This document shows, piece by piece, positions 1-64,000 of a DNA stretch of 64,000 bases. The DNA lies in assembly GCF_942548115.1 (NCBI RefSeq), contig NZ_OW824151.1:2914001-2978000 (forward strand), written 5' to 3'. Under the pieces are notes generated by a model that ran no database searches, had not been told where the DNA came from, and was given only the letters and a program-made list of their open reading frames with translations. This DNA is from Aeromicrobium sp. Leaf245 (GTDB taxonomy: Bacteria; Actinomycetota; Actinomycetes; Propionibacteriales; Nocardioidaceae). The position numbers were made by a program, and so were the translations under genes. Each line of letters begins with the position of its first letter. Position 1 is the stretch's first letter.

Positions 1-328
1 GGCCCTCCTCGATGCGCTCCGACGCGACCGCGTGCAGGTCGCGCTCGCGCAGCAGCACGAAGCTCTCGCCCCGCACCTCGACCTCGGCGCGCTCCTCGGG
101 ATCGAAGAGCACGCGGTCGCCGACCTCGACGGCCCGCACGTGCGCGCCGACCGCCTCGACCTTGGCCCAGGCCAGCCGCTTGCCCATCGCCGCGGTGGCC
201 GGGATCAGGATGCCGCCCCCCGAGCGCCGCTCCCCCGCCTCCTCGTCGATCGACACGAGCAGGCGGTCGTGCAGCATCCGGATGGCGAGCTTTCCGCCGT
301 CGTCCCGTGCTCCCTCGGTACCGGGCAT
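1..328 (-). CDS. GroES-family co-chaperonin (3' end off the window)
   Basis: The reverse strand reads from an ATG at 328 without a stop to the window edge, so the C-terminus is missing. The roughly 109 visible residues contain a GroES-like beta-barrel pattern: IRMLHDRLLV near residue 16, a GGGILIPATA mobile-loop-like stretch, then VGDRVLFDPE and a closing VLLRERDLHAV segment. GroES caps GroEL in the cytoplasm. The N-terminal extension and the sequence look more like a divergent second cpn10 than the canonical groESL copy, and no groEL is visible. It follows the DUF3618 gene on the same strand with a 2-nt gap, suggesting co-transcription. Confidence 0.7.
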   Translation of the reverse strand, partial: MPGTEGARDDGGKLAIRMLHDRLLVSIDEEAGERRSGGGILIPATAAMGKRLAWAKVEAVGAHVRAVEVGDRVLFDPEERAEVEVRGESFVLLRERDLHAVASERIEEG

Positions 329-330
329 GG

Positions 331-579
331 TCAGCCGAGCACCCGGCGCAGCACGACGATCGCTGCCACGGAGCCGACGACGCCGAGCACCACGGGCACC
401 ACGGTCTCGTAGCGGACCGATCCGTCCGGGCCGACGAACTTCGCCTTCACGTCGGCCAGGCTGCGCCGCGCGATGTTCTTGGGGTTCGTGCGGTCGACCA
501 GGGCGTCGACGGTGTCGGCGAGCCGCTCGCGGATCTGCTCGATCTCGTCGACCAGCTCATCGGTCTGTGACGTGCCCAC
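331..579 (-). CDS. DUF3618 small membrane protein
   Basis: An 82-residue protein starting at GTG 579. It has the actinobacterial DUF3618 pattern: an amphipathic N-terminal helix (IEQIRERLADTVDALVDR, about residues 13-30), a short basic linker, and one C-terminal membrane segment (about residues 60-77, rich in V, G and A). Function is unknown; family members are often near membrane-stress or lipid genes. The upstream in-frame extension would read antisense through the bcp start, so the GTG is preferred. It is divergent from bcp, with 46 bp between start codons. Confidence 0.7.
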   Translation of the reverse strand: MGTSQTDELVDEIEQIRERLADTVDALVDRTNPKNIARRSLADVKAKFVGPDGSVRYETVVPVVLGVVGSVAAIVVLRRVLG

Positions 580-625
580 GTGGCGCCTCTCGTCGGTGCG
601 GACTGGTCTTGCAAGGATAGGACCC

Positions 626-1102
626 ATGACGACGCGACTGCAGCCCGGTGACACCGCACCCGACTTCACCCTCCCCGACGACACCGGCCAGGAGGTCACG
701 CTGTCGAGCCTGCGGGGCGGCAAGGTGATCGTGTACTTCTACCCCGCGGCCATGACGCCGGGGTGCACGAAGCAGGCCACGGACTTCTCCGGGGCGCTCG
801 ACGACCTGCAGGCCGAGGGCTACACCGTCGTCGGCATCAGTCCGGACAAGCCCGAGAAGCTGGCGAAGTTCCGCGAGCGCGACGGGCTCACCATCACGCT
901 GCTCTCCGACGTCGACCGCTCGGTGATGACCGCATGGGGCGCCTTCGGCGAGAAGAAGCTCTACGGCAAGGTCGTCGAGGGCGTCATCCGCTCGACGGTC
1001 GTGATCGGCGAGGACGGCACCGTCGAGGTGGCGCAGTACAACGTGAAGGCCACCGGACACGTGGCCAAGCTGCGCCGCGACCTCGGGCTCGACGCCGCCT
1101 GA
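626..1102 (+). CDS. bcp: Thioredoxin-dependent peroxiredoxin, Bcp/PrxQ type
   Basis: A 158-residue cytoplasmic peroxiredoxin that reduces H2O2 and organic peroxides. The fold markers are GDTAPDFTLPD near the N-terminus, VIVYFYPAAMTPGCTKQ with the peroxidatic Cys47 after the conserved Thr-Pro, and the GVIRSTVVIGEDG segment near the C-terminus. It contains no second cysteine: E. coli BCP has a resolving Cys five residues later, and here that position is not Cys. It therefore looks like a 1-Cys enzyme that needs an external thiol. The start is ATG 626; a much longer upstream reading frame overlaps DUF3618 and is rejected. Confidence 0.93.
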   Translation: MTTRLQPGDTAPDFTLPDDTGQEVTLSSLRGGKVIVYFYPAAMTPGCTKQATDFSGALDDLQAEGYTVVGISPDKPEKLAKFRERDGLTITLLSDVDRSVMTAWGAFGEKKLYGKVVEGVIRSTVVIGEDGTVEVAQYNVKATGHVAKLRRDLGLDAA

Positions 1103-1137
1103 CCCGGATCCCCCTGGCCTAGGCTGGGGGCGCACCC

Positions 1138-1219
1138 GCCGGTGTGGTGGAACTGGTAGACACGCGGCACTTAGGATGCCGTGCCCCAGGGCGTGCAGGT
1201 TCGAGTCCTGTCACCGGCA
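1138..1219 (+). tRNA. tRNA-Leu (anticodon TAG)
   Basis: A class II tRNA. The 7-bp acceptor stem is GCCGGTG (1138-1144) with CACCGGC (1212-1218) and discriminator A1219. The anticodon stem CGGCA/TGCCG closes the loop CTTAGGA, with anticodon TAG at 1172-1174, decoding CUA leucine codons. The long variable arm and the GGTTCGAGTCC T-arm fit Leu. The CCA end is not encoded (the next bases are CCC). Confidence 0.97.
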
Positions 1220-1274
1220 CCCGGTCCCCACGGCCACGCCGTGCGGCGGACCCGGGTCACGGCAGACTGTGGCC

Positions 1275-2174
1275 ATGGTCCTGGTCATCGGTGAAGCCCT
1301 CGTCGACATCGTCGAACGACCCGACGGGTCGCGCACCGAGCATCCTGGTGGCAGCCCCGCCAACGTGGCCGTCGGCCTCGGACGCCTCGGCGTCACCCCG
1401 GTGCTCGCCACGAGCCTGGCCACCGACGACCTGGGGGCGCTCGTGCGCATGCACCTCGCGGAGTCGGGCGTGCGCCTCATGCCCGGGCTCAAGGAGCTGG
1501 AGCGCACCTCCACCGCCGTGGCCACCCTGGCCGAGGACGGCAGCGCAAGCTACGACTTCGACATCTGCTGGGACCCGGGCCGCATCTGGGCCGAGGAGGT
1601 CCCCGACATCGTCCACACCGGGTCGATCGCGGCGTTCCTGGAGCCGGGCGCCGACGACGTCGAGGACGCCCTGCGCCGGCTCGCCCCCATGTGCACGGTC
1701 ACCTTCGACCCCAACGTCCGTCCGTCGCTCCTGCCGAGCCGCGCGGAGGCGCTGGACCGGATGGAGTCCCTGCTGCCGCTGTGCGACGTGGTCAAGGTCA
1801 GCGACGAGGACCTGGCCTGGCTCGAGCCGCACAGCGACCCCGCCGACACCGCCCGCAGCTGGCTGGCGGCCGGGCCGGCGGCCGTCGTCATGACGATGGG
1901 CGCCCGCGGTGCGCGCACGTACACGCACCGCGGCTCCATCGCCTCGAGGGCGCAGGCGTCCCACGTGGTCGACACCGTCGGCGCCGGCGACGCGTTCATG
2001 TCGGGACTCATCGCGGGCCTCAAGGACGACGGGCTCGACGGTGCGGCCGGCAGCACGCGGCTGCACGCCTCCGACCTCACGCTGTGGCGCAGCGTCACCG
2101 ACCTCGCGTCACGCTGCTCCGCGTTCGTGGTCGGCCGCGCCGGCGCCCAGCCGCCGTGGGAGCACGAGCTCTGA
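1275..2174 (+). CDS. PfkB-family carbohydrate kinase (fructokinase-like)
   Basis: A 299-residue ribokinase-fold sugar kinase. It starts with VIGEALVDIV, carries the substrate motif GGSPANVA (residues 25-32) and the PfkB signature DTVGAGDAF (about 233-241) with the catalytic Asp. It should phosphorylate a monosaccharide with ATP; the substrate cannot be read from sequence, though fructokinase is the usual annotation. The start is ATG 1275, preceded by CAGACT and 6 nt, a leaderless-type arrangement that excludes the longer frame running back into the tRNA. No sugar transporter is adjacent. Confidence 0.88.
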   Translation: MVLVIGEALVDIVERPDGSRTEHPGGSPANVAVGLGRLGVTPVLATSLATDDLGALVRMHLAESGVRLMPGLKELERTSTAVATLAEDGSASYDFDICWDPGRIWAEEVPDIVHTGSIAAFLEPGADDVEDALRRLAPMCTVTFDPNVRPSLLPSRAEALDRMESLLPLCDVVKVSDEDLAWLEPHSDPADTARSWLAAGPAAVVMTMGARGARTYTHRGSIASRAQASHVVDTVGAGDAFMSGLIAGLKDDGLDGAAGSTRLHASDLTLWRSVTDLASRCSAFVVGRAGAQPPWEHEL

Positions 2175-2189
2175 GGTCGGCGCCGAGGC

Positions 2190-2648
2190 TCAGGGGACGA
2201 GCTTCGGCAGGTTCGCGTTGATCTTCTGGGTCAGCACCTTCGCCACGGCGGCGGCCACGCCGGGCACCGGGGCGTCAAAGTGGATCGTGTAGTCCAGGTG
2301 GGTGCCGCCGTCGGCGGTGGGCGTCAGCACCTGGATGCCGCGGTGGCCCTTCAGCGGGCTGCCCTGGGTGATCTCGTACTCGATGCGCTCGTCGGGCTCG
2401 GAGACCACGACGGTCTCGACGAAGCCGGGCAGGGGGCCGAGCTTGAGCGTGCGGGCCGAGCCCACGCCGTTGCGCGACGTGTGGCCGTCCCGCAGGCGCG
2501 TGATGCTCGCCCCGAACAGCGGACCGAGGTTCTCGTGCTCGCCGAGCGCGGCGAACACGTCGGCGGGGGCGGAGCGGAAGGTGTGGGTCACGTGGACACG
2601 GGGCTGGCCGAGGGAGGAGGACTGTCCGGGGGCGGGGGTGTCAGGCAT
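2190..2648 (-). CDS. SRPBCC-family (polyketide cyclase/Bet v 1-like) protein
   Basis: A 152-residue START/SRPBCC-fold protein: VHVTHTFRSAPADVFAALGEHENLGPL forms the first strand and helices, and DYTIHFDAPVPG lies before the long C-terminal helix. Such proteins bind hydrophobic ligands, but no specific ligand can be assigned. Two ATGs, at 2657 and 2648, are in frame; the first overlaps the -10 TAGGAT, so 2648 is chosen. It is divergent from trmL across a shared promoter. Confidence 0.75.
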   Translation of the reverse strand: MPDTPAPGQSSSLGQPRVHVTHTFRSAPADVFAALGEHENLGPLFGASITRLRDGHTSRNGVGSARTLKLGPLPGFVETVVVSEPDERIEYEITQGSPLKGHRGIQVLTPTADGGTHLDYTIHFDAPVPGVAAAVAKVLTQKINANLPKLVP

Positions 2649-2655
2649 GGCCGAC

Positions 2656-2665
2656 ATCCTAGGGT
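2656..2665. promoter_or_regulatory. Overlapping divergent -10 elements (SRPBCC gene and trmL)
   Basis: The top strand reads TAGGGT at 2660-2665, 9 nt before the trmL ATG. The bottom strand reads TAGGAT at 2661-2656, 7 nt before the SRPBCC ATG. The two hexamers share the central CCTAGG palindrome, so one symmetric element appears to start both transcripts, with at most a 2-nt leader on either side. Confidence 0.6.
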
Positions 2666-2674
2666 GAGTCCGTC

Positions 2675-3139
2675 ATGTTCCGTGTCCTGTTCCACGAGCC
2701 GCGCATCCCGGGCAACACCGGGAACACGATCCGGCTCGCCGCCGCCACCGGGGCGGAGCTGCACCTGGTGGAGCCGCTCGGCTTCGACCTGTCCGAGCCG
2801 AAGCTGAAGCGCGCCGGGCTGGACTACCACGACCTGGCGACCCTCCACGTGCACGCCGACCTCGACACGGCGCTGGCCGCACTCGGCGACGCGCGGGTGT
2901 TCGCGTTCACGACCGGGGCCACTCGCTCCTACGCCGACGTGTCGTACGAGCCGGGCGACGTGCTGCTGTTCGGCGCCGAGCCGTCAGGTCTGCCCGACGA
3001 GGTGCTCGCACACCCTCGCGTGACCGACCGGCTGCGGCTGCCCATGCTGCCGGCGCGGCGGTCCATGAACCTCGCCAACTGCGCGGCGATCGTGGTCTAC
3101 GAGGCCTGGCGCCAGCGCGGCTTCGCCGGCGGTTCCTGA
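2675..3139 (+). CDS. trmL: tRNA (cytidine(34)-2'-O)-methyltransferase
   Basis: A 154-residue SPOUT methyltransferase that modifies the wobble base of tRNA-Leu with S-adenosylmethionine. Diagnostic segments are HEPRIPGNTGNTIRL near the N-terminus (motif 1), LLFGAEPSGLP (motif 2) and MNLANCAAIVVYEAWRQ (motif 3, trefoil knot). The length is normal for TrmL/YibK. Start ATG 2675 has a -10 but no Shine-Dalgarno space. Confidence 0.93.
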   Translation: MFRVLFHEPRIPGNTGNTIRLAAATGAELHLVEPLGFDLSEPKLKRAGLDYHDLATLHVHADLDTALAALGDARVFAFTTGATRSYADVSYEPGDVLLFGAEPSGLPDEVLAHPRVTDRLRLPMLPARRSMNLANCAAIVVYEAWRQRGFAGGS

Positions 3140-3246
3140 CACCGACCCCGTGCCGATGACGTTTCGGTGACTTCTCCGCATCCATCGGTTCCTGGCCGTC
3201 CGCGGACGTAGGCTGGTGCTCTTCTCGGGGAGGACAGCAGGGGACC

Positions 3247-3957
3247 ATGGCACGACACGGACACGGACGACGCGTGCTGGTCACCGTCGCCCTGGCCCTG
3301 CTCATCAGCCTCGGCGTCACCGCAGGGCGGCAGGGTGCCATCGGCACCGAGCCCGGCACCGGACCCTTCCCCCAGGGCGTGGTCGTGGTGGGCGACTCCA
3401 TCACCGCGCGCTACGACGACGACCCCGGCAGCCCCGAGCAGGGCTGGTGGAGCTTCGTCGGACGTCACTTCGACACCGAGGTGCGCACCTTCGCGCAGTC
3501 CGGCTCGGGCTACCAGCGCCCCGGCCACCGGTGCGGAGGGAACCGGTTCATCGACCGGCCCGAGGCCTTCAAGGGACCCGCACCGTCGGTCTTCATCGTC
3601 GAGGGCGGGCGCAACGACTGGGCCACCTGCCGCCAGGGCGGCCTGGTCGAGTCCACCGACGCCGCCGTCCAGCAGGCCGTCGACCGCTACTTCGACGTGG
3701 TCGAGCGGAGCCTGCCGCGCACGACCCGCATCGTGGTGCTCGGCCCACCGTGGGGCCCGCTGGACCCGTGGCAGCAGCGCCGGATCACGTCCATCGTGCA
3801 CACCGCCGCGAAGCGTCACGGTCTCGAGTACGTGGCCACCAAGGGAAGCCTGGACCGGCCGGGCCGCACCGTCGACGGCGTGCACCCCACGCTCGCGGGC
3901 AGCAGGGCGCTGGGCGACGTCGTGATCGACGCCCTCTCAAAGCGCCCGCCGCGCTGA
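3247..3957 (+). CDS. Secreted SGNH/GDSL hydrolase
   Basis: A 236-residue protein with an N-terminal export signal (basic MARHGHGRR, then a hydrophobic stretch to about residue 27). SGNH blocks follow: VVVGDSIT (nucleophile Ser), a Gly in the SGSGYQ region, GGRND (Asn), and DGVHPT (catalytic Asp/His). It likely deacylates or de-esterifies an extracellular substrate, possibly cell-envelope glycans. A TAGGCT -10 and a GGGGAGGA Shine-Dalgarno precede ATG 3247. It is convergent with rdgB. Confidence 0.85.
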   Translation: MARHGHGRRVLVTVALALLISLGVTAGRQGAIGTEPGTGPFPQGVVVVGDSITARYDDDPGSPEQGWWSFVGRHFDTEVRTFAQSGSGYQRPGHRCGGNRFIDRPEAFKGPAPSVFIVEGGRNDWATCRQGGLVESTDAAVQQAVDRYFDVVERSLPRTTRIVVLGPPWGPLDPWQQRRITSIVHTAAKRHGLEYVATKGSLDRPGRTVDGVHPTLAGSRALGDVVIDALSKRPPR

Positions 3958-3963
3958 GGCCCG

Positions 3964-4620
3964 TCAGGCCGAGAGCGCCGCGGCGACCAGCGGCGCGACC
4001 TGCGCGAGCGCCCGTCCGCGGTGGCTGATCGCATCCTTGTCGGACGGGCTCAGCTCGGCGGTCGACACGTCGAACCCGTCGGCGGCGAAGAGCGGGTCGT
4101 AGCCGAATCCGCCCTCGCCCTGCTCCCCCGCCAGGATGCGGCCGGGCATCTCGCCCCGGACGACGTGCTCCTGCCCGTCGGGCGTGCAGAACGCGACGGC
4201 GGCGACGAAGGTGGCGCTGCGTCGCTCGGGCGGGACGTCGGAGATCTGCGACAGCAGGAGCCGGTTGTTCGCCGCGTCGCCCCCCTGGTCCTTCGGCACG
4301 CCCGACCAGCGCGCGGAGAGCACGCCCGGCATGCCGTTGAGCGCGTCGACGCAGAGGCCCGAGTCGTCGGCGAGCGACGGCAGCCCCGTGGCCTCGAGGC
4401 ACGCCCGCGCCTTGATCAGGGCGTTGCCCTCGAACGTCGGCTCGGTCTCGGCCGGCTCCGGGTAGTCCGCGACGTCGGCGAGCCCGAGCACCTCGACCCC
4501 CGGCACGAGGGGCGCGAGGATGCGCTGCAGCTCCGCCAGCTTCTTCGCGTTGTTCGAGGCGAGCACGACGGTGCTGGTCTGCCGCCCACGGCCCGGCACC
4601 CCCGCCGTGTCGTCGGTCAT
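3964..4620 (-). CDS. rdgB: XTP/dITP diphosphatase (RdgB/HAM1)
   Basis: A 218-residue NTP pyrophosphatase that removes non-canonical purine nucleotides. Markers are [13 protein letters not shown] near the N-terminus, the acid pocket [13 protein letters not shown], the GYDPLF motif, and SHRGRAL near the C-terminus. It begins inside the rph stop (4-bp overlap at 4617-4620), so the two are translationally coupled. The same rph-rdgB order occurs in mycobacteria (Rv1340-Rv1341). Confidence 0.95.
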
Positions 4621-5339
4621 CGGGCGAGCGCCTCCTGCTGGAGGCGGGTGAGGTCGGTGCAGCCCTTCTCGGCCAGGGCCAGGAGGGCGTCGAGCTCGGA
4701 GCGGACGAAGGGCGCGCCCTCGGCGGTGCCCTGCACCTCGATGAACGCGCCGCTGCCCGTCATGACCACGTTCATGTCCGTCTCGGCGCGCACGTCCTCG
4801 ACGTAGGGCAGGTCCAGCATGGGGGTGCCGTCGATGATGCCGACGCTGACCGCGGCCACCGACTGCACCAGGGGCTCCCCCGCCAGCGCACCCTTGTCGC
4901 GCAGGTGCGCGACGGCGTCGGCCAGGGCCACGTAGGCGCCGGTGATGGCCGCCGTGCGCGTGCCACCGTCGGCCTGCAGGACGTCGCAGTCGATCGTGAT
5001 CGTGTTCTCACCGAGCGCCGTGTAGTCCACCGCAGCGCGCAGCGAACGGCCCACGAGCCGCGAGATCTCGTGCGTCCGGCCACCGATGCGACCCTTGACG
5101 GACTCGCGCGCGGAACGGTCGTGCGTGGCCTGCGGCAGCATCGCGTACTCGGCCGTGACCCAGCCCAGTCCCGAGCCCTTGCGCCAGCGCGGCACGCCCT
5201 CCGTGGCCGACGCGGCGCACAGCACCTTCGTCTTGCCGAACTCCACCAGGCAGGACCCCTGCGCGTGGTCGAGCCAGTGGCGGGTGATCGTGATCGGGCG
5301 GAGCTCGTCGACGGCGCGGCCGTCCTCGCGGGAGGTCAT
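4617..5339 (-). CDS. rph: Ribonuclease PH
   Basis: A 240-residue phosphorolytic 3'-5' exoribonuclease of the PNPase-like family that trims tRNA 3' ends. It opens with a [15 protein letters not shown] segment, has the [15 protein letters not shown] and [18 protein letters not shown] blocks that form the tRNA-binding and phosphate site, and [20 protein letters not shown] for catalysis. Length and order are standard. It is downstream of the MBL-fold gene by 24 nt and overlaps rdgB. Confidence 0.96.
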
Positions 5340-5363
5340 GTCCGCGACCCTACCGACGGGCGC

Positions 5364-6113
5364 TCAGACGTCGTAGACCTGCCCGGCCTCGACCAGGACG
5401 AAGTCCCCCGCGAAGGTGGAGCGGGTGTCGGCGGCGACCTCGTCGCGGTCGGTCCACGACGGCACGTGGGTCACGAGGAGGCGGCCGACGCCGGCGCGGG
5501 TGGCGTAGTCACCGGCCTCCGCACCGGTCAGGTGCAGGTTCGGCGGATTGGTCGCGGACTCCACGAACGAGGCCTCGCAGAGGAAGACGTCGGCGCCGAG
5601 CGCCACGTCGTCGAGCGCCTCCGTGGGTGCCGTGTCGCCGGAGTACGCCAGCACGCGTCCGTCGGCCTCGATCCGCATCCCGTAGGCCTCGACGGGATGG
5701 TCCATGAGCGACGGGGTCACCAGGAACGGACCGATCTGCACCGCCTCGCCGTGCACCCAGGAGCGGAAGTCGAACTGGTCGGCCATCTGCAGTCCCTCGG
5801 ACCGCCCGTAGCTGCTCGCGAGGAACGGACCGGCGCCCTGAGGGGCGTACACGGGGATGGTCGGCAGCGCGCCCGTCGGGTGGTACTTGCTGACCACGTA
5901 GAAGCCCGACAGGTCGAAGCAGTGGTCGGCGTGCAGGTGCGAGAGCAGGACCGCGTCGACGTCGCGCAGGTCGAGGTGGCGCTGCAGGGGGCCGAGGGCT
6001 CCGCTGCCGAGGTCGACGAGCAGGCGGAAGTCGTCGTGCTCGACGAGGTAGCAGCTCGACGCCGAGTCCGGCCCGGGGAACGATCCGGCGCAGCCGACGA
6101 TCGTGAGCCTCAT
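5364..6113 (-). CDS. MBL-fold hydrolase, Rv1339-like (candidate cyclic-nucleotide phosphodiesterase)
   Basis: A 249-residue metallo-beta-lactamase-fold protein. Metal motifs are [10 protein letters not shown] (HxHxDH), [10 protein letters not shown], a carboxylate region FLCEASF, and LLVTHVP. It resembles RNase Z-like and class II phosphodiesterase-type enzymes. Position between murI and rph matches M. tuberculosis Rv1339, reported to be an atypical class II cAMP phosphodiesterase; the transfer of that function rests on synteny and fold. It overlaps murI by 4 bp, so coupled translation is likely. Confidence 0.85.
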
Positions 6114-6916
6114 GCCACCACCTGCGCGAACTGTCCGACCGTCTCGACCTCGGGCCCGAGGAAGCGACGGCCGAGCACACCGAACTCGTCGGGCCGGCCG
6201 GTGGTGAGGAACCGGTGCTCCGGTGCGGGCGCCTCGACGTCGCGCAGCAGCCCGCCCTGCACGAGCCGCGCGTAGACGTCCTTCGCCGTCTCCTCCGCAC
6301 TCGAGACCAAGGTGACCTCCTCGCCCATGGCCAGGGCGATCGCCCCGGTCAGGAGAGGGTAGTGCGTGCAGCCGAGCACCAGGGTGTCGACACCCGCGTC
6401 GCGCAGCGGGGCCAGGTACTCCTCGGCCGCCGCGTCGACCTCGGGGCCGGTCGTGACGCCCCGTTCGACGAGGTCGACGAAGTCGGGGCAGGCCTGCGTG
6501 ACGAGCTCGATGCCGGGGTTCGCGGCGAAGGCGTCGTCGTAGGCGCGCGACGCGGCCGTGGCGCGGGTGCAGATGACGCCCACCCGACCGTTGCGGGTGG
6601 CGCGGGCCGCCCGCCGGGTGGCGGGGACGATGACCTCGACGACGGGGACGTCGTAGCGTTCGCGCGCGTCACGCAGCACGGCGGCGCTCGCGGAGTTGCA
6701 GGCGATGACCAGCATCTTCACGCCCTGGGCGACCAGGTGGTCGAGGCACTCGAGCGCGAACTCCCGCACCGCAGGGATCGGCTGCGGGCCGTAGGGCTGG
6801 CGGGCGGTGTCGCCGAGGTAGAGCACCGGCTCGTGCGGCAGCTGGTCGATCACGGCTCTGGCGACGGTCAGTCCGCCGAAGCCAGAGTCGAAGATCCCGA
6901 TCGGTGCGTCCGCCAC
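6110..6916 (-). CDS. murI: Glutamate racemase
   Basis: A 268-residue cofactor-independent racemase providing D-glutamate for peptidoglycan. Signature regions are [16 protein letters not shown] at the N-terminus, [12 protein letters not shown], the first catalytic cysteine in VIACNSASA and the second in [12 protein letters not shown] chose GTG 6916: the MurI fold begins there, and TAGGCT lies 8 nt upstream. The alternative ATG at 6979 overlaps the ABC ATPase stop and adds 21 non-homologous residues. Confidence 0.93.
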
Positions 6917-6975
6917 GAGGTGAAAGCCTACGGACGCGGCGGGAGCACGGCCACCCCTGGCCGCCGACGACGGGC

Positions 6976-7758
6976 TCACCCGGGGTGCAGGATGCGCTCG
7001 AGGAAGCGCTGCGTCCGTTCCTCGCGCGGCGCGTCGACGACCTCGCGCCCCGGCCCCTGCTCGACCACGTGGCCGCCGTCGACGAAGACCACGGTGTCGG
7101 CGACGTCGGCCGCGAAGCGGATCTCGTGCGTCACGACGACCATGGTCCAGCCCTGCGAGGCGAGGTCGCGGACGACCGCGAGGACCTCGCCCACGAGCTC
7201 GGGGTCGAGCGCCGACGTCGGCTCGTCGAGCAGCACCACGCGCGGCCGCAGTGCGAGGGCGCGCGCGATGCCCACGCGCTGCTGCTGGCCCCCGGAGAGT
7301 TGCGAGGGGTACGCGTCCTCACGGCCCGACAGCCCGACCTGCTCCAGGAGTGCCCGGGCGCGGGCGGCCGCCTCGTCGGGGTCCTCCCCCTGCACCTGCA
7401 CCGGACCCTCGACGAGGTTGCCGAGCACGGTGCGGTGCGGGAAGAGCTCGTGGGACTGGAAGACCATGCCGCTCTGGCGGCGCAGCAGCTCGGCCCGGCG
7501 CCGGCCCTCCCTCCCCCTCGGCAACGACCCGAAGTCGACCGACACGTCGCCGATCGTGACGACCCCGGCGTCGGGCACGGTCAGTGCGTTGAGCGAGCGC
7601 AGGAGCGTCGTCTTGCCCGACCCCGAGGGGCCGATGACCGCGGTCGTCGTGCCCTCGGGGACGTCGAGGTCGATGCCGTCGAGCACCGCGGTGCCGTCGA
7701 AGGCCTTGCGCAGGCCGCGGGCCTGGAGGAGCGGGGTCCGGCCGGTGGGTGCACTCAT
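6976..7758 (-). CDS. Polar amino-acid ABC transporter ATPase
   Basis: A 260-residue ABC ATPase of the polar amino acid uptake (GlnQ/TcyN-like) class. It has Walker [10 protein letters not shown]-loop [10 protein letters not shown], signature LSGGQQQR, Walker [14 protein letters not shown] and the H-loop VVTHE. It overlaps the fused binding-protein/permease gene by 4 bp, so the pair forms one transporter. Closeness to cysM makes a sulfur amino acid such as cystine a reasonable guess, but specificity is not shown by sequence. Confidence 0.9.
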
Positions 7759-9254
7759 GTGGTCACGTACCTGTTCAGTCGCGTCTCGAGCCGGTTCTGC
7801 ACCGCGGTGAGCAGCGTGCAGATGACCCAGTAGAAGAAGCCCAGCATCACGTACAGGGGCAGGTAGTCGAACGTGGTCGATGCGGCCTGCGTGACCACCC
7901 GGAAGGGGTCGGTCAGCAGGACGACCGAGACGAGCGAGGTGTCCTTCACGAGCGAGATCAGGGTGTTCGAGAGCGGCGGCACCGCGATCCTTCCTGCCTG
8001 CGGGAGGACCACCCGACGCAACGTGAGGCTCCGGGACATGCCGATCGTGGCCGCTGCCTCGTGCTGACCCGCCGGAACGGCGAGCAGCGCGCCGCGCACG
8101 GTCTCAGCGGCGTAGCCGGCCACGTTGACGCTCAGCGCCAGCGTGGCCGCCAGGAAGGACGGCAGCTCGACGCCGAGCTGCGGCAGGGCGAAGAACACCA
8201 CGAAGAGCTGCAGCAGCAGGGGGGTGCCGCGCACCGCCGAGATGAAGAAGCGCGCCGGCCACGAGAGCAGCCGGGACGAGGAGATCCGGGCCAGCGCGAT
8301 GAGCACGGCCGCGACGAGTCCGATGGCGAAGCTGAGCGCGGTGAGCGGGATCGTGATCTTCAGGAGAGCGACGAGGGTCGGCCACGCGTTGTCACGGACG
8401 GAGTCCCACCAGGAGGTGCCGGAGCGGCCGCCCACCTCGGCGGCGCCACCGTCCTCGACGGAGACGTCGGCCTTGAAGTACTTCTCGCTGATCTCGGTCA
8501 AGGTCCCGTCGGCACGCAGGGAGTCCAGGGCCTGATCGGCCTCACGGGTCAGGGCCTCGTCGTCCTGACGGAAGGCCAGCGCCTGCGCGCCGACCTCCTC
8601 GCCGGCGTCGCCGACCACCTCGATCTGGTCGTCACCGGTGGTGGCGAGGTAGTCGAGCACGGCGATGTTGTCGTTGACGATCGCGTCGACCCGGCCGCGG
8701 GCCACGAGGTCGGCGGCCTGGGCGAACTGCTCGACGTTCTCGACGCGGGCGCCGGCGTCCTTCGCGACCTGCGACCAGTTGCTGGTGGCCGACTGCGCCG
8801 TGACCTTGCCCTCGAGGTCGGCGAGGGTCCGGATGTCCGAGCCCTTCTTCGCGACGATGACGCCACGCGAGTACGTGTACGGCGTGGAGAACGCGTAGCT
8901 CTCCTCGCGCTCGGGGTTGACGGTGATCTGGTTGGCGATCACGTCGATGCGCCCGGAGTCGAGCGCCCCGAAGAGCGCGTCGAACTGCGACTGCACGAAC
9001 CGCAGCTGCCAGCCGGCCTCGTCGGCGACGGCCTCGATGACCTCGATGTCGTAGCCGGTCAGCTCACCGCCCTCGTTGAACGAGAACGGCGGGTAGGTGC
9101 CCTCCGTGCCGACGACGACCTCGCGGCCCCCACCCTCGCCGGCACTGCCGTCGCCAGAACCGCCGTCGGCGGCCTGCGCCGGACCTGCCAGCAGCAGGGG
9201 CGCCAGCACCGCGAGCACGAGCCCGGCCAGCACCCCCATGAATCGTCGCCTCAC
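7755..9254 (-). CDS. Amino-acid ABC transporter, fused substrate-binding protein and permease
   Basis: A 499-residue fusion. After a signal peptide (RRR, hydrophobic stretch, GPAQA|ADG) comes a periplasmic-binding type 3 domain (about 45-275) with TEGTYPPFSFNEGGELTGYDIEV. It continues into a His/Glu/Gln/Arg-type permease domain (about 290-495) with the EAA-loop-like AAATIGMSRSLTLRRVVLPQA. GTG 9254 is preferred because AAGGGGG lies 6 nt upstream, with a TAGGGT -10 further up; the longer start at 9308 has neither. Fusion ties the binding protein to the membrane, as in many actinobacterial and firmicute uptake systems. The ATPase follows. Confidence 0.9.
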   Translation of the reverse strand: MRRRFMGVLAGLVLAVLAPLLLAGPAQAADGGSGDGSAGEGGGREVVVGTEGTYPPFSFNEGGELTGYDIEVIEAVADEAGWQLRFVQSQFDALFGALDSGRIDVIANQITVNPEREESYAFSTPYTYSRGVIVAKKGSDIRTLADLEGKVTAQSATSNWSQVAKDAGARVENVEQFAQAADLVARGRVDAIVNDNIAVLDYLATTGDDQIEVVGDAGEEVGAQALAFRQDDEALTREADQALDSLRADGTLTEISEKYFKADVSVEDGGAAEVGGRSGTSWWDSVRDNAWPTLVALLKITIPLTALSFAIGLVAAVLIALARISSSRLLSWPARFFISAVRGTPLLLQLFVVFFALPQLGVELPSFLAATLALSVNVAGYAAETVRGALLAVPAGQHEAAATIGMSRSLTLRRVVLPQAGRIAVPPLSNTLISLVKDTSLVSVVLLTDPFRVVTQAASTTFDYLPLYVMLGFFYWVICTLLTAVQNRLETRLNRYVTT

Positions 9255-9396
9255 GCGCGACCCCCTTCGTCGTCGCTCGACCCTAGTCCGGTCCCGGGAC
9301 GTCGGCACGCCCGTCCCGGTGCGTGAGAGGCGACCCGCTCACCACGGACCTTCGTCGGGCGGCCATCGCCACCCCGGGGCTGGACTGCCGGAGCGT

Positions 9397-10374
9397 CTAG
9401 AGCGGGAGCTTGGGCTGCGGTGGCGCGTGGGTGGGGTCGACGCCGTCGAAGAGGCTGCTGACCGACTCGCCGGCGTGGATGCGGGCGATGGCCTGGGCGA
9501 ACAGGGGCGCGACCGAGCGGACCCGCAGCTCGGGCCAGTCAGCGGGCGGCGGCACGGTGTCGGTCGTGACCACCTCGGCGATCCCCGGGTGGTCGCGCAG
9601 CCGCTCGACCGCCTTGCCGGTGAACAGCCCGTGAGTGCAGGCCACCGAGATCTCGGTGACGCCCTGGGTCTCCAGCATCGACACGAGCTCGACGATGGAG
9701 CCGCCGGTGGCGATCTCGTCGTCGAGCACGATCGCGCGCTTGCCCGAGACGTCGCCGACGATGGCGTCGATGACGACCTTGTCGTCGGCCTTGCGCTGCT
9801 TGCTGCCCGCAGCGACCGGCAGGCCGAGCAGCCGCGCGAACTGCGAGGCCGTCTTGGCGTTGCCGAAGTCGGGCGAGACGACCACCGCGTTGCTCAGGTC
9901 GGACCCGCGGTAGTGGTCGGCCAGCTCACCGATGGCGGTCAGGTGGTCGAGCGGCATCGAGAAGAACCCGTGCACCTGGGGCGCGTGCAGGGTCATGGTG
10001 ACCACGCGGCTCACGCCGGCCGTGGCCATCATGTCGGCCACCAGCTTGCCGCCGATGGAGATGCGCGACGCGTCCTTCTTGTCCGACCGCGCGTAGGCGT
10101 AGTGCGGCACCACGACGGTGATCGAGGCCGCCGACGCACCGCGCGCCGCGTCGACCATGAGCAGCAGCTCCATGAGGTGGTCCTGCGTCGGCGGCACCAG
10201 CGGCTGGACGATGTAGACGTCGCGCTGGCGGCAGTTGGCGTGCAGCTGCGACTGCAGGCAGTCGTTGCTGAAGCGCACGGTCTCCGACGGGGAGAGGGTG
10301 GTGCCGAGCTCGTTGCAGATGGCCTCGGCGAGGGAGCGGTGGGCGCTTCCGGAGAAGACCACGATGTCGCGCAC
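9397..10374 (-). CDS. prs: Ribose-phosphate pyrophosphokinase
   Basis: A 325-residue PRPP synthase: ribose-5-phosphate plus ATP to PRPP plus AMP. It has the N-terminal VFSGSAHRSLAEAI and the catalytic-flexible-loop region with the basic SKQRKADDK. The PRPP-binding loop is IVLDDEIATGGSI, against VDDMIDTGGT in typical enzymes, and PHYAYARSDKK follows the first domain core. GTG 10374 has TAGCCT 6 nt upstream. The divergent PRPP loop and atypical location, away from glmU, suggest a second prs paralog. Confidence 0.9.
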   Translation of the reverse strand: MRDIVVFSGSAHRSLAEAICNELGTTLSPSETVRFSNDCLQSQLHANCRQRDVYIVQPLVPPTQDHLMELLLMVDAARGASAASITVVVPHYAYARSDKKDASRISIGGKLVADMMATAGVSRVVTMTLHAPQVHGFFSMPLDHLTAIGELADHYRGSDLSNAVVVSPDFGNAKTASQFARLLGLPVAAGSKQRKADDKVVIDAIVGDVSGKRAIVLDDEIATGGSIVELVSMLETQGVTEISVACTHGLFTGKAVERLRDHPGIAEVVTTDTVPPPADWPELRVRSVAPLFAQAIARIHAGESVSSLFDGVDPTHAPPQPKLPL

Positions 10375-10460
10375 ACCGTGAGGCTAGCGGAGGGAGCGGC
10401 GACCCGGAACCGTCACCGGCACCGACCCCGCCGACCAGCCCCGTCGACCAGCCGGGGGGC

Positions 10461-11704
<1,244 letters not shown>

Positions 11705-11750
11705 CGGTGCCGTCACTCTCTTCCGGTTCTCGGGGGATGTGGTCGGGGGT

Positions 11751-12185
11751 TCACTCGTCGTAACGCTCGACGACGCGGACTTCTTCCTCCGTGACCTCGC
11801 CGTCGACGATCCGGTAGGAGCGGAAGTCGACCGCCGTCCCCTCGACGTCGGCGCCGTCACGGGTGGAGACGAGCACGTAGTGGGCGCCGGGCTCGGAGGC
11901 CAGGTTCACGTCGGTGCGTGACGGGTAGGCCTCGGTGGCGGTGTGCGAGTGGTAGATCACGACGGGCTCCTCGTCGCGGTCGTCCATGTCGCGGTAGAGG
12001 CGCAGCAGGTCGGTCGAGTCGAACTCGTAGAACGTGGGCGACATCGCCGCGTTCACCATGGGCACGAGCCGGGCGGGACGGTCGGAGTCGATCGGCCCCG
12101 CCACGACCCCGCACGCCTCGTCGGGGTGGTCCCGGCGGGCGTGGGCGATGATCGCGTCGTGGGTCGCGCGGTCGATGGTGAGCAC
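11751..12185 (-). CDS. mec: CysO-cysteine peptidase, JAMM metalloprotease
   Basis: A 144-residue zinc protease that releases cysteine from the CysO-Cys adduct. JAMM residues are visible: Glu in DEACGVV (about 23), HSHTATEAYPSRTD (about 79-92, HxH then Ser and Asp). Start GTG 12185 begins MLTIDRATHD and has TAGACT 7 nt upstream; the much longer frame reading back through the GntR gene is antisense. First gene of the mec-cysO-cysM cluster, with a 46-nt gap to cysO. Confidence 0.93.
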   Translation of the reverse strand: MLTIDRATHDAIIAHARRDHPDEACGVVAGPIDSDRPARLVPMVNAAMSPTFYEFDSTDLLRLYRDMDDRDEEPVVIYHSHTATEAYPSRTDVNLASEPGAHYVLVSTRDGADVEGTAVDFRSYRIVDGEVTEEEVRVVERYDE

Positions 12186-12260
12186 GGCCGCGAGTCTATC
12201 GACGCCTGCCGCGGGCGCAGGGCGACGCCTGAGCGCTGAGACGAACGTGCATCCGTCCGG

Positions 12261-12280
12261 TACGATTTTGGTATGCCAAA
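12261..12280 (+). promoter_or_regulatory. Promoter and GntR operator overlapping the GntR start codon
   Basis: TACGAT (12261-12266) is a -10 placed 6 nt before the ATG at 12273. TTTGG (12267-12271) and CCAAA (12276-12280) form a palindrome, seven bases per arm with one mismatch, centred inside the start codon. TTTGGTAT-type palindromes are typical GntR operators, so autoregulation by occluding the transcription start is likely. Confidence 0.6.
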
Positions 12281-12905
12281 GTCTCGCGCCCAGGGGGCTC
12301 TCGCCGTCGACGACGCCACCGACCGGCTGCGCGCCCTGGTCGTCTCCGGCGAGATCGCTCCGGGCGAGCGTCTCGTGGAGCGTCACCTCGCCGAGCGTCT
12401 CGGGCTGTCGCGCATCCCGGTGCGCGAGGCGTTGCAGACCCTGGTCGCCGAGGGCTTCGCCGTCGAGCGGCGCACCGGCGGAGTGGCCGTGCGCGAGCAC
12501 CGGGCCGACGACGTCGCCGAGCTGCTCGAGATCGCGCACGCGCTCGACGCCGTGGCCTGCCGACGGATGCTGGTCGCGCGCACGGACGTCACGGAGCTGC
12601 GCGAGGTGCTGCACCGCGGGGCACGGGCCCTGGCCGAGGACCGGCACGACGACGCCGTCGAGCTCAACGCCCGGTTCCACGCCGTGCTGACGGACCTGGC
12701 ACCGGCGCCGATGGTGCGCGAGACGACGCGTCCCCTCCGCCAGGTGCTGGGGTGGCTCCTGCGCAGGCACGCCGACCCCGGGCTCATCCACGCCCAGCAC
12801 GTCTCGCTCGTCGACGCCCTCGAGTCCGGTGACGGCGCACGGCTGGAGCAGGTGCTCGGCGCCCATGCCCGCACGAGCCTCGAGGCCCTGGAGCGGACCC
12901 GATGA
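12273..12905 (+). CDS. GntR-family transcriptional regulator (FadR/FCD type)
   Basis: A 210-residue repressor-type protein. The winged helix-turn-helix lies at about residues 10-75, with LAERLGLSRIPVREALQTLVAEGF as the recognition unit. An all-helical FCD-like ligand domain follows (His and Asp residues in ELNARFHAVL and LIHAQHVSLVDAL, where a metal/carboxylate ligand is often bound). It overlaps the downstream ankyrin lipoprotein gene by 4 bp. A palindrome covers its own start codon. Ligand and distal targets are unknown. Confidence 0.88.
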   Translation: MPKSRAQGALAVDDATDRLRALVVSGEIAPGERLVERHLAERLGLSRIPVREALQTLVAEGFAVERRTGGVAVREHRADDVAELLEIAHALDAVACRRMLVARTDVTELREVLHRGARALAEDRHDDAVELNARFHAVLTDLAPAPMVRETTRPLRQVLGWLLRRHADPGLIHAQHVSLVDALESGDGARLEQVLGAHARTSLEALERTR

Positions 12906-13666
12906 CCTCGCTCGGACCTTCCCCGGTGCTCGCTCTCGCCCTCACGACCGTGCTCGTGCTGGCGGCCTGCACCGCCGGCGACGCTCGCGAGCCCGGGCGG
13001 ACGACGGCTGCCGACACCCCCGGCCCGAGCGCGACCTCGACGCCTACGACGCCGCCCACCCGGGCCGAGCAGGAGCGCCTCGACGAGCGGCTCCTCGATG
13101 CCGCTGCACGTGGTGACGCCCGCGAGACCGCGACGGCCCTGGCGCGCGGAGCACGGATCGAGGCCCGTGACGGGCGCGACCGCACGCCGCTGCTGCTCGC
13201 CGCCGCGGCGGACCACCTGGACGTCGCGCGCCTGCTCGTGCGCCTCGGCGCCGACCCGAACGCCGTGGACGACCGGTCCGACACGCCCTGGCTCGTCACC
13301 GGCGTCACCGGGAGCGTCCCGATGGGCCGCCTCCTGCTCGCCGCCGGTGCCGACCTGACGCTGCGCAACCGGTTCGGTGGCCTCTCGCCCATCCCCGCGA
13401 GCGAGCGCGGCCACCTGGAGTACGTGCGCTGGGTCGTGGCGACCGACGTCGACCTCGACCACGTCAACGACCTGGGGTGGACGGCACTGCTGGAGGCCGT
13501 GGTGCTCGGCGACGGCGGCCGACGGCACCGCGACCTGGTGCAGGCGCTGCTCGACGCCGGGGCGGACCCGACGATCACCGACCAGCAGGGACGGACGGCG
13601 CTGCAGCTGGCCCGTCAGCGCGGGCACGCGGCGATGGCCGCGGTGCTCGAGGGCGCCGACCGCTGA
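12902..13666 (+). CDS. Ankyrin-repeat lipoprotein
   Basis: A 254-residue exported protein. The signal peptide ends in the lipobox LAAC with lipidated Cys23, followed by a Thr/Pro/Ser-rich linker to about residue 55. Four to five ankyrin repeats follow (for example GRDRTPLLLAAAADHLDVARLL and GRTALQLARQRGHAAMAAVL). Ankyrin repeats mediate protein contacts; partner unknown. It starts within the GntR stop codon (ATGA), an unusual coupling of a regulator to a surface repeat protein. Confidence 0.85.
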   Translation: MTSLGPSPVLALALTTVLVLAACTAGDAREPGRTTAADTPGPSATSTPTTPPTRAEQERLDERLLDAAARGDARETATALARGARIEARDGRDRTPLLLAAAADHLDVARLLVRLGADPNAVDDRSDTPWLVTGVTGSVPMGRLLLAAGADLTLRNRFGGLSPIPASERGHLEYVRWVVATDVDLDHVNDLGWTALLEAVVLGDGGRRHRDLVQALLDAGADPTITDQQGRTALQLARQRGHAAMAAVLEGADR

Positions 13667-13678
13667 CCCTCCGGGGGC

Positions 13679-14191
13679 CTACCCGGTGGGGCTCGAGGTG
13701 ATGGGGCGCGAGGTGACGCGACGGGCGCGCAGCAGGAGCGCGAGCAGGACGAGCGCGGCCAGGACCGAGGCTGCCACGGCACCGAGCGACGCGAGGTAGG
13801 CGATGTCGGTGTCGAAGGCGATCCCCTGGCGGACGCGCGGCACCGCACTGGTGCGGATCCCGTACGACGTCGCGAGCTCCTGCAGCAGCCACAGACCGAG
13901 CGCGCTCAGCACCAGCGGGACGACGGCGAGCGCGAGGTCGGCGCCGCCGGGTCTGCGCGCGGGTCGGGCCCAGGCCCGGCTCAGCCAGACGAGGTAGCCG
14001 ACGGCCAGCACCTGCGCGACGAGCGTCGCCAGGAACGGCTCGGGCGTGCGCCACGTGCTCGCCACGCCCCACACCACGGTGGCGACCGGGCACACCAGGA
14101 AGAGCGACAGCCCGAGGACCTGGTGCGCCCGGCCGTCCGTGGCACCGAGGCGGCGCGGCCCTTCCGGGTACACGGTCCCGGAACCGGTCAC
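13679..14191 (-). CDS. Four-helix integral membrane protein, unknown function
   Basis: A 170-residue protein with about four hydrophobic segments (near residues 25-45, 55-70, 85-103 and 133-155) and a short polar N-terminus. I do not recognise a family. It starts at GTG 14191 within the DUF2017 stop (4-bp overlap) and so probably belongs to the clpS-DUF2017 operon. It converges on the ankyrin gene with 12 bp between stops. Confidence 0.6.
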   Translation of the reverse strand: MTGSGTVYPEGPRRLGATDGRAHQVLGLSLFLVCPVATVVWGVASTWRTPEPFLATLVAQVLAVGYLVWLSRAWARPARRPGGADLALAVVPLVLSALGLWLLQELATSYGIRTSAVPRVRQGIAFDTDIAYLASLGAVAASVLAALVLLALLLRARRVTSRPITSSPTG

Positions 14192-14769
14192 GTGAGGGCC
14201 CCGACGAGCGTCTCCTGGACGTAGCCGAGCCAGTCGTACACGTCGGACATCGCCTGGACCGCCGGGTCGTCGCTCTCGGCGACCGAGAGGGCGTCGTCGT
14301 CGGAGTCGATGCCGAGCCGCACGGCGATCGAGAGCCTGATGTCGGTGAGCGTCCGCAGCCAGGCCTGGACCTCGGCGTCGTCGAGCTCGACCTCGACGAC
14401 GACCTCGGGGCCGTCGTCCTCGTCCAGCCCCATGCCACCGGAGACGAGGGACGCGATGAGTCGCTCGGCGTTCTCGACCTTGGCGCTCGTGAGGGACCGC
14501 TCGGTGAAGCGGCGGAACTCGGCGGAGTCCTCGGCGTCGTCGCCGTAGGCGTCGGGCAGGAGGCGGCGCAGCACCGGGTCCTCCGGCGGCAGGGAGGGAC
14601 CGCCCATCCCCAGCTGCGCCGCGAGCGGGTCGGGGTCGGACTCCGGCGTGCCGTTGCGGTCACGGAGCAGCTCGACGACCTGACCGGCCAGGTTGGCCAG
14701 GACGTGCGCCTCCTCGGGCTCGAACGTCGCGACGACCCCGCCGCGTCGGCGGCGCTTGAACGGGCGCAT
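14188..14769 (-). CDS. DUF2017 family protein
   Basis: A 193-residue acidic cytoplasmic protein, collinear with M. tuberculosis Rv1332 next to clpS. A basic start ([11 protein letters not shown]) is followed by an all-helical body with conserved ATFEPEEAHVLANLAGQVVELL and a C-terminal VYDWLGYVQETLV. Function is unknown; the constant linkage to clpS suggests a role in ClpS/ClpP-related proteolysis (inference). ATG 14769 overlaps the clpS stop in a TGATG arrangement. Confidence 0.85.
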   Translation of the reverse strand: MRPFKRRRRGGVVATFEPEEAHVLANLAGQVVELLRDRNGTPESDPDPLAAQLGMGGPSLPPEDPVLRRLLPDAYGDDAEDSAEFRRFTERSLTSAKVENAERLIASLVSGGMGLDEDDGPEVVVEVELDDAEVQAWLRTLTDIRLSIAVRLGIDSDDDALSVAESDDPAVQAMSDVYDWLGYVQETLVGALT

Positions 14770-15068
14770 CAGATCGTGTCCGACGTCTGCAGCGTGGCCC
14801 ACAGGCCGTACTCGTGCATGGCCTGCACGTGGCGCTCCATCTGCTCGCGGCTCCCGCTCGACACGACCGCGCGACCCTCGTGGTGCACGGCCAGCATGAG
14901 CTCGGTCGCCTTCTCGTCGGAGTAGCCGAAGTAGGCGCGGAACACGTAGGCCACGTACGACATGAGGTTCACGGGGTCGTTCCACACGATCGTGACCCAC
15001 GGGTCCTCCAGCGCGAGGCGGAGGTCGGAGGCGGGCTCGTCGAGCTCGACCGGGGCCGGAGTGGTCAC
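14769..15068 (-). CDS. clpS: ATP-dependent Clp protease adaptor
   Basis: A 99-residue N-end-rule adaptor that delivers substrates with hydrophobic N-termini to ClpC/ClpA. Diagnostic residues are [15 protein letters not shown], the metal/substrate pocket HHEGRAVV, and the closing YGLWATL. GTG 15068 has CACAAT 6 nt upstream. It heads a coupled operon with DUF2017 and the membrane protein. Confidence 0.95.
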
Positions 15069-15114
15069 CTCGCCATTGTGACGCAGCGCCGCGCGCGGGC
15101 GAAACCCGACGGGG

Positions 15115-17244
15115 TCACCGGGGCTGCTCCAGCGCCGCGACCAACGACGGCTCGAGGTACGGCGCCAGGGTGCGTGAGTAGGTCGCCGAGATGTGCGAGG
15201 AGTCGAAGTAGGCCAGGGCCCCTCCGATGACGGGGTAGCAGGTGTCGTCGCAGAAGAAGTCGGTCAGGTCGGCGACCGACGCGGCCGGGGTGTCGAGGTC
15301 GCGCACGGCGTCGGCCAGCGGGTCGGGGATCTCCCAGTCCTCGCGTGGCGCGGAGCACGCGGCCAGGTCGTCGGTGTGCTCGGCCACGCAGTCGGGGATG
15401 TTGGGGACGGTGCTCTGGGGGAACGGGTTGTCGCGGATGACCAGCAGGCGCGCCCCGGAGTCCAGCCACCGCTTCGCGTAGGACCGGTACCCGTCGTACC
15501 AGCCGTCGTAGGACTCGGCCCGTCCGTCGACGCTGACCACCGGCAGCCCGGTGCGCGTCGACTCCACCACGAGGTCGAACGCGTCGCCGGAGGTCGCCTT
15601 CTGGACCTTCTCGCCCCATCCCACGCAGTTGCGGCGGAACTCCTCGGTCTCCAGCTGGATCATCGCGTCCGTCGGGAAGCACTGCGAGGCCAGGAAGGTG
15701 GTGATCCGCCAGCCCCGCTCCTCGGCGATCGACTGGAGCGCCGGCAACCAGTGCCCGGCGTGGGAGTTGCCGACGAGGGCGATGCTCACGTCGGCGTCAC
15801 GGTCGCCGTACGTGCACGTGGTGAGGTCGTCGAACGGGCGGTAGACCCAGCAGTCGTCGGCGTAGGCGTCGGACTTGTCCTCGGCCGCCTGCGTCGGGTC
15901 GGGGATGATCGTGTCGCCCTGCACCGGCCCGCAGTCGAGCTCGGGGTCGAGGGCCCCGGCACCGAAGCAGGGGTCGTTCCCGGACAGGGCCGCCCGGACC
16001 TGCTCGCGGGCGTCGTCCTGCCGACGGTCGACCTCTGCGCCCTGGGCCACCCCCATGCCCACGACCACGGACATCGCCACCGCGGCCGCCGCGAACGGCC
16101 GCCACAGCGGCAGGCCGCGCGGGTGGCTGCGGAAGCGGTCCTCGACGAAGCGCTTGGTCAGCCCGGCGAGCACGAGGGTCGCGGCCACCGCCGCCAGCGA
16201 GTCGAGGACGCCGCGCTCCCCCGCGACGTGGCCGAGGAGCACGATGATCGGCCAGTGCCAGAGGTACACCGAGTAGGACACGTCGCCCAGCCACTGCACC
16301 GGACGCGAGGACAGCAGCTGGGTCGGCGACCCCGCACCGGAGGCGGCAGCACCGATGACGAACGCCGTGCCGAGCACCGGGACGAGGGCGGCGGACCCGG
16401 GGAACGGGGTGGCGTCGGTGTAGGTCCACGCCGCCCACCCGATGGCGGCGAAGCCGACCCACGCGAGGACCGACCGCGCGACGGGCGGCAGACCGGCGAC
16501 CCCGCCGTCGCCACCGTGCTGCGCGCCCACGACGCCCGGCTCCGCGGACGCCCGGCTGCGCAGGGCCACGAGGATCGCGACCAGGCCGCCGACACCCAGC
16601 TCCCAGACCCGCGTCGGGGTGACGAAGTAGGCCGAGGACGGGTCGGCCGCGGTGGCGTGGATCGAGTACGCCAACGAGCCGACCACGACGACCACGAGGG
16701 CGACACCGAGCACGTGGACCAGCCGCAGCCCCAGACGGCGTGCCACGAGCACGCACAGCAGCACGAGGATCGGCCAGACGGCGTAGAACTGCTCCTCCAC
16801 GGACAGGGACCAGTAGTGCTGCACGGGCGTCGGGGCGTTCTCGGCCGCGAGGTAGTCGACCGCTTGACCGGCCAGGCGCCAGTTCTCCACGTAGAGCGAG
16901 GCGGCCACGGCCCCCAGCGCCGTGTCCTTCCAGAGCGTGGCCGGCGCCAGCAGTCGGGAGAGCACGAGGGTGACGGCCAGGACCAGCAGCGCCGCGGGCA
17001 GCAGCCGTCGCACCCGCCGCATCCAGAACGTGACGAGGTCGCGCCCGCGCGACGGTGCGGCGGTGATCAGGTGGGAGGTGATGAGGAACCCGGAGATGAC
17101 GAAGAAGACGTCGACGCCGGTGTAGCCACCGGTGATGCTGCTCGGCCACACGTGGTAGACGACGACCAGGCTGACCGCGACGGCGCGCAGCCCCTGGATG
17201 TCGAGACGGTGCCCCCGGGCAGGGGTCGATCGGGTTCCGGACAC
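15115..17244 (-). CDS. Membrane O-acyltransferase fused to SGNH domain (OafA/YrhL type)
   Basis: A 709-residue envelope protein. The N-terminal acyltransferase-3 domain has about 10-11 membrane helices, starting at [20 protein letters not shown] with the essential His, and FFVISGFLI. The extracytoplasmic C-terminal SGNH domain has [14 protein letters not shown], where the usual GDSH is GNSH, and the Asp-x-x-His motif DSSHIS near the end. It transfers an acyl (often acetyl) group to a cell-wall or exported glycan. GTG 17244, with TACCCT 7 nt upstream, is preferred over 17283. It interrupts the otherwise conserved pncB-clpS neighbourhood. Confidence 0.88.
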
Positions 17245-17324
17245 TCGCTCGAGGGTAATAGGTGCGCCCACGTCGAGCACCATCGTGAAGTGCCGACCCG
17301 GCTCGACCGCCTAGGGTGGCGGGT

Positions 17325-18611
17325 GTGACGACGGCACTGCTGACCGACCACTACGAGCTGACGATGCTGCAGGCGGCCCTCGCCGACGGGACCGCGCACC
17401 GCAGGTCCGTCTTCGAGCTCTTCGCCCGGCGACTCCCCACCGGACGCCGCTACGGCGTGGTCGCCGGCACGGGTCGCCTGCTCGACGCCCTCGAGTCGTT
17501 CCGCTTCGACGCCGACGCGGTCGCCTGGCTGCGGGAGCGTCGGGTCGTCGACGAGGCGACGTGCGACTGGCTGGCCGACTACCGCTTCACCGGTGACGTC
17601 TGGGGCTACGCCGAGGGCGACCTGTACTTCCCCGCCTCGCCCGTCCTCGTCGTGGAGGGCACCTTCGCCGAGGCCGTGGTCCTGGAGACGCTGTTCCTGT
17701 CGATCCTCAACCACGACTCGGCGATCGCGTCGGCCGCGGCACGCATGGTCGGCGCCGCGGGCGGTCGCCCGTGCATCGAGATGGGCTCGCGCCGGACCCA
17801 CGAGTGGTCGGCGGTCGCGGCGGCGCGTGCCGCCTACGTGGCGGGATTCGCCACCACCTCGAACCTGGAGGCGGGCCGGACGCACGGCATCCCCACGGCC
17901 GGCACGAGTGCGCACTCGTTCACCCTGCTCCACGACAGCGAGCGCGACGCGTTCACCGCGCAGGTGGAGTCGCTCGGCTCCACGACCACCCTGCTGGTCG
18001 ACACCTACGACATCGCCGAGGCGGTCCGCACCGGCGTCGAGGTGGCGGGACCGTCGCTCGGTGCCGTCCGGATCGACTCCGGCGACCTGCCCTCGCTCGC
18101 CCACCAGGTCCGCGAGCAGCTCGACTCGCTCGGGGCCACCGAGACGCGGATCGTGGTCACGAGCGACCTCGACGAGCACGCGATCGCCACCCTGGCGGCC
18201 GCCCCCGTCGACGGCTACGGCGTCGGCACGTCGCTGGTCACGGGGTCCGGCGCGCCCACGTCGGGGTTCGTCTACAAGCTCGTCGCGCGCGAGGACGACG
18301 CCGGGACGATGCAGCCGGTGGCCAAGAAGAGCGTCGACAAGGCCAGCGTCGGCGGACGCAAGTGGGCGCTGCGCAGGCTCTCGTCCTCCGGGACCGCCCA
18401 GGCCGAGGTCGTGGGCATCGGCACTCCCCCGGTCGACGACGGCGACGACCGCGCGCTCCTCGTGCCGTTCGTCGAAGGGGGTCTGCGCGTGCACCACGAC
18501 ACCTTGGACGACGCCCGCGCACGTCACGCGTCGGCGATCGCCGAGCTGCCCGCCGCGGCGCGCAAGCTCTCGCGGGGTGAGCCCGTGATCGAGACCGTCC
18601 TCGAGCACTGA
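17325..18611 (+). CDS. pncB: Nicotinate phosphoribosyltransferase
   Basis: A 428-residue enzyme of NAD salvage: nicotinate plus PRPP (ATP-stimulated) to NaMN. Markers are LLTDHYELTML at the start, RRSVFELFARRLP, the active-site GSRRTHEWSAVAAARAAY and VRIDSGDLPSLAHQVR, then GVGTSLVTG. Two GTGs are possible; 17325 lies 7 nt after TAGGGT, while 17316 overlaps that hexamer. The next gene is nicotinamidase, so nicotinamide to NaMN is complete here. Confidence 0.96.
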   Translation: MTTALLTDHYELTMLQAALADGTAHRRSVFELFARRLPTGRRYGVVAGTGRLLDALESFRFDADAVAWLRERRVVDEATCDWLADYRFTGDVWGYAEGDLYFPASPVLVVEGTFAEAVVLETLFLSILNHDSAIASAAARMVGAAGGRPCIEMGSRRTHEWSAVAAARAAYVAGFATTSNLEAGRTHGIPTAGTSAHSFTLLHDSERDAFTAQVESLGSTTTLLVDTYDIAEAVRTGVEVAGPSLGAVRIDSGDLPSLAHQVREQLDSLGATETRIVVTSDLDEHAIATLAAAPVDGYGVGTSLVTGSGAPTSGFVYKLVAREDDAGTMQPVAKKSVDKASVGGRKWALRRLSSSGTAQAEVVGIGTPPVDDGDDRALLVPFVEGGLRVHHDTLDDARARHASAIAELPAAARKLSRGEPVIETVLEH

Positions 18612-18727
18612 GTCCTGCGGCACCACGGGCCGTCGCACGACGACCGGGACCACCGCCCGACGTCGTGCGCCTGCAGCTCGTCCCGCCTGCGACCTACCCT
18701 GGACCGAAGCCGAACCGAGGAGGACCC

Positions 18728-19294
18728 GTGCCCGACCAGACGACCGCACTCGTGGTGGTGGACGTGCAGAACGACTTCTGCGAGGGCGGGTCGCTCGCGG
18801 TGGCCGGCGGTGCCGACGTCGCCCGTCGGGTCGCCGACCTGGTCGCCGAGGGACGGTACGCGACGGTCGTCGCCACGCGCGACCACCACGTCGATCCGGG
18901 GCCGCACTTCTCCGACACCCCGGACTTCGTGGACTCCTGGCCACGGCACTGCGTGGTCGGGACGTCCGGCGCGGAGCTGCACGCGCCGCTGACGACCGAC
19001 CTGTTCGACGCCGTCTTCCTCAAGGGCGAGTACGAGGCGGCCTACTCCGGCTTCGAGGGCGCCACGGAGGCGGGTGACTCCATGACCGCGTGGCTGCGCG
19101 AGCGCGGCATCACGACGCTCGACGTCGTGGGCATCGCGACCGACCACTGCGTGCGCGCGACGGCGCTCGACGGCGTGCGCGAGGGCTTCACGGTGCGCGT
19201 CGTCGAGGGACTGACCGCAGCGGTGAGCCCGGCCGGCCTCCCGGCGCTGCGTCAGGAGCTGGCGGCGGCGGGCGTCCGGGTCACGGAGCGCTGA
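18728..19294 (+). CDS. pncA: Nicotinamidase
   Basis: A 188-residue isochorismatase-fold amidase converting nicotinamide to nicotinate, which PncB then uses. The Asp-Lys-Cys triad is visible: Asp12 in VVDVQNDFCEGG, Lys in LKGEYEAAYSGF and Cys in GIATDHCVRATALDG; metal-binding His are in TRDHHVDPGPHF. GTG 18728 follows a strong AGGAGG. In mycobacteria this enzyme also activates pyrazinamide. Confidence 0.95.
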   Translation: MPDQTTALVVVDVQNDFCEGGSLAVAGGADVARRVADLVAEGRYATVVATRDHHVDPGPHFSDTPDFVDSWPRHCVVGTSGAELHAPLTTDLFDAVFLKGEYEAAYSGFEGATEAGDSMTAWLRERGITTLDVVGIATDHCVRATALDGVREGFTVRVVEGLTAAVSPAGLPALRQELAAAGVRVTER

Positions 19295-19418
19295 CCGCGG
19301 AGGCGGTCGACGCGTTCTGCGGCTGGTCGGGGGCGGGCGGCAGCACGAACAGCAGCGCGCCCAGGGCGACCACCGGGATCGAGGCGAGGACGTCGCGACG
19401 GGTCGGTGTGTGCTTCAT
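19281..19418 (-). CDS. Small single-span or exported peptide (45 aa)
   Basis: A short reading frame from ATG 19418 encodes 45 residues. An N-terminus TRRDVL resembles a twin-arginine signal, followed by one hydrophobic segment (about residues 11-28) and a small polar tail. CAGGCT sits 6 nt upstream, the same spacing seen at many starts in this window. It overlaps the pncA 3' end by 14 bp in the opposite direction. No family recognised; it could be non-coding. Confidence 0.4.
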   Translation of the reverse strand: MKHTPTRRDVLASIPVVALGALLFVLPPAPDQPQNASTASAVSAP

Positions 19419-19483
19419 GGCGCCAGCCTGACCGGCGCACCTGAACGCGCGGCGTCAGCGCGGTGAACGCGCGCCGCACACCC

Positions 19484-20521
19484 TCAGAGCAGCTCCTTGG
19501 CGAGCAGCTCGAGGGTCTCGTCACGCGCCGGCGAGGTGCGCGGGTCGGTGCCCAGGCGGGCCGACCCGACCGGGTGCAGCATGACCTCGTCGACGTCGAA
19601 CCGCTCGGCCAGCTCGCGCACCTGCGCGGCGGCACCGGCCGGGTCGCCGACGACCGAGCGGGCGGACCCCGCGTCGACCATGGCCTGCTGCTGCGGCGGC
19701 AGGTCGGTCGCCAGCGCGGTCTCGACGAGGTCGAGTGCCGTCAGGGGCTGGCCGGTGCGCAGCCGTGCCATGTTCTGCAGGTTCGGCAGGGCCTGGGCGT
19801 GGGCCTCGGCCTCGGTGGCGGCGACCGAGGCGTTGACCGTGAGGAAGGTGGTGGGCCGGTCCGCCAGGTCCGAGGGACGGAAGTTCGCGCGGTAGTGGGC
19901 GAGCGCCTCCTCCGTGCCGTGACCGGAGAAGTGGTGGGCGAACACGTAGGGCAGACCCTTGGCAGCCGCGAGCTGCGCCGAGTACATGGACGAGCCCAGC
20001 AGCCACAGGCGCGCCGTGGAGGCGGCGACGGGCGTGGCCTTGAGGATGTACTCGCGCTGCGGGATCGGCACGCGGACACCGCGACCGTCCATCAGCGCGG
20101 TGACGTCGTCGAGGTACTGCGGGAAGTTCTCGACGTCGGTGTCGTCGCGCCCGGCGGCACCCCGCAGGGCCCACGACGTGACGGGGTCGGACCCCGGGGC
20201 GCGACCGATCCCCAGGTCGATGCGGCCCGGGTAGGCGGCCTCGAGCAGCGCGAACTGCTCGGCCACGGCGAGCGGCGCGTGGTTCGGCAGCATCACCCCG
20301 CCGGATCCGACCCGGATCCGGTCGGTGGCCGACGCGAGGATGCCGATCAGCACCGGAGGACTGGTGGCGGCGACCGCGGCCATGTTGTGGTGCTCGGCCA
20401 CCCAGTAGCGCTCGAACCCGAGCCGGTCGGCGGTCTGGGCGAGCTGCACGGAGGCCGCGACGGCGTCGGACGTCGTCTGGTCGGTGCGGACGGGGACGAG
20501 GTCGAGGACGGACAAGCGCAT
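19484..20521 (-). CDS. LLM-class flavin-dependent oxidoreductase (MsnO8 family)
   Basis: A 345-residue luciferase-like (beta/alpha)8 enzyme. Typical blocks are LGFERYWVAEHHNMAAVAATSPPVLI, RIRVGSGGVMLPNHAPL, YPGRIDLGIGRAPGSDP, and LWLLGSSMYSAQLAAAKGLPYVFAHHF. It probably uses FMNH2 and O2 or reduced F420; the substrate is unknown. It is a stand-alone gene, 90 bp downstream of the secreted hydrolase, with a likely terminator between them. Confidence 0.88.
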   Translation of the reverse strand: MRLSVLDLVPVRTDQTTSDAVAASVQLAQTADRLGFERYWVAEHHNMAAVAATSPPVLIGILASATDRIRVGSGGVMLPNHAPLAVAEQFALLEAAYPGRIDLGIGRAPGSDPVTSWALRGAAGRDDTDVENFPQYLDDVTALMDGRGVRVPIPQREYILKATPVAASTARLWLLGSSMYSAQLAAAKGLPYVFAHHFSGHGTEEALAHYRANFRPSDLADRPTTFLTVNASVAATEAEAHAQALPNLQNMARLRTGQPLTALDLVETALATDLPPQQQAMVDAGSARSVVGDPAGAAAQVRELAERFDVDEVMLHPVGSARLGTDPRTSPARDETLELLAKELL

Positions 20522-20564
20522 ACGGGGGTCAACGCCGGAGGGCGCCGAAGACTTCCCTCGCCGG

Positions 20565-20590
20565 CCGGGCGCCCCCGAGACGGGGCCCGG
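20565..20590 (-). terminator. Terminator-like hairpin after the secreted hydrolase gene
   Basis: CCGGGC (20565-20570) and GCCCGG (20585-20590) enclose a further CCCC/GGGG pairing, giving a 9-10 bp GC stem with one bulge. It lies about 20 nt past the stop of the gene ending at 20612. There is no U-run, as is common in high-GC actinobacteria. Confidence 0.45.
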
Positions 20591-20611
20591 ACGGGTCCGG
20601 CACGACGGGCC

Positions 20612-23191
20612 TCAGACCACCTTCTTCAGCGTGCCGCTCGGGGTGAAGGTGGCGGTGCGCTTCTTGGTGGCACCCGCCGAGGTCTTCGTGCAGTAGCCGA
20701 AGCTGGTCCCGAGCCGGCTGTGCGGCTGACCCACCTTCCTGAGGACGCTCTCGACGGACGAGCCCGTCCTCAGCCGCGTGACGACTGCGTCGCTCGGGCG
20801 GGCCGCGCGGTCGCGACAGCCGTCGTTGGCGACGCCCTCGGCGCGCTCCCACGTCTGCAGGTACGCCTCGGCGCCTCGGGCCATGTCGTCGACGATGGCC
20901 TGCCCGCCCTGCTTGCGCAGGTCCTCGATCCAGTCGGGGTACAGCCCGTAGTGGGCCACGCCGTCGGTGTTGATGTCGTACACGCGGGTGCCGCTCACGT
21001 TCTTGTCGATCGTCACCCCGCCCAGCCCCTTGAACGGGTAGGTGACCTTGTCGGGGACGTCGGCGCCACGCGGGTCTCCCTGGGCGCCGAGGCCGTTGAT
21101 GTCGGCGCCGAACCCGAACCCGAAGTAGTACCGCGGGTCGGCCCAGGCGAGGTGCTGGCGCCACTTCTCGACGAAGCCGTCGCTGTCGCCGGCGTAGGGG
21201 GTGATGACGCCACCGGCCCGGTAGATGCGGGGGTAGGCGTCGGGGGTCGACCACGAGTGGCTCGACAGGACGCCCGGGTAGTCGATCCGCTCGACCAGGT
21301 CGAGGGAGGACTTCCGTGCCGCGACGCTCATGTGGTCCGGGTCGAACAGCATCTTCTTCTCGGCCATCCGCAGGATCGTGTGGTCACCGAGCGACGTGAG
21401 GCCGCGCGCGTTGCAGTGCGGACCCGAGGCGTACAGCGGGAGCTTGACCGGGATGTAGAGCTTCGCGATCGCGCCGAACAACGCGTCCTGCTCGGGCACC
21501 AGCGTGGGCGCCGTGAGCTGGCTGCGGTCCTCGACCCCCTCTTGGCCGTTCTCGCACGTCCTCATGTCCCAGAAGGACCCGGTCTCCAGGAAGTTGGCGC
21601 CGTTGATGAGCGGCGCGATGCCACCGGTGTCGCCGGCCACGCCGGACAGGGCGTTGTCGAACTTGTTGACCAGCTCCATCTGGCGGACACCGAGGTCGTG
21701 CACCTCGTCGAGCTGACGGTCGATCTCCGCCTTCGTGCACTGCGGCTGGTCGAGCTTGGTGGAGCAGCCGAACAGCACGCTGGTCTCGATGCCCATGACG
21801 ACGGCGAGCTTGCCGTCGTTGATGACCTTCCGCGCCTCGAACGGGTCGGTGACGATCCGGTACCAGCCCTTCCCGGGGCCGCCGTACTGGGCGTCGACGT
21901 ACCGCTCCAGGTTGCGCATCTGCTTGGCCTGCAGACGGATGCTGTCCATGTCGTCGCAGGAGTTGCGCTTGAGCGGGTAGACGGTGCACAGCTGGTTGTT
22001 CTCGACCAGGAGGTTCACGAACAGGCGTTGCCCGCCGCGCCACGACCGCTCCATCCACTTGTAGTAGGTCCCCTCGTGGGTCAGGGAGTCCGGCGCCGGC
22101 CAGTCCTTGAACGTCGGCCAGCCGACGGGGTCGTGGAAGCCGACGGGCGTGCCGCCCTTGCTCATGAGGTTCTCCAGCAGGGCACCCGCACCGTTGGCCA
22201 GCTGGTGGTCGAGGCAGTCGACGAGCGCGGCCTTGACGCCGTACGGGCTCCACGGGCGACCGCAGTGCACCTGCCCGCCGAGGAACTCGAAGGCCATGCC
22301 GTGGGTGTGGGCGTCGAGGTAGCCGCGCACCTCCTGGAAGGGCGAGGCACCGCGGTGCGGCTCCCCCTTCACGTTCGTGGTGATCTCCGGCCAGGCCGCG
22401 CAGCCGGTCGTGAGCCTGAGGGCGAACGGCGTCGAGTCCCGCTCGGTGAGCCGTCCACGGGCGTCGGCGCCGAGAACCTTCGCACCACGCGCGAACGTGA
22501 AGCCCTTCGCGGTGCGATCGACCGTCCAGGTGGTCCTCGCCGACGCGGTGGAGGTGCGGCCCACCACGCCGAGCAGCCCGACCGAGAGGAAGCTCTCGTC
22601 CTTCGCGAACAGCAGGTAGCTGCCGAGGTCGGTGGCCTGGAAGTGGAACGGCTCCGCGTCGGCGACGCTCGTCGCCGAGGTGCTCCAGCCGACGCCGGAG
22701 CGGCGGACCCACCGGCCGTCGGGGCCCTGAAGCGCGTAGCAGCCGCCCGCCATGGCGTAGCGGTCCGCGGGGACCGACGCCCTCTTCGCCGGTGCCAATC
22801 CGGGAAGCAAGGTCGGGTCCTTCTCGGCCCGTTGCGCCTCCACGGCCGAACGACCGGCGGCGGCCTGTATGGCGCTCGTGCGATCGGCGGTCCCTGCGGA
22901 GTCCGGTGTCCGTGACACGGCGTTCTTCGTCGCGGGATCGTTGTGCACGTGGTCGTGGCCGTCGTTCCCTGCGCCGCCCTGGAGGACGGAGACCGCGGCG
23001 GCGTCGGCCCCGTCGAGGCTCGTGCCGTCGACGGCGGCGTCGGGCGTCGCGTCACCGTGGAACTGCTCGGTCCAGGTGACGTAGGCGGGCAGCATCGCCG
23101 CGGTCAGCGTCATGGTCATGACCACGACCGCGATGCCCCAGCCGTGCCGACGCCTGCGTGTCATGCCGGGTCCAACGACGAACCTACCCAT
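20612..23191 (-). CDS. Large secreted metal-dependent hydrolase (membrane-dipeptidase-like)
   Basis: An 859-residue exported protein. A basic N-terminus and one hydrophobic segment (about 18-37) form a signal or anchor. Residues about 45-300 are a low-identity beta-rich region. From about 300 a TIM-barrel hydrolase is suggested by LDAHTHGMAFEFLGG, VVMGIETS, FDPDHMS and LSSHSWS, which together resemble the metal ligands of amidohydrolase and peptidase M19 enzymes. The C-terminal part (about 800-859) is SmpA/BamE-like or small-domain material (SVESVLRKVGQP). Ten or more cysteines fit an oxidised extracellular fold. ATG 23191 is used; ATG 23164 is possible. Exact substrate unknown. Confidence 0.7.
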   Translation of the reverse strand: MGRFVVGPGMTRRRRHGWGIAVVVMTMTLTAAMLPAYVTWTEQFHGDATPDAAVDGTSLDGADAAAVSVLQGGAGNDGHDHVHNDPATKNAVSRTPDSAGTADRTSAIQAAAGRSAVEAQRAEKDPTLLPGLAPAKRASVPADRYAMAGGCYALQGPDGRWVRRSGVGWSTSATSVADAEPFHFQATDLGSYLLFAKDESFLSVGLLGVVGRTSTASARTTWTVDRTAKGFTFARGAKVLGADARGRLTERDSTPFALRLTTGCAAWPEITTNVKGEPHRGASPFQEVRGYLDAHTHGMAFEFLGGQVHCGRPWSPYGVKAALVDCLDHQLANGAGALLENLMSKGGTPVGFHDPVGWPTFKDWPAPDSLTHEGTYYKWMERSWRGGQRLFVNLLVENNQLCTVYPLKRNSCDDMDSIRLQAKQMRNLERYVDAQYGGPGKGWYRIVTDPFEARKVINDGKLAVVMGIETSVLFGCSTKLDQPQCTKAEIDRQLDEVHDLGVRQMELVNKFDNALSGVAGDTGGIAPLINGANFLETGSFWDMRTCENGQEGVEDRSQLTAPTLVPEQDALFGAIAKLYIPVKLPLYASGPHCNARGLTSLGDHTILRMAEKKMLFDPDHMSVAARKSSLDLVERIDYPGVLSSHSWSTPDAYPRIYRAGGVITPYAGDSDGFVEKWRQHLAWADPRYYFGFGFGADINGLGAQGDPRGADVPDKVTYPFKGLGGVTIDKNVSGTRVYDINTDGVAHYGLYPDWIEDLRKQGGQAIVDDMARGAEAYLQTWERAEGVANDGCRDRAARPSDAVVTRLRTGSSVESVLRKVGQPHSRLGTSFGYCTKTSAGATKKRTATFTPSGTLKKVV

Positions 23192-23206
23192 GAGTCACAC
23201 CTCGAT

Positions 23207-23224
23207 CCGGTACGACCGTACCGG
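23207..23224. promoter_or_regulatory. 18-bp perfect palindrome before the secreted hydrolase
   Basis: CCGGTACG and CGTACCGG flank AC, a perfect 8-bp inverted repeat ending 16 bp from the ATG at 23191. On the gene strand it contains TACGGT, a possible -10, so a bound repressor would block initiation. The regulator is not evident. Confidence 0.5.
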
Positions 23225-23262
23225 TTCTTCGGCGGTGCGACCAGACCCCGCCGGACGCGCCG

Positions 23263-24147
23263 TCAGGCCACGTCGGCCGGCATCGACGACGGGAACGTGC
23301 CGAGCCGCTCGACCATGAACCCGCCGGGATAGCTGCGGATGCGGTGCGACCGGCGCGGGTCGTAGGGCCGGCGACGCGGTGGCAGCAGGCGCACGACCCT
23401 CCCCCGCAGACGCAGGGACCGCCGAGCGAGACCTTGCACCCAGCGCGGGGGGTCGGGGTAGCCGAACGCGCGCCTCAGCGGCGCGTCGAGGAGCGCCACG
23501 GCGAAGACCCGCATGACGCGCCTCAGCGGCCGGGGGTAGAAGTCGGCGAAGAGCGCCAACGTCGAGTCGGCGACGGCCCGGCCCCCCGGGTCGAAGGCGA
23601 AGTGCCTGGACTCGTACTCGTCCATGTGCCGCTCGAAGCCGGCGAGGTCCTCGGGCATCCCGGTGATCCCCATGAGGCGTCCCAGCCGGCGGTAGTACTG
23701 CACGGCCGCGACCTTCTCGGTCTCGGTCAGGGGACGCCAGCCGAACTCCTCGATCCAGCGCACGGGAGCGACGACGAAGGTGCAGAGCACGTACAGCATG
23801 TCGTCGTTGGCGATGTCGTAGCTGCCATGCATCTGGTTCATCCGACGGATCGCCGCACGCCCCTGCGGATTCTCCAGACCGTCCTCGAGCACGGTCTCGA
23901 GCACGATCACCGTGTCGTCGTGGCGCTTCTGGGTGCGCTCGGTGAACTCCTCCGTGGCGCCGAGGAGTCGGCCGATGCTGGGGACGGCGTACGTGCGGAA
24001 CAGCGCGAAGCTGAGCGCCTGCTGGATGTCCCACGGGAACTCGTGGTGTCCCGTGATGCGCGAGATGTCCTCGTAGTCGGTCGTCGGGTCGAGCGACTCG
24101 ATGCGCTCGACCCAGTGGTCGCGGGGCAGCAGGCCTGGGATCCGCAT
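23263..24147 (-). CDS. Oxygenase MpaB-family protein (DUF2236)
   Basis: A 294-residue helical protein of the MpaB/latex-clearing-protein-like family. Members are haem or di-iron oxygenases, and no canonical haem motif is certain here. Conserved-looking segments are FPWDIQQALSFALFRTYAVPSIGRLL, TQKRHDDTVIVLETVLEDG, NDDMLYVLCTFVVAPVRWIEEFGWRPLT, and the HFAFDPGGRAVADSTLALFADFYP region. The start is ATG 24147 with a GGAGA upstream. It faces a TetR gene across a perfect palindrome and is likely its target. Confidence 0.82.
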   Translation of the reverse strand: MRIPGLLPRDHWVERIESLDPTTDYEDISRITGHHEFPWDIQQALSFALFRTYAVPSIGRLLGATEEFTERTQKRHDDTVIVLETVLEDGLENPQGRAAIRRMNQMHGSYDIANDDMLYVLCTFVVAPVRWIEEFGWRPLTETEKVAAVQYYRRLGRLMGITGMPEDLAGFERHMDEYESRHFAFDPGGRAVADSTLALFADFYPRPLRRVMRVFAVALLDAPLRRAFGYPDPPRWVQGLARRSLRLRGRVVRLLPPRRRPYDPRRSHRIRSYPGGFMVERLGTFPSSMPADVA

Positions 24148-24188
24148 CGCTCGATCTCCGTCCGGCGGTGGGGTGGGTCGCGTCACTC

Positions 24189-24209
24189 TTGTTGGCGCGG
24201 CGCCAACAA
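24189..24209. promoter_or_regulatory. TetR operator, 21-bp perfect palindrome
   Basis: TTGTTGGCGC (24189-24198) and GCGCCAACAA (24200-24209) are exact inverted repeats around one G. The site lies between divergent MpaB and TetR genes, 41 bp from the former start and 67 bp from the latter, fitting joint repression. Confidence 0.7.
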
Positions 24210-24276
24210 TGCCACCGCTCGGGCGCGCCGTCAACGCCCGAGCACTCCGGCGGCCCGTCGTGGCAGGCTTCGTCGC

Positions 24277-24900
24277 GTGACGACGACTCCCGAGGGACCA
24301 CGCTGGCAACGGCTCGGCGCCGACCAGCGACGGTCGGAGATCCTCGCCGCGGCCACCACCGCCTTCGCGGCACGGCCCTACCCCGACGTGTCCCTGGCGG
24401 GCATCGCCCGCGACGCGGGCGTGGCGCGGGGACTCATCAACCACTACTTCGGCACCAAGCGCGACCTCTACCTCGAGGTGGTGCGCGAGGCCGCCACCGT
24501 GCCGTCGGTGGCCGTGGAGTCCCTGCCCGAGGGCACCGTGCACGAGCGGATCGACGCCGCGGTGACCTGGTACGTCGACTCCCTCGAGGCGGCCGGCACC
24601 ACCTGGATCGCTGCGGCCGACGCCCACGGCCTGGGCCGCGACCCCGCCCTGGAGCAGATCCTCGACGAGGCGGAGGGGGCCACCGTCGACCGCGTGCTCG
24701 AGGCGGTCGGTCTCACCCCGGGCGGCGCGCCCCAGGAGCTCCTGCGGGCCCTCGTCCGCACCTACGGGAACCTGGCGCGCTCGGCTGCGCGCGAGTGGCT
24801 CCTCCAGGGCACGCTCGACCGCGCACAGGTGCACGTGCTGCTCCGCGCCACGCTGGTGACGATCGTCGACGAGGTCGTGCCCACCGTGCTCGACGCCTGA
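24277..24900 (+). CDS. TetR/AcrR-family regulator
   Basis: A 207-residue regulator. N-terminal HTH (about residues 15-62) has VSLAGIARDAGVARGLINHYFGTKRDLY; the remaining helices form the ligand/dimer domain. It starts at GTG 24277, with CAGGCT 7 nt before. It likely represses itself and the divergent oxygenase through the palindrome at 24189-24209. Ligand unknown. Confidence 0.9.
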   Translation: MTTTPEGPRWQRLGADQRRSEILAAATTAFAARPYPDVSLAGIARDAGVARGLINHYFGTKRDLYLEVVREAATVPSVAVESLPEGTVHERIDAAVTWYVDSLEAAGTTWIAAADAHGLGRDPALEQILDEAEGATVDRVLEAVGLTPGGAPQELLRALVRTYGNLARSAAREWLLQGTLDRAQVHVLLRATLVTIVDEVVPTVLDA

Positions 24901-24917
24901 GCGGCCGCACGCCATCG

Positions 24918-24999
24918 GAGGTAGGGGACGCACCGGTCCCGGCCCTGATGAGGTGCGAGACCTACCTGGGGTCCGTCGGTCCGGTGCGTCACCTACCTC
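24918..24999. repeat. Imperfect long inverted repeat between convergent genes
   Basis: GAGGTAGGGGACGCACCGG (from 24918) pairs with CCGGTGCGTCACCTACCTC (to 24999), about 20 of 22 positions. The intervening sequence carries a second AGGTGCGAGACCTACCT unit that can pair with either arm. The position between the TetR stop and an alpha/beta hydrolase stop suggests a bidirectional terminator. Confidence 0.5.
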
Positions 25000-25032
25000 T
25001 GACGTGCCGAGCCCGGCCCGACGCGGGCGCGC

Positions 25033-25989
25033 TCAGAGCACGTCGCGCAGGAACGCCGACGTAGCCTGCACCGCGTCGGCGGCCGACGGACTCACGCCCG
25101 GCAGGCTGATGAAGCCGTGCAGCGCCTCGGGGAACTCCTGGAGCACCACGTGCACGCCCTGCTCCCCCAGCTGGGCCGCGTAGCGGCGACCGTTGTCGGC
25201 CAGCGGGTCGTGCCCGGCCACCAGCACCAGCGTCGACGGCAGCCCTGCGTGCGACGCGGCGCGGATGGGTGACGCGCGCCAGTCCAGCGTGCCGTACTGG
25301 TCGCCGAGGTAGCGCCGCACGAAGCCACGCATGTTCGACGAGGTGAGGACGGGCGCGTCGGCGAACTCGTCCTCGCTCGGCCACCGGTCGTACGCCTCCA
25401 CCCCGGGGTAGACCAGCACCTCGGCGCGCAGACGCGGCGCGCCGGCGTCCCGGGCCATCAGCGCGACCGTCGCCGCGAGGCCACCACCGGCGCTGTCGCC
25501 CATCACGGCCACCCGCTCGGGATCGACGTCGAGCTCCTCGGCGTGCTCGACGACCCACTGCAGCGCCGCCCACGCGTCGTCGACGCCGGCGGGGAACGGG
25601 TGCTCCGGCGCCAGCCGGTAGTCGAACGACAGCACCACGGCGCCCGTCCGTGCCGCCACGCGGCTCGCGAACCACGCCGACTGCTCGGGGTTGCCCTGCA
25701 CCCAGCCGCCGCCGTGGAGGTTGAGCACCACCGGCGGCGCGGTCGTGGCGGCCGGACCCCCGACGAGCCGGTGCTGCAGGAACCGGCGCGGACGGCCGTC
25801 GACGTCGACCAGGTGCTCGGTCGTGCGCACCGCGGGGTCGGCGGTGCCGAAGAGCCAGCGCCCGACGGGCGAGCGCTGGAGCCTCAGCCGCTGCGCACGC
25901 CGCTGCGCGAAGTCGTCGACCTCCTCGATCGGGGTCGACGACAGACGTTCGAGGACGCCGAACACGCGGGTCACCAGAGGCAGGGTCAT
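25033..25989 (-). CDS. Alpha/beta hydrolase, hormone-sensitive-lipase family esterase
   Basis: A 318-residue carboxylesterase of family IV. Oxyanion motif HGGGWVQGNP, nucleophile elbow GDSAGGGLA, catalytic Asp in VAGHDPLAD, catalytic His in EALHGFISL. No signal peptide; a short N-terminal cap lies before the core. It is separate from the helicase gene upstream by 20 bp, same strand. It probably hydrolyses small acyl esters. Confidence 0.9.
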   Translation of the reverse strand: MTLPLVTRVFGVLERLSSTPIEEVDDFAQRRAQRLRLQRSPVGRWLFGTADPAVRTTEHLVDVDGRPRRFLQHRLVGGPAATTAPPVVLNLHGGGWVQGNPEQSAWFASRVAARTGAVVLSFDYRLAPEHPFPAGVDDAWAALQWVVEHAEELDVDPERVAVMGDSAGGGLAATVALMARDAGAPRLRAEVLVYPGVEAYDRWPSEDEFADAPVLTSSNMRGFVRRYLGDQYGTLDWRASPIRAASHAGLPSTLVLVAGHDPLADNGRRYAAQLGEQGVHVVLQEFPEALHGFISLPGVSPSAADAVQATSAFLRDVL

Positions 25990-26009
25990 GGGGCCACGCT
26001 ACGGCGCGC

Positions 26010-27704
26010 TCAGCCCGACGCCCGGAGAGCCCAGCTGCGCAGCAGGTCGACGCGCTGCTGCAGCTGCTCGACGGTGGCCAGCGCGGCGGCCGGTCCGCCG
26101 GCCTGCGACCTGAGCTGCGCGTGGGTGACGCCGTGGGGCTGCCCGGTGCGCCGGTGCCAGGCACCGACCAGGCCGTTCAGCTCGCGCCGCAGCTCGCTGC
26201 GCTTCTCGTGGGCGACGTCGGCGGCGGTGCGCGACGCCGCTGCCCGCGGAGCCGACGCGTGCTTGGACCGCTTCGCGCGCAGCAGCTCGGCGACCTGGTC
26301 GGCCTCCAGCAGACCGGGGATGCCGAGGAAGTCGAGGTCGTCGTCGTCCAGGGAGTCCGAGACGGCACCGGCGTACTCGCCGCCGTCGAAGAGCACGCGG
26401 TCGAAGTCGGCCTCGCTGCCGAGCGCCTGGTAGGTCCCCTGCTCCAGCTCGGCCGACGCCGACTCCCCTGCCTGGGCGCGGGCCAGCATCTCGGCCTCGG
26501 CGGCGAAGAGGTCACCCTCGTCCTTGACCGGACGGCCGACCACGTGGTCGCGCTCGGCCTCGAGGTCGGCGGCCAGACCGAGCAGGCCGGCGACGCTCGG
26601 CAGGAAGATCGACGCCGTCTCGCCCCGGCGGCGTGCTCGCACGAAGCGTCCGACGGCCTGGGCGAAGTACAGGGGCGTGGCGACCGTGGTGGCGTACACG
26701 CCGACGGCCAGACGGGGGATGTCGACACCCTCGCTGACCATGCGCACCGCGACCAGCCACGGCGACATCGACGCCGAGAACTCGGCGATCCGGGCGCTGG
26801 CGCCCGCCTCGTCCGAGAGCACCACGGTGGGGACCTCGCCGGTGATGTCGGCCAGGAGCCTGGCGTACGCACGGGCCGAGTCCTGGTCCGTCGCGATCAC
26901 GAGCCCGCCGGCGTCGGCGATGTCGCGCCGGACCTCCATCAGCCGCCGGTGCGCGGCGCGCAGCACCGTGGGCATCCAGGAGCCCTCCGGATCGAGGGCG
27001 GTGCGCAGGGCCTGCGCGGTCGCGTCCTTCGTGAGCGGCTCGCCCAGCCGTGCGGCGACCTCGTCGCCGGCGCGCGTGCGCCAGTGCATCTGCCCCGAGT
27101 AGGCCATGAACAGCACCGGCCTGACCACTCCGTCGCGGAGCGCGCGACCGTAGCCGTAGGCGTAGTCGGCCACGCTCTGCTTCGTGCCGTCGCGCTGCGG
27201 GGCGTAGGTGACGAACGGGATGGGGTTGTCGTCGGAGCGGAACGGGGTCCCGGTGAGCGAGAGGCGCCGGGTGGCTCCCTCGCAGGCCTCCTGCACCGCG
27301 TCGCCCCACGAGAGGGCGTCGGCGGCGTGGTGGACCTCGTCGAGGATGACGAGCGTCTTGCGGGCGTCGATGCGCACGCGGTGGCCGTTGGGGTTGACCG
27401 CGAGCCCGGCGTAGGTGACGCAGTACCCGTCGAACCCCGGCGGCATGGCACCGGCGAGCGCCGGCTCGAGCCGGATGCCGAGTCCCGACGCCGCCAGCGC
27501 CCACTGGGTCTTCAGGTGGTCGGTCGGGGTGACGACGACGATGCGCTCGACGACACCGCGGTGCATGAGGTCGGCCGCGATCGTGAGGGCGAACGTGGTC
27601 TTGCCGGCGCCCGGCGTGGCGACCGTGAGGAAGTCGCGCGGTTGCGTGCGCGTGTAGAGGTCGAACGCGTCACGCTGCCAGGCCCGGAGACGCTGGCTAG
27701 GCAT
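26010..27704 (-). CDS. DEAD/DEAH-box superfamily II helicase
   Basis: A 564-residue helicase. Walker A TPGAGKTT (about 30-37), DEVHH (122-126) as motif II, LTGTPFRSD as motif III region, and QAVGRFVRARR as motif VI. It resembles type III restriction/XPB-like translocases, but no restriction partner is present. The C-terminal third (about 400-564) is a charged helical region. It overlaps the DUF3039 gene by 8 bp; this pairing is recurrent in actinobacteria to my knowledge. Confidence 0.88.
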   Translation of the reverse strand: MPSQRLRAWQRDAFDLYTRTQPRDFLTVATPGAGKTTFALTIAADLMHRGVVERIVVVTPTDHLKTQWALAASGLGIRLEPALAGAMPPGFDGYCVTYAGLAVNPNGHRVRIDARKTLVILDEVHHAADALSWGDAVQEACEGATRRLSLTGTPFRSDDNPIPFVTYAPQRDGTKQSVADYAYGYGRALRDGVVRPVLFMAYSGQMHWRTRAGDEVAARLGEPLTKDATAQALRTALDPEGSWMPTVLRAAHRRLMEVRRDIADAGGLVIATDQDSARAYARLLADITGEVPTVVLSDEAGASARIAEFSASMSPWLVAVRMVSEGVDIPRLAVGVYATTVATPLYFAQAVGRFVRARRRGETASIFLPSVAGLLGLAADLEAERDHVVGRPVKDEGDLFAAEAEMLARAQAGESASAELEQGTYQALGSEADFDRVLFDGGEYAGAVSDSLDDDDLDFLGIPGLLEADQVAELLRAKRSKHASAPRAAASRTAADVAHEKRSELRRELNGLVGAWHRRTGQPHGVTHAQLRSQAGGPAAALATVEQLQQRVDLLRSWALRASG

Positions 27705-27978
27705 CGGAGCCGGAGTCGCCTTCGCCGCCGGGCTGCATGCCGTCCCAGATCTCCTTGCACTCCGGGCACACCGGGAAGCGCTGCGGGTCCCGGCTGGGGG
27801 TCCAGACCTTGCCGCACAGGGCGATGCAGGGGGTCCCCATGACCATGGCCTCGGTCAGCGTGTCCTTCGGGACGTAGTGGCTGAAGCGCTCGTGGTCACC
27901 GTCCTCGAGGCGCTCGTCGCCACGCTGGTCGGTGCGCTCGTCTTGGACCGTCTGGGTGCCGCTGCCGAAGAATCCCAC
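27697..27978 (-). CDS. DUF3039 zinc-ribbon-like small protein
   Basis: A 93-residue protein with the DUF3039 core ERFSHYVPKDTLTEAMV, ALCGKVWTPSRDP and FPVCPECKEIWDGM; Cys residues in ALCGK and CPEC suggest a zinc site. An ATG at 27987 is in frame but overlaps TACGAT, which lies 7 nt before GTG 27978, so the GTG is chosen. It directly precedes and overlaps the helicase and may be its partner (inference). Confidence 0.85.
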   Translation of the reverse strand: MGFFGSGTQTVQDERTDQRGDERLEDGDHERFSHYVPKDTLTEAMVMGTPCIALCGKVWTPSRDPQRFPVCPECKEIWDGMQPGGEGDSGSDA

Positions 27979-28057
27979 GTCGCACATCGTAACGGCTCCG
28001 CCACGACGTCGAGGCCCCCCACGCGCCGGCGGTGGCCCCTGCACCCGACCCCGCAGG

Positions 28058-28618
28058 TCAGTTGCTGGAGGGGTCGTCCGGGAACGTGGCCCAGAAGCGG
28101 ACGTCGTCGTCCTGACGACGCAGCACCTCGCGCCAGAGCGTCTCGGGCACCGGCGAGAGCACGTCGTCGTCGCGCGCCTCGACCACGAGCCAGGAACCCT
28201 CGGCCGTCTCGTCCTCGAGCTGGCCCGGCCCCCATCCCGCGTACCCGGCGAAGACCCGCAGCCCTCGCAGGCTGCCCTCCCGGGGCAGCGGGCCGTCGAG
28301 GTCGACCAGTCCGACCCGACCCGCCATGGGTCGCCACCCCTGCGGAGGCGTCGGCCCGACGTCGGCCACGGCTCGCACGCCGACCGCCAACGCCGAGTCG
28401 GTGGCCACGGGGCCACCCTCGAAGAGACAGTCCGGGGCGTTCACGGCCCGCCCCCAGGCGGGGAGCACGTCCTCGACGTCGGCGTCGAGCGGATGGTTGA
28501 GGATCACGCCCAGCGCGCCGCCGTCGTCGTGGTCCAGCAGCAGCACGACGCTGCGCAGGAACGGACCCGACTCGATGGCCGGGGTGGCCACCAGCAGCTG
28601 ACCGCGCAGCGACTCCAT
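28058..28618 (-). CDS. YqgE/AlgH family protein
   Basis: A 186-residue protein of the YqgE family (UPF0301). It has the typical GQLLVATPAIESGPFLRSVVLLLDHDDGGALGVILNHP opening, LFEGGPV, and FAGYAGWGPGQLEDE. Molecular function is unsettled; AlgH is linked to transcriptional control in pseudomonads. Start ATG 28618 is only 17 bp from the divergent MerR start. Confidence 0.92.
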   Translation of the reverse strand: MESLRGQLLVATPAIESGPFLRSVVLLLDHDDGGALGVILNHPLDADVEDVLPAWGRAVNAPDCLFEGGPVATDSALAVGVRAVADVGPTPPQGWRPMAGRVGLVDLDGPLPREGSLRGLRVFAGYAGWGPGQLEDETAEGSWLVVEARDDDVLSPVPETLWREVLRRQDDDVRFWATFPDDPSSN

Positions 28619-28623
28619 GCCTC

Positions 28624-28630
28624 TATGATG
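28624..28630. promoter_or_regulatory. Overlapping divergent -10 elements (YqgE and MerR genes)
   Basis: TATGAT (28624-28629, top strand) is 6 nt before the MerR ATG at 28636. CATCAT (28630-28625, bottom strand) is 6 nt before the YqgE ATG at 28618. The entire space between start codons is 17 bp, too short for leaders with ribosome sites. Confidence 0.55.
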
Positions 28631-28635
28631 CCCGC

Positions 28636-29475
28636 ATGCCTGCGCCGGAGGACGGAACCGGGCCCGCCGACGCCGACGGGTCGCCGCTGACGGCCGTCTC
28701 CGAGACGCCCGGACCCGACGAGGAGTTCACGGTCGACGAGCTCGCGGCGCGCGCGAACATGACGGTCCGCAACGTGCGTGCCTACGCCGCGCGCGGTCTC
28801 ATCGACCCGCCGCGCCTGGAGGGCCGCACCGGCTACTACCACCGCGGGCACCTGCAGCGCCTCCAGCTGGTGCGTGACCTGCTCGACCGTGGCTACACGC
28901 TGGCGGCCGTCGAGAAGGCGGTGCTCTCGAGCCCCGCGACGGCCACCGCCACCGCGCTCGACCTGCTGCACCTGCTCGACGAGCCGTGGAGCGACGTCGA
29001 GCCCGAGCTCATGAGCCGCGACGCCCTCGCCGCGCTGGCCCACGTCGACCGCGACGACGCACTCATCGACGCGCTCGTGGAGTTCGGCCTCGCCGCGTGG
29101 GTCGAGGACGACCACGAGTCGGTGCGCCTGATCCAGCCGGCCATCGTGCGCAACGGCGCCGCCGCCGTGGCCCTGGGGCTGCCCGCCAACGACATCATCG
29201 CGCTGTTCCCCCTGATGCAGAAGAACCTGCGCGCGATCGCCGACGCGTTCGTCTCCAACGCGGTCGCGGCGATCGCCCAGCCCTTCATCGACCACGGACT
29301 TCCGGCCGACGAGGCGCCGGAGGTGCTGGGCGCCATCGAGAAGCTGCTTCCGGTCGCCAGCCAGGTGACCTACGCGATGTTCCGCCACGCGCTGGCGGAG
29401 GCGATCGACGCGGAGATCGGCACCCAGCTCGACGAGGTCGGCCTGCGCGGCCGCGAGCGACGCACGCGTCACTGA
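28636..29475 (+). CDS. MerR-family transcriptional regulator
   Basis: A 279-residue regulator. After a disordered acidic start, the MerR winged HTH lies at about residues 32-100 (FTVDELAARANMTVRNVRAYAARGLIDPP, GRTGYYHRGHLQRLQLVRDLLDRGYTLAAV). A long helical effector domain follows, with no obvious metal-binding cysteines, so an organic or protein signal is more likely. It is divergent from yqgE across a 17-bp gap. Confidence 0.88.
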   Translation: MPAPEDGTGPADADGSPLTAVSETPGPDEEFTVDELAARANMTVRNVRAYAARGLIDPPRLEGRTGYYHRGHLQRLQLVRDLLDRGYTLAAVEKAVLSSPATATATALDLLHLLDEPWSDVEPELMSRDALAALAHVDRDDALIDALVEFGLAAWVEDDHESVRLIQPAIVRNGAAAVALGLPANDIIALFPLMQKNLRAIADAFVSNAVAAIAQPFIDHGLPADEAPEVLGAIEKLLPVASQVTYAMFRHALAEAIDAEIGTQLDEVGLRGRERRTRH

Positions 29476-29512
29476 CGTCGTCCACGACGGCGCCGCGCCG
29501 GGGAAATCACCC

Positions 29513-29544
29513 CGCCCGCGCTGGAGGGAGGGAACGCGCGGGCG
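29513..29544. terminator. Hairpin between convergent genes
   Basis: CGCCCGCGC (29513-29521) and GCGCGGGCG (29536-29544) form a perfect 9-bp stem with a 14-nt loop, between the MerR stop and the stop at 29566. It is a likely bidirectional terminator. Confidence 0.5.
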
Positions 29545-29565
29545 AGGTGACGTGCGGGGACCTGC

Positions 29566-30096
29566 TCAGGCCGCGAGGGCGTTGCGCAGGCGGGTGATGA
29601 AGGCGCTGGTGCGGTTCTCCGAGCCCCCGTGCAGCGGGGGCATCGACTCCACGCTGGGGTACTCGACCTGCTCACGGGCCCGCGAGACGAGGTGCTCGCC
29701 CTGGCCGACCAGGTCGGGGTGCCAGCTGGAGACACCGGCCGAGACCGCGAGCAGCGCGCGCTCCTTGGCGAAGGCCTTGGCCAGCTCCGGCCGGTCACGG
29801 TGGGCGTCGAGCAGCGCACGCGCGCCGGGCATCTCGGCGGCGCAGGCCACCCAGGCCTCCACGGCCACGGTCGCCGGCGAGTCGCCCTCGAGGACCGTGC
29901 GGTCGAGCTCGCCGCTGAGGCGCTGGTACCAGGCCATCTGGACGTCGAAGAGCAGGGAGAGGTCGTCACCGAACGCGACGCGCGCGTCGGGGACCGCGTC
30001 GAGCAGCTGGTCGGCGGTGTCGTGGCGCCGGCGATCGGCCAGGGCCAGGACCTCGCGGAGGGCGGACTTGCGACGGTTGTAGGCATCCCAGGTCAT
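29566..30096 (-). CDS. Unrecognised 176-residue helical protein
   Basis: No family recognised. The protein is helix-rich, opens MTWDAYNRRKSALREVLALAD, has no signal or membrane segment, and a basic C-terminus (RTSAFITRLRNAL). ATG 30096 has AAAGGAG 8 nt upstream, a clear ribosome site, in contrast to many leaderless neighbours. Its promoter region holds a 32-bp symmetric operator and a TetR gene lies divergently, so it is likely TetR-controlled. Confidence 0.7.
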   Translation of the reverse strand: MTWDAYNRRKSALREVLALADRRRHDTADQLLDAVPDARVAFGDDLSLLFDVQMAWYQRLSGELDRTVLEGDSPATVAVEAWVACAAEMPGARALLDAHRDRPELAKAFAKERALLAVSAGVSSWHPDLVGQGEHLVSRAREQVEYPSVESMPPLHGGSENRTSAFITRLRNALAA

Positions 30097-30131
30097 GGAG
30101 GTGCTCCTTTCGGGGGACCGTCGTGCGAGGG

Positions 30132-30163
30132 AACATACCCTCGGTACGTACTTTGAGTATGTT
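30132..30163. promoter_or_regulatory. Tandem 13-bp operators in a 32-bp dyad
   Basis: AACATAC (30132-30138) and GTATGTT (30157-30163) flank a central GTACGTAC (30144-30151). It contains two adjacent RTACYNNNRGTAY sites (30135-30147 and 30148-30160). TATGTT -10-like hexamers occur at both ends in opposite orientation. It lies between the 176-residue protein gene and the TetR gene. Confidence 0.6.
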
Positions 30164-30232
30164 GTATCGGCGCAGGTCAGGCAATCCCAGCGGTTGTGAG
30201 GCTCACCACCCCCCGTGCGTAGGATGGATCGC

Positions 30233-30895
30233 ATGAGCAGCCCCGCGAAGGTGCAGAAGAAGGTGCTCCGCGCCGCCCGGAGCACGACCCGCCGCACCGG
30301 CTACTCCTCGAGCACGAAGCGTGCGCTCCTCGACAACGCCACGCAGCTGTTCGCCGCCCACGGGTACGCCGGCACGTCGCTCGACGAGGTCGTCGCCGCG
30401 GCCCGCGTCACCAAGGGCGCGCTCTACCACCACTTCCCCAGCAAGCTCGCGCTCTTCGAGAGCGTCTTCGACCGCCTCCAGGAGTCGGCCACGCGCGCCA
30501 TCGAGAAGCGCATCGACACCGTCGACGACCCGTGGGAGCGCGCCCAGATCGGGCTCGAGGGCTTCCTCGAGGTCTGCCGCGAGCCGCAGTTCCGCCGGAT
30601 CTGCCTTCAGGAGGGCCCGGTCGCCCTGGGCCACGAGCGCTGGGTGGTCGCCGAGCGTGCCGCGTCGTTCGGCATCGTCAAGCGCACCGTCGACGCCCTC
30701 CTCGACGACCTCGGAGGCGCCGGCGAGCTGAGCGAGGCCTACGCCGCGATCTTCTTCGGCGCGATCCGGTCGAGCTCGGAGTACGTGGCCGACGCCGAGG
30801 ACGCCGACCAGGCCGCGGCCGAGGTGCAGGCCTCCATCAGCGGGATCCTCGCGGGCATGCGGCTGCTGCCCTCGCTCGCCGATCCCCCGGCCTGA
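30233..30895 (+). CDS. TetR/AcrR-family regulator
   Basis: A 220-residue regulator. A basic N-terminal tail (VQKKVLRAARSTTRR) precedes the HTH (about 27-75), with TSLDEVVAAARVTKGALYHHFPSKLALF. The C-terminal domain has QFRRICLQEGPVALG, seen in TetR proteins with a TetR_C_33-like domain. ATG 30233 has TAGGAT 7 nt upstream. It is a candidate for binding the RTACYNNNRGTAY operators here and near 39.8 and 41.7 kb. Confidence 0.9.
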   Translation: MSSPAKVQKKVLRAARSTTRRTGYSSSTKRALLDNATQLFAAHGYAGTSLDEVVAAARVTKGALYHHFPSKLALFESVFDRLQESATRAIEKRIDTVDDPWERAQIGLEGFLEVCREPQFRRICLQEGPVALGHERWVVAERAASFGIVKRTVDALLDDLGGAGELSEAYAAIFFGAIRSSSEYVADAEDADQAAAEVQASISGILAGMRLLPSLADPPA

Positions 30896-30897
30896 CC

Positions 30898-30944
30898 AGC
30901 CCGAGCCTTCTCCCCCGGCCCGTCGACGGGCGCGGTGTCGGGCT
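30898..30944. terminator. Bidirectional hairpin between TetR and DUF3048 genes
   Basis: AGCCCGA (30898-30904) pairs with TCGGGCT (30938-30944). A nested perfect palindrome GCCCGTCGACGGGC lies at 30918-30931. It sits exactly between two convergent stops. Confidence 0.5.
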
Positions 30945-31984
30945 CAGCCGACGTCGAGCGCGCCGTCGCCCTCGGGGACGAGCTCGATCCACGTCTTGCC
31001 GGGCGTGACCCGCACGGGCGTGCCGTCCTTCGCCTCGAACGTGATCGTGGAGTCGTTGGACTTCTTCGTCCACGTGGTCTCGAGGGCACCGTCGGCCGTG
31101 AGCAGCACGGCGCGGCCCGAGCCCTTCATCTTCGTCTCGGGCACGGGGTTGCCGGCCGGGTCGGTGTAGCCGGCGTCGCCGACGTCGGCGAACATCACGA
31201 CGAGCGTGTCGGCCTTGAACTCCTTGGCGGCGTGCCCGTTGGTGCGCACCCAGGTGTCACCGTCGCGCTTCCACTGCGTGGTCGAGAAGGGCGAGAAGCG
31301 CACCGACGCGGTGGAGGCGGGCGTGGGCCTCGGCGCTGCGGAGGCGGACGACTCGGGCGCGGCGGACTCCTCGGCTGCCTCGGACCCCTTCACCGGGGTC
31401 CAGGAGAGGTAGGGGCCGGGGATCGGGGCGACCTTGGCCGCCTTGTCGAGACGCTGCAGGTCGATCAGTCGGTTGTACGGCCGCACCTTGGCCGGGTCGC
31501 TGCTGAAGCCGGCAGCGCCCTCGTCCTCGGAGAAGACGGTGATGCCGGCCTTCTTGACCTTGCGGATCGTCCCGGAGGCACCACCGGAGGCCACGATCTG
31601 GCCGGCCACGGGAGCGGCGATGCCGATGTCGGTGGCGCGCATGGAGCGCACGTGCCCGACCTGGTCGGGCAGCTCGGAGTAGTAGAGGGCCGCGAGCCGC
31701 GTGAGTCCCCCCTCCACGAGCTCCTCGACGACCAGGTCGGCCTTGTCCAGCGCCACCTGGGGTGCGCCGTTGGCGGTGTTCTCGATCTTCACGACGAAGA
31801 CCGGGTTGTCCGGCGGCCCGTCCGGCAGGGCCTCGCCGGTGACCGGCGAGACCTGGACGAGCTTCGCCCCGGCACCCTTGGAGGCCTCGGGCTCCGCCTT
31901 GGGCTCGGAGTCGGACGAGCAGGCGGCGAGCACGAGGCTCGCGGCGACGGCAGGGACCAGCACGGCGACACGACGCGACAGCAT
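30944..31984 (-). CDS. DUF3048 lipoprotein
   Basis: A 346-residue lipoprotein: the signal ends LVLAAC with Cys22, followed by an acidic linker. The DUF3048 N-terminal domain shows VVKIENTANGAPQVALDKADLVVEELVEGGLTRLAALYY and VRSMRATDIG; the C-terminal domain has FSPFSTTQWKRDGDTWVR. Family is common on Gram-positive surfaces; function unknown (YerB in Bacillus). ATG 31984 follows CATGCT by 6 nt; divergent from lhr. Confidence 0.9.
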   Translation of the reverse strand: MLSRRVAVLVPAVAASLVLAACSSDSEPKAEPEASKGAGAKLVQVSPVTGEALPDGPPDNPVFVVKIENTANGAPQVALDKADLVVEELVEGGLTRLAALYYSELPDQVGHVRSMRATDIGIAAPVAGQIVASGGASGTIRKVKKAGITVFSEDEGAAGFSSDPAKVRPYNRLIDLQRLDKAAKVAPIPGPYLSWTPVKGSEAAEESAAPESSASAAPRPTPASTASVRFSPFSTTQWKRDGDTWVRTNGHAAKEFKADTLVVMFADVGDAGYTDPAGNPVPETKMKGSGRAVLLTADGALETTWTKKSNDSTITFEAKDGTPVRVTPGKTWIELVPEGDGALDVG

Positions 31985-32072
31985 GCCGCCAGCATGCCGC
32001 ACGCCGGACGCCCTCCGCGGGACCGGGGCCGCACGACGCGCAGGTGTCGGCGGTGGCTGCCACGATGGACCG

Positions 32073-35000
32073 GTGTCCGACCCGTCGAGCGCCCCTGCAC
32101 CGGGGAGCGATCCACTCAGCACGGTCGCGCCTGCCACGCGGGAGTGGTTCGAGGGTGCGTTCTCCGCCCCCACGCCGGCGCAGGCCGAGGCCTGGGCGGG
32201 CATCGCCGAGCGCAAGAACGTCCTCGTCGTGGCGCCCACGGGCTCGGGCAAGACCCTCGCGGCGTTCCTGTCCGCGATCGACCGGCTGCTGCACGAGCCG
32301 ACGCCCGAGAAGGAGCGTCGGACCCGCGTCCTGTACATCTCGCCGCTCAAGGCGCTCGCGGTCGACGTCGAGCGCAACCTGCGCTCGCCCCTCGTCGGCA
32401 TCACGCAGGTGGCGGCGCGCCGAGGCGACACGTTCTCCGACGTCCGCGTCGGCGTGCGCTCGGGCGACACGTCGGCACGTGACCGCCGCTCGCTGGTCAC
32501 CAGTCCCCCCGACATCCTCATCACCACCCCCGAGTCGCTCTTCCTCATGCTCACGTCGGCGGCGCGCGAGACCCTGCGCGGCGTCGACACGGTGATCATC
32601 GACGAGATCCACGCCGTGGCGGGCACCAAGCGCGGCGCCCACCTGGCCCTGTCGCTGGAGCGGCTCGACGACCTGCTCGACGAGCCGGCCCGGCGGGTCG
32701 GGCTCAGCGCCACGGTCCGCCCGCACGACGAGGTCGCCCGGTTCCTCGGCGGACGGGCGCCGGTGCACGTCGTGGCGCCACCGTCACCGTCGCGCCTCGA
32801 GCTCGACGTCGTGGTGCCGCTCGACGACATGACCGAGCTGTCCCGGCCCCCGTCGACCGACGCCGACGAGGTCGTGCGCGACGAGGGTTCCGGGGCACGC
32901 TCGATCAGCGACCCTCTGCAGGACGACAACGGCGGCAGCATCTGGCCGTTCATCGAGCACGACGTGGTCGAGCGCATCCTGTCGGTCCGCTCGACCATCG
33001 TGTTCTGCAACTCGCGTGGTCAGGCCGAGCGGCTCACCGCCCATCTCAACGAGCTGTGGTCCGACCGCGAGGCCAGGTCCGAGACCTCCGGCGGCAGCCG
33101 ACTCCCGCCCGCCTCGGTCGGCGGGGTCAGCGGCACCACCTCGGGCCGCGGCAGCGTCGACTCCCGCGACCCCGACGACGTCGGCGCCCTGGCCCGCGCG
33201 CACCACGGCTCGGTCAGCAAGGAGCAGCGAGCGCTCATCGAGGACGACCTCAAGTCGGGTCGGCTGCGGTGCGTCGTGGCCACGTCGAGCCTCGAGCTGG
33301 GCATCGACATGGGCGCCGTCGACCTCGTCGTGCAGATGTCCACGCCGCCGTCGGTGGCCAGCGGGCTGCAGCGGGTCGGCCGCGCCGGCCACCAGGTGGG
33401 CGAGGTCTCCCGTGGCCTCGTCTACCCCACCACCCGACACGACCTCGTGGGCGCGGCCGTCACGGCCGAGCGGATGCGCGAGGGTGCCATCGAACGGTTG
33501 TCGGTGCCCGCCAACCCGCTCGACGTGCTGGCCCAGCAGACGGTCGCCGCCTGCGCGCTGGAGCCGCTCGAGGTCGAGGCCTGGTTCGACGTCGTCCGTC
33601 GCTCGGCCCCGTTCGCCGCGCTCCCCCGCTCGGCCTACGAGGCCACGCTCGACCTGCTCGCCGGTCGCTACCCCTCCGACCGCTTCGCCGAGCTGAGGCC
33701 CCGCGTCGTGTGGGACCGCGACGCCGGCACCATCACCGGCCGTCCCGGCGCCCAGCGCCTCGCCGTCACGAGCGGCGGGACCATCCCCGACCGCGGCCTG
33801 TTCGCCGTGGTGCTGGCCGACGGCATCGACGAGGGGCCGTCGAAGCGGGTCGGCGAGCTCGACGAGGAGATGGTCTACGAGTCGCGGGTCGGCGACGTGT
33901 TCGCGCTCGGCGCCACGAGCTGGCGCATCCAGGAGATCACCCACGACCGGGTGATCGTCACCCCGGCGTTCGGCGAGCCGGCTCGGCTCCCCTTCTGGCG
34001 TGGCGACGCCGCCGGGAGGCCGGCCGAGCTGGGCGAGGCCATCGGCGCCTTCGTGCGTCGGGTCAGCGAGGGCACGGCTCCCGAGCACCTCGACGAGCGG
34101 GCCCGGTTCAACCTGATGGCCTTCCTCGACGAGCAGCGCGAGGCCATGCCCACGCTGCCCACCGACCGCACGCTCGTGGTCGAGCGCTTCCACGACGAGC
34201 TCGGCGACTGGCGCGTCGTGCTGCACTCCCCCTACGGACGACGCGTGCACGCGCCCTGGGCGCTCGTCGTCGCGGCCCGGGTGCTCGAGCGGTACGGCGT
34301 CGACGGGTCCGTGGTCGCCACCGACGACGGCATCGTGGCCCGCATCCCCGACACCTCCTCGCCCTGGGCGCCCGACGACGCCACGTCCGGCCCCGGCGGG
34401 GGTTCCGGGCCGTGGGCGGAGAACGGCACCGACGTGCCCGGGGCCGACCTCTTCGTCCTCGACGTCGACGACCTCGAGCGCGTGGTCACGGCCGAGGTGG
34501 GCGGGTCCGCGCTGTTCGCGTCGCGGTTCCGCGAGTGCGCGGCGCGCGCCCTGCTGCTGCCTCGACGCAACCCCGGCGCACGCGCCCCGCTCTGGCAGCA
34601 GCGCCAGCGCGCGGCCCAGCTGCTCGACGTCGCGCGTGAGCACCCGGACTTCCCGATCCTGCTCGAGACGGCGCGGGAGTGCCTGCAGGACGTCTACGAC
34701 CTGCCTGCCCTGACCACGCTCGCCGAGCGGGTGGCGCAGCAGGAGGTGCGGATCGTGGAGGTCGAGACCTCGACCGCCTCCCCGTTCGCCCGCACGCTGC
34801 TGTTCGGCTACGTGGCCACGTTCCTGTACGAGGGCGACACGCCCCTCGCGGAGCGGCGAGCAGCCGCGCTCTCCCTCGACCCCACGCTCCTGTCGGAGCT
34901 GCTGGGCCGGGCCGAGCTCCGCGAGCTGCTCGACCCCGAGGTGCTCGAGCGCACCGAGGCCGAGCTGCAGCGGCTCGCCGACGACCGCCGCCTCAAGGGC

Positions 35001-36836
35001 ACCGAGGGTGCCGCCGACCTGCTGCGCCTGCTGGGCCCGCTCACCACGGCGGAGGTCGACGCCCGCCTGGTCGACGACGCCGTCCCCGCGCTCAAGGAGC
35101 TCCAGGACGCGCGGCGCGTGGTCGAGCTGCCGGTGGCGGGCGAGCCGCGCTGGGTGGTGGTCGAGGACGCCGGCCGTCTGCGCGACGCGCTGGGCGTGGT
35201 GGTGCCGCTGGGCATCCCCGACGCCCTCCTGCAGCAGGTGGCCGACCCGCTGGGTGACCTCGTCTCTCGGTACGCCCGCACCCACGGTCCGTTCACGGCC
35301 GAGGAGGTGGCCACACGGTTCGGGCTCGGCCGTGCCGTGGTCCTCGACGTCCTCTCCCGCCTCACCCGCGACGACCGGCTCGTCGAGGGCGAGTTCCGCC
35401 CCGGCGCGTCGGGCACCGAGCACGTCGACGTCGAGGTGCTGCGTCGCCTGCGCAGCCGCTCGCTCGCCGCTGCCCGCCAGCAGATCGAGCCGGTCGACCC
35501 GCGCACGTTCGCCCGCTTCCTCCCGTCGTGGCAGGAGGTCGGTGGGTCGTTGCGCGGACTCGACGGCGTGCTCACCGTCGTCGACCAGCTCGCCGGCGTG
35601 CCGCTGCCCGCGTCGGCCTGGGAGTCGCTCGTGCTCCCCAGCCGGGTGCGCGACTACTCCCCCGCCCAGCTCGACGAGCTGCTCGGGGCGGGCGAGGTCG
35701 TGTGGACCGGCGCCGGCACGCTCGCCGGGAGCGACGGCTGGGTGCAGCTGCACCCTGCCGACCTCGTGCTGCCGGCCCGCCGCGACCCGGTCGAGCCCGA
35801 CGCGCTCGGCCTGCGTCTGCTGGAGCTCCTCGACGACGGCGGCGCGTACCTCTTCCGCCAGCTCACGCAGGCGCTGGCGGCCGACGAGAAGCCCCCGGGC
35901 GACGACGCCGTCGTCGAGGCGCTGTGGCAGCTCGTCTGGTCCGGTCGCGTCGCGGGCGACTCCTACGCGCCGGTGCGTGCGCGCCTCGGCGGCCGCGGCG
36001 CGCACCGCTCGCGTGGCGGCTCCACCCCGCGCGCTCGGGTGAGGGCGCGACGCGGCATGGCGGCCTCGCCCCGGGCCGCACGTCTCGGTCCGCCGATCGC
36101 CTCGGGCCGATGGTTCGCCGTCGAGCGGCCGGGCGACGACCCCCAGCAGCAGGCGGCGCTGCAGGTCGCCCGCACCGAGGCGCTCGTGGCTCGGCACGGC
36201 GTGGTCACGCGCGGTGCGGTCGTGGCGGAGCAGACGCCCGGTGGGTTCGCCGGGGCCTACCGCGTGCTGCGCGAGCTGGAGCAGAACGGCTCGGTGCTGC
36301 GCGGCTACTACATCGACTCCCTCGGCGCGGCGCAGTTCGCGTCGGTGGCGACCGTCGACCGGATGCGCACGTTCGAGCGTCCCGACGACGAGCGTGCCGA
36401 CGTCGACGCGGTGGTGCTGGCCGCCACCGACCCGGCCCAGCCGTTCGGGGCCGCCCTGCCGTGGCCCGCCATCATCGACCCCGCCGACGACCTGAAGCAC
36501 CGCCCCGCCCGCAAGGCCGGCGCGCTGGTCGCGCTGCACGACGGCCGTGCGGTGCTGTACGTCGAGCGCGGCGGGCGCTCGTGCCTCGCGTTCACCGACG
36601 ACGCCGACGTGCTCGCCCGCGCCGCCCACGCCCTCGCGGCTCTCGGCCGCTCCGGCCGCATCCCCCGCCTCACCGTGGAGTCGGTCAACGGCCGCCCGTC
36701 CGGCTCCAGCCCCACCGGCGGGGCGTTGCTGGCCGCGGGCTTCGAGCGCCACCCCAAGGGCCTGCGACTCGACCTGCGACGCGGCAGCGACACCGCCCGC
36801 CGGTCGCCGTCGGCCGGACGGTCCAGCCATGCCTGA
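32073..36836 (+). CDS. lhr: Large helicase-related protein Lhr
   Basis: A 1587-residue superfamily II 3'-5' DNA helicase of repair. The Lhr core has Walker A APTGSGKT (about 54-61), DEIH (177-180), GLSAT motif III and QRVGRAGHQ motif VI. The winged-helix and Lhr-specific domains follow, then a long C-terminal part (about 900-1587) as in mycobacterial Lhr. GTG 32073 lies 6 nt after CACGAT; the longer frame extends antisense into the DUF3048 gene. It is followed by nei at 65 bp, matching Rv3296-Rv3297. Confidence 0.95.
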   Translation: MSDPSSAPAPGSDPLSTVAPATREWFEGAFSAPTPAQAEAWAGIAERKNVLVVAPTGSGKTLAAFLSAIDRLLHEPTPEKERRTRVLYISPLKALAVDVERNLRSPLVGITQVAARRGDTFSDVRVGVRSGDTSARDRRSLVTSPPDILITTPESLFLMLTSAARETLRGVDTVIIDEIHAVAGTKRGAHLALSLERLDDLLDEPARRVGLSATVRPHDEVARFLGGRAPVHVVAPPSPSRLELDVVVPLDDMTELSRPPSTDADEVVRDEGSGARSISDPLQDDNGGSIWPFIEHDVVERILSVRSTIVFCNSRGQAERLTAHLNELWSDREARSETSGGSRLPPASVGGVSGTTSGRGSVDSRDPDDVGALARAHHGSVSKEQRALIEDDLKSGRLRCVVATSSLELGIDMGAVDLVVQMSTPPSVASGLQRVGRAGHQVGEVSRGLVYPTTRHDLVGAAVTAERMREGAIERLSVPANPLDVLAQQTVAACALEPLEVEAWFDVVRRSAPFAALPRSAYEATLDLLAGRYPSDRFAELRPRVVWDRDAGTITGRPGAQRLAVTSGGTIPDRGLFAVVLADGIDEGPSKRVGELDEEMVYESRVGDVFALGATSWRIQEITHDRVIVTPAFGEPARLPFWRGDAAGRPAELGEAIGAFVRRVSEGTAPEHLDERARFNLMAFLDEQREAMPTLPTDRTLVVERFHDELGDWRVVLHSPYGRRVHAPWALVVAARVLERYGVDGSVVATDDGIVARIPDTSSPWAPDDATSGPGGGSGPWAENGTDVPGADLFVLDVDDLERVVTAEVGGSALFASRFRECAARALLLPRRNPGARAPLWQQRQRAAQLLDVAREHPDFPILLETARECLQDVYDLPALTTLAERVAQQEVRIVEVETSTASPFARTLLFGYVATFLYEGDTPLAERRAAALSLDPTLLSELLGRAELRELLDPEVLERTEAELQRLADDRRLKGTEGAADLLRLLGPLTTAEVDARLVDDAVPALKELQDARRVVELPVAGEPRWVVVEDAGRLRDALGVVVPLGIPDALLQQVADPLGDLVSRYARTHGPFTAEEVATRFGLGRAVVLDVLSRLTRDDRLVEGEFRPGASGTEHVDVEVLRRLRSRSLAAARQQIEPVDPRTFARFLPSWQEVGGSLRGLDGVLTVVDQLAGVPLPASAWESLVLPSRVRDYSPAQLDELLGAGEVVWTGAGTLAGSDGWVQLHPADLVLPARRDPVEPDALGLRLLELLDDGGAYLFRQLTQALAADEKPPGDDAVVEALWQLVWSGRVAGDSYAPVRARLGGRGAHRSRGGSTPRARVRARRGMAASPRAARLGPPIASGRWFAVERPGDDPQQQAALQVARTEALVARHGVVTRGAVVAEQTPGGFAGAYRVLRELEQNGSVLRGYYIDSLGAAQFASVATVDRMRTFERPDDERADVDAVVLAATDPAQPFGAALPWPAIIDPADDLKHRPARKAGALVALHDGRAVLYVERGGRSCLAFTDDADVLARAAHALAALGRSGRIPRLTVESVNGRPSGSSPTGGALLAAGFERHPKGLRLDLRRGSDTARRSPSAGRSSHA

Positions 36837-36852
36837 AGGGGATACCGGGCGA
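36829..36852 (+). other. Partial duplicate of the nei 5' end
   Basis: From the ATG at 36829 the sequence encodes MPEGDTGR, repeating the MPEGDT of the true nei start 73 bp downstream with three synonymous third-base changes. It overlaps the lhr 3' end in another frame and runs to a stop at 36915. It looks like a remnant of a tandem copy or of an older start. Confidence 0.4.
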
Positions 36853-36901
36853 GGCGTGACACCCCCGCCAGACCACCTCGATCGACGACAGGAGGTCGCC
36901 G

Positions 36902-37681
36902 ATGCCCGAAGGTGACACCGTCTGGCGCACCGCGCACCACCTGCGCGAGGTGCTGGAGGGTCGCGAGCTGGTGCGCTCCGACGTGCGGGTGCCGCAGTGG
37001 GCCACGCTCGACCTGTCGGGTCGCACGGTCGACGAGGTGCTGAGCCGTGGCAAGCACCTGCTGATCCGCGTGGGTGACGCGTCGATCCACTCCCACCTGA
37101 AGATGGAGGGCGCCTGGCACGTGCTGCGGCGGGGCAGCCGGTGGCGGCGTCCGGCGCACACGGCGCGGATCGTGCTCGAGACCGAGCAGCACCAGGCCAT
37201 CGGCTTCTCCCTCGGGCTGCTCGAGGTCCTCCGGCGCGAGCACGACGACGACGCGCTCGCCTACCTCGGCCCCGACCTGCTCGGTCCCGACTGGGACCTC
37301 GCCGAGGCCACGCGCCGGGTGTCGGCCGATCCCGAGCGCCCGATCTTCGTGGCGCTGCTCGACCAGCGGAACCTGGCCGGCCTGGGCAACGAGTACGTCA
37401 ATGAGCTGCTCTTCCTGTCTGGACTCCTGCCCACGCGACCGGTGGGCGAGGTCCCCGACGTCGCGCGGGTGATCGACCGCGGGCACCGGCTGCTCGACGT
37501 CAACAAGGCGCGGGTGGAGCGCACGTTCACCGGGAGCACCCGGCACGGCGAGGATCGCTGGGTCTACCGCCGCGAGCACGCCCGGTGCCGCCGGTGCGGC
37601 ACGCCGCTGCACCACGGCGAGCTGGGCGACGAGCCCGGCCGTGAGCGGATCACGTTCTGGTGCCCGCACTGCCAGACGTGA
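36902..37681 (+). CDS. nei: Fpg/Nei-family DNA glycosylase (endonuclease VIII-like)
   Basis: A 259-residue bifunctional glycosylase/AP lyase that removes oxidised pyrimidines. The N-terminal catalytic Pro2-Glu3 is in MPEGDT, the conserved lysine is in SRGKHLLIR, the H2TH helix region is LLDQRNLAGLGNEYVNELLF, and the zinc finger is CRRCGTPL to CPHC at the C-terminus. AGGAGG precedes ATG 36902. Paired with lhr in a repair operon. Confidence 0.94.
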   Translation: MPEGDTVWRTAHHLREVLEGRELVRSDVRVPQWATLDLSGRTVDEVLSRGKHLLIRVGDASIHSHLKMEGAWHVLRRGSRWRRPAHTARIVLETEQHQAIGFSLGLLEVLRREHDDDALAYLGPDLLGPDWDLAEATRRVSADPERPIFVALLDQRNLAGLGNEYVNELLFLSGLLPTRPVGEVPDVARVIDRGHRLLDVNKARVERTFTGSTRHGEDRWVYRREHARCRRCGTPLHHGELGDEPGRERITFWCPHCQT

Positions 37682-38300
37682 GCCGACCGGCCAGTCCCAG
37701 CAGGAGCACTGCCAGCCACACCCACGCGGTCGCGAAGGCCAGTCGCTGCCACAGGCCTGCGGCACCCAGGGTGCCGTCCTCGGTGAGCGAGAAGGCGAAG
37801 TGCGCCCACAGCGACGCCACCACCGCGACGAACGCCGTCGTGGCGAGCAGTCGGGTCTCGTCGTCGCGTCGCCAGCGCACCGCCTGCACGATCATCACGG
37901 CCGGCAGCAGGGTCGAGGCGAGCAGCAGGGCCAGCGTGTTGACCGCGGCCGAGGTCGACGGCTCGGCGGCCACGAGCGGCGCGCCGGCCGCCGCCGCGAC
38001 GTCGGGGTCGGGCGTGCTGGCAGCGAAGACCACGAGTGCGGCACCGAACCCCGCGAGCAGCACCGGCACGGCGCGCCGACGCCGTTCGGGGTCGAGCGCC
38101 CGCCCCACGGTGCCGGCCGACAGCACCACGAGCACCCCGGTCGCGCCCGCCACGATCCGCACGAGCAGCGCCAGGTCACCGAGCAGCAGCTGGTCGACGG
38201 GGACGTCGACCACGTCGCCGGGCGAGGCCAGCACGACCACGGCCACGAGCAGGAGCAGGGCGGAGGCGGCGGACCGCAGGATCAGCTGGTCGAGGCGCAC
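37650..38300 (-). CDS. Integral membrane protein, unknown function
   Basis: A 216-residue protein with about six hydrophobic segments (near residues 10-26, 40-62, 79-95, 117-140, 152-170 and 184-205). No family recognised. GTG 38300 has TAGGGT 6 nt upstream. Its 3' end overlaps nei by 32 bp in the opposite direction. Confidence 0.65.
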   Translation of the reverse strand: MRLDQLILRSAASALLLLVAVVVLASPGDVVDVPVDQLLLGDLALLVRIVAGATGVLVVLSAGTVGRALDPERRRRAVPVLLAGFGAALVVFAASTPDPDVAAAAGAPLVAAEPSTSAAVNTLALLLASTLLPAVMIVQAVRWRRDDETRLLATTAFVAVVASLWAHFAFSLTEDGTLGAAGLWQRLAFATAWVWLAVLLLGLAGRLTSGSAGTRT

Positions 38301-38325
38301 GCGCCCACCCTAGTGGCGGTCGTCG

Positions 38326-39798
38326 TCAGGAGGCCTGGGCCGACTGCCGCGAGGTCTCGTCGAGCCTCGTCCAGACCATCGCCTCGTCGAGGTCGGTGCG
38401 ACGGTTGTCCCAGGCGTCGAGGAACCAGTTCTGGCGCACGGTCCAGGGCTTCTCGCGACCCTGCTGCGGGAGCACGCCCGCAGCCCGCTGGACGTAGCCG
38501 GACTGCAGGTCCAGGGCCGGAGCGGTCTCCCCCTTCGCGCCCTGCGGGTCGGGCGTGCCCGCCGCGTAGCCGTGGCTGCGCATGTGCTCCACCAGCCGTG
38601 CCACGTACTGCCACGACAGGTCGGCGCGCAGGGTCCAGGAGGCGTTCGTGTAGCCGATGCACCAGGCGAGGTTCGGGACGCCGCTGATCATCAGTCCCTT
38701 GTAGACGAACCGCTCGTTCGGGTCGACCTTCTCGCCGTCGACGTCGATCGCGACCTTGCCGAGCGCCACGACCTTGAGCCCGGTGGCGGTCACCACGACG
38801 TCGGCGTCCAGGTGATCGCCCGACGTGAGCCGGATGCCGGTCTCGTCGAACCCGTCGATGTGGTCGGTGACGATCGAGGCCTTCCCGCGCCGCAGCGTGC
38901 GCCAGAGGTCCCCGTTCGGCACCACGCAGAGCCGCTGGTCCCACGGGTCGTAGCGCGGGGTCAGGTGCTTGGGGTCGAAGCCGTCGGGCGCGGACCGTCC
39001 GGCACGCGTGAGCAGGATCTTCTTGGCCGCGCTCGGGAAGCGGCGGCAGAACTCGTAGAAGCCGATGGCCACCGTGGCGTTCTTGACGCGGGTGACCCGG
39101 TGGGCCAGGCCTGCCGGCAGGACCTTCCGCAGCCCGGCCGAGACGGCGTCCTCACCGGGCAGGGACGTGATGTAGGTGGGCGAGCGCTGCAGCATCGTCA
39201 CGTGCTCGGCCTCCTCGGCCATCGACGGCAGCAGCGTGATGGCCGTGGCGCCGGAGCCGATGACGACGACCTTCTTGCCCCGGTAGTCGAGGTCCTCGGG
39301 CCAGAACTGCGGGTGCACGACCGTCCCGGCGAAGTCCTCGAGACCGGGGAAGTCCGGCGTGTAGGCCTCGTCGTAGTCGTAGTAGCCGCTGCACATGAAC
39401 AGGAACGAGCAGGTCTGCTCGACCAGCGTGCCGTCGACCTCGCTGGTGAGCGTCCACCGGGCGTCCGCGGACGACCAGCTGGCTGCGACGACGCGGTGGC
39501 CGTAGCGGATCCGCCGGGCGATGCCGTGCTCGCCGGCGGTGCTGCGGATGTAGGCGCGGATGTCGCCGCCGTCGGCGATGGACTTGCGGTCCGTCCACGG
39601 CCGGAACGGGTAGCTCAGCGTGTACATGTCGGAGTCCGACCGCACGCCCGGGTAGCGGAACAGGTCCCACGTGCCGCCCATGGCGTCGCGGGCCTCGAGG
39701 ATCGTGAAGCTGCTGCCCGGGCTCATGGTGCTCAGGCGGTGGGCGGCGCCGATGCCGGACAGCCCCGCACCCACGATGACGACGTCGACGTGCTCCAT
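38326..39798 (-). CDS. Flavin-containing Baeyer-Villiger monooxygenase, EthA-like
   Basis: A 490-residue FAD/NADPH monooxygenase. FAD-binding VIVGAGLSGIGAAHRL at the N-terminus, the EthA-type GGTWDLFRYPGVRSDSDMYTL, the BVMO fingerprint FAGTVVHPQFWP, and the NADPH Rossmann VVVIGSGATAI. It should insert oxygen next to a ketone or oxidise sulfur; mycobacterial EthA activates ethionamide. ATG 39798 has GAGAGG 8 nt upstream, so the GTG at 39804 is not used. An operator at 39813-39827 indicates repression. Confidence 0.92.
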   Translation of the reverse strand: MEHVDVVIVGAGLSGIGAAHRLSTMSPGSSFTILEARDAMGGTWDLFRYPGVRSDSDMYTLSYPFRPWTDRKSIADGGDIRAYIRSTAGEHGIARRIRYGHRVVAASWSSADARWTLTSEVDGTLVEQTCSFLFMCSGYYDYDEAYTPDFPGLEDFAGTVVHPQFWPEDLDYRGKKVVVIGSGATAITLLPSMAEEAEHVTMLQRSPTYITSLPGEDAVSAGLRKVLPAGLAHRVTRVKNATVAIGFYEFCRRFPSAAKKILLTRAGRSAPDGFDPKHLTPRYDPWDQRLCVVPNGDLWRTLRRGKASIVTDHIDGFDETGIRLTSGDHLDADVVVTATGLKVVALGKVAIDVDGEKVDPNERFVYKGLMISGVPNLAWCIGYTNASWTLRADLSWQYVARLVEHMRSHGYAAGTPDPQGAKGETAPALDLQSGYVQRAAGVLPQQGREKPWTVRQNWFLDAWDNRRTDLDEAMVWTRLDETSRQSAQAS

Positions 39799-39812
39799 GT
39801 CCACACCTCTCA

Positions 39813-39827
39813 GATACTGACGGTATC
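39813..39827. promoter_or_regulatory. Operator before the EthA-like gene
   Basis: GATACTG-A-CGGTATC, seven-base arms with one mismatch. It contains the 13-mer ATACTGACGGTAT shared with sites at 30135, 30148 and 41733. A TACGGT (39837-39832) upstream on the gene strand would place the transcription start inside it. Confidence 0.55.
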
Positions 39828-39914
39828 CGAAACCGTACGGCGAGTATGCCGCCGCGTCAAGGAGTCACGACGACGTCACCCGCCCCGCGACCATCGGTCG
39901 CCTACGATCGAGGC

Positions 39915-40535
39915 GTGAGCGACGTGCTGGAGACCGAACGCGACGAGGACCTCGACGCCCTCGAGGTCCGCGACCCCCGATGGATGATGCTGGTCGGCGG
40001 TGCCGTGGGCCTCGCTGCCGCGATCATCCTGACCATCGACAAGGTGAAGTTCCTGACCGCCGAGGCGGCCGGCGAGAGCACGGCGCTGAACTGCGACCTC
40101 AACGCCTTCGTCAGCTGCGGTGGCGTCATCAACACCGACCAGGCCTCGGCGTTCGGGTTCCCGAACCCGATCATCGGCATCGTCGGGTTCACCGTGGTGC
40201 TGACCCTCGGGGTGCTGCTCGCGTCCGGCGTGCGTCTGCCCGGCTGGATCTGGGGAGGCCTGCAGGTCGGCGTCCTGTTCGGCATCGGGTTCGTGACGTG
40301 GCTGCAGTACCAGAGCATCTACGAGATCGAGAAGCTGTGCCCCTGGTGCATGGTCGTCTGGACGATGATGATCCCGCTGTTCGTGCTGGTCACCGCCCGC
40401 AACCTTCGCGCGTTCGCGCCCGGCTCGGCCGTGACCCGGTTCCTCAGCAACTGGACGCTGCTCGTGGTCGTGCTCTGGTACGTCGCCGTCATCGCGGCCA
40501 TCTGGTTCCAGTTCGGCGAGAACCTCTGGGCCTGA
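39915..40535 (+). CDS. Vitamin K epoxide reductase (VKOR) family protein
   Basis: A 206-residue membrane protein that reoxidises an envelope disulfide-forming protein using menaquinone. Five membrane segments are evident. Loop cysteines are C60 and C68 (NCDLNAFVSC) and the redox motif CPWC is at 142-145. The quinone-side serine/asparagine region is GFPNPIIGIVGF. GTG 39915 has TACGAT 6 nt upstream. No DsbA-like gene is adjacent. Confidence 0.93.
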   Translation: MSDVLETERDEDLDALEVRDPRWMMLVGGAVGLAAAIILTIDKVKFLTAEAAGESTALNCDLNAFVSCGGVINTDQASAFGFPNPIIGIVGFTVVLTLGVLLASGVRLPGWIWGGLQVGVLFGIGFVTWLQYQSIYEIEKLCPWCMVVWTMMIPLFVLVTARNLRAFAPGSAVTRFLSNWTLLVVVLWYVAVIAAIWFQFGENLWA

Positions 40536-40561
40536 GGCCCGCTGCCTGGGTCTCGGGCGAC

Positions 40562-40858
40562 CTACCGTGCGGCGTCGCCGGCCAGCTCGTCGAGCACCTC
40601 GGCCAGGCGGACGTCACGACCACTGACACCACTGACGTCGTGGCTGCTGAGTCGCACCTCGACGCGGTCGTACACGTTGGTCCACTCGGGGTGGTGGTCC
40701 ATCTCGTCGATGCGCGGTGCAGCAGCGGCCATGAAGGCGATCGCGGCCGCGAAGCCGTCGAAGGTGTAGGTGCGTGTCAGCCCCGACACGTCGCCGGACC
40801 AGCCGGGCAGGTGCTCGAGGGCCTGGGTCACGCGCGCGGGGTCGAACGGCTCGTCCAT
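40562..40858 (-). CDS. Pterin-4a-carbinolamine dehydratase
   Basis: A 98-residue PCD/DCoH-fold enzyme that dehydrates 4a-hydroxytetrahydropterin. Active-site pattern EMDHHPEWTNVYDRVEVRLSSHD with the His-His-Pro and later His-Asp. ATG 40858 lies 6 nt after TACGGT. It is convergent with VKOR and separate from the hydrolase upstream by 16 bp; no aromatic hydroxylase is nearby. Confidence 0.9.
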   Translation of the reverse strand: MDEPFDPARVTQALEHLPGWSGDVSGLTRTYTFDGFAAAIAFMAAAAPRIDEMDHHPEWTNVYDRVEVRLSSHDVSGVSGRDVRLAEVLDELAGDAAR

Positions 40859-40874
40859 GCCCCGACCGTACGCG

Positions 40875-41723
40875 TCAGGCCGCGACGGCGCGAGCCCGTC
40901 GAGTGATCGCGTCCACCAGCACCTGCGGCTCGTGGTCGGGGATCCAGTGGCTGACCCCCTCCAGGACGACGAGCTCGTACGGCGCGTCCACGTGCTGGGG
41001 CGTGAGGTCGACCCCCTTGCGACCGAGGGCCACGTCGCCCGTGCTCCAGACCATGGTCGTGGGCACCCGCACCCTCCCCTGCACCGAGCTCATCGAGAAC
41101 GGGAGGCCGCGGTAGTAGCCGAGGCCACCGGCCAGGGCACCGCCGTCGATCATCTCGGCCTGGAACCGCTCACGGAGCCCACGGTCCATGCCCGCGTGGG
41201 CGAGGGCGCGCTCCCGGACCCCCTTCGCCCGCGTGAGCACCAGCTCGGGCACGACCGGCAGCTGGAAGAAGCCCATGTACCAGGACTTCAGCAGCTGCGT
41301 GCTGCGCAGCATCGACGTCATGAAGGCGGCCGGGTGCGGGACCGAGACCGCTGTCCAGGACTGCAGGAGCTCGGGTCGGGAGGCAGCGACGTACCAGCCG
41401 ATGGCCGAGCCCCAGTCGTGGCCCACGAGGTGCACGGGCCTGCCGACGATCTCGAGGAGCGCGGCCACGTCGGCGGCGATGAGGTCACCGGCATAGGCCT
41501 TGCGGCCACGGGGGCGGGCCCCCGGGGAGTAGCCGCGCAGGTCGGGGGCGATGGTGCGGTACCCCTCCGCGTGCAGCAGCTCGCTCACCCGCTCCCACGA
41601 GGTCGCCTTCTGCGGGAACCCGTGCAGCAGCACCACCGGGTCTCCCCCGATCGGCCCGGTGTCGGTGACGTCGAACGTCAGACCGTCGTGGGAGTACGTG
41701 TGGATGCGTCGCGCAGCAGACAT
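40875..41723 (-). CDS. Alpha/beta hydrolase, epoxide-hydrolase-like
   Basis: A 282-residue soluble alpha/beta hydrolase. Oxyanion HGFPQKATSW, nucleophile in LVGHDWGSAIGW (Asp, as in epoxide hydrolases and dehalogenases), acid in VWSTGDVALG, and catalytic His in GVSHWIPDHEP. An Asp nucleophile favours epoxide or haloalkane substrates over esters. ATG 41723 has TATGCT 6 nt upstream. The promoter overlaps an operator similar to that of the EthA-like gene. Confidence 0.88.
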   Translation of the reverse strand: MSAARRIHTYSHDGLTFDVTDTGPIGGDPVVLLHGFPQKATSWERVSELLHAEGYRTIAPDLRGYSPGARPRGRKAYAGDLIAADVAALLEIVGRPVHLVGHDWGSAIGWYVAASRPELLQSWTAVSVPHPAAFMTSMLRSTQLLKSWYMGFFQLPVVPELVLTRAKGVRERALAHAGMDRGLRERFQAEMIDGGALAGGLGYYRGLPFSMSSVQGRVRVPTTMVWSTGDVALGRKGVDLTPQHVDAPYELVVLEGVSHWIPDHEPQVLVDAITRRARAVAA

Positions 41724-41732
41724 GCCGCGAGC

Positions 41733-41745
41733 ATACCGACGGTAC
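41733..41745. promoter_or_regulatory. Operator before the epoxide-hydrolase-like gene
   Basis: ATACCGACGGTAC contains the perfect palindrome TACCG-A-CGGTA. It overlaps the -10 TATGCT (41735-41730), so binding would block initiation. Same 13-mer class as at 39814 and 30135. Confidence 0.55.
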
Positions 41746-41872
41746 GCGTCAGCGCCAGCGCCTCGCGCTCCACGAGCGTGGACGCCCAGCCTCCGCAGAC
41801 CCCGACCACAGGTTCACCACAGGGTGGACAGCCACCGTGGACGAGGTCCGCACCACCGAGGAGAGAGACACC

Positions 41873-42484
41873 ATGAACAGCTCGACCGCAGCACGCATCG
41901 GCATCGCCGGCATCGTCGCCGGAGCCGGACTGGCCGCCGGCGGCATCGCCGTCGCGTCCGCCGAGGACACCGCCGGGAGCACCGCGAGCTCCAGCGCCCA
42001 CCCGGGCGGTCATCGCGGCGGACCCGGCGTCCTCGCCGAGACGCTCGCCGAGGAGCTCGACCTGGAGCAGTCCGACGTCGAGGACGCGCTCGCCGCCGTC
42101 CGGGAGGACCTGCGCCCCGACGCGCCCGCCGAGGGCGAGAAGCCGACCCCGCCCTCCGACGAGGAGCGAGCCGACCGCCAGGCCGCCCTCGCCAAGGCTC
42201 TCGCGAAGGAGCTCGACGTCTCCGAGGCGAAGGTGACGGCCGCGCTGGCGGCCGCCGAGAAGCAGGCAGCGAGCGATCGCGAGGAGCGTCAGGCCGAGAG
42301 CCGCACCGCCCTCGTCGAGCGTCTCGACGCCGCCGTGGAGGACGGCACGCTCACGAAGGCCGACAAGACGTCGGTGCTCAAGGCGTACGACGCCGAGCTG
42401 CTGGGCGGTGGGCCGGGGCTGGGTGGCCCGGGTGGGCGTGGTGCGGGTGGACCGGGCGGGCCGAAGGCCGACGCCGCGTCCTGA
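41873..42484 (+). CDS. Secreted protein with two tandem helical repeats
   Basis: A 203-residue exported protein. The signal peptide runs to about residue 30 (VASA|ED). Two similar helical units, about 54-80 and 106-132, share the pattern LAxxLAxELDxxxxxVxxALAA, then a Gly/Pro-rich tail. The unit resembles small helical repeats seen in actinobacterial secreted proteins with ClpN- or DUF-type labels; no function known. GAGGAGAGAG precedes ATG 41873. Confidence 0.75.
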   Translation: MNSSTAARIGIAGIVAGAGLAAGGIAVASAEDTAGSTASSSAHPGGHRGGPGVLAETLAEELDLEQSDVEDALAAVREDLRPDAPAEGEKPTPPSDEERADRQAALAKALAKELDVSEAKVTAALAAAEKQAASDREERQAESRTALVERLDAAVEDGTLTKADKTSVLKAYDAELLGGGPGLGGPGGRGAGGPGGPKADAAS

Positions 42485-42674
42485 CGGTCGCTGACTGCTC
42501 CTGCGTTTCGGGACGCCATCGTCCGTCCTCCCGAGCGATTCGGAAGATGGTGTCCTGAGGCGGGACGGTCACGCGGTGCGCGGCCTGGCATGGACGGGTG
42601 AGGAGCTGCCGGGATCCCTCCGGAGGCCGCTCCGCGGCGCAGGGTGGGGCCCACTCGATTCACGGTGTCTGTTT

Positions 42675-42755
42675 CACCGAGCCTCGAAGGCCCCGCACGG
42701 CACACGAAGGCCCCGCACCGTCACGTGGACGGTGCGGGGCCTTCGAGGCTCGGTG
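42675..42755 (-). repeat. Competing inverted repeats and terminator at the ssrA 3' end
   Basis: One right arm (42728-42755) can pair with two left arms. Inner: 42706-42722 with 42728-42744, a perfect 17-bp stem with 5-nt loop, the likely ssrA terminator. Outer: 42675-42698 with 42732-42755, a perfect 24-bp match that includes the encoded 3' end of tmRNA. Confidence 0.7.
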
Positions 42756-43121
42756 GAGCTGCCGGGAATCGAACCCGGGTCCTTTGGCGCTGAGTCAGGT
42801 CTTCTCCGGGTGCAGTGCGTCATGTCGCTTTTCTCAGCCCTGGTGCTCGGACGAACACGTCACCAACAGGCTCAGTCACGAAAAAGTCCCGATCGCGTCA
42901 CGTGACGCTACGCGATCAGCAAGTCCCCTAGATGAGACAGACGATCCGGGACGGGGACGCTCCCGGGTCTGCCCTTCACCAGTCGCTGTCAGGCAGCGAG
43001 GGCGAAGTCAGTGCGCTTGGAATCGGCACTTGTGGTTTGCGACGAACGTTAAAGAGATGACGTCGCGTTCTCTACCCGCTTCTCCTGAGTCGAACGACCA
43101 AAGTCGAAACCGATCAGCCCC
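42754..43121 (-). ncRNA. ssrA: Transfer-messenger RNA
   Basis: A 368-nt tmRNA. The 5' GGGGCTG (43121-43115) pairs with the 3' CAGCTCC (42761-42755) with one G-U pair; discriminator A is at 42754, and CC but not CCA is encoded. The T-arm GGTTCGATTCC is intact. The tag frame resumes at GCC (43025-43027), encodes ADSKRTDFALAA and stops at TGA (42989-42991), a mycobacterial-style tag ending in ALAA. It rescues stalled ribosomes with SmpB, encoded 3.7 kb away on the same strand. Confidence 0.95.
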
Positions 43122-43222
43122 TCTTGAGTTGTCAACCGACACCCACCTTCACAGGCACGGTGTCTCCATCACTGTACAACCGCGCGACGACACCGCGCAT
43201 TCCTCGCGCCACCGGACCCCAC

Positions 43223-43276
43223 CATCGGTGGATGCGCAACGTCAGCAGGACTCCTGCGGTTGCGCATCCACCGATG
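43223..43276 (-). terminator. 54-bp perfect hairpin after the endonuclease gene
   Basis: An 18-bp perfect stem (43223-43240 with 43259-43276) encloses a second 5-bp stem GCAGG/CCTGC around ACT. It lies 34 nt past the endonuclease stop and before ssrA. Likely a strong terminator, lacking a U-run. Confidence 0.65.
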
Positions 43277-43309
43277 CGGGCGGTGGCGGGCCCTACGGCC
43301 GGATCGGCT

Positions 43310-44122
43310 CTAGCCGAAGACGGACTGCGCCCACTCCGGGTGGTCGATGAACGGGTTGCGGTTGCCCTGGTAGCGGGTGTCGATGAGGTCGTTGCGGCGC
43401 TGCTCCGCCGCCGACGGCGGGTCCTGCGCGTGCCACTGCAGCAGCACCGAGATCCGGCCGAGGTAGGGCGTCGTGCCGTTGACCTGGTTGTTGGCCTCCA
43501 GGTCGGCGAAGCCGTCGCCGCCCTCGTAGCGCACCGCCATGTACATGACCATGCGCGCCACGTCGCCCTTCACCGCGGCCGGCGGCTCGAACGAGTCACC
43601 GTCGGTCAGGCACGACGAGCAGCCGCTCACCGACGACCCGCCCGCGTCGAAGTCCTTGTTGCCGCGGGTGCCGTTCACCTGCACGTCCTCAGGACGCAGG
43701 TGGTGCAGGTCGGTGCCGGGGCCGGTCGACGTCCCGAAGTCCCCGTGCGACTGCGGCCAGACGTGCTCGCGGTTCCAGTCGCCGACGTTGCCGCCGTTCG
43801 CCGACTTCGAGCGCGAGACCTGCGAGTAGAAGAGCTTCACGTTGTTGCTGTTGGCGGGGTCCTGGTCGGTGACCTTCAGGGCCTCCCAGACGGCCGAGTA
43901 CGAGATCCGCGTCTGCACCGAGATGATGTCGTGCAGCTCGTCCTTCAGCGCCGCGCCGCTGAGGCCCTGAGCGCTGTCGTAGTAGCCGGGCTCCGGTGCG
44001 GCGTCGGCTGCCCGCGGCAGCACGGCCAGGACGAGCGTGATGATGATGGCCAGGCCGGCGTGTCGGGGCGTGCGCCGGCTCGTGGCCGCGCACCCCCGCC
44101 CGGCTCCCCCGAGTCGAGTCAT
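43310..44122 (-). CDS. Secreted endonuclease I family nuclease
   Basis: A 270-residue exported nuclease. Signal peptide with cleavage after about residue 40 (AADA|APEPGYY). The EndA/NucM catalytic region is NREHVWPQSHGDF with His, and the metal ligands lie in TDLHHLRPEDVQVNGTRGN. A Cys pair in SGCSSCL may form a disulfide. It degrades extracellular DNA or RNA. ATG 44122 begins the signal; the longer frame adds 19 unsupported residues. Confidence 0.88.
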   Translation of the reverse strand: MTRLGGAGRGCAATSRRTPRHAGLAIIITLVLAVLPRAADAAPEPGYYDSAQGLSGAALKDELHDIISVQTRISYSAVWEALKVTDQDPANSNNVKLFYSQVSRSKSANGGNVGDWNREHVWPQSHGDFGTSTGPGTDLHHLRPEDVQVNGTRGNKDFDAGGSSVSGCSSCLTDGDSFEPPAAVKGDVARMVMYMAVRYEGGDGFADLEANNQVNGTTPYLGRISVLLQWHAQDPPSAAEQRRNDLIDTRYQGNRNPFIDHPEWAQSVFG

Positions 44123-44203
44123 GGGCACCACCCCACACCATCGGGTCGTCCGTGACCAGACCTGCGACCGGACGTTCACCCGATCGTCACGCTCGGCGGG
44201 CGG

Positions 44204-45580
44204 CTACGCGGAGGTCGGGGCGCGGTCCGGGTCGGCCGAGCGTCCGTGCACCAGGGCAGCGGCGCAGCCTGCAGCCACCACGAGCAGCCCGACGCAGATC
44301 CAGGTGCCGACGCGGAAGCCCGGCCCGAAGACGTCGGGCGAGGCGAAGTCCGGCCCCGCGATGCCCGCGAGCGGCGGGATCGCGGCCACCGCGAGGAGGC
44401 CTGCCGTCCGCGAGACCGCGTTGTTGATGCCCGAGGCGATGCCGGCCTGGTCGTCCGGTGCGGCAGCGAGCACCGCCGTGGTGAGCGGCGCCACCAGCAG
44501 GGTGAGGCCGAGCCCCATGAGCACCGCTCCGGGGAGCACGTCGAGCCAGAAGCTCGCATCGGCACCGATGCGCAGGTACAGCAGCAGGCCCGCCGCCGAC
44601 AGCAGCGGCCCCACGGTCATCGGGACACGGGGTCCGATGCGCTGGCCCAGGGCACCCGCCCGCGAGGAGAACAGCAGCATGAGCACGGTCAGGGGCAGCG
44701 TCGCCAGGCCGGCCTCGAGCGGGGAGTACCCGGCCACGTACTGCAGCTGCAGCACCAGCAGGAACATGGACCCGCTGAGCGCGCCGTAGATGGCGAAGGT
44801 GCAGATGTTCGCCGCCGTGAACACGCGGTCGGCGAACAACGACAGCGGCACGAGCGCGTGCGGAGCGCGCCACTGGTGCACCACGAAGGCGACCAGCAGG
44901 GCCAGGCCCGCGAGGCTCGGCGCCCACTCCTGCTGGACCAGTCCGTAGGTCAGGAAGGCCAGGGTGCCGACCGTCAGCAGCGAGCCCTCGACGTCGAGCC
45001 GCTCCTGCGCACCCGTCGACTCCGGGACGTGCCGCCACGTGACCCAGACGACCACAGCGGCCAGGGGCAGGTTGATCCAGAAGACCGATCGCCAACCCAC
45101 GGCGTCGACGAGCGTGCCGCCGACGAGCGGGCCGAGCGCCGTCGTGACGCCGGCCAGGCCCGACCAGAGGCCGATGGCGCGGCCCCGGTCGTCGGGGTGG
45201 ATCGAGGCCGAGATGATCGCGAGGCTCCCCGGCGTCAGCAGGGCCCCGCCGACCCCCTGCAGCCCCCGAGCCGCCACGAGCACCTCGATCGTCGGCGCGA
45301 GCGCGCAGGCCAAGGACGCCACGGCGAACCACACGACGCCGACGAGGAAGACCCGACGTCGGCCCCACCGGTCGCCGAGCGAGCCACCGACGAGGATGAG
45401 GGCGGCCAGGGTGAGCGTGTAGGCGTTGACCGTCCACTGCAGACCCGCCACGCCCGCGTCGAGGTCCCCGTCGATCGCGGGCAGGGCCAGGTTGACGATG
45501 GAGCCGTCGAGGAACGCCATCCCCGTGCCGAGGACCATCGCAGCGACGAGCCACCGTCCCGCGGCGGAGTCGAGCCTCAC
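44204..45580 (-). CDS. MFS transporter, DHA2 (EmrB/QacA) type
   Basis: A 458-residue proton antiporter. It has about 12-14 membrane helices. The antiporter motif D1 LDGSIVNLALPAI is at the start, motif A GGSLGDRWGRRRVF after helix 2, and motif C-like GLAGVTTALGPLVGG in helix 5. It is probably a drug or metabolite exporter. It overlaps the amidohydrolase gene by 4 bp, so both are co-translated. Confidence 0.9.
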   Translation of the reverse strand: MRLDSAAGRWLVAAMVLGTGMAFLDGSIVNLALPAIDGDLDAGVAGLQWTVNAYTLTLAALILVGGSLGDRWGRRRVFLVGVVWFAVASLACALAPTIEVLVAARGLQGVGGALLTPGSLAIISASIHPDDRGRAIGLWSGLAGVTTALGPLVGGTLVDAVGWRSVFWINLPLAAVVVWVTWRHVPESTGAQERLDVEGSLLTVGTLAFLTYGLVQQEWAPSLAGLALLVAFVVHQWRAPHALVPLSLFADRVFTAANICTFAIYGALSGSMFLLVLQLQYVAGYSPLEAGLATLPLTVLMLLFSSRAGALGQRIGPRVPMTVGPLLSAAGLLLYLRIGADASFWLDVLPGAVLMGLGLTLLVAPLTTAVLAAAPDDQAGIASGINNAVSRTAGLLAVAAIPPLAGIAGPDFASPDVFGPGFRVGTWICVGLLVVAAGCAAALVHGRSADPDRAPTSA

Positions 45581-46452
45581 GAGGTGTACCCGAACAGCTC
45601 GGCGCCGTTGCGCCAGAGCACCCGCCGCAACCAGTCCTCGCCGAGGTCGAGCCGCTGGAGCACCTCGACCTGGTGGGCGTAGGGGTACGGGATGTTCGGG
45701 AAGTCGGTGCCCAGCAGGATCCGGTCACCCAGGTCCGCGAGCCTGGGCGCGACGTCGACCGGTGGCGGGCCGTCCCAGAAGTCCACGAGCGCCATCGTCA
45801 CGTCGAGGCGGACGTCGGGGTGGGCGTCGGCGAGGTCTAGGAACGCCGCGTACTCGGGCATGCCGAGGTGCGCCACGATGATCCGCAGGCCCGGGAAGCG
45901 GTCCAGCACCCGGGCCAGTCCGTCGGGCCCGGTGTGGGTGCCCGGGGCGGGCCCGGAACCGGCGTGCAGCACCACGGGGGTGCCGCTCTCGGCGAGCGTG
46001 CCCCACACGGGGTCGAGGAGCGGGTCGTCGGCGGCGAAGTCGCCGACCTGCAGGTGGGCCTTGAAGACCTCGACCCCACCCTCGACGAGCCCCGGCACGT
46101 AGGACGCCGCCTCGACCTCGGGGTAGAAGGTGGCCGAGCGCAACGCCTCGGGCACACGGTCGGCGAAGCCCAGCGTCCACTCGTTCATGAAGGTCGCGAC
46201 ACCGGGCCGGTGCGCGTACGACAGGGCGGAGAAGTGCTTGACGCCCATCGCACGCAGCTGCTCGACGCGTTCCTCGTCGCTCCCCCGGTACGCGATCGGC
46301 CACGCACGACCGAGCAGGGGGCCCGCGGCGTCGAAGTAGGCCCACACCTTGGCGAGCACCTTCGGGTGCATGAAGTGCACGTGCACGTCGAACAGGCCCG
46401 GCAGCCCGAGGTCGTCGGCCAACCCCGGGAGGTCGGCGTCGGACAGCGTCAC
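45577..46452 (-). CDS. Amidohydrolase-family protein (TIM-barrel)
   Basis: A 291-residue metal-dependent hydrolase of the amidohydrolase 2 family. Motifs: FDVHVHFMHP (HxH), LHAGSGPAPG with His, IVAHLGMPEY with His, and LGTDFPN with the catalytic Asp. Substrates of this family include aromatic acids (decarboxylation) and amides; not resolved here. GTG 46452 shares its G with the smpB TAG stop (TAGTG). Operon smpB - amidohydrolase - MFS. Confidence 0.88.
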   Translation of the reverse strand: MTLSDADLPGLADDLGLPGLFDVHVHFMHPKVLAKVWAYFDAAGPLLGRAWPIAYRGSDEERVEQLRAMGVKHFSALSYAHRPGVATFMNEWTLGFADRVPEALRSATFYPEVEAASYVPGLVEGGVEVFKAHLQVGDFAADDPLLDPVWGTLAESGTPVVLHAGSGPAPGTHTGPDGLARVLDRFPGLRIIVAHLGMPEYAAFLDLADAHPDVRLDVTMALVDFWDGPPPVDVAPRLADLGDRILLGTDFPNIPYPYAHQVEVLQRLDLGEDWLRRVLWRNGAELFGYTS

Positions 46453-46928
46453 TACCGGATGCCCTTGATCTTGCGTCCGATCTCGCGCTGGGCGTCGGCC
46501 TTCGCCTGCCGCTCGGCGATCGCGTGCCGCTTGTCGTACTGCTTCTTGCCTCGGGCCAGCGCGATCTCGACCTTCGCGCGACCGTCGAGGAAGTACAGGG
46601 CGAGCGGCACGATCGTCAGGCCCTTGGCCTGGATGCGCTGCTCGATCTTGTCGATCTCCTGGCGGTTGAGCAGCATCTTGCGGCGACGCCGGGTCTCGTG
46701 GTTGGTCCACGTGCCCTGGCTGTACTCCGGGATGTGGACCTGGATCAGCCAGGCCTCGCCGTTCGCGATCTCGCCGAAGCCGTCGACCAGGGACGCGCGA
46801 CCGGCACGCAACGACTTCACCTCGGTCCCCGTGAGGACCAGTCCGGCCTCGTAGGTGTCCTCGATGTGGTAGTCGTGGCGCGCCTTCTTGTTCTGCGCGA
46901 TGAGCTTGCGCCCGGTCTCCTTGGCCAC
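46452..46928 (-). CDS. smpB: SsrA-binding protein
   Basis: A 158-residue partner of tmRNA. Conserved blocks: [58 protein letters not shown], and the basic C-terminal tail [29 protein letters not shown] that fits the mRNA channel. GTG 46928 has TAGGAT 6 nt upstream. ssrA lies 3.7 kb downstream, same strand. Confidence 0.97.
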
Positions 46929-46963
46929 CGACCCATCCTAGGGGGTCGGACCCGACGTCCTCG

Positions 46964-48316
46964 TCAGAGCCAGCTCATCGGGTTGGTCGTGCCGCCGTTC
47001 GCCAGCACCATGAAGTGCAGGTGGCACCCCGTGGAGTAGCCGGTGCTGCCGACGTAGCCGATGACCTCGCCACGCGAGACCTTCGCACCGCTGCCGCGGG
47101 CGAACCGCGACAGGTGGTTGTAGGTCGTCACGATGCTCTTGCCGCGCTTGACGCCGTTGGCGAGGATCACGCGGTTGCCGTACCCGGCGTTGTAGTACTG
47201 CTGGATGATCGTGCCGCTGGCGGCCGCACGAATCGGCGTGCCACAGCCGACGCCGAAGTCCGTGCCGTCGTGCAGCTTGTACACGCCCGTGACGGGGTGC
47301 ACGCGCATGCCGTAGGGCGAGGTGACCGGCCCGCTCACGGGGTAGGAGAGCGCACCACCCTTGTCGCCTCCGGAGACGCCTCCACTGGTGCCGCCGCCCT
47401 TGCCGCCCTTGTTGGCCTTCTCGAGCTCGCGCCGGGCGAGCTCCTCCAGCTGGGACTGCAGACGGTTGCGCTCGGCCTCGTACGCGGCCAGGAGCTTGGC
47501 GTCCTCGGCCCGTGCGGCCTTCGCGGCGGTGCTGGCACTCGCGCGGGCGTCGACAAGCTCGCCGACCTCGGCGGCCTGCGCCTCGGCGGCCGCCTCGAGC
47601 TCGGTCATCTTCTGCAGGTTGGCGGCGGCGGCCTTGCGGGCCACGGCCACCTGGTCGCGCAGCTCCTCGACCTTGTCGCGGTTGAGTCGCAGCATCACCT
47701 TGGCGGCCGCGAGCTTCTGCATGCGCGAGACCTGCGCGTCGCCCACGGAGGCGTTGAGGCTCATCCGGTCGGTGAACGTGGTGGGGCTCTCGCCGCCCAG
47801 CAGCTCGCCGAAGGCGCGCATGCCGCGGTCGCCGTCCTGCACGGTCTCCACGGTGAAGGCGGCGACGGACTCCTCGGACTTCTTGAGCCGCTTCTCGCCC
47901 TTCTTCAGGGCGGCGACGGCCTTGTCGAGCGCCGCCTCGCTGCGGTCGAGCTCGGCCTGCATCCGCGTGTCCTCGGCCTGGGAGACCGCCAGCTGACCGC
48001 GGGTCTCACCGAGCGTGGCGCGTGCCGAGGTCAGCTTCGACTGCGCCGCCTCGAGAGCGGCGGCGGCCTTGTTGTAGGCCGCGCTGGAGGAGTCGAGGGC
48101 CTTCTGGGCGCCGTCGATCTTGCCGCTGACGCCCTTCTTCTGCCGCTCGAGGTCGTCCTTCTTGTCGGCCAGGACGGGGTTCGTGAAGCCGACGACGATC
48201 AGGCTCGCCGCGAGGGCCGCGACCACGGCCCTGACCACATGACGCCCGAGCAGGTGGCGGCGGGGGGCATGACGACGGGCCGCGGGTCGAGGATCGCGGG
48301 ACGTGGGCACAGACAT
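46964..48316 (-). CDS. M23-family peptidoglycan hydrolase with coiled coil
   Basis: A 450-residue exported protein. Signal to about residue 50, a long coiled coil (about 51-305, Lys/Glu/Ala-rich), a Gly-rich linker, then LytM domain (about 335-450). Zinc residues are in GVYKLHDGTDFGVGCG (His, Asp) and CHLHFMV. Position directly downstream of ftsEX identifies it as the FtsEX-controlled cell-separation endopeptidase (EnvC/RipC/PcsB role). It has its own promoter within the 3' end of ftsX. Confidence 0.92.
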   Translation of the reverse strand: MSVPTSRDPRPAARRHAPRRHLLGRHVVRAVVAALAASLIVVGFTNPVLADKKDDLERQKKGVSGKIDGAQKALDSSSAAYNKAAAALEAAQSKLTSARATLGETRGQLAVSQAEDTRMQAELDRSEAALDKAVAALKKGEKRLKKSEESVAAFTVETVQDGDRGMRAFGELLGGESPTTFTDRMSLNASVGDAQVSRMQKLAAAKVMLRLNRDKVEELRDQVAVARKAAAANLQKMTELEAAAEAQAAEVGELVDARASASTAAKAARAEDAKLLAAYEAERNRLQSQLEELARRELEKANKGGKGGGTSGGVSGGDKGGALSYPVSGPVTSPYGMRVHPVTGVYKLHDGTDFGVGCGTPIRAAASGTIIQQYYNAGYGNRVILANGVKRGKSIVTTYNHLSRFARGSGAKVSRGEVIGYVGSTGYSTGCHLHFMVLANGGTTNPMSWL

Positions 48317-48403
48317 GGGACCTCGACGTTGGGGAAGGAATCGTGCGAGGCAGGCCGCCGGCCATCTCTCGATGAGGCGGATGGTGCGGGTGTTACTGGT
48401 GTG

Positions 48404-48431
48404 ACTCTAAGCCATGGTGCTCAGACGTCAA
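48404..48431 (-). promoter_or_regulatory. Promoter of the M23 hydrolase gene within the ftsX 3' end
   Basis: On the gene strand, TTGACG (48431-48426) and TAGAGT (48409-48404) are 16 nt apart, a good sigA-type promoter, giving a leader of about 80 nt. The -35 lies inside the last codons of ftsX. GTCAC-ACCA-GTAAC follows immediately (48405-48392), resembling an MtrA box but with spacing one base short. Confidence 0.55.
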
Positions 48432-49335
48432 GGTACTTCCGCGTCATCACGAGGGTCGGGACCAGCGCGAGCAGCAGGGCCAGGACCGTCGTGTAGCCCA
48501 TGACGGCGGCGGCCTCCTGCCATCGGATCCAGGTCGTCAGCTCGCCCAGCGTGGTGCGCAGGTAGCCGTAGACGACGAACCACATGAAGGCCGCCAGCCC
48601 GGCGGCCGCCAGGGCCGCCGACAGCACCGCGGCCAGCATCGACTCCAGCACGAACGGCAGCTGGATGTGCCAGCTGGACGCTCCGACCAGGCGCATGATG
48701 CCGATCTCGCGGCGTCGCGCGTAGGCGGTCATGCGGATGGTGTTGGAGACCTGGAGGATGGCCGCGACGATGAGCAGGAGCGACGTGGCGAGGGCGGCCC
48801 AGCGCATCTTGTCGAGGATCTCGAACAGCGGCCCGAGCAGCTTCTTGAGCGACTGCACGTTGCCGACGCCGTCCATGCCCGAGACCTGGCTGACGAGGCC
48901 GTCGAACTCCTGCGGGTCGTTGAGCGTGACGAAGTAGGACTCCGGGAAGTCGGCCGGCTCGACCGTCTCGAGCTGGGCCTTGCCGCTGTCGGTCTGGCCG
49001 AGCAGCTCACGTGCCTTGTCGTAGTTCTCCTGCGGGGAGCGCACGTCGTAGGACTTGACCTCGGGGTTCGTGGAGAGCGCCTCCTGGACCGCCGCGGTCT
49101 GCTCGTCGGTGGCCGCCCCGCCCACGCACGTCGGCGCGGTGGAGTTGTCGGTGCACAGGTTGACCTGCACCTGCAGCTTGTCGCCGTAGAACTGCTCGGT
49201 GCGGTCGGCCTGGCTCTGCAGCAGCAGGCCGAGGGCGGCCAGCAGCAGCGAGACGGTCATGGTGACGATCAAGGAGATCGTCATGGACGTGTTGCGGGAC
49301 AGGCTCGCGCGGAGCTCGCTCATGATGGTGCGCAC
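48421..49335 (-). CDS. ftsX: Cell division protein, permease-like subunit
   Basis: A 304-residue membrane subunit. Four membrane helices are visible (about 20-42, 180-205, 228-252, 274-297), with a large extracytoplasmic loop after the first helix (about 45-178). The loop contains a Cys pair (NLCTDNSTAPTCVG) and is the segment that engages the M23 hydrolase in homologues. It follows ftsE by 10 nt. Confidence 0.95.
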   Translation of the reverse strand: MRTIMSELRASLSRNTSMTISLIVTMTVSLLLAALGLLLQSQADRTEQFYGDKLQVQVNLCTDNSTAPTCVGGAATDEQTAAVQEALSTNPEVKSYDVRSPQENYDKARELLGQTDSGKAQLETVEPADFPESYFVTLNDPQEFDGLVSQVSGMDGVGNVQSLKKLLGPLFEILDKMRWAALATSLLLIVAAILQVSNTIRMTAYARRREIGIMRLVGASSWHIQLPFVLESMLAAVLSAALAAAGLAAFMWFVVYGYLRTTLGELTTWIRWQEAAAVMGYTTVLALLLALVPTLVMTRKYLDV

Positions 49336-49345
49336 GGTGATCGCC

Positions 49346-50035
49346 TCAGGACTGGTAGCCGTAGATGCCGCGGGCCTCGTCGCGCACGACGCGCCCCTCG
49401 TCGAGCTCGATGACGCGCTTGCGCATCTGGTCGACGATCGAGGAGTCGTGGGTGGCCATGACGACAGTGGTGTCGGTGCGGTTGATGCGGTCGAGCAGCT
49501 TCATGATGCCGACGCTGGTGGTGGGGTCGAGGTTGCCGGTGGGCTCGTCGGCGATGAGGATCATCGGTCGGTTCACGAACGCCCGGGCGATGGCCACGCG
49601 CTGCTGCTCACCACCGGAGAGCTCGTCAGGCATGCGGTGCCCCTTGCCCTCCAGGCCGACCATCTCGAGGGTCTCGGGCACGAGCGTGTCGATCTCGGAG
49701 CGGTGCTTGCCGATGACCTGCAGCGCGAAGGCCACGTTCTCGTGGACCGTCTTGTTCGGCAGGAGGCGGAAGTCCTGGAACACGGTGCCGACCTGGCGGC
49801 GCAGCTTGGGCACCTTCCAGCTGGAGAGCTTGTTGATCTCCTTGCCCGCCACGTGCACCCGGCCGGTGGTGGGCCGGGCCTCGCGGAGGACGAGCCGCAG
49901 GAAGGTGGACTTGCCCGACCCCGAGGACCCGACGAGGAAGACGAACTCCCCCTTCTCGATCTCCAGGTCGACGGCGTCCAGGGCAGGACGCTTCTGGCCC
50001 GGGTAGGTCTTGGTGACCTTGTCGAAGCGAATCAC
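49346..50035 (-). CDS. ftsE: Cell division ATP-binding protein
   Basis: A 229-residue ABC ATPase driving FtsX. Walker A GSSGSGKS (about 36-43), Q-loop [13 protein letters not shown], signature LSGGEQQR, Walker [16 protein letters not shown]-loop MATHD. GTG 50035 has TAGACT 6 nt upstream. First gene of the ftsE-ftsX-M23 unit. Confidence 0.97.
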
Positions 50036-50102
50036 CCGTCGAGTCTAGGCAGGTCGCTCCACGTCACCGTGCAGACTCGCCCGCCGTGGGTACGGTGACC
50101 AG

Positions 50103-50627
50103 ATGCTGCCTCGTCTGCCCGATCCTCGCCGCCTGCCCGAGCTCGTCGACGCGGCGACGTCGGCGCTGCCACGCGCGCTCGGCCTGCTCGACGCGGCCGA
50201 GGACCTGGTGCGGCGGGCGCATCGCCTGGTCGACGACATCGACGCCACCCGGGTCGCGGCGGACGCCGTGGTGGTGCGGACCGCCGGCACGGTGGCCAGC
50301 GTGCAGCCGACGCTGGACCGCGCCCAGGCCATGGTCGAGACGTTCGGGCCGGTGCTCGACGACCTCGCGCCGATCGCGAAGAACCTGATGCCCACGCTGC
50401 AGCGGATCTCCGAGACGACGTCGCCCGAGGAGATCGAGGCGCTGGTCGGGCTCATCGACCACCTGCCGATGCTCGTCGACAAGCTCGAGGCCGACATCGT
50501 GCCGATCCTCGAGGACATGCGGAACGTGGGACCCGACATCCACGCCCTGCTGGACACCGCCACCGACCTGGCGGCGATGCTCGAGAAGGTGCCGGGGCTC
50601 AACCGTCGTCGCCGCGACGACGACTAG
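50103..50627 (+). CDS. Unrecognised 174-residue helical protein
   Basis: An all-helical, acidic protein without signal or membrane segments. Heptad-like leucine and alanine patterns (for example LDRAQAMVETFGPVLDDLAPIAKNLMPTL) suggest a helical bundle or coiled coil, with a basic/acidic tail RRRRDDD. Similar genes are seen beside ftsE in related actinobacteria to my recollection; function unknown. ATG 50103 has TACGGT 6 nt upstream. Confidence 0.7.
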   Translation: MLPRLPDPRRLPELVDAATSALPRALGLLDAAEDLVRRAHRLVDDIDATRVAADAVVVRTAGTVASVQPTLDRAQAMVETFGPVLDDLAPIAKNLMPTLQRISETTSPEEIEALVGLIDHLPMLVDKLEADIVPILEDMRNVGPDIHALLDTATDLAAMLEKVPGLNRRRRDDD

Positions 50628-50671
50628 GCAGGGCGCGCGGCGAGGACGGCCGAGGGTCCCGACGGGATCGC

Positions 50672-51871
50672 TCAGGCCGTGCGCTGGGACGCGCCCTGCG
50701 CGACGAAGGCGTCGACGGCGGCCGGCGACAGCACCTCGTCGATCACCATGGCGCCGGCACCGATGACGCCCCCGAGGCTGCCGACGGTGGTGGCGACGAT
50801 GCGCAGGTGGTTGGTGGCGAGCGGGAGCGACCGCTCGTAGACGACCTCGCGGACGCCTGCGAGCAGGTACTCCCCCGCCTCCGACAGCTTGCCGCCGATG
50901 ACGATCACCGACGGGTTGAGCAGGTTGACGCAGGTGGCCAGCACCTCGCCGAGGCTGCGGCCGGCGTCGCGCACGGCGTTGAGCGCCACCACGTCGCCGC
51001 GGTTGACCGCGTCGACGATGTCCTGGGACGTCTCGACGGACAGACCCTGCTCCCGCAGGCGTGCCGCCACGGCGGGCCCGGCGGCCACGGCCTCGAGGCA
51101 GCCGGTGTTGCCGCAGCGGCAGTGAGCGTCGGCCGCGTCGGAGACCCGCACGTGCCCGAGGTCACCCGCCGACCCGAGGGCGCCGCGCAGCAGCTGGCCG
51201 TCGGACACGATGCCCGCTCCGATGCCGGTGGCGACCTTGACGAGCAGCAGGTGCTCGCCGCGGTGGCCGCGCACGTGCTCGCCGAGCGCCATCAGGTTCA
51301 CGTCGTTGTCCACGAGGACCGGACCGGAGAACGTGCGACCGAGGTGCCCGGGGACGTCGAAGTCGTGCCAGCCGGGCATGATCGGCGGACTCACCGGTCG
51401 ACCGACGGCGTGCTCGACCGGACCGGGCAGACCGATCCCGACGCCGGCGACGTCGGACACCGGGCGACCGCGGTCGGCGAGCAGCTCGAGCCCGATCGAG
51501 GTGACCCGGTCCAGCACGACGGTGGGGCCGTCCGCGATGTCGCACGGAACCGTCCGCTCGACGAGGACCTCGCCGGCGAGGTCGAGCAGGGCGACGCTCG
51601 CGTGCGAGGCACCGAGGTCGACCGCCAGGACGACGCGCGCCTCGCCGTGGAAGCGGAACCGGGTGGGCGGCCGACCGCCGGTCGAGACGGTCTCGCCGGT
51701 CGGGCGCAGGAGGCCGACGGCCAGCATCGCGTCGACCCGCGCCGTGACGGGAGCCCGCCCCAGCGCCGACCGCTGGCTGAGCTCGGCCCGCGTCCAGGCC
51801 TGCCCGTCTCGCAGGTGCTGGAAGAGATCGCCGACGCCGACCAGCGTGGTCGGCAGCGACGACGACGTCAT
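50672..51871 (-). CDS. ROK-family transcriptional repressor
   Basis: A 399-residue NagC/XylR-type repressor. N-terminal winged HTH (about 12-70; WTRAELSQRSALGRAPVTARVDAML), then the ROK sugar-kinase fold: VLAVDLGASHASVAL, GIGLPGPVE, the zinc motif CRCGNTGCLE, and a DxGxxLG region. It faces the sugar ABC operon and should bind the palindrome in front of it, with the imported sugar (or its phosphate) as inducer. Start ATG 51871; ATG 51877 is possible. Confidence 0.9.
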   Translation of the reverse strand: MTSSSLPTTLVGVGDLFQHLRDGQAWTRAELSQRSALGRAPVTARVDAMLAVGLLRPTGETVSTGGRPPTRFRFHGEARVVLAVDLGASHASVALLDLAGEVLVERTVPCDIADGPTVVLDRVTSIGLELLADRGRPVSDVAGVGIGLPGPVEHAVGRPVSPPIMPGWHDFDVPGHLGRTFSGPVLVDNDVNLMALGEHVRGHRGEHLLLVKVATGIGAGIVSDGQLLRGALGSAGDLGHVRVSDAADAHCRCGNTGCLEAVAAGPAVAARLREQGLSVETSQDIVDAVNRGDVVALNAVRDAGRSLGEVLATCVNLLNPSVIVIGGKLSEAGEYLLAGVREVVYERSLPLATNHLRIVATTVGSLGGVIGAGAMVIDEVLSPAAVDAFVAQGASQRTA

Positions 51872-51935
51872 GACCATGAGTCTCCCACACCCCTTCTGTC
51901 GGCCCTGCTCAGCAGATAAGTCGAACACAATCAGA

Positions 51936-51972
51936 CTTTTGCTTGACGAGCAACAAAAGAGGTGACTAGGGT
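51936..51972 (+). promoter_or_regulatory. Sugar-operon promoter with ROK operator
   Basis: TTGACG (51943-51948) and TAGGGT (51967-51972) are 18 nt apart, and the ATG is 7 nt after the -10. CTTTTGCTTG (51936-51945) and CAACAAAAG (51951-51959) form an inverted repeat covering the -35 and spacer, suited to repression by the divergent ROK protein. Confidence 0.65.
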
Positions 51973-51979
51973 CACAGCC

Positions 51980-53539
51980 ATGCCCACCCCCCAGGCACCG
52001 CCCCTGCTCGAGATGCGCGGGATCGTCAAGGAGTTCCCCGGAGTCCGGGCGCTCGACGGCGTCGACCTCGTCGTGCGCGCCGGCGAGGTGCACTGCCTCC
52101 TGGGCCAGAACGGTGCGGGCAAGTCGACGCTCATCAAGGTGCTCGCCGGCGCGCACGGCGTGGACGCCGGCACCATCACCTGGCGCGGCGAGGAGGTGAC
52201 GTTCGCGGGCCCGCAGGCCGCGCTCGACACCGGCATCGCCACCATCTACCAGGAGCTCGACCTCGTCGACGGCCTGAGCGTCGCCGACAACATCTTCCTC
52301 GGCCACGAGATGTCCCGCGGCGGCGTCACCCGCACCGTCGAGGCGAACCGGGCCGCCCGCGCCCTTCTCGAGCGCCTCGGCCACGCGGAGATCCGACCCG
52401 GTCGCGAGGTGGGCAGCCTCTCGGCCGCCGGCAAGCAGATCGTCTCCATGGCCCGTGCGCTCTCGCGCGACGCCCAGGTGATCGTCATGGACGAGCCGTC
52501 CGCCGTGCTCGACCCCGACGAGGTCGACGGCCTCTTCCGCGTCGTCGAGGACCTGCGCGCGGCCGGGACGGCCATCATCTACATCTCCCACCGCCTCGAG
52601 GAGATCCGGCGCATCGGCGACCGGCTCACCGTCCTCAAGGATGGGCGCACCGTGGCCGGTGACCTGTCGGCGAAGGACACGCCCACGTCCGAGCTCATCA
52701 CCCTCATGACCGGCCGCGAGGTCTCCTCCGTCTTCCCCGAGCGCCCCGTCGTCACCGGCACCGAGCCGCTGCTGCGCGTCGAGGGGCTCACCCGCACGGG
52801 CGAGTTCGAGGACGTCAGCTTCGACGTGCGGCCCGGCGAGGTCGTCGGGATCGCCGGCCTGGTCGGCGCGGGTCGCAGCGAGATCCTCGAGACCGTCTTC
52901 GGCGCCCGACGCGCCCACCGGGGCACCGTGACCGTCGACGGCACCGACCTGCGGAACGGCTCCGTGCCGGCGGCGGTCCGCGCCGGAATCGGCCTGTGCC
53001 CGGAGGAGCGCAAGTCGCAGGGTCTGGTGCTCGACGACCTCGTCTACCGCAACGTCTCGCTCGCGAGCCTCGGTCGCTTCGCGCGGCTCGGCGTCAGCAC
53101 CGAGGGCGAGGAGCTCGCCGCCGCCCACGCCGCCACGCGCTCGGTCGACGTCCGCCCCGACGCCCCCACCCGCGTCGTGCGCACGCTGTCGGGCGGGAAC
53201 CAGCAGAAGGTCGTCCTGGCCCGCTGGCTGCTGCGCGGCTGCAAGGTGCTGCTGCTCGACGAGCCCACCCGCGGCGTCGACGTCGGCGCGCGGGCCGAGA
53301 TCTACGCGCTCGTGCGCACGCTCGCCGACGAGGGTGTCGCCGTCGTCGTGGTCTCGAGCGACCTCGACGAGGTGATCGGTCTGTCGCACCGCGTGCTCGT
53401 CCTGGCCGACGGCCGCGTCGTCCACCACTCCCCCGCCGACGCGATCGACGCGTCCGGCGTCCTCGAACGCATCCTCGCCGTGCACGAGCACGGTGCGGAC
53501 CATCCGACCACGACCGACCAGAGAGGCGACGTCGCGTGA
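51980..53539 (+). CDS. Sugar ABC transporter ATPase, two nucleotide-binding domains (RbsA/MglA type)
   Basis: A 519-residue tandem ATPase. NBD1 (about 8-240): Walker A GQNGAGKS, atypical signature LSAAGKQ, Walker B VIVMDEPSAVLDP. NBD2 (about 255-505): degenerate Walker A GLVGAGRSE, signature LSGGNQQK, Walker B VLLLDEPTRGVD, typical of CUT2 sugar importers in which only one site is canonical. ATG 51980 agrees with the promoter; GTG 51962 lies upstream of the -10. It overlaps the permease gene by 4 bp. Confidence 0.94.
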   Translation: MPTPQAPPLLEMRGIVKEFPGVRALDGVDLVVRAGEVHCLLGQNGAGKSTLIKVLAGAHGVDAGTITWRGEEVTFAGPQAALDTGIATIYQELDLVDGLSVADNIFLGHEMSRGGVTRTVEANRAARALLERLGHAEIRPGREVGSLSAAGKQIVSMARALSRDAQVIVMDEPSAVLDPDEVDGLFRVVEDLRAAGTAIIYISHRLEEIRRIGDRLTVLKDGRTVAGDLSAKDTPTSELITLMTGREVSSVFPERPVVTGTEPLLRVEGLTRTGEFEDVSFDVRPGEVVGIAGLVGAGRSEILETVFGARRAHRGTVTVDGTDLRNGSVPAAVRAGIGLCPEERKSQGLVLDDLVYRNVSLASLGRFARLGVSTEGEELAAAHAATRSVDVRPDAPTRVVRTLSGGNQQKVVLARWLLRGCKVLLLDEPTRGVDVGARAEIYALVRTLADEGVAVVVVSSDLDEVIGLSHRVLVLADGRVVHHSPADAIDASGVLERILAVHEHGADHPTTTDQRGDVA

Positions 53540-54582
53540 CCGTCACCCCCGATCCCTCAGGCAGCACCGCCCACGACAGCGGGAAGGACCCGGCCCTCTC
53601 GGTCCCGGCCCCCTCCCGCCGGTCGATGTCCGGGGGCTCCGGCCTCGGCCGCAACCTCGGCCTCGTCGTCGCGCTCCTGCTGCTGTGCATCATCGGCGTC
53701 GCGACGTCGGGCGAGCGCTTCGCGAGCGTCGACAACATGCTCACCGTGCTGCGCGCCGCGTCCGTCATCGGCGTCGTCTCCATCGGGATGACGTTCGTCA
53801 TCACCGGCGGCGGCATCGACCTCTCCGTGGGCGCGATCGTGGCGCTCTCCTCGGTGTGGGCCACCACCACCGGCACGCAGGCCATGGCCGACGACATCGG
53901 CTGGGTCGCGATGGTCTTCGCCGCCGTGGTGGTGGGTGCCGCCTGCGGCGCGGTCAACGGGCTGCTGGTCGCGTACGGCCGCATCGTGCCCTTCATCGCC
54001 ACCCTGGCGATGCTCGCCGCGGCCCGGGGCCTCGCGGAGATCATCTCCGACCGCAAGACCCAGATCATCCGGAACCAGGGCTTCACCGACCTCTTCGGCT
54101 CCGAGCCGCTCGGCATCCCCTTCATCGTCGTGATCTTCGTCGTGGTGGCGGCCGGCGGGTGGTTCCTGCTGAACCGCACGACCTTCGGCCGACGGACCTT
54201 CGCGGTCGGCGGCAACCCCGAGGCAGCGCGCCTGGCCGGCATCAAGGTCCAGCGTCACACCGTCTACCTCTACGCCCTGCTCGGCACCACGTGCGGCATC
54301 GCCGCCGTGATGCTCATGTCGCGCACCACCACCGGCACGTCGACGCACGGACAGCTCTACGAGCTCGACGCCATCGCCGCCGTCGTGATCGGCGGCACGC
54401 TGCTCAGCGGCGGCCGCGGGACCGTGACCGGGACGCTCTTCGGCGTCCTGATCTTCACCGTCCTCACCAATGTCTTCACGCTCAACAACCTGTCGATCTC
54501 GGCCCAGGCCGTCGCCAAGGGCGTGATCATCGTGATCGCTGTGCTCCTGCAGCAGCGGATCGCGAACCGCACCACCACATAA
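53536..54582 (+). CDS. Sugar ABC transporter permease (RbsC/XylH type)
   Basis: A 348-residue permease with 8-10 membrane helices after a polar N-terminal tail of about 35 residues. CUT2 family segments: MTFVITGGGIDLSVGAIVALS, RTFAVGGNPEAARLAGI (EAA-like loop), AIAAVVIGGTLLSGGRGTVTG. GTG 53536 overlaps the ATPase stop. Pairs with the adjacent ATPase and binding protein. Confidence 0.93.
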   Translation: MTVTPDPSGSTAHDSGKDPALSVPAPSRRSMSGGSGLGRNLGLVVALLLLCIIGVATSGERFASVDNMLTVLRAASVIGVVSIGMTFVITGGGIDLSVGAIVALSSVWATTTGTQAMADDIGWVAMVFAAVVVGAACGAVNGLLVAYGRIVPFIATLAMLAAARGLAEIISDRKTQIIRNQGFTDLFGSEPLGIPFIVVIFVVVAAGGWFLLNRTTFGRRTFAVGGNPEAARLAGIKVQRHTVYLYALLGTTCGIAAVMLMSRTTTGTSTHGQLYELDAIAAVVIGGTLLSGGRGTVTGTLFGVLIFTVLTNVFTLNNLSISAQAVAKGVIIVIAVLLQQRIANRTTT

Positions 54583-54600
54583 CCCCCACCCAGGAGTGTC

Positions 54601-55644
54601 ATGACCACGATCCGCCCCCGCCGCCGCACGGTCGCCGCCTTCGGCGCCCTCGCTGCCGCCACGCTCGTCCTCGGCGCCTGCACCAACAGCTCCGACGACT
54701 CCGGCTCCACCGGAGCCAGCAAGAGCAACACCGACAACGACAAGTCCGGTGACACCGTCACCATCGGCTTCTCCGCCCCTGCGGCCGACCACGGCTGGAT
54801 GGGTGCGATCACGAGCTCGGCGAAGGCCCAGGCCGAGCAGTACGACGACGTCGACCTCAAGGTCGCCGAGGGCACGAACGAGGTCGGCCTGCAGATCTCG
54901 CAGGTGGAGACCTTCATCAACGACAAGGTCGACGCGATCGTGCTGCTGCCGTTCGACGGCGCCGCCATGACGCCGGTCGCGCTCAAGGCGATGGAGGCCG
55001 GCATCCCGGTCATCAACGTCGACCGCGAGTTCGACTCGCCCTTCGCCGCCCGCACCACGGTGCTCGGCGACAACTACGGCATGGGCGTCTCGGCCGGCAC
55101 CTACGTGTGCGAGCAGGCCGCGGGCGACGAGGACAAGGTCGTCGCGGAGATCGCGGGCATCGACTCCCTGCCCCTGACGCAGGAGCGCTCGAAGGGCTTC
55201 TCCGACGCCCTGAAGAAGTGCGGTCTCGAGGTCGAGAACCGCGTCGCCGCCGAGTTCACGGTCGAGTCCGGCGAGCGCGTGGCCTCGAACCTGCTCCAGG
55301 CCGCCCCGAAGATCGACTACCTCTGGAACCACGACGACGACCAGGGTGTCGGCGTGCTCGCCGCGATCAAGAACGCCAACCGCGACGAGTTCGTCATGAT
55401 CGGTGGCGCCGGCTCGGCCAACGTCATGCGCGACATCAAGGCTGACAACACGGTGCTCAAGGCGACGGTCATCTACCCGTCGACGCAGGCCGCCGACGGC
55501 ATCAAGCTGGCGCGTCTGATCGCGCAGGGGAAGTCGATGTCCGACCTCGCCGAGGTGCAGGTTCCGCGCAAGGTGCAGCTGGCCGCTCCGGTCGTCACGA
55601 AGGACAACGTGGACGAGTACATGGACTCCGCCTTCGAGTCCTGA
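54601..55644 (+). CDS. Sugar-binding lipoprotein of the ABC importer
   Basis: A 347-residue lipoprotein with lipobox LGAC (Cys27) and a Ser/Asp-rich tether. The periplasmic-binding type 4 fold starts VTIGFSAPAADHGWMGAI and has VDAIVLLPFDG, GIPVINVDREFD, LPLTQERSKGFSDAL and WNHDDDQGVGVLAAI, with aromatic and Asp residues for a sugar. ATG 54601 follows an AGGAG. The exact sugar is unknown. Confidence 0.93.
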   Translation: MTTIRPRRRTVAAFGALAAATLVLGACTNSSDDSGSTGASKSNTDNDKSGDTVTIGFSAPAADHGWMGAITSSAKAQAEQYDDVDLKVAEGTNEVGLQISQVETFINDKVDAIVLLPFDGAAMTPVALKAMEAGIPVINVDREFDSPFAARTTVLGDNYGMGVSAGTYVCEQAAGDEDKVVAEIAGIDSLPLTQERSKGFSDALKKCGLEVENRVAAEFTVESGERVASNLLQAAPKIDYLWNHDDDQGVGVLAAIKNANRDEFVMIGGAGSANVMRDIKADNTVLKATVIYPSTQAADGIKLARLIAQGKSMSDLAEVQVPRKVQLAAPVVTKDNVDEYMDSAFES

Positions 55645-55657
55645 GCCCCACCACCCG

Positions 55658-55695
55658 GGCCCGCCCGCGCCGACTCCATGCGGTGCGGGCGGGCC
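55658..55695 (+). terminator. Attenuating hairpin between binding protein and dehydrogenase genes
   Basis: GGCCCGCCCGC (55658-55668) and GCGGGCGGGCC (55685-55695) form an 11-bp stem, extended by three pairs, in the 73-bp gap. It may protect or terminate the transporter message and lower expression of the catabolic genes. Confidence 0.5.
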
Positions 55696-55717
55696 TCCCT
55701 TCACGACGAGGACACAC

Positions 55718-56935
55718 ATGAGCGAGACGACGAACGGGCCCACGAAGGAGCCCACGAACGAGCCCAAGGATGAGCTCGGTGTCGCGATGGTGGGGTACGC
55801 CTTCATGGGCGCCGCGCACTCGCAGGCCTGGCGCACCGCCCCGGCCTTCTTCGACCTCCCCCGACGACCCCGCCTGGCCGCGATCTGCGGACGTGACGCC
55901 GACGCCGCAGGCGCCGTGGCCGACCGTTTCGGCTGGGAGTCCGTCGAGACCGACTGGCGTCGGCTCCTGGAGCGCGACGACATCGACGTCATCGACATCT
56001 GCACGCCGGGCGACACGCACGCGGAGATCGCGATCGCCGCCCTCGAGGCCGGCAAGCACGTCCTGTGCGAGAAGCCGCTGGCCAACACCGTCGAGGAGGC
56101 CGAGGCGATGGCCGAGGCCGCGGCAGCCGCGTCGGCCCGGGGCGTTCGCGCCATGGTGGGCTTCACGTACCGGAGGGTCCCCGCGGTCTCGCTGGCGCAG
56201 CGCATCGTCGCGTCGGGGCGCCTCGGCACCATCCGGCACGTGCGCGGCCAGTACCTCCAGGACTGGCTGGTCGACGAGGACGCCCCGATGAGCTGGCGTC
56301 TGGACAAGAGCAAGGCCGGGTCGGGCGCGCTGGGCGACATCGGCGCCCACGTCATCGACATGGCCCAGTTCGTGACCGGCAGCGCCATCACGACCGTCAG
56401 CGGCCTGATGGAGACCTTCGTGACGAGCCGTCCGGTCGCGGGCGAGCGCGCGACGCTCGGCGGCACCGGCGGCTCGGGCGAGCGGGCCGACGTGACCGTC
56501 GACGACGCCGCCGCGTTCACCGCCCGCTTCGACGACGGCGCCCTCGGCGTGTTCGAGGCGACCCGGTTCGCCACGGGTCGCAAGAACGCCCTGCGCCTGG
56601 AGGTCAACGGCTCGCTCGGGTCGATCGCCTTCGACTTCGAGGACATGAACGTCCTCGAGCTGCACGACGCGACGCTGCCCGCCGAGGAGGCCGGGTTCCG
56701 CCGCATCCTCGTCACCGAGGCCGACCACCCCTACGTCGCCGCCTGGTGGCCCCCGGGCCACGGGCTCGGCTACGAGCACGGCTTCACCCACCAGGTCGTC
56801 GACCTGGTGCACCACATCGCCGAGGGCACCGACCCGGCCCCGTCGTTCGCCGACGGGCTCGCCGTGCAGCGGGTGCTCGCGGCCGTCGAGGCCAGCAGCG
56901 ACGCAGCCGGCACCATCCAGAAGACGGGAGCATGA
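55718..56935 (+). CDS. Gfo/Idh/MocA-family oxidoreductase
   Basis: A 405-residue NAD(P)-dependent sugar or polyol dehydrogenase. Rossmann start [31 protein letters not shown] with the catalytic-lysine motif EKP, and the C-terminal alpha/beta domain with [12 protein letters not shown] and [20 protein letters not shown]. It likely oxidises the imported sugar. ATG 55718 begins a hydrophilic extension of about 20 residues. It overlaps the isomerase gene by 4 bp. Confidence 0.93.
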
Positions 56936-57945
56936 CGATGGCACGACCGATCACGCTGTTCACCGGCCAGTGGGCCGACCTGCCCTTCGAGCAGGTGGCT
57001 GAGCTGGCCGCCGGCTGGGGCTACGACGGTCTGGAGATCGCCTGCTGGGGCGATCACCTCGACCCCTGGGCCGCCGTGGAGGACCCGGACTACATCGCGA
57101 CGCGCAAGGAGATCCTCGACCGCCACGGTCTCCAGGTCTTCGCGATCTCCAACCACCTCAAGGGCCAGGCGGTCTGCGACGACCCGATCGACCAGCGCCA
57201 CCAGGACATCGTCGGCTCGCGCGTGTGGGGCGACGGCGACCCCGAGGGCGTGCGTCAGCGCGCCGCGGAGGAGATGAAGAACACCGCCCGTGCGGCCCGG
57301 ATGCTCGGCGTCGACACGGTGGTCGGCTTCACCGGCTCGTCGATCTGGAAGTACGTGGCCATGTTCCCGCCGGCCACGCAGGCCATGGTCGACGCGGGTT
57401 ACCAGGACTTCGCGGACCGCTGGAACCCCATCCTCGACGTGTTCGACGAGGAGGGCGTGCGCTTCGCCCACGAGGTGCACCCCAGCGAGATCGCCTACGA
57501 CTACTGGACCACGCAGCGGGCGCTGGAGGCCGTGGACCACAGGCCGGCGTTCGGGCTCAACTGGGACCCGTCGCACTTCGTGTGGCAGGACCTCGACCCG
57601 CTCGGCTTCCTGTGGGACTTCCGCGAGCGGATCTACCACGTGGACTGCAAGGACGCGAAGAAGCAGGTGGGCAACGGGCGCAACGGCATCCTCGGCTCCC
57701 ACCTGCCGTGGGCCGACCCGCGACGCGGCTGGGACTTCGTGTCCACCGGTCGCGGCGACGTGCCGTGGGAGGCGTGCTTCCGCATGCTGAACACCATCGG
57801 CTACGACGGTCCGGTGTCGGTGGAGTGGGAGGACGCCGGCATGGACCGTCTGCTCGGGGCGCCGGAGGCGCTGGAGTACGTGCGCCGCAACCTGTTCGAC
57901 GCGCCGGACGCGGCGTTCGACGCGGCGTTCAGCTCCGGGGACTGA
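56932..57945 (+). CDS. Sugar phosphate isomerase/epimerase (AP-endonuclease-2 fold)
   Basis: A 337-residue xylose-isomerase-like TIM barrel. Metal ligands are probably in AHEVHPSEI (Glu, His), [10 protein letters not shown] (Asp, His), YHVDCKDAK (His, Asp) and VEWEDAG (Glu). Typical partner of Gfo/Idh/MocA enzymes, acting on keto-sugars or inositol derivatives. ATG 56932 lies within the preceding stop (ATGA); ATG 56938 is an alternative. Confidence 0.92.
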
Positions 57946-57980
57946 CGGCACGGATCACTCACCCACCGATCTCGGGGGGA

Positions 57981-58014
57981 CTCGACCCTGTCACCGCACG
58001 GTGGCAGGGTCGAG
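57981..58014 (+). terminator. 15-bp hairpin: operon terminator overlapping the next promoter
   Basis: CTCGACCCTG (57981-57990) pairs with CAGGGTCGAG (58005-58014), continued by one G-U pair and CACC/GGTG around GCAC. It ends the sugar operon. The right arm contains CAGGGT (58005-58010), the -10 for the DinB gene whose ATG is at 58017. Confidence 0.6.
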
Positions 58015-58016
58015 TC

Positions 58017-58643
58017 ATGCCCGACCCCATCGGAAGCGACCCCGTCAGAAGCGACACCACCAGGAGCGAGACCGCCAAGGACGACCTGCACCGCTACCTC
58101 CACGGGGCGCGCGACGCCCTGCGCTTCAAGATCGACGGGCTGGGTGAGCTCGACGCCCGCCGCAGCCTCACCCCCACCGGGCTCAGCCTGCTCGGTCTCG
58201 TGCACCACACGGCGGTCTGTGCGGCCGAGTACTTCGGCGTGGTCTTCGACCGGCCCTTCCCCGAGCCGACGCCCGACGTCGACGCCGACCCGCACGCCGA
58301 CTTCGTGGTCCCGTCCGAGGTCTCGCTGGAGGACGCACTGGCCTACGTCGACCGTGCGTGGGCGCATGCCGACGCCACGATCCAGGCGCTCGCGCTCGAC
58401 GCCGAGGGCACCGTGCCCTGGTGGAGCGGTCCGCGAGCCCGGGTCACGCTGCACCAGGCCATGGTCCACATGATCGCCGAGGCCCACCGTCACGCCGGGC
58501 ACGCCGACGTGCTGCGCGAGGGTCTCGACGGCTCCGCGGGCCTACGTCCGGACTCCACCAACCTGCCCGAGGGCATGGACTGGGCCGAGCACGTGGCACG
58601 GGTCGACCGCGTGGCCAACGCGGCTGCGGCACGTGTCCCCTGA
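58017..58643 (+). CDS. DinB-like (DUF664) protein
   Basis: A 208-residue DinB/YfiT four-helix bundle protein of the mycothiol-transferase-like superfamily. Metal-type His residues are in LLGLVHHTAVCAAEYFG and MIAEAHRHAGHADVLRE. An acidic, repetitive N-terminus (SDPVRSDTTRSE) is probably disordered. ATG 58017 with CAGGGT 6 nt upstream. Possibly a thiol S-transferase; substrate unknown. Confidence 0.88.
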   Translation: MPDPIGSDPVRSDTTRSETAKDDLHRYLHGARDALRFKIDGLGELDARRSLTPTGLSLLGLVHHTAVCAAEYFGVVFDRPFPEPTPDVDADPHADFVVPSEVSLEDALAYVDRAWAHADATIQALALDAEGTVPWWSGPRARVTLHQAMVHMIAEAHRHAGHADVLREGLDGSAGLRPDSTNLPEGMDWAEHVARVDRVANAAAARVP

Positions 58644-58657
58644 AGGACGGACCAGTC

Positions 58658-59107
58658 TCAGAGCTCGCCGCGCTGCACCTGCGTGGTGCAGGTGTACGTG
58701 CCGGACGCGGCGATGGGGCTGCCCTTGATGGTCCAGTCCTCGGTGTCGCCGGCGCCTAGGTCCTCGATCGTGGCGACCCCGCGGGCGACGACGTCGCTGC
58801 GGGCGGTGATCCAGCTGATGGTGATGACGTAGTCCTGCTCGTCGTCGGTGGAGTTCTTCACCTTGCCCTTGACCGAGTTGCTGCCCTTCTCGGTCGGGCA
58901 GGCGCCGAGGGTGACGTCCTTGAGGGCGCCCTCGAAGTCCTCGATCTCCGGCACCTCGGGCAGGTCCTGCGGCGAGGTGGTCTGCTTGTCGGCCGCCTTC
59001 GCCGCGGTCTTCTTGTCATCGGCCTTGTCGTCGTCGCCGCCGGTGCAGGCGGTCAGCAGGCCGCAGGTCAGGACGGCGACCGCGGTGGCACGCGCGAAGG
59101 TGTTCAT
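58658..59107 (-). CDS. Small lipoprotein coupled to the surface-repeat gene
   Basis: A 149-residue lipoprotein with lipobox LLTAC (Cys21) and a Lys/Asp-rich tether to about residue 50. The C-terminal domain (about 55-149) is a beta-rich FxLYD-like module with VKGKVKNSTDDEQDYVITISW and DTEDWTIKG, and a Cys pair (LGACPTEK, TYTCTTQ). ATG 59107 overlaps the giant protein's stop (ATGA), so the two are probably translated together and may act together at the envelope. Confidence 0.82.
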   Translation of the reverse strand: MNTFARATAVAVLTCGLLTACTGGDDDKADDKKTAAKAADKQTTSPQDLPEVPEIEDFEGALKDVTLGACPTEKGSNSVKGKVKNSTDDEQDYVITISWITARSDVVARGVATIEDLGAGDTEDWTIKGSPIAASGTYTCTTQVQRGEL

Positions 59108-62100
59108 CGAGGGTCTCCCTGTTCGGTGGTGGTCCGGCGGCGCAGGAGGAGCAGGCCCCCCGCGAGCAATCCTAGGGCGAGCAGCAACAGGCCGGCGGCG
59201 GCGCCACCCGTGTCCGGGAGGATGCCGAACGGCCCGTCGCCGCGGTCGTCGGCGTCGCCCGCGTCACCGTCACCCCCCGGGTCGTCCCCGTCGCCGTCGC
59301 CGTCGTCGACCGGACCGACGGCCGGCACGACCGCCTGGTCGACGTCGGATTCGATCGAGCCGTCGGGGCCGCTGCCGGTGGCCGTCGCGACGTTCACGAC
59401 CGCGTTCGACGCAGCCTCCTCGGCGGTCACGACGTGCTCGGCGACGCAGGTGGTGCTCTCCCCTGCCGGCAGCGTGGTCTCGGCGCAGACGATCTCGTCG
59501 CCGGCCGCGTCGAGCATCGAGTCCTGGACCGCGACGCCGTCGATGCGGACGGTGCCGGTGTTCGTCACGACGAACTCGTAGCGGATGGTCTCGCCGGCGT
59601 CGGCGAGGTCGTCGCCGTCCTCGTCCTGCAGGACGCCGGTCTTGAGGACCTCCAACGACGCGACGGAGACGATGTCGGTGGTCACCTCGTCGTCGTCGGT
59701 CACCGCGTCGCCGACCGGCGGCTCGCCGCTCGCGGCCGCCGTGTTGACGACCTCACCGGCGTCGGCGGCGGCCTCGGTGACGGTGTACGTGGCGGGGCCG
59801 CAATCGATCGTCTCGCCGGGCGCGACCGTGGCCTGCTCGCACGCGACGTCGCCGCCGACGAGCGGGTCGGTGACGGTGACGGCGTCCAGCGTCACGTTGC
59901 CGGTGTTCTCGACCTCGAAGGTGTAGTCGATGGTGTCGCCCGCGTCGGGTCGACCGGTGTCGTTGGCGTCGAGCACGATGCCGGCGGACTTGCGCAGCTC
60001 CAGCGACGGCGCGGCCTCCAGCGACGTCGTGATGGTGTCGGCGTCGCTCGGCTCGAGCCCGGCCGGCCCGGTGGCGCGGGCGGTGGCTGTGTTCTCGACC
60101 TCGCCGGCGTCCAGGTCGGCCTGGGTGACCTCGTGGTCGACGGGGCCGCACTCGACCGTCTCGCCCGGGCCGAAGGGGACGGCGGGGCACGAGACGGCAC
60201 CGACGAGCGGGTCCTCGATCGTCGTGGCGCGCAGCGTGGTCGGGCCGGTGTTCCGGACGGTGAACGTGTACTCGATGGTGTCGCCCGCGTCGGCGCGGCC
60301 GTCGCCGCCGTCGTCGCTGCCGGTGGCCTCCTTGGTCAGCTCCAGCTCGGCCGTCTGCGCAACCTGCGTGGTCAGCGTGTCCGAGCCGGTGACCGGGTCG
60401 CCCTTGGGGTCGTCGGCCGAGACGGTCGCGGTGTTGACGACCTGGCCGGCGTCGACGTCGGCCTGCGTCAGCACGTACGGGTCGGCGGCGCAGTCGACGC
60501 CCTCGCCGGGCTCGAGGTCCCCGGTCGGGCAGGTGACGTCACCGAGCCGCGGGTCGTCGACGGTCACGTCGGCCAGCGTCACGGCGCCGTCGTTGGTGAC
60601 CCGGAAGGCGTAGTCGATGGTGTCGCCGGCGGACACGACGCCGTCGTCGTTCGCATCGACGACGCCGTCGGGGGCCGTCTTCTCCAGCAGCAGGACGCGG
60701 GAGCCGGCGAACGTCGTGCTGGTGGAGTCGGCGTCCGGCCCCGGGGCGCCGGTCACCGAGTCGGCCGCGGCCGTCGCGGTGTTGTTGACCGCGCCGGAGT
60801 CGACGTCGGCCTGGGTGAGGACGTACGGGTCGGCGGTGCAGTCGACGGACCGACCGGGCTCGACCGGGGTGGTCGGGCAGGTCACCGCGCCGACCAGCGG
60901 GTCGGTGACGGTCACGTCGGTCAGCGCGACGTTGCCGCGGTTGAGGACGGTGAAGGAGTACGCGATCGTGTCGCCGGCGTCGATCCGGCCGTCGGCGCCC
61001 ACCTGGACGTCGCCGGCGCGCTTGTCCAGCTCGAGCACGGGCTCGCGGTCCACGGGGGTCCGCGTCCCGGCGGTGTCGTCGACGTCGTCACCGAGCGGCG
61101 GCGAGGCCACGACCCTGGCGGTGTTGACGACCTCGCCCGCCTCGACGTCGGCCTGCGTGAGGACGTAGGTGACGGGGTCGCAGGCGGTGCTGCGGCCGGG
61201 GGCAAGGGTGGTCGCGGCGCAGTCGACCTCGCCGCCGAGCAGCGGGTCGGTGACGGTCACGTCGGTCAGCGTCACGTTGCCGGTGTTCTCGGCCGAGAGC
61301 GTGTAGACGATCGAGTCGCCCGCGGAGTCCTGGCCGTCGCCGTCGGTGTCGAGCACCTGCCCGGCCGACTTCGTCAGGGTGACCGCGGGGGCCGCGGCCA
61401 CCTCCTGGACCTCGGTGTCCTCGGCGGGGTCGACGGCGCCGGTCCGGCCGAGCGCCCGCGCGACGGCGGTGTTCTCGACCTCGCCGGCGTCGACGTCGGC
61501 CTGCGTCAGCTCGTACGCGACCGGGCCGCAGGTGACGGAGCCGCGCGGCGCGACCGTGCCGGCCGGGCAGCCGACGGCGCCGACCATCGGGTCCTCGATC
61601 GTGGTCCCGCGGACGGTGGTCGTGCCGGTGTTGGTGACGGTGAAGGTGTAGGAGATCGTGTCGCCGGCGTCGGCCCGGCCGTCGGGGCCGGTGGCGACGT
61701 CGCCCGCGGTCTTGGTCAGCGCGATGGACTCCGAGCGCGCGACGGGGCTGGTCTCGGTGTCGGCGTCCGCGACGTCCTCGCCGTCCGCGCCGACGCCGGT
61801 GACCGTGGCGGTGTTGACGACCTGGCCGGCGTCGACGTCGGCCTGCGTCAGCACGTACGGGGCGTCCGCGGCGCACTCGACGGTGTCACCCGGCTCGACG
61901 GAGCCGGCGTCGCAGGACACGGTGCCGACGAGCGGGTCGGTCACGTCGAGCTCGTCGACCGTGACGTTGCCGGGGTTGGACACGACGAAGGTGTAGTCGA
62001 TGGTGTCGCCGGCGTCGACGCGGCCCGAGTCGTTGGCGTCCGCGATCGTGCCGCCCGTCTTCTCCAGCTGGACGGCGGCGGCGCGGACGAGCGCGGTCGA

Positions 62101-64000
62101 CGTCGAGTCGGTCTGCTCGTCCGGGGGCCCGACGACCGAGTCGGCCGTGGCGGTGGCGGTGTTGTTGACGGCGCCGGCGTCGACGTCGGCCTGGGTCAGC
62201 TCGTACGGAGCTGCCGTGCAGGTGACCGAGCGGTCGGGAGCAAGCGCGTCGGGCGTGCAGTCGACGACGCCGACGAGCGGGTCGGTGACGGCGACGTCGG
62301 TCAGCGCCACGTTGCCCGTGTTCCGGACGGTGAACGTGTAGATGATCGCGTCGCCCGCGCCCACCCGGCCGTCGCCGCCGAGCGCGACGGCACCGGCCTG
62401 CTTGTCGAGCGTGAAGGTCGCGGTGCGGGCCAGCGAGGTCTCCGTGCCGGCGGTGTCCTTGGCGGCGTCGCCAGCCGGCGGGTCGGCGGTGACGGTGGCG
62501 GTGTTGCGCAGGACGCCGGCCTCGACGTCGGCCTGGGTCAGGACGTAGGTGACCGGGCCGCACGGCGTGGTGCCACCCGGGGCGAGCTCGTCGCTCTCGC
62601 AGGCGACCGCGCCGCCGAGCAGCGGGTCGACGACACTGACGTCCGAGAGCGTCACGTTGCCGGTGTTCTCGACGGCCAGGTCGAAGGTGATGGTGTCGCC
62701 CGCTGACGGTCGACGGTCGTCGTCGAGGTCCTGGACGGTGCCGGCGGTCTTGGTCAGCTGCACGGCGGGCTCGCGGTCCAGCGACGTGGTCACCGTGTCG
62801 TCCTCGGGACCGACGACGCCGTCCTGGCCGAGCGCGGTGGCCGTGGCCGCGTTGACGACCTCGCCGGCGTCGAGCTGCGCCTGCGTGACCGGGTAGGACA
62901 CGGGGCCGCAGGTCACGGACCCCTCCGGGCCGAAGACGTCGGTCGGGCACGAGACGGCGCCGAGCAGCGGGTCGTCGACCGTGACGCCCCGCAGCGTGGT
63001 CGTGCCGGTGTTGGTGACGACGAACCGGTAGTCGATCGTGTCGCCCTCGTCGGCGCGGCCGTCGCCGCCGTCGTCGCTGTCGACGACCTCCTTCTCGAAG
63101 GTGAAGGACTCGGCTTGCGCGACGTCCCGGCGGGCGGACGAGTCGTCGCCGACCTCGGTGCCGTCGGCGCCGGTGGCGGTGACGTCGGCGGTGTTCAGGA
63201 CCTCGCCGGCGTCGACGTCGGCCTGGGTCAGCTCGTAGGGCTCGACGGCCGCGCAGTCGGTGATGTCGCCCGGCGCGAGGGTCGTGACGTCGCAGTCGAC
63301 CTCACCGACGAGCGGGTCGGTCACGACGACGTCCCGGAGCGTCACGTTGCCGAGGTTCTCGACCACGAAGGTGTAGGCGATGGTGTCGCCGGCGTCCTCG
63401 CGGCCGGAGTCGTTCGCGTCGACGACCTCGCCTGCGGTCTTGACCAGCTGCACGCCGGCGCCGCGGCCGAAGGTCGTGGTGGTGGAGTCGGCGTCCGGCT
63501 CCGGCGCGCCGACCACTGAGTCGGCCGTGGCGGTGGCGGTGTTCCGGACCTCTCCAGCGTCGACGTCCGCCTGGGTGAGGACGTAGACGTCGGCGGTGCA
63601 GTCGACGGCGTCGCCCGGGGCGAGCGGACCGGCCGGGCAGTCGACCTCGCCGAGGAGCGGGTCGCTCACCGCGACCCCGGTCAGGGCCACGTTGCCGGTG
63701 TTCCGGACGCGGAGGGTGAAGGGCAGCGTGTCGCCCTCGTCGACCCGGCCGTCGGCGCCGAGGACGATCGCGCCGGCCTCCTTCTCCAGCAGCAGGGCGG
63801 GCTCGCGCTCGAGGGGCGTGCGGGTGGCGGCCTCGTCGTCGACAGGGGTGCCGTCGGCGCCGAGGGCCTCGACCGTCGCGAGGTTGGTCCGCTCGCCGGC
63901 CTCGACGTCGGCCTGGGTGAGGACGTAGGTGACGGGGCCGCAGGGCGTCGTGCCGTCGGGCGCCAGGGTGTCGACGGCACACGGGACGGCGCCGCCGAGC
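59104..64000 (-). CDS. Giant sortase-anchored surface protein with DUF11-type repeats (N-terminus off the window)
   Basis: At least 1631 residues; the frame is open to the right edge and the start is not seen. The apparent start at 63690 is only an internal GTG. The visible part has 13 full domains plus one partial, each about 113-117 residues, with AGDTIxYTFxVxNTGNVTLxDVxVTDPLVG, two Cys about 13 apart, and a YxLTQADVDAGEVxNTA strand. After the last domain come an Asp/Gly-rich linker, LPDTGG, one membrane segment, and RRR tail: a sortase signal. Domains repeat as A-B-C-D blocks of exactly 460 residues. Its role is likely adhesion or a cell-surface stalk (inference). Confidence 0.93.
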   Translation of the reverse strand, partial: LGGAVPCAVDTLAPDGTTPCGPVTYVLTQADVEAGERTNLATVEALGADGTPVDDEAATRTPLEREPALLLEKEAGAIVLGADGRVDEGDTLPFTLRVRNTGNVALTGVAVSDPLLGEVDCPAGPLAPGDAVDCTADVYVLTQADVDAGEVRNTATATADSVVGAPEPDADSTTTTFGRGAGVQLVKTAGEVVDANDSGREDAGDTIAYTFVVENLGNVTLRDVVVTDPLVGEVDCDVTTLAPGDITDCAAVEPYELTQADVDAGEVLNTADVTATGADGTEVGDDSSARRDVAQAESFTFEKEVVDSDDGGDGRADEGDTIDYRFVVTNTGTTTLRGVTVDDPLLGAVSCPTDVFGPEGSVTCGPVSYPVTQAQLDAGEVVNAATATALGQDGVVGPEDDTVTTSLDREPAVQLTKTAGTVQDLDDDRRPSAGDTITFDLAVENTGNVTLSDVSVVDPLLGGAVACESDELAPGGTTPCGPVTYVLTQADVEAGVLRNTATVTADPPAGDAAKDTAGTETSLARTATFTLDKQAGAVALGGDGRVGAGDAIIYTFTVRNTGNVALTDVAVTDPLVGVVDCTPDALAPDRSVTCTAAPYELTQADVDAGAVNNTATATADSVVGPPDEQTDSTSTALVRAAAVQLEKTGGTIADANDSGRVDAGDTIDYTFVVSNPGNVTVDELDVTDPLVGTVSCDAGSVEPGDTVECAADAPYVLTQADVDAGQVVNTATVTGVGADGEDVADADTETSPVARSESIALTKTAGDVATGPDGRADAGDTISYTFTVTNTGTTTVRGTTIEDPMVGAVGCPAGTVAPRGSVTCGPVAYELTQADVDAGEVENTAVARALGRTGAVDPAEDTEVQEVAAAPAVTLTKSAGQVLDTDGDGQDSAGDSIVYTLSAENTGNVTLTDVTVTDPLLGGEVDCAATTLAPGRSTACDPVTYVLTQADVEAGEVVNTARVVASPPLGDDVDDTAGTRTPVDREPVLELDKRAGDVQVGADGRIDAGDTIAYSFTVLNRGNVALTDVTVTDPLVGAVTCPTTPVEPGRSVDCTADPYVLTQADVDSGAVNNTATAAADSVTGAPGPDADSTSTTFAGSRVLLLEKTAPDGVVDANDDGVVSAGDTIDYAFRVTNDGAVTLADVTVDDPRLGDVTCPTGDLEPGEGVDCAADPYVLTQADVDAGQVVNTATVSADDPKGDPVTGSDTLTTQVAQTAELELTKEATGSDDGGDGRADAGDTIEYTFTVRNTGPTTLRATTIEDPLVGAVSCPAVPFGPGETVECGPVDHEVTQADLDAGEVENTATARATGPAGLEPSDADTITTSLEAAPSLELRKSAGIVLDANDTGRPDAGDTIDYTFEVENTGNVTLDAVTVTDPLVGGDVACEQATVAPGETIDCGPATYTVTEAAADAGEVVNTAAASGEPPVGDAVTDDDEVTTDIVSVASLEVLKTGVLQDEDGDDLADAGETIRYEFVVTNTGTVRIDGVAVQDSMLDAAGDEIVCAETTLPAGESTTCVAEHVVTAEEAASNAVVNVATATGSGPDGSIESDVDQAVVPAVGPVDDGDGDGDDPGGDGDAGDADDRGDGPFGILPDTGGAAAGLLLLALGLLAGGLLLLRRRTTTEQGDPR
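59650..63789 (-). repeat. Three 1380-bp superrepeats of four domains (A-B-C-D)
   Basis: Unit 1 at 63789-62410, unit 2 at 62409-61030 and unit 3 at 61029-59650, each 460 codons. Domain A carries TADSV followed by G(A/P)P. B carries a DANDSGR-like EF segment and ends near VAQ/VAR-x-E. C carries DGRAD and TNTGTTT. D carries an extra Gly (PLLGG) and a (D/S)PPxGD tail. A partial D (64000-63790) precedes unit 1, and a divergent capping domain (59649-59311) follows unit 3. Confidence 0.88.

Follow-up and report, generated by a model that had tools for sequence, protein, structure and literature searches.

Gene, protein and setting

We analysed a window of 64,000 nucleotides (G000:C1:2914001-2978000) from the single-contig, 3.46 Mb genome of Aeromicrobium sp. 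Leaf245. The window ends inside a giant surface-protein gene on the minus strand (59104..64000), whose stop codon lies at 59104-59106 and whose frame is open up to the window edge, so that 1,631 codons fall within the window. Followed past the edge, the frame runs without a stop from G000:C1:2992426 to the stop at 2973104 (window 59104), 6,440 codons in all. The best-looking start is an ATG at G000:C1:2992363 behind GGGAG, which gives 6,419 codons; residues are numbered here from the next ATG, at G000:C1:2992309 (6,401 residues).

The N-terminus of the protein is a hydrophobic stretch that, read by eye, resembles a signal peptide. A GEVED domain (residues 366-440) is the sole domain found in the head region and is followed by 51 DUF7507 (CLIPPER_2) domains, d01 to d51, that tile residues 448-6332 end to end, with a single residue between matches at only 2 of the 50 joints. 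The family profile, PF24346 (curated cut-off 27), matches 14 stretches of the window part with 913.7 bits and scores 232.7 bits at the N-terminal end. The C-terminus consists of an acidic linker, the LPDTGG sorting motif (59203..59220, minus strand), a hydrophobic tail and RRR. The anchor named in a first-pass annotation of this DNA is thus present, with an NCBIfam LPXTG_anchor score of 13.6 bits, below the cut-off of 15.9. The genome holds two sortase genes, both away from the giant gene.

Next to the array, a 149-residue lipoprotein-like gene (58658-59107, minus strand) overlaps the stop codon of the giant gene in an ATGA and has AGGGAG upstream, which suggests that the two genes may be co-translated. 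Its NCBIfam matches, to a WKL family lipoprotein and an FxLYD domain, are weak and both below their cut-offs. A gene of the mycothiol-S-transferase family (PF04978) lies beside the array at 58005-58643 on the plus strand.

Fold and predicted covalent locks

A Lys-Asp-Asn isopeptide triad occurs in 51/51 domains, as do exactly two cysteines. The d39 triad sits at positions 6, 46 and 86, and this K-D-N spacing of 40/40 is that of the CLIPPER_2 example in the available text of PMC12617251. We predicted the structure of d39-d42 from an alignment of 77 of the 102 listed relative segments plus three window segments (pLDDT 96.7, pTM 0.80). Seven strands are seen in the first domain, and the model is consistent with the roughly seven-stranded Ig-like fold expected of DUF7507 / CLIPPER_2. 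No PDB sequence matches the profile at E 0.1, and the CLIPPER structure 9IFR, named in the available text of PMC12617251, is absent among the best 50 Foldseek matches listed. The top matches are 6xi3 (four repeats from a large adhesion protein), 4p99 (a calcium-stabilised ice-binding adhesin) and cadherins; since TM-scores over the whole unit do not exceed 0.36 among the 50 matches listed, these say only that the unit is a chain of Ig-like domains. For the head we modelled a homologue, using an alignment of six rows, and confidence was poor (mean pLDDT 42.9).

From the conserved residues we infer one isopeptide and one disulfide lock per domain, the former a Lys-Asn bond with Asp as its catalyst. 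At about 4 nm per Ig-like domain, a chain locked in this way would form a rod that is stiff, resists proteases and, at a length of very roughly 200 nm, holds the head off the cell. In the sister family DUF11, the isopeptide bond is described in PMC12617251, as far as its available text goes, as conferring heat and protease resistance. The architecture, with a GEVED-containing head, 51 DUF7507 domains and LPDTGG, points to a sortase-anchored fibrillar stalk, presumably with an adhesive role. With a predicted isopeptide bond and disulfide in each of its 51 domains, the stalk is a candidate very tough protein rod for materials work.

A period of four domains along the stalk

Mean domain identity at lags 1-8 is 45.6, 48.3, 45.7, 63.2, 44.7, 48.0, 45.6 and 55.9%, and the autocorrelation of domain identity over all 51 domains peaks at lags 4, 8, 12 and 16. 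The period-4 z is 17.3, a value reached in 0/300 shuffles of domain order. For 48 of the 51 domains the nearest relative lies at a multiple of four (1,000 shuffles: mean 12.2, maximum 25); the exceptions, d01, d50 and d51, fall outside the four-class scheme. On the domain tree the four class labels require 7 changes compared with a shuffled mean of 28.8, and a tree constrained to group neighbours in fours is rejected (lnL difference 1493, AU p 0.0007). Same-letter domains thus cluster above neighbours, as the first-pass annotation had anticipated when it proposed a domain tree as a check on its ABCD order. Its claim that the protein grew by a four-domain unit and not by single domains is supported by the label test and the AU rejection, and single-domain growth is ruled out by the lag profile, the label test, the constrained tree and the nearest neighbours. 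The order also extends into the flank, upstream as far as d02. In summary, the four-domain order of the giant stalk is confirmed and extended.

Classes A, B, C and D of that annotation are called Y, Z, W and X here. Read from the window edge towards the C-terminus, all on the minus strand, the series starts with a partial d38 (63799..64000), which is in phase as class X, the D domain that had been noted at this edge. A first complete tetrad comprises d39 (Y, 63457..63798), d40 (Z, 63109..63456), d41 (W, 62767..63108) and d42 (X, 62419..62766), and a second comprises d43 (Y, 62077..62418), d44 (Z, 61729..62076), d45 (W, 61387..61728) and d46 (X, 61039..61386). These are followed by d47 (Y, 60697..61038), d48 (Z, 60349..60696), d49 (W, 60007..60348) and d50 (59659..60006), which is in phase for class X and has its nearest neighbours elsewhere (best match d20, at 54%). 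The last domain, d51 (59314..59658), is divergent and fits no class.

The short motifs first proposed as class signatures hold in part. TADSV marks class A in d35, d39 and d43 but reads AADSV in d47; the VA-Q/R-x-E ending of class B is found in d40 and d44 but not in d36 or d48; and TNTGTTT-LR/VR of class C is found in d37, d41 and d45 but not in d49. In class D, PLLGG is carried by d34, d38, d42 and d46 (PLVGG in d50), and PP-x-GD by d34, d42, d46 and d50 but not by d38. Each class signature is carried by most members, not all.

Two blocks and the length of the unit

The stalk contains two four-domain families: eight tetrads in d02-d33 and four in d34-d49. Lag-4 identity is 66% within d01-d33 and 63% within d34-d50, and unit-by-unit identity drops with distance inside each block, with d26-29 versus d30-33 reaching 82%. 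Between the blocks, in-phase units are 44-53% identical, about the level of different classes. When classes were matched between blocks, shifts of one and three were rejected (AU p 0.010 and 0.047), while shifts of zero and two (p 0.085 and 0.229), full separation of the blocks (p 0.182) and eight class clades (p 0.407) were not. The classes of the two blocks are thus without clear correspondence, and the blocks may share a single origin. The signatures discussed above accordingly describe the second block only.

Upstream of the window, in the region of d17, d21 and d24-d33, an insertion resembling DADG-DAGR in the first loop is common to d24, d25, d28, d29, d32 and d33. Its presence in two adjacent classes looks as though it had passed from one neighbour to the next before the tetrad was copied.

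Three consecutive blocks of exactly 460 codons had been reported, and we recovered them as d39-42, d43-46 and d47-50. The length constraint since duplication that had been read from them is only partly supported. Every run of four domains whose first member lies between d34 and d47 (14 runs) totals 460 codons, so that the exact length holds throughout d34-d50. It does not carry over to the first block, since four-domain sums lying inside d01-d33 range from 457 to 472 codons, and one of the exact units is reached through offsetting changes, a one-residue insertion in d48 balanced by a one-residue deletion. Length constraint is local at best.

Age of the duplications and growth of the stalk

NG86 dN and dS are compressed by the extreme third-position G+C of this gene, and we used fourfold sites instead. 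Fourfold-site identity (same amino acid) at odd lags is 59.7%, where composition alone predicts 56.0%. It rises to 70.3% in each of the two youngest groups (d24-29/d28-33 and d34-37/d38-41) and to 86.6% for d28/d32. DNA identity is about 62% at lag 1, 72% at lag 4 and 89% in the youngest pair; along the lag-4 stretch d25-d28 versus d29-d32 it is 83-89% per domain. The youngest visible event is the copying of about one tetrad, from d25-d28 to d29-d32.

Lag-4 identity exceeds that at lags 8 and 12, which local exchange would also give, and ongoing conversion between every fourth domain would make the period uninformative about the original duplications. Under such concerted evolution, however, synonymous sites should match too, and lag-4 pairs outside the two youngest groups have a fourfold-site identity of 60.0%, next to the 59.7% of odd lags. 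The fourfold sites show no sign of ongoing gene conversion, and we regard this explanation as very improbable. Synonymous sites at background in most lag-4 pairs instead indicate that most of the duplications are old. Saturation of these sites also leaves most single duplication events without a date or mappable ends. A closely related gene with one tetrad more or fewer, which would show a duplication in progress, was not found.

We propose that tandem, in-frame duplication of segments of four domains accounts for most of the stalk's growth, which took place in two blocks and most likely through recombination between copies four domains apart. Once neighbours had diverged, lag-4 copies would have been the sole good partners for unequal exchange, and the register would thereby have been kept. 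The classes would still be visible in the proteins by descent, even though synonymous sites are back at background. It is very probable, in our judgement, that the protein belongs to a known kind of covalently locked adhesin stalk and that its tetrads reflect an unusually regular history, with growth mainly by four-domain duplication. The two families, the isopeptide triad in every domain and the old age of most duplications all go beyond the first-pass annotation. With twelve tetrads in two families, the gene offers a clean case for studying the control that recombination has over the unit by which giant proteins grow, and its bacterial host is useful because strains can be compared and arrays engineered.

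Periods in related arrays

To place this order in its family, we surveyed 79 arrays (loci L023-L117 plus the window), setting a minimum of 8 domains. Arrays that agreed exactly in domains 3-5 entered the count as one, and many are truncated, either by the contig or by the stretch retrieved. Among these 79, period four is a significant best period in the window only, and 0/78 of the others show a whole-array period of four. A period of two with z >= 3 occurs in six others (L030, L037, L068, L075, L078 and L110), and ten further arrays added two clear period-two cases, L124 and L129. Within the genus, a relative of the unit is encoded in 13 of the 48 other genomes searched; the same-genus genome G016 has a contig that carries a DUF7507 array. 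None of the six same-genus arrays of at least 8 domains that we examined has a sustained period of four, and same-genus arrays include a four-domain duplication (L026) and a period of two (L030). The array at L057 (uncultured actinobacterium, CALMXK010000089.1) resembles the giant protein in its DUF7507 stalk and its homologous head, 42% identical over 361 residues, but has 17 domains counted and no period. Relatives without period four indicate that the fold does not dictate four, and that the order belongs to each gene's history.

Several of the relatives are themselves very long. In Arsenicicoccus cauae, L068 has a run of neighbours at offset four, and its full-length form, L118+L119, is an open frame of 8,199 codons with a local four-domain run. 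An open frame of 7,045 codons in Arsenicicoccus piscis (L075) has neighbours at multiples of six, and an 8,010-codon frame in Nocardioides litoris (L078, G197:C13:116690-137722) holds 61 DUF7507 domains with a partial period of two. A weak match at G266:C11:270644-271159 lies within a 10,009-codon open frame of another actinobacterial genome; in the stretches searched (L127+L128), the profile found no array of at least 4 domains.

We also considered whether DUF7507 arrays follow an odd/even rule in general. Judged by sign, it held in 18 of 29 array clusters besides the window (p 0.26). Across 38 representative arrays, with full-length L118+L119 in place of L068, 428 of 787 domains have their nearest neighbour at an even offset (expected 374; 0/200 shuffles). 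Without the six strongest arrays, the count falls to 271 with 272.5 expected (32 arrays), so that a family-wide even offset is rejected. Odd/even order characterises certain arrays and not the DUF7507 family as a whole. Period three shows no overall excess in the same domains (211/787, with 235 expected), and two arrays lean towards it, L041 (8/9 domains) and L116 (9/16).

Possible growth from one to two to four domains

Growth by tetrads could itself have been the last step of a hierarchy in which single domains gave an AB array, and a doubled ABA'B' unit was then amplified separately in two blocks. Such one-two-four growth refines the tetrad-duplication explanation and does not oppose it. 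In an unconstrained LG+F+G4 tree of d02-d49, W and Y separate from X and Z across both blocks. The two alternative splits cost 19.8 and 23.4 lnL units, though neither is rejected by the AU test (p 0.18 and 0.11). Only the odd shifts between the blocks were rejected above, and not the even ones. Of 18 possible ways to group the eight classes, odd/even ranks best (contrast 2.32, against 1.14 for the next), though being the best of 18 equals only about p 0.06. A richer-model tree of all 51 domains recovers the odd/even split in the first block and not across both, placing W of the second block beside X of the second block with negligible support, and the second block by itself fails to separate WY from WX. 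The significant period two of six other arrays also speaks for this hierarchy, but nothing consistent emerged when their classes were mapped on the odd/even classes of the window. The trees thus mildly favour one-two-four growth, which we consider a serious though unproven possibility, a little short of an even chance.

Slightly more tentatively still, the stalk could be a protein-level counterpart of the higher-order repeats of satellite DNA. The unit would have doubled from one to two to four, each doubling fixing a new register, since unequal exchange needs copies that are still alike. If this were true, superrepeat order would preserve past recombination like a fossil, and every rung of the ladder would be visible in DUF7507 stalks, whose orders are one, two, four and perhaps three and six.

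Do the four classes have separate roles?

A four-part stalk could also be kept in order by selection, each class having its own structural role in interfaces, bends or binding sites. Class-diagnostic residues do exist, several of them in inter-strand loops, and class identity survives at the amino-acid level though synonymous sites are at background. We compared these residues with 100 simulations that used the same tree and placed no constraint specific to any class. The two blocks have 10 and 16 class-diagnostic columns, below the 19.6 and 31.4 expected from simulation, although the calibration is imperfect, as the simulations underpredict between-class identity (41.6 and 39.7%, with 45.4 and 47.2% observed). 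Class-specific selection was rejected on this basis, since diagnostic columns are not in excess over the simulated alignments. The first block and the second differ in which residues are diagnostic, and relatives have other orders or none. Four functionally distinct classes are accordingly unlikely, and distinct roles for the four parts are not supported. We claim only that there is no evidence of class-specific constraint; descent alone accounts for the class residues here, and a visible ABCD order need not imply four functions.

Selection might instead have acted on the divergence of adjacent domains, which would avoid misfolding and leave the tetrad as a by-product. The lag-1 identity fits the rule of under 50% for large multidomain proteins given in the available text of PMC8201768, and that of PMC1553488 says that selection of this kind may promote the copying of several domains together. 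The arrays L024, L025 and L036, however, have adjacent identities of about 69-74%. Similar neighbours in these other DUF7507 arrays indicate that the fold tolerates them, and we consider misfolding avoidance improbable, if marginally less so than separate class functions. Tetrad duplication followed by descent remains our preferred reading.

Comparison with known systems

The superrepeats of titin and nebulin are textbook material, and those of titin are tied to the thick filament. Like titin, the giant protein is a very long Ig-like chain with long-range ordered repeats, but nothing here points to a partner filament. Most descriptions of bacterial stalks present them as series of domains that are almost identical or loosely alike, and a case of so regular a tetrad is unusual for this bacterial stalk family. 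In the limited collection of literature that we searched, no description of four-domain superrepeats in DUF7507 stalks turned up.

Periscope Proteins are likewise stalks on bacterial surfaces, and the number of domains copied in tandem determines how long they are. In the parts of PMC8201768 available to us, these proteins vary among strains and have neighbouring domains that are 82-100% identical (the SHIRT example), whereas neighbours in the giant stalk are 46% identical. The giant protein is not a Periscope Protein by the definition of repeats at least 80% identical, since even its lag-4 domains average 63.2%. The closest likeness is to the DUF7507 / CLIPPER_2 stalks (PF24346) of PMC12617251, with which it shares the profile, the Lys-Asp-Asn triad, the cysteines, tandem arrays and an anchored surface protein. 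The available text of that paper describes tandem arrays and DUF11/DUF7507 alternation and mentions no four-domain order; here, 51 domains form sustained tetrads in two blocks.

Domain repeats that grew several at once are described in the available text of PMC1553488, with units of seven in nebulin, mostly four in fibronectin-3, five in cadherin, and two as the commonest overall. Both the evidence, the autocorrelation of domain identity, and the inference are shared with our case; that text stresses eukaryotes, in contrast to the bacterial locked stalk with two families analysed here. Growth by several domains at once is therefore known, including in giant animal proteins and in the four-unit repeats of fibronectin-3, as far as that source reaches. 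What is new is how regularly, and on what scale, it has occurred in a bacterial isopeptide stalk, and that one chain holds two families.
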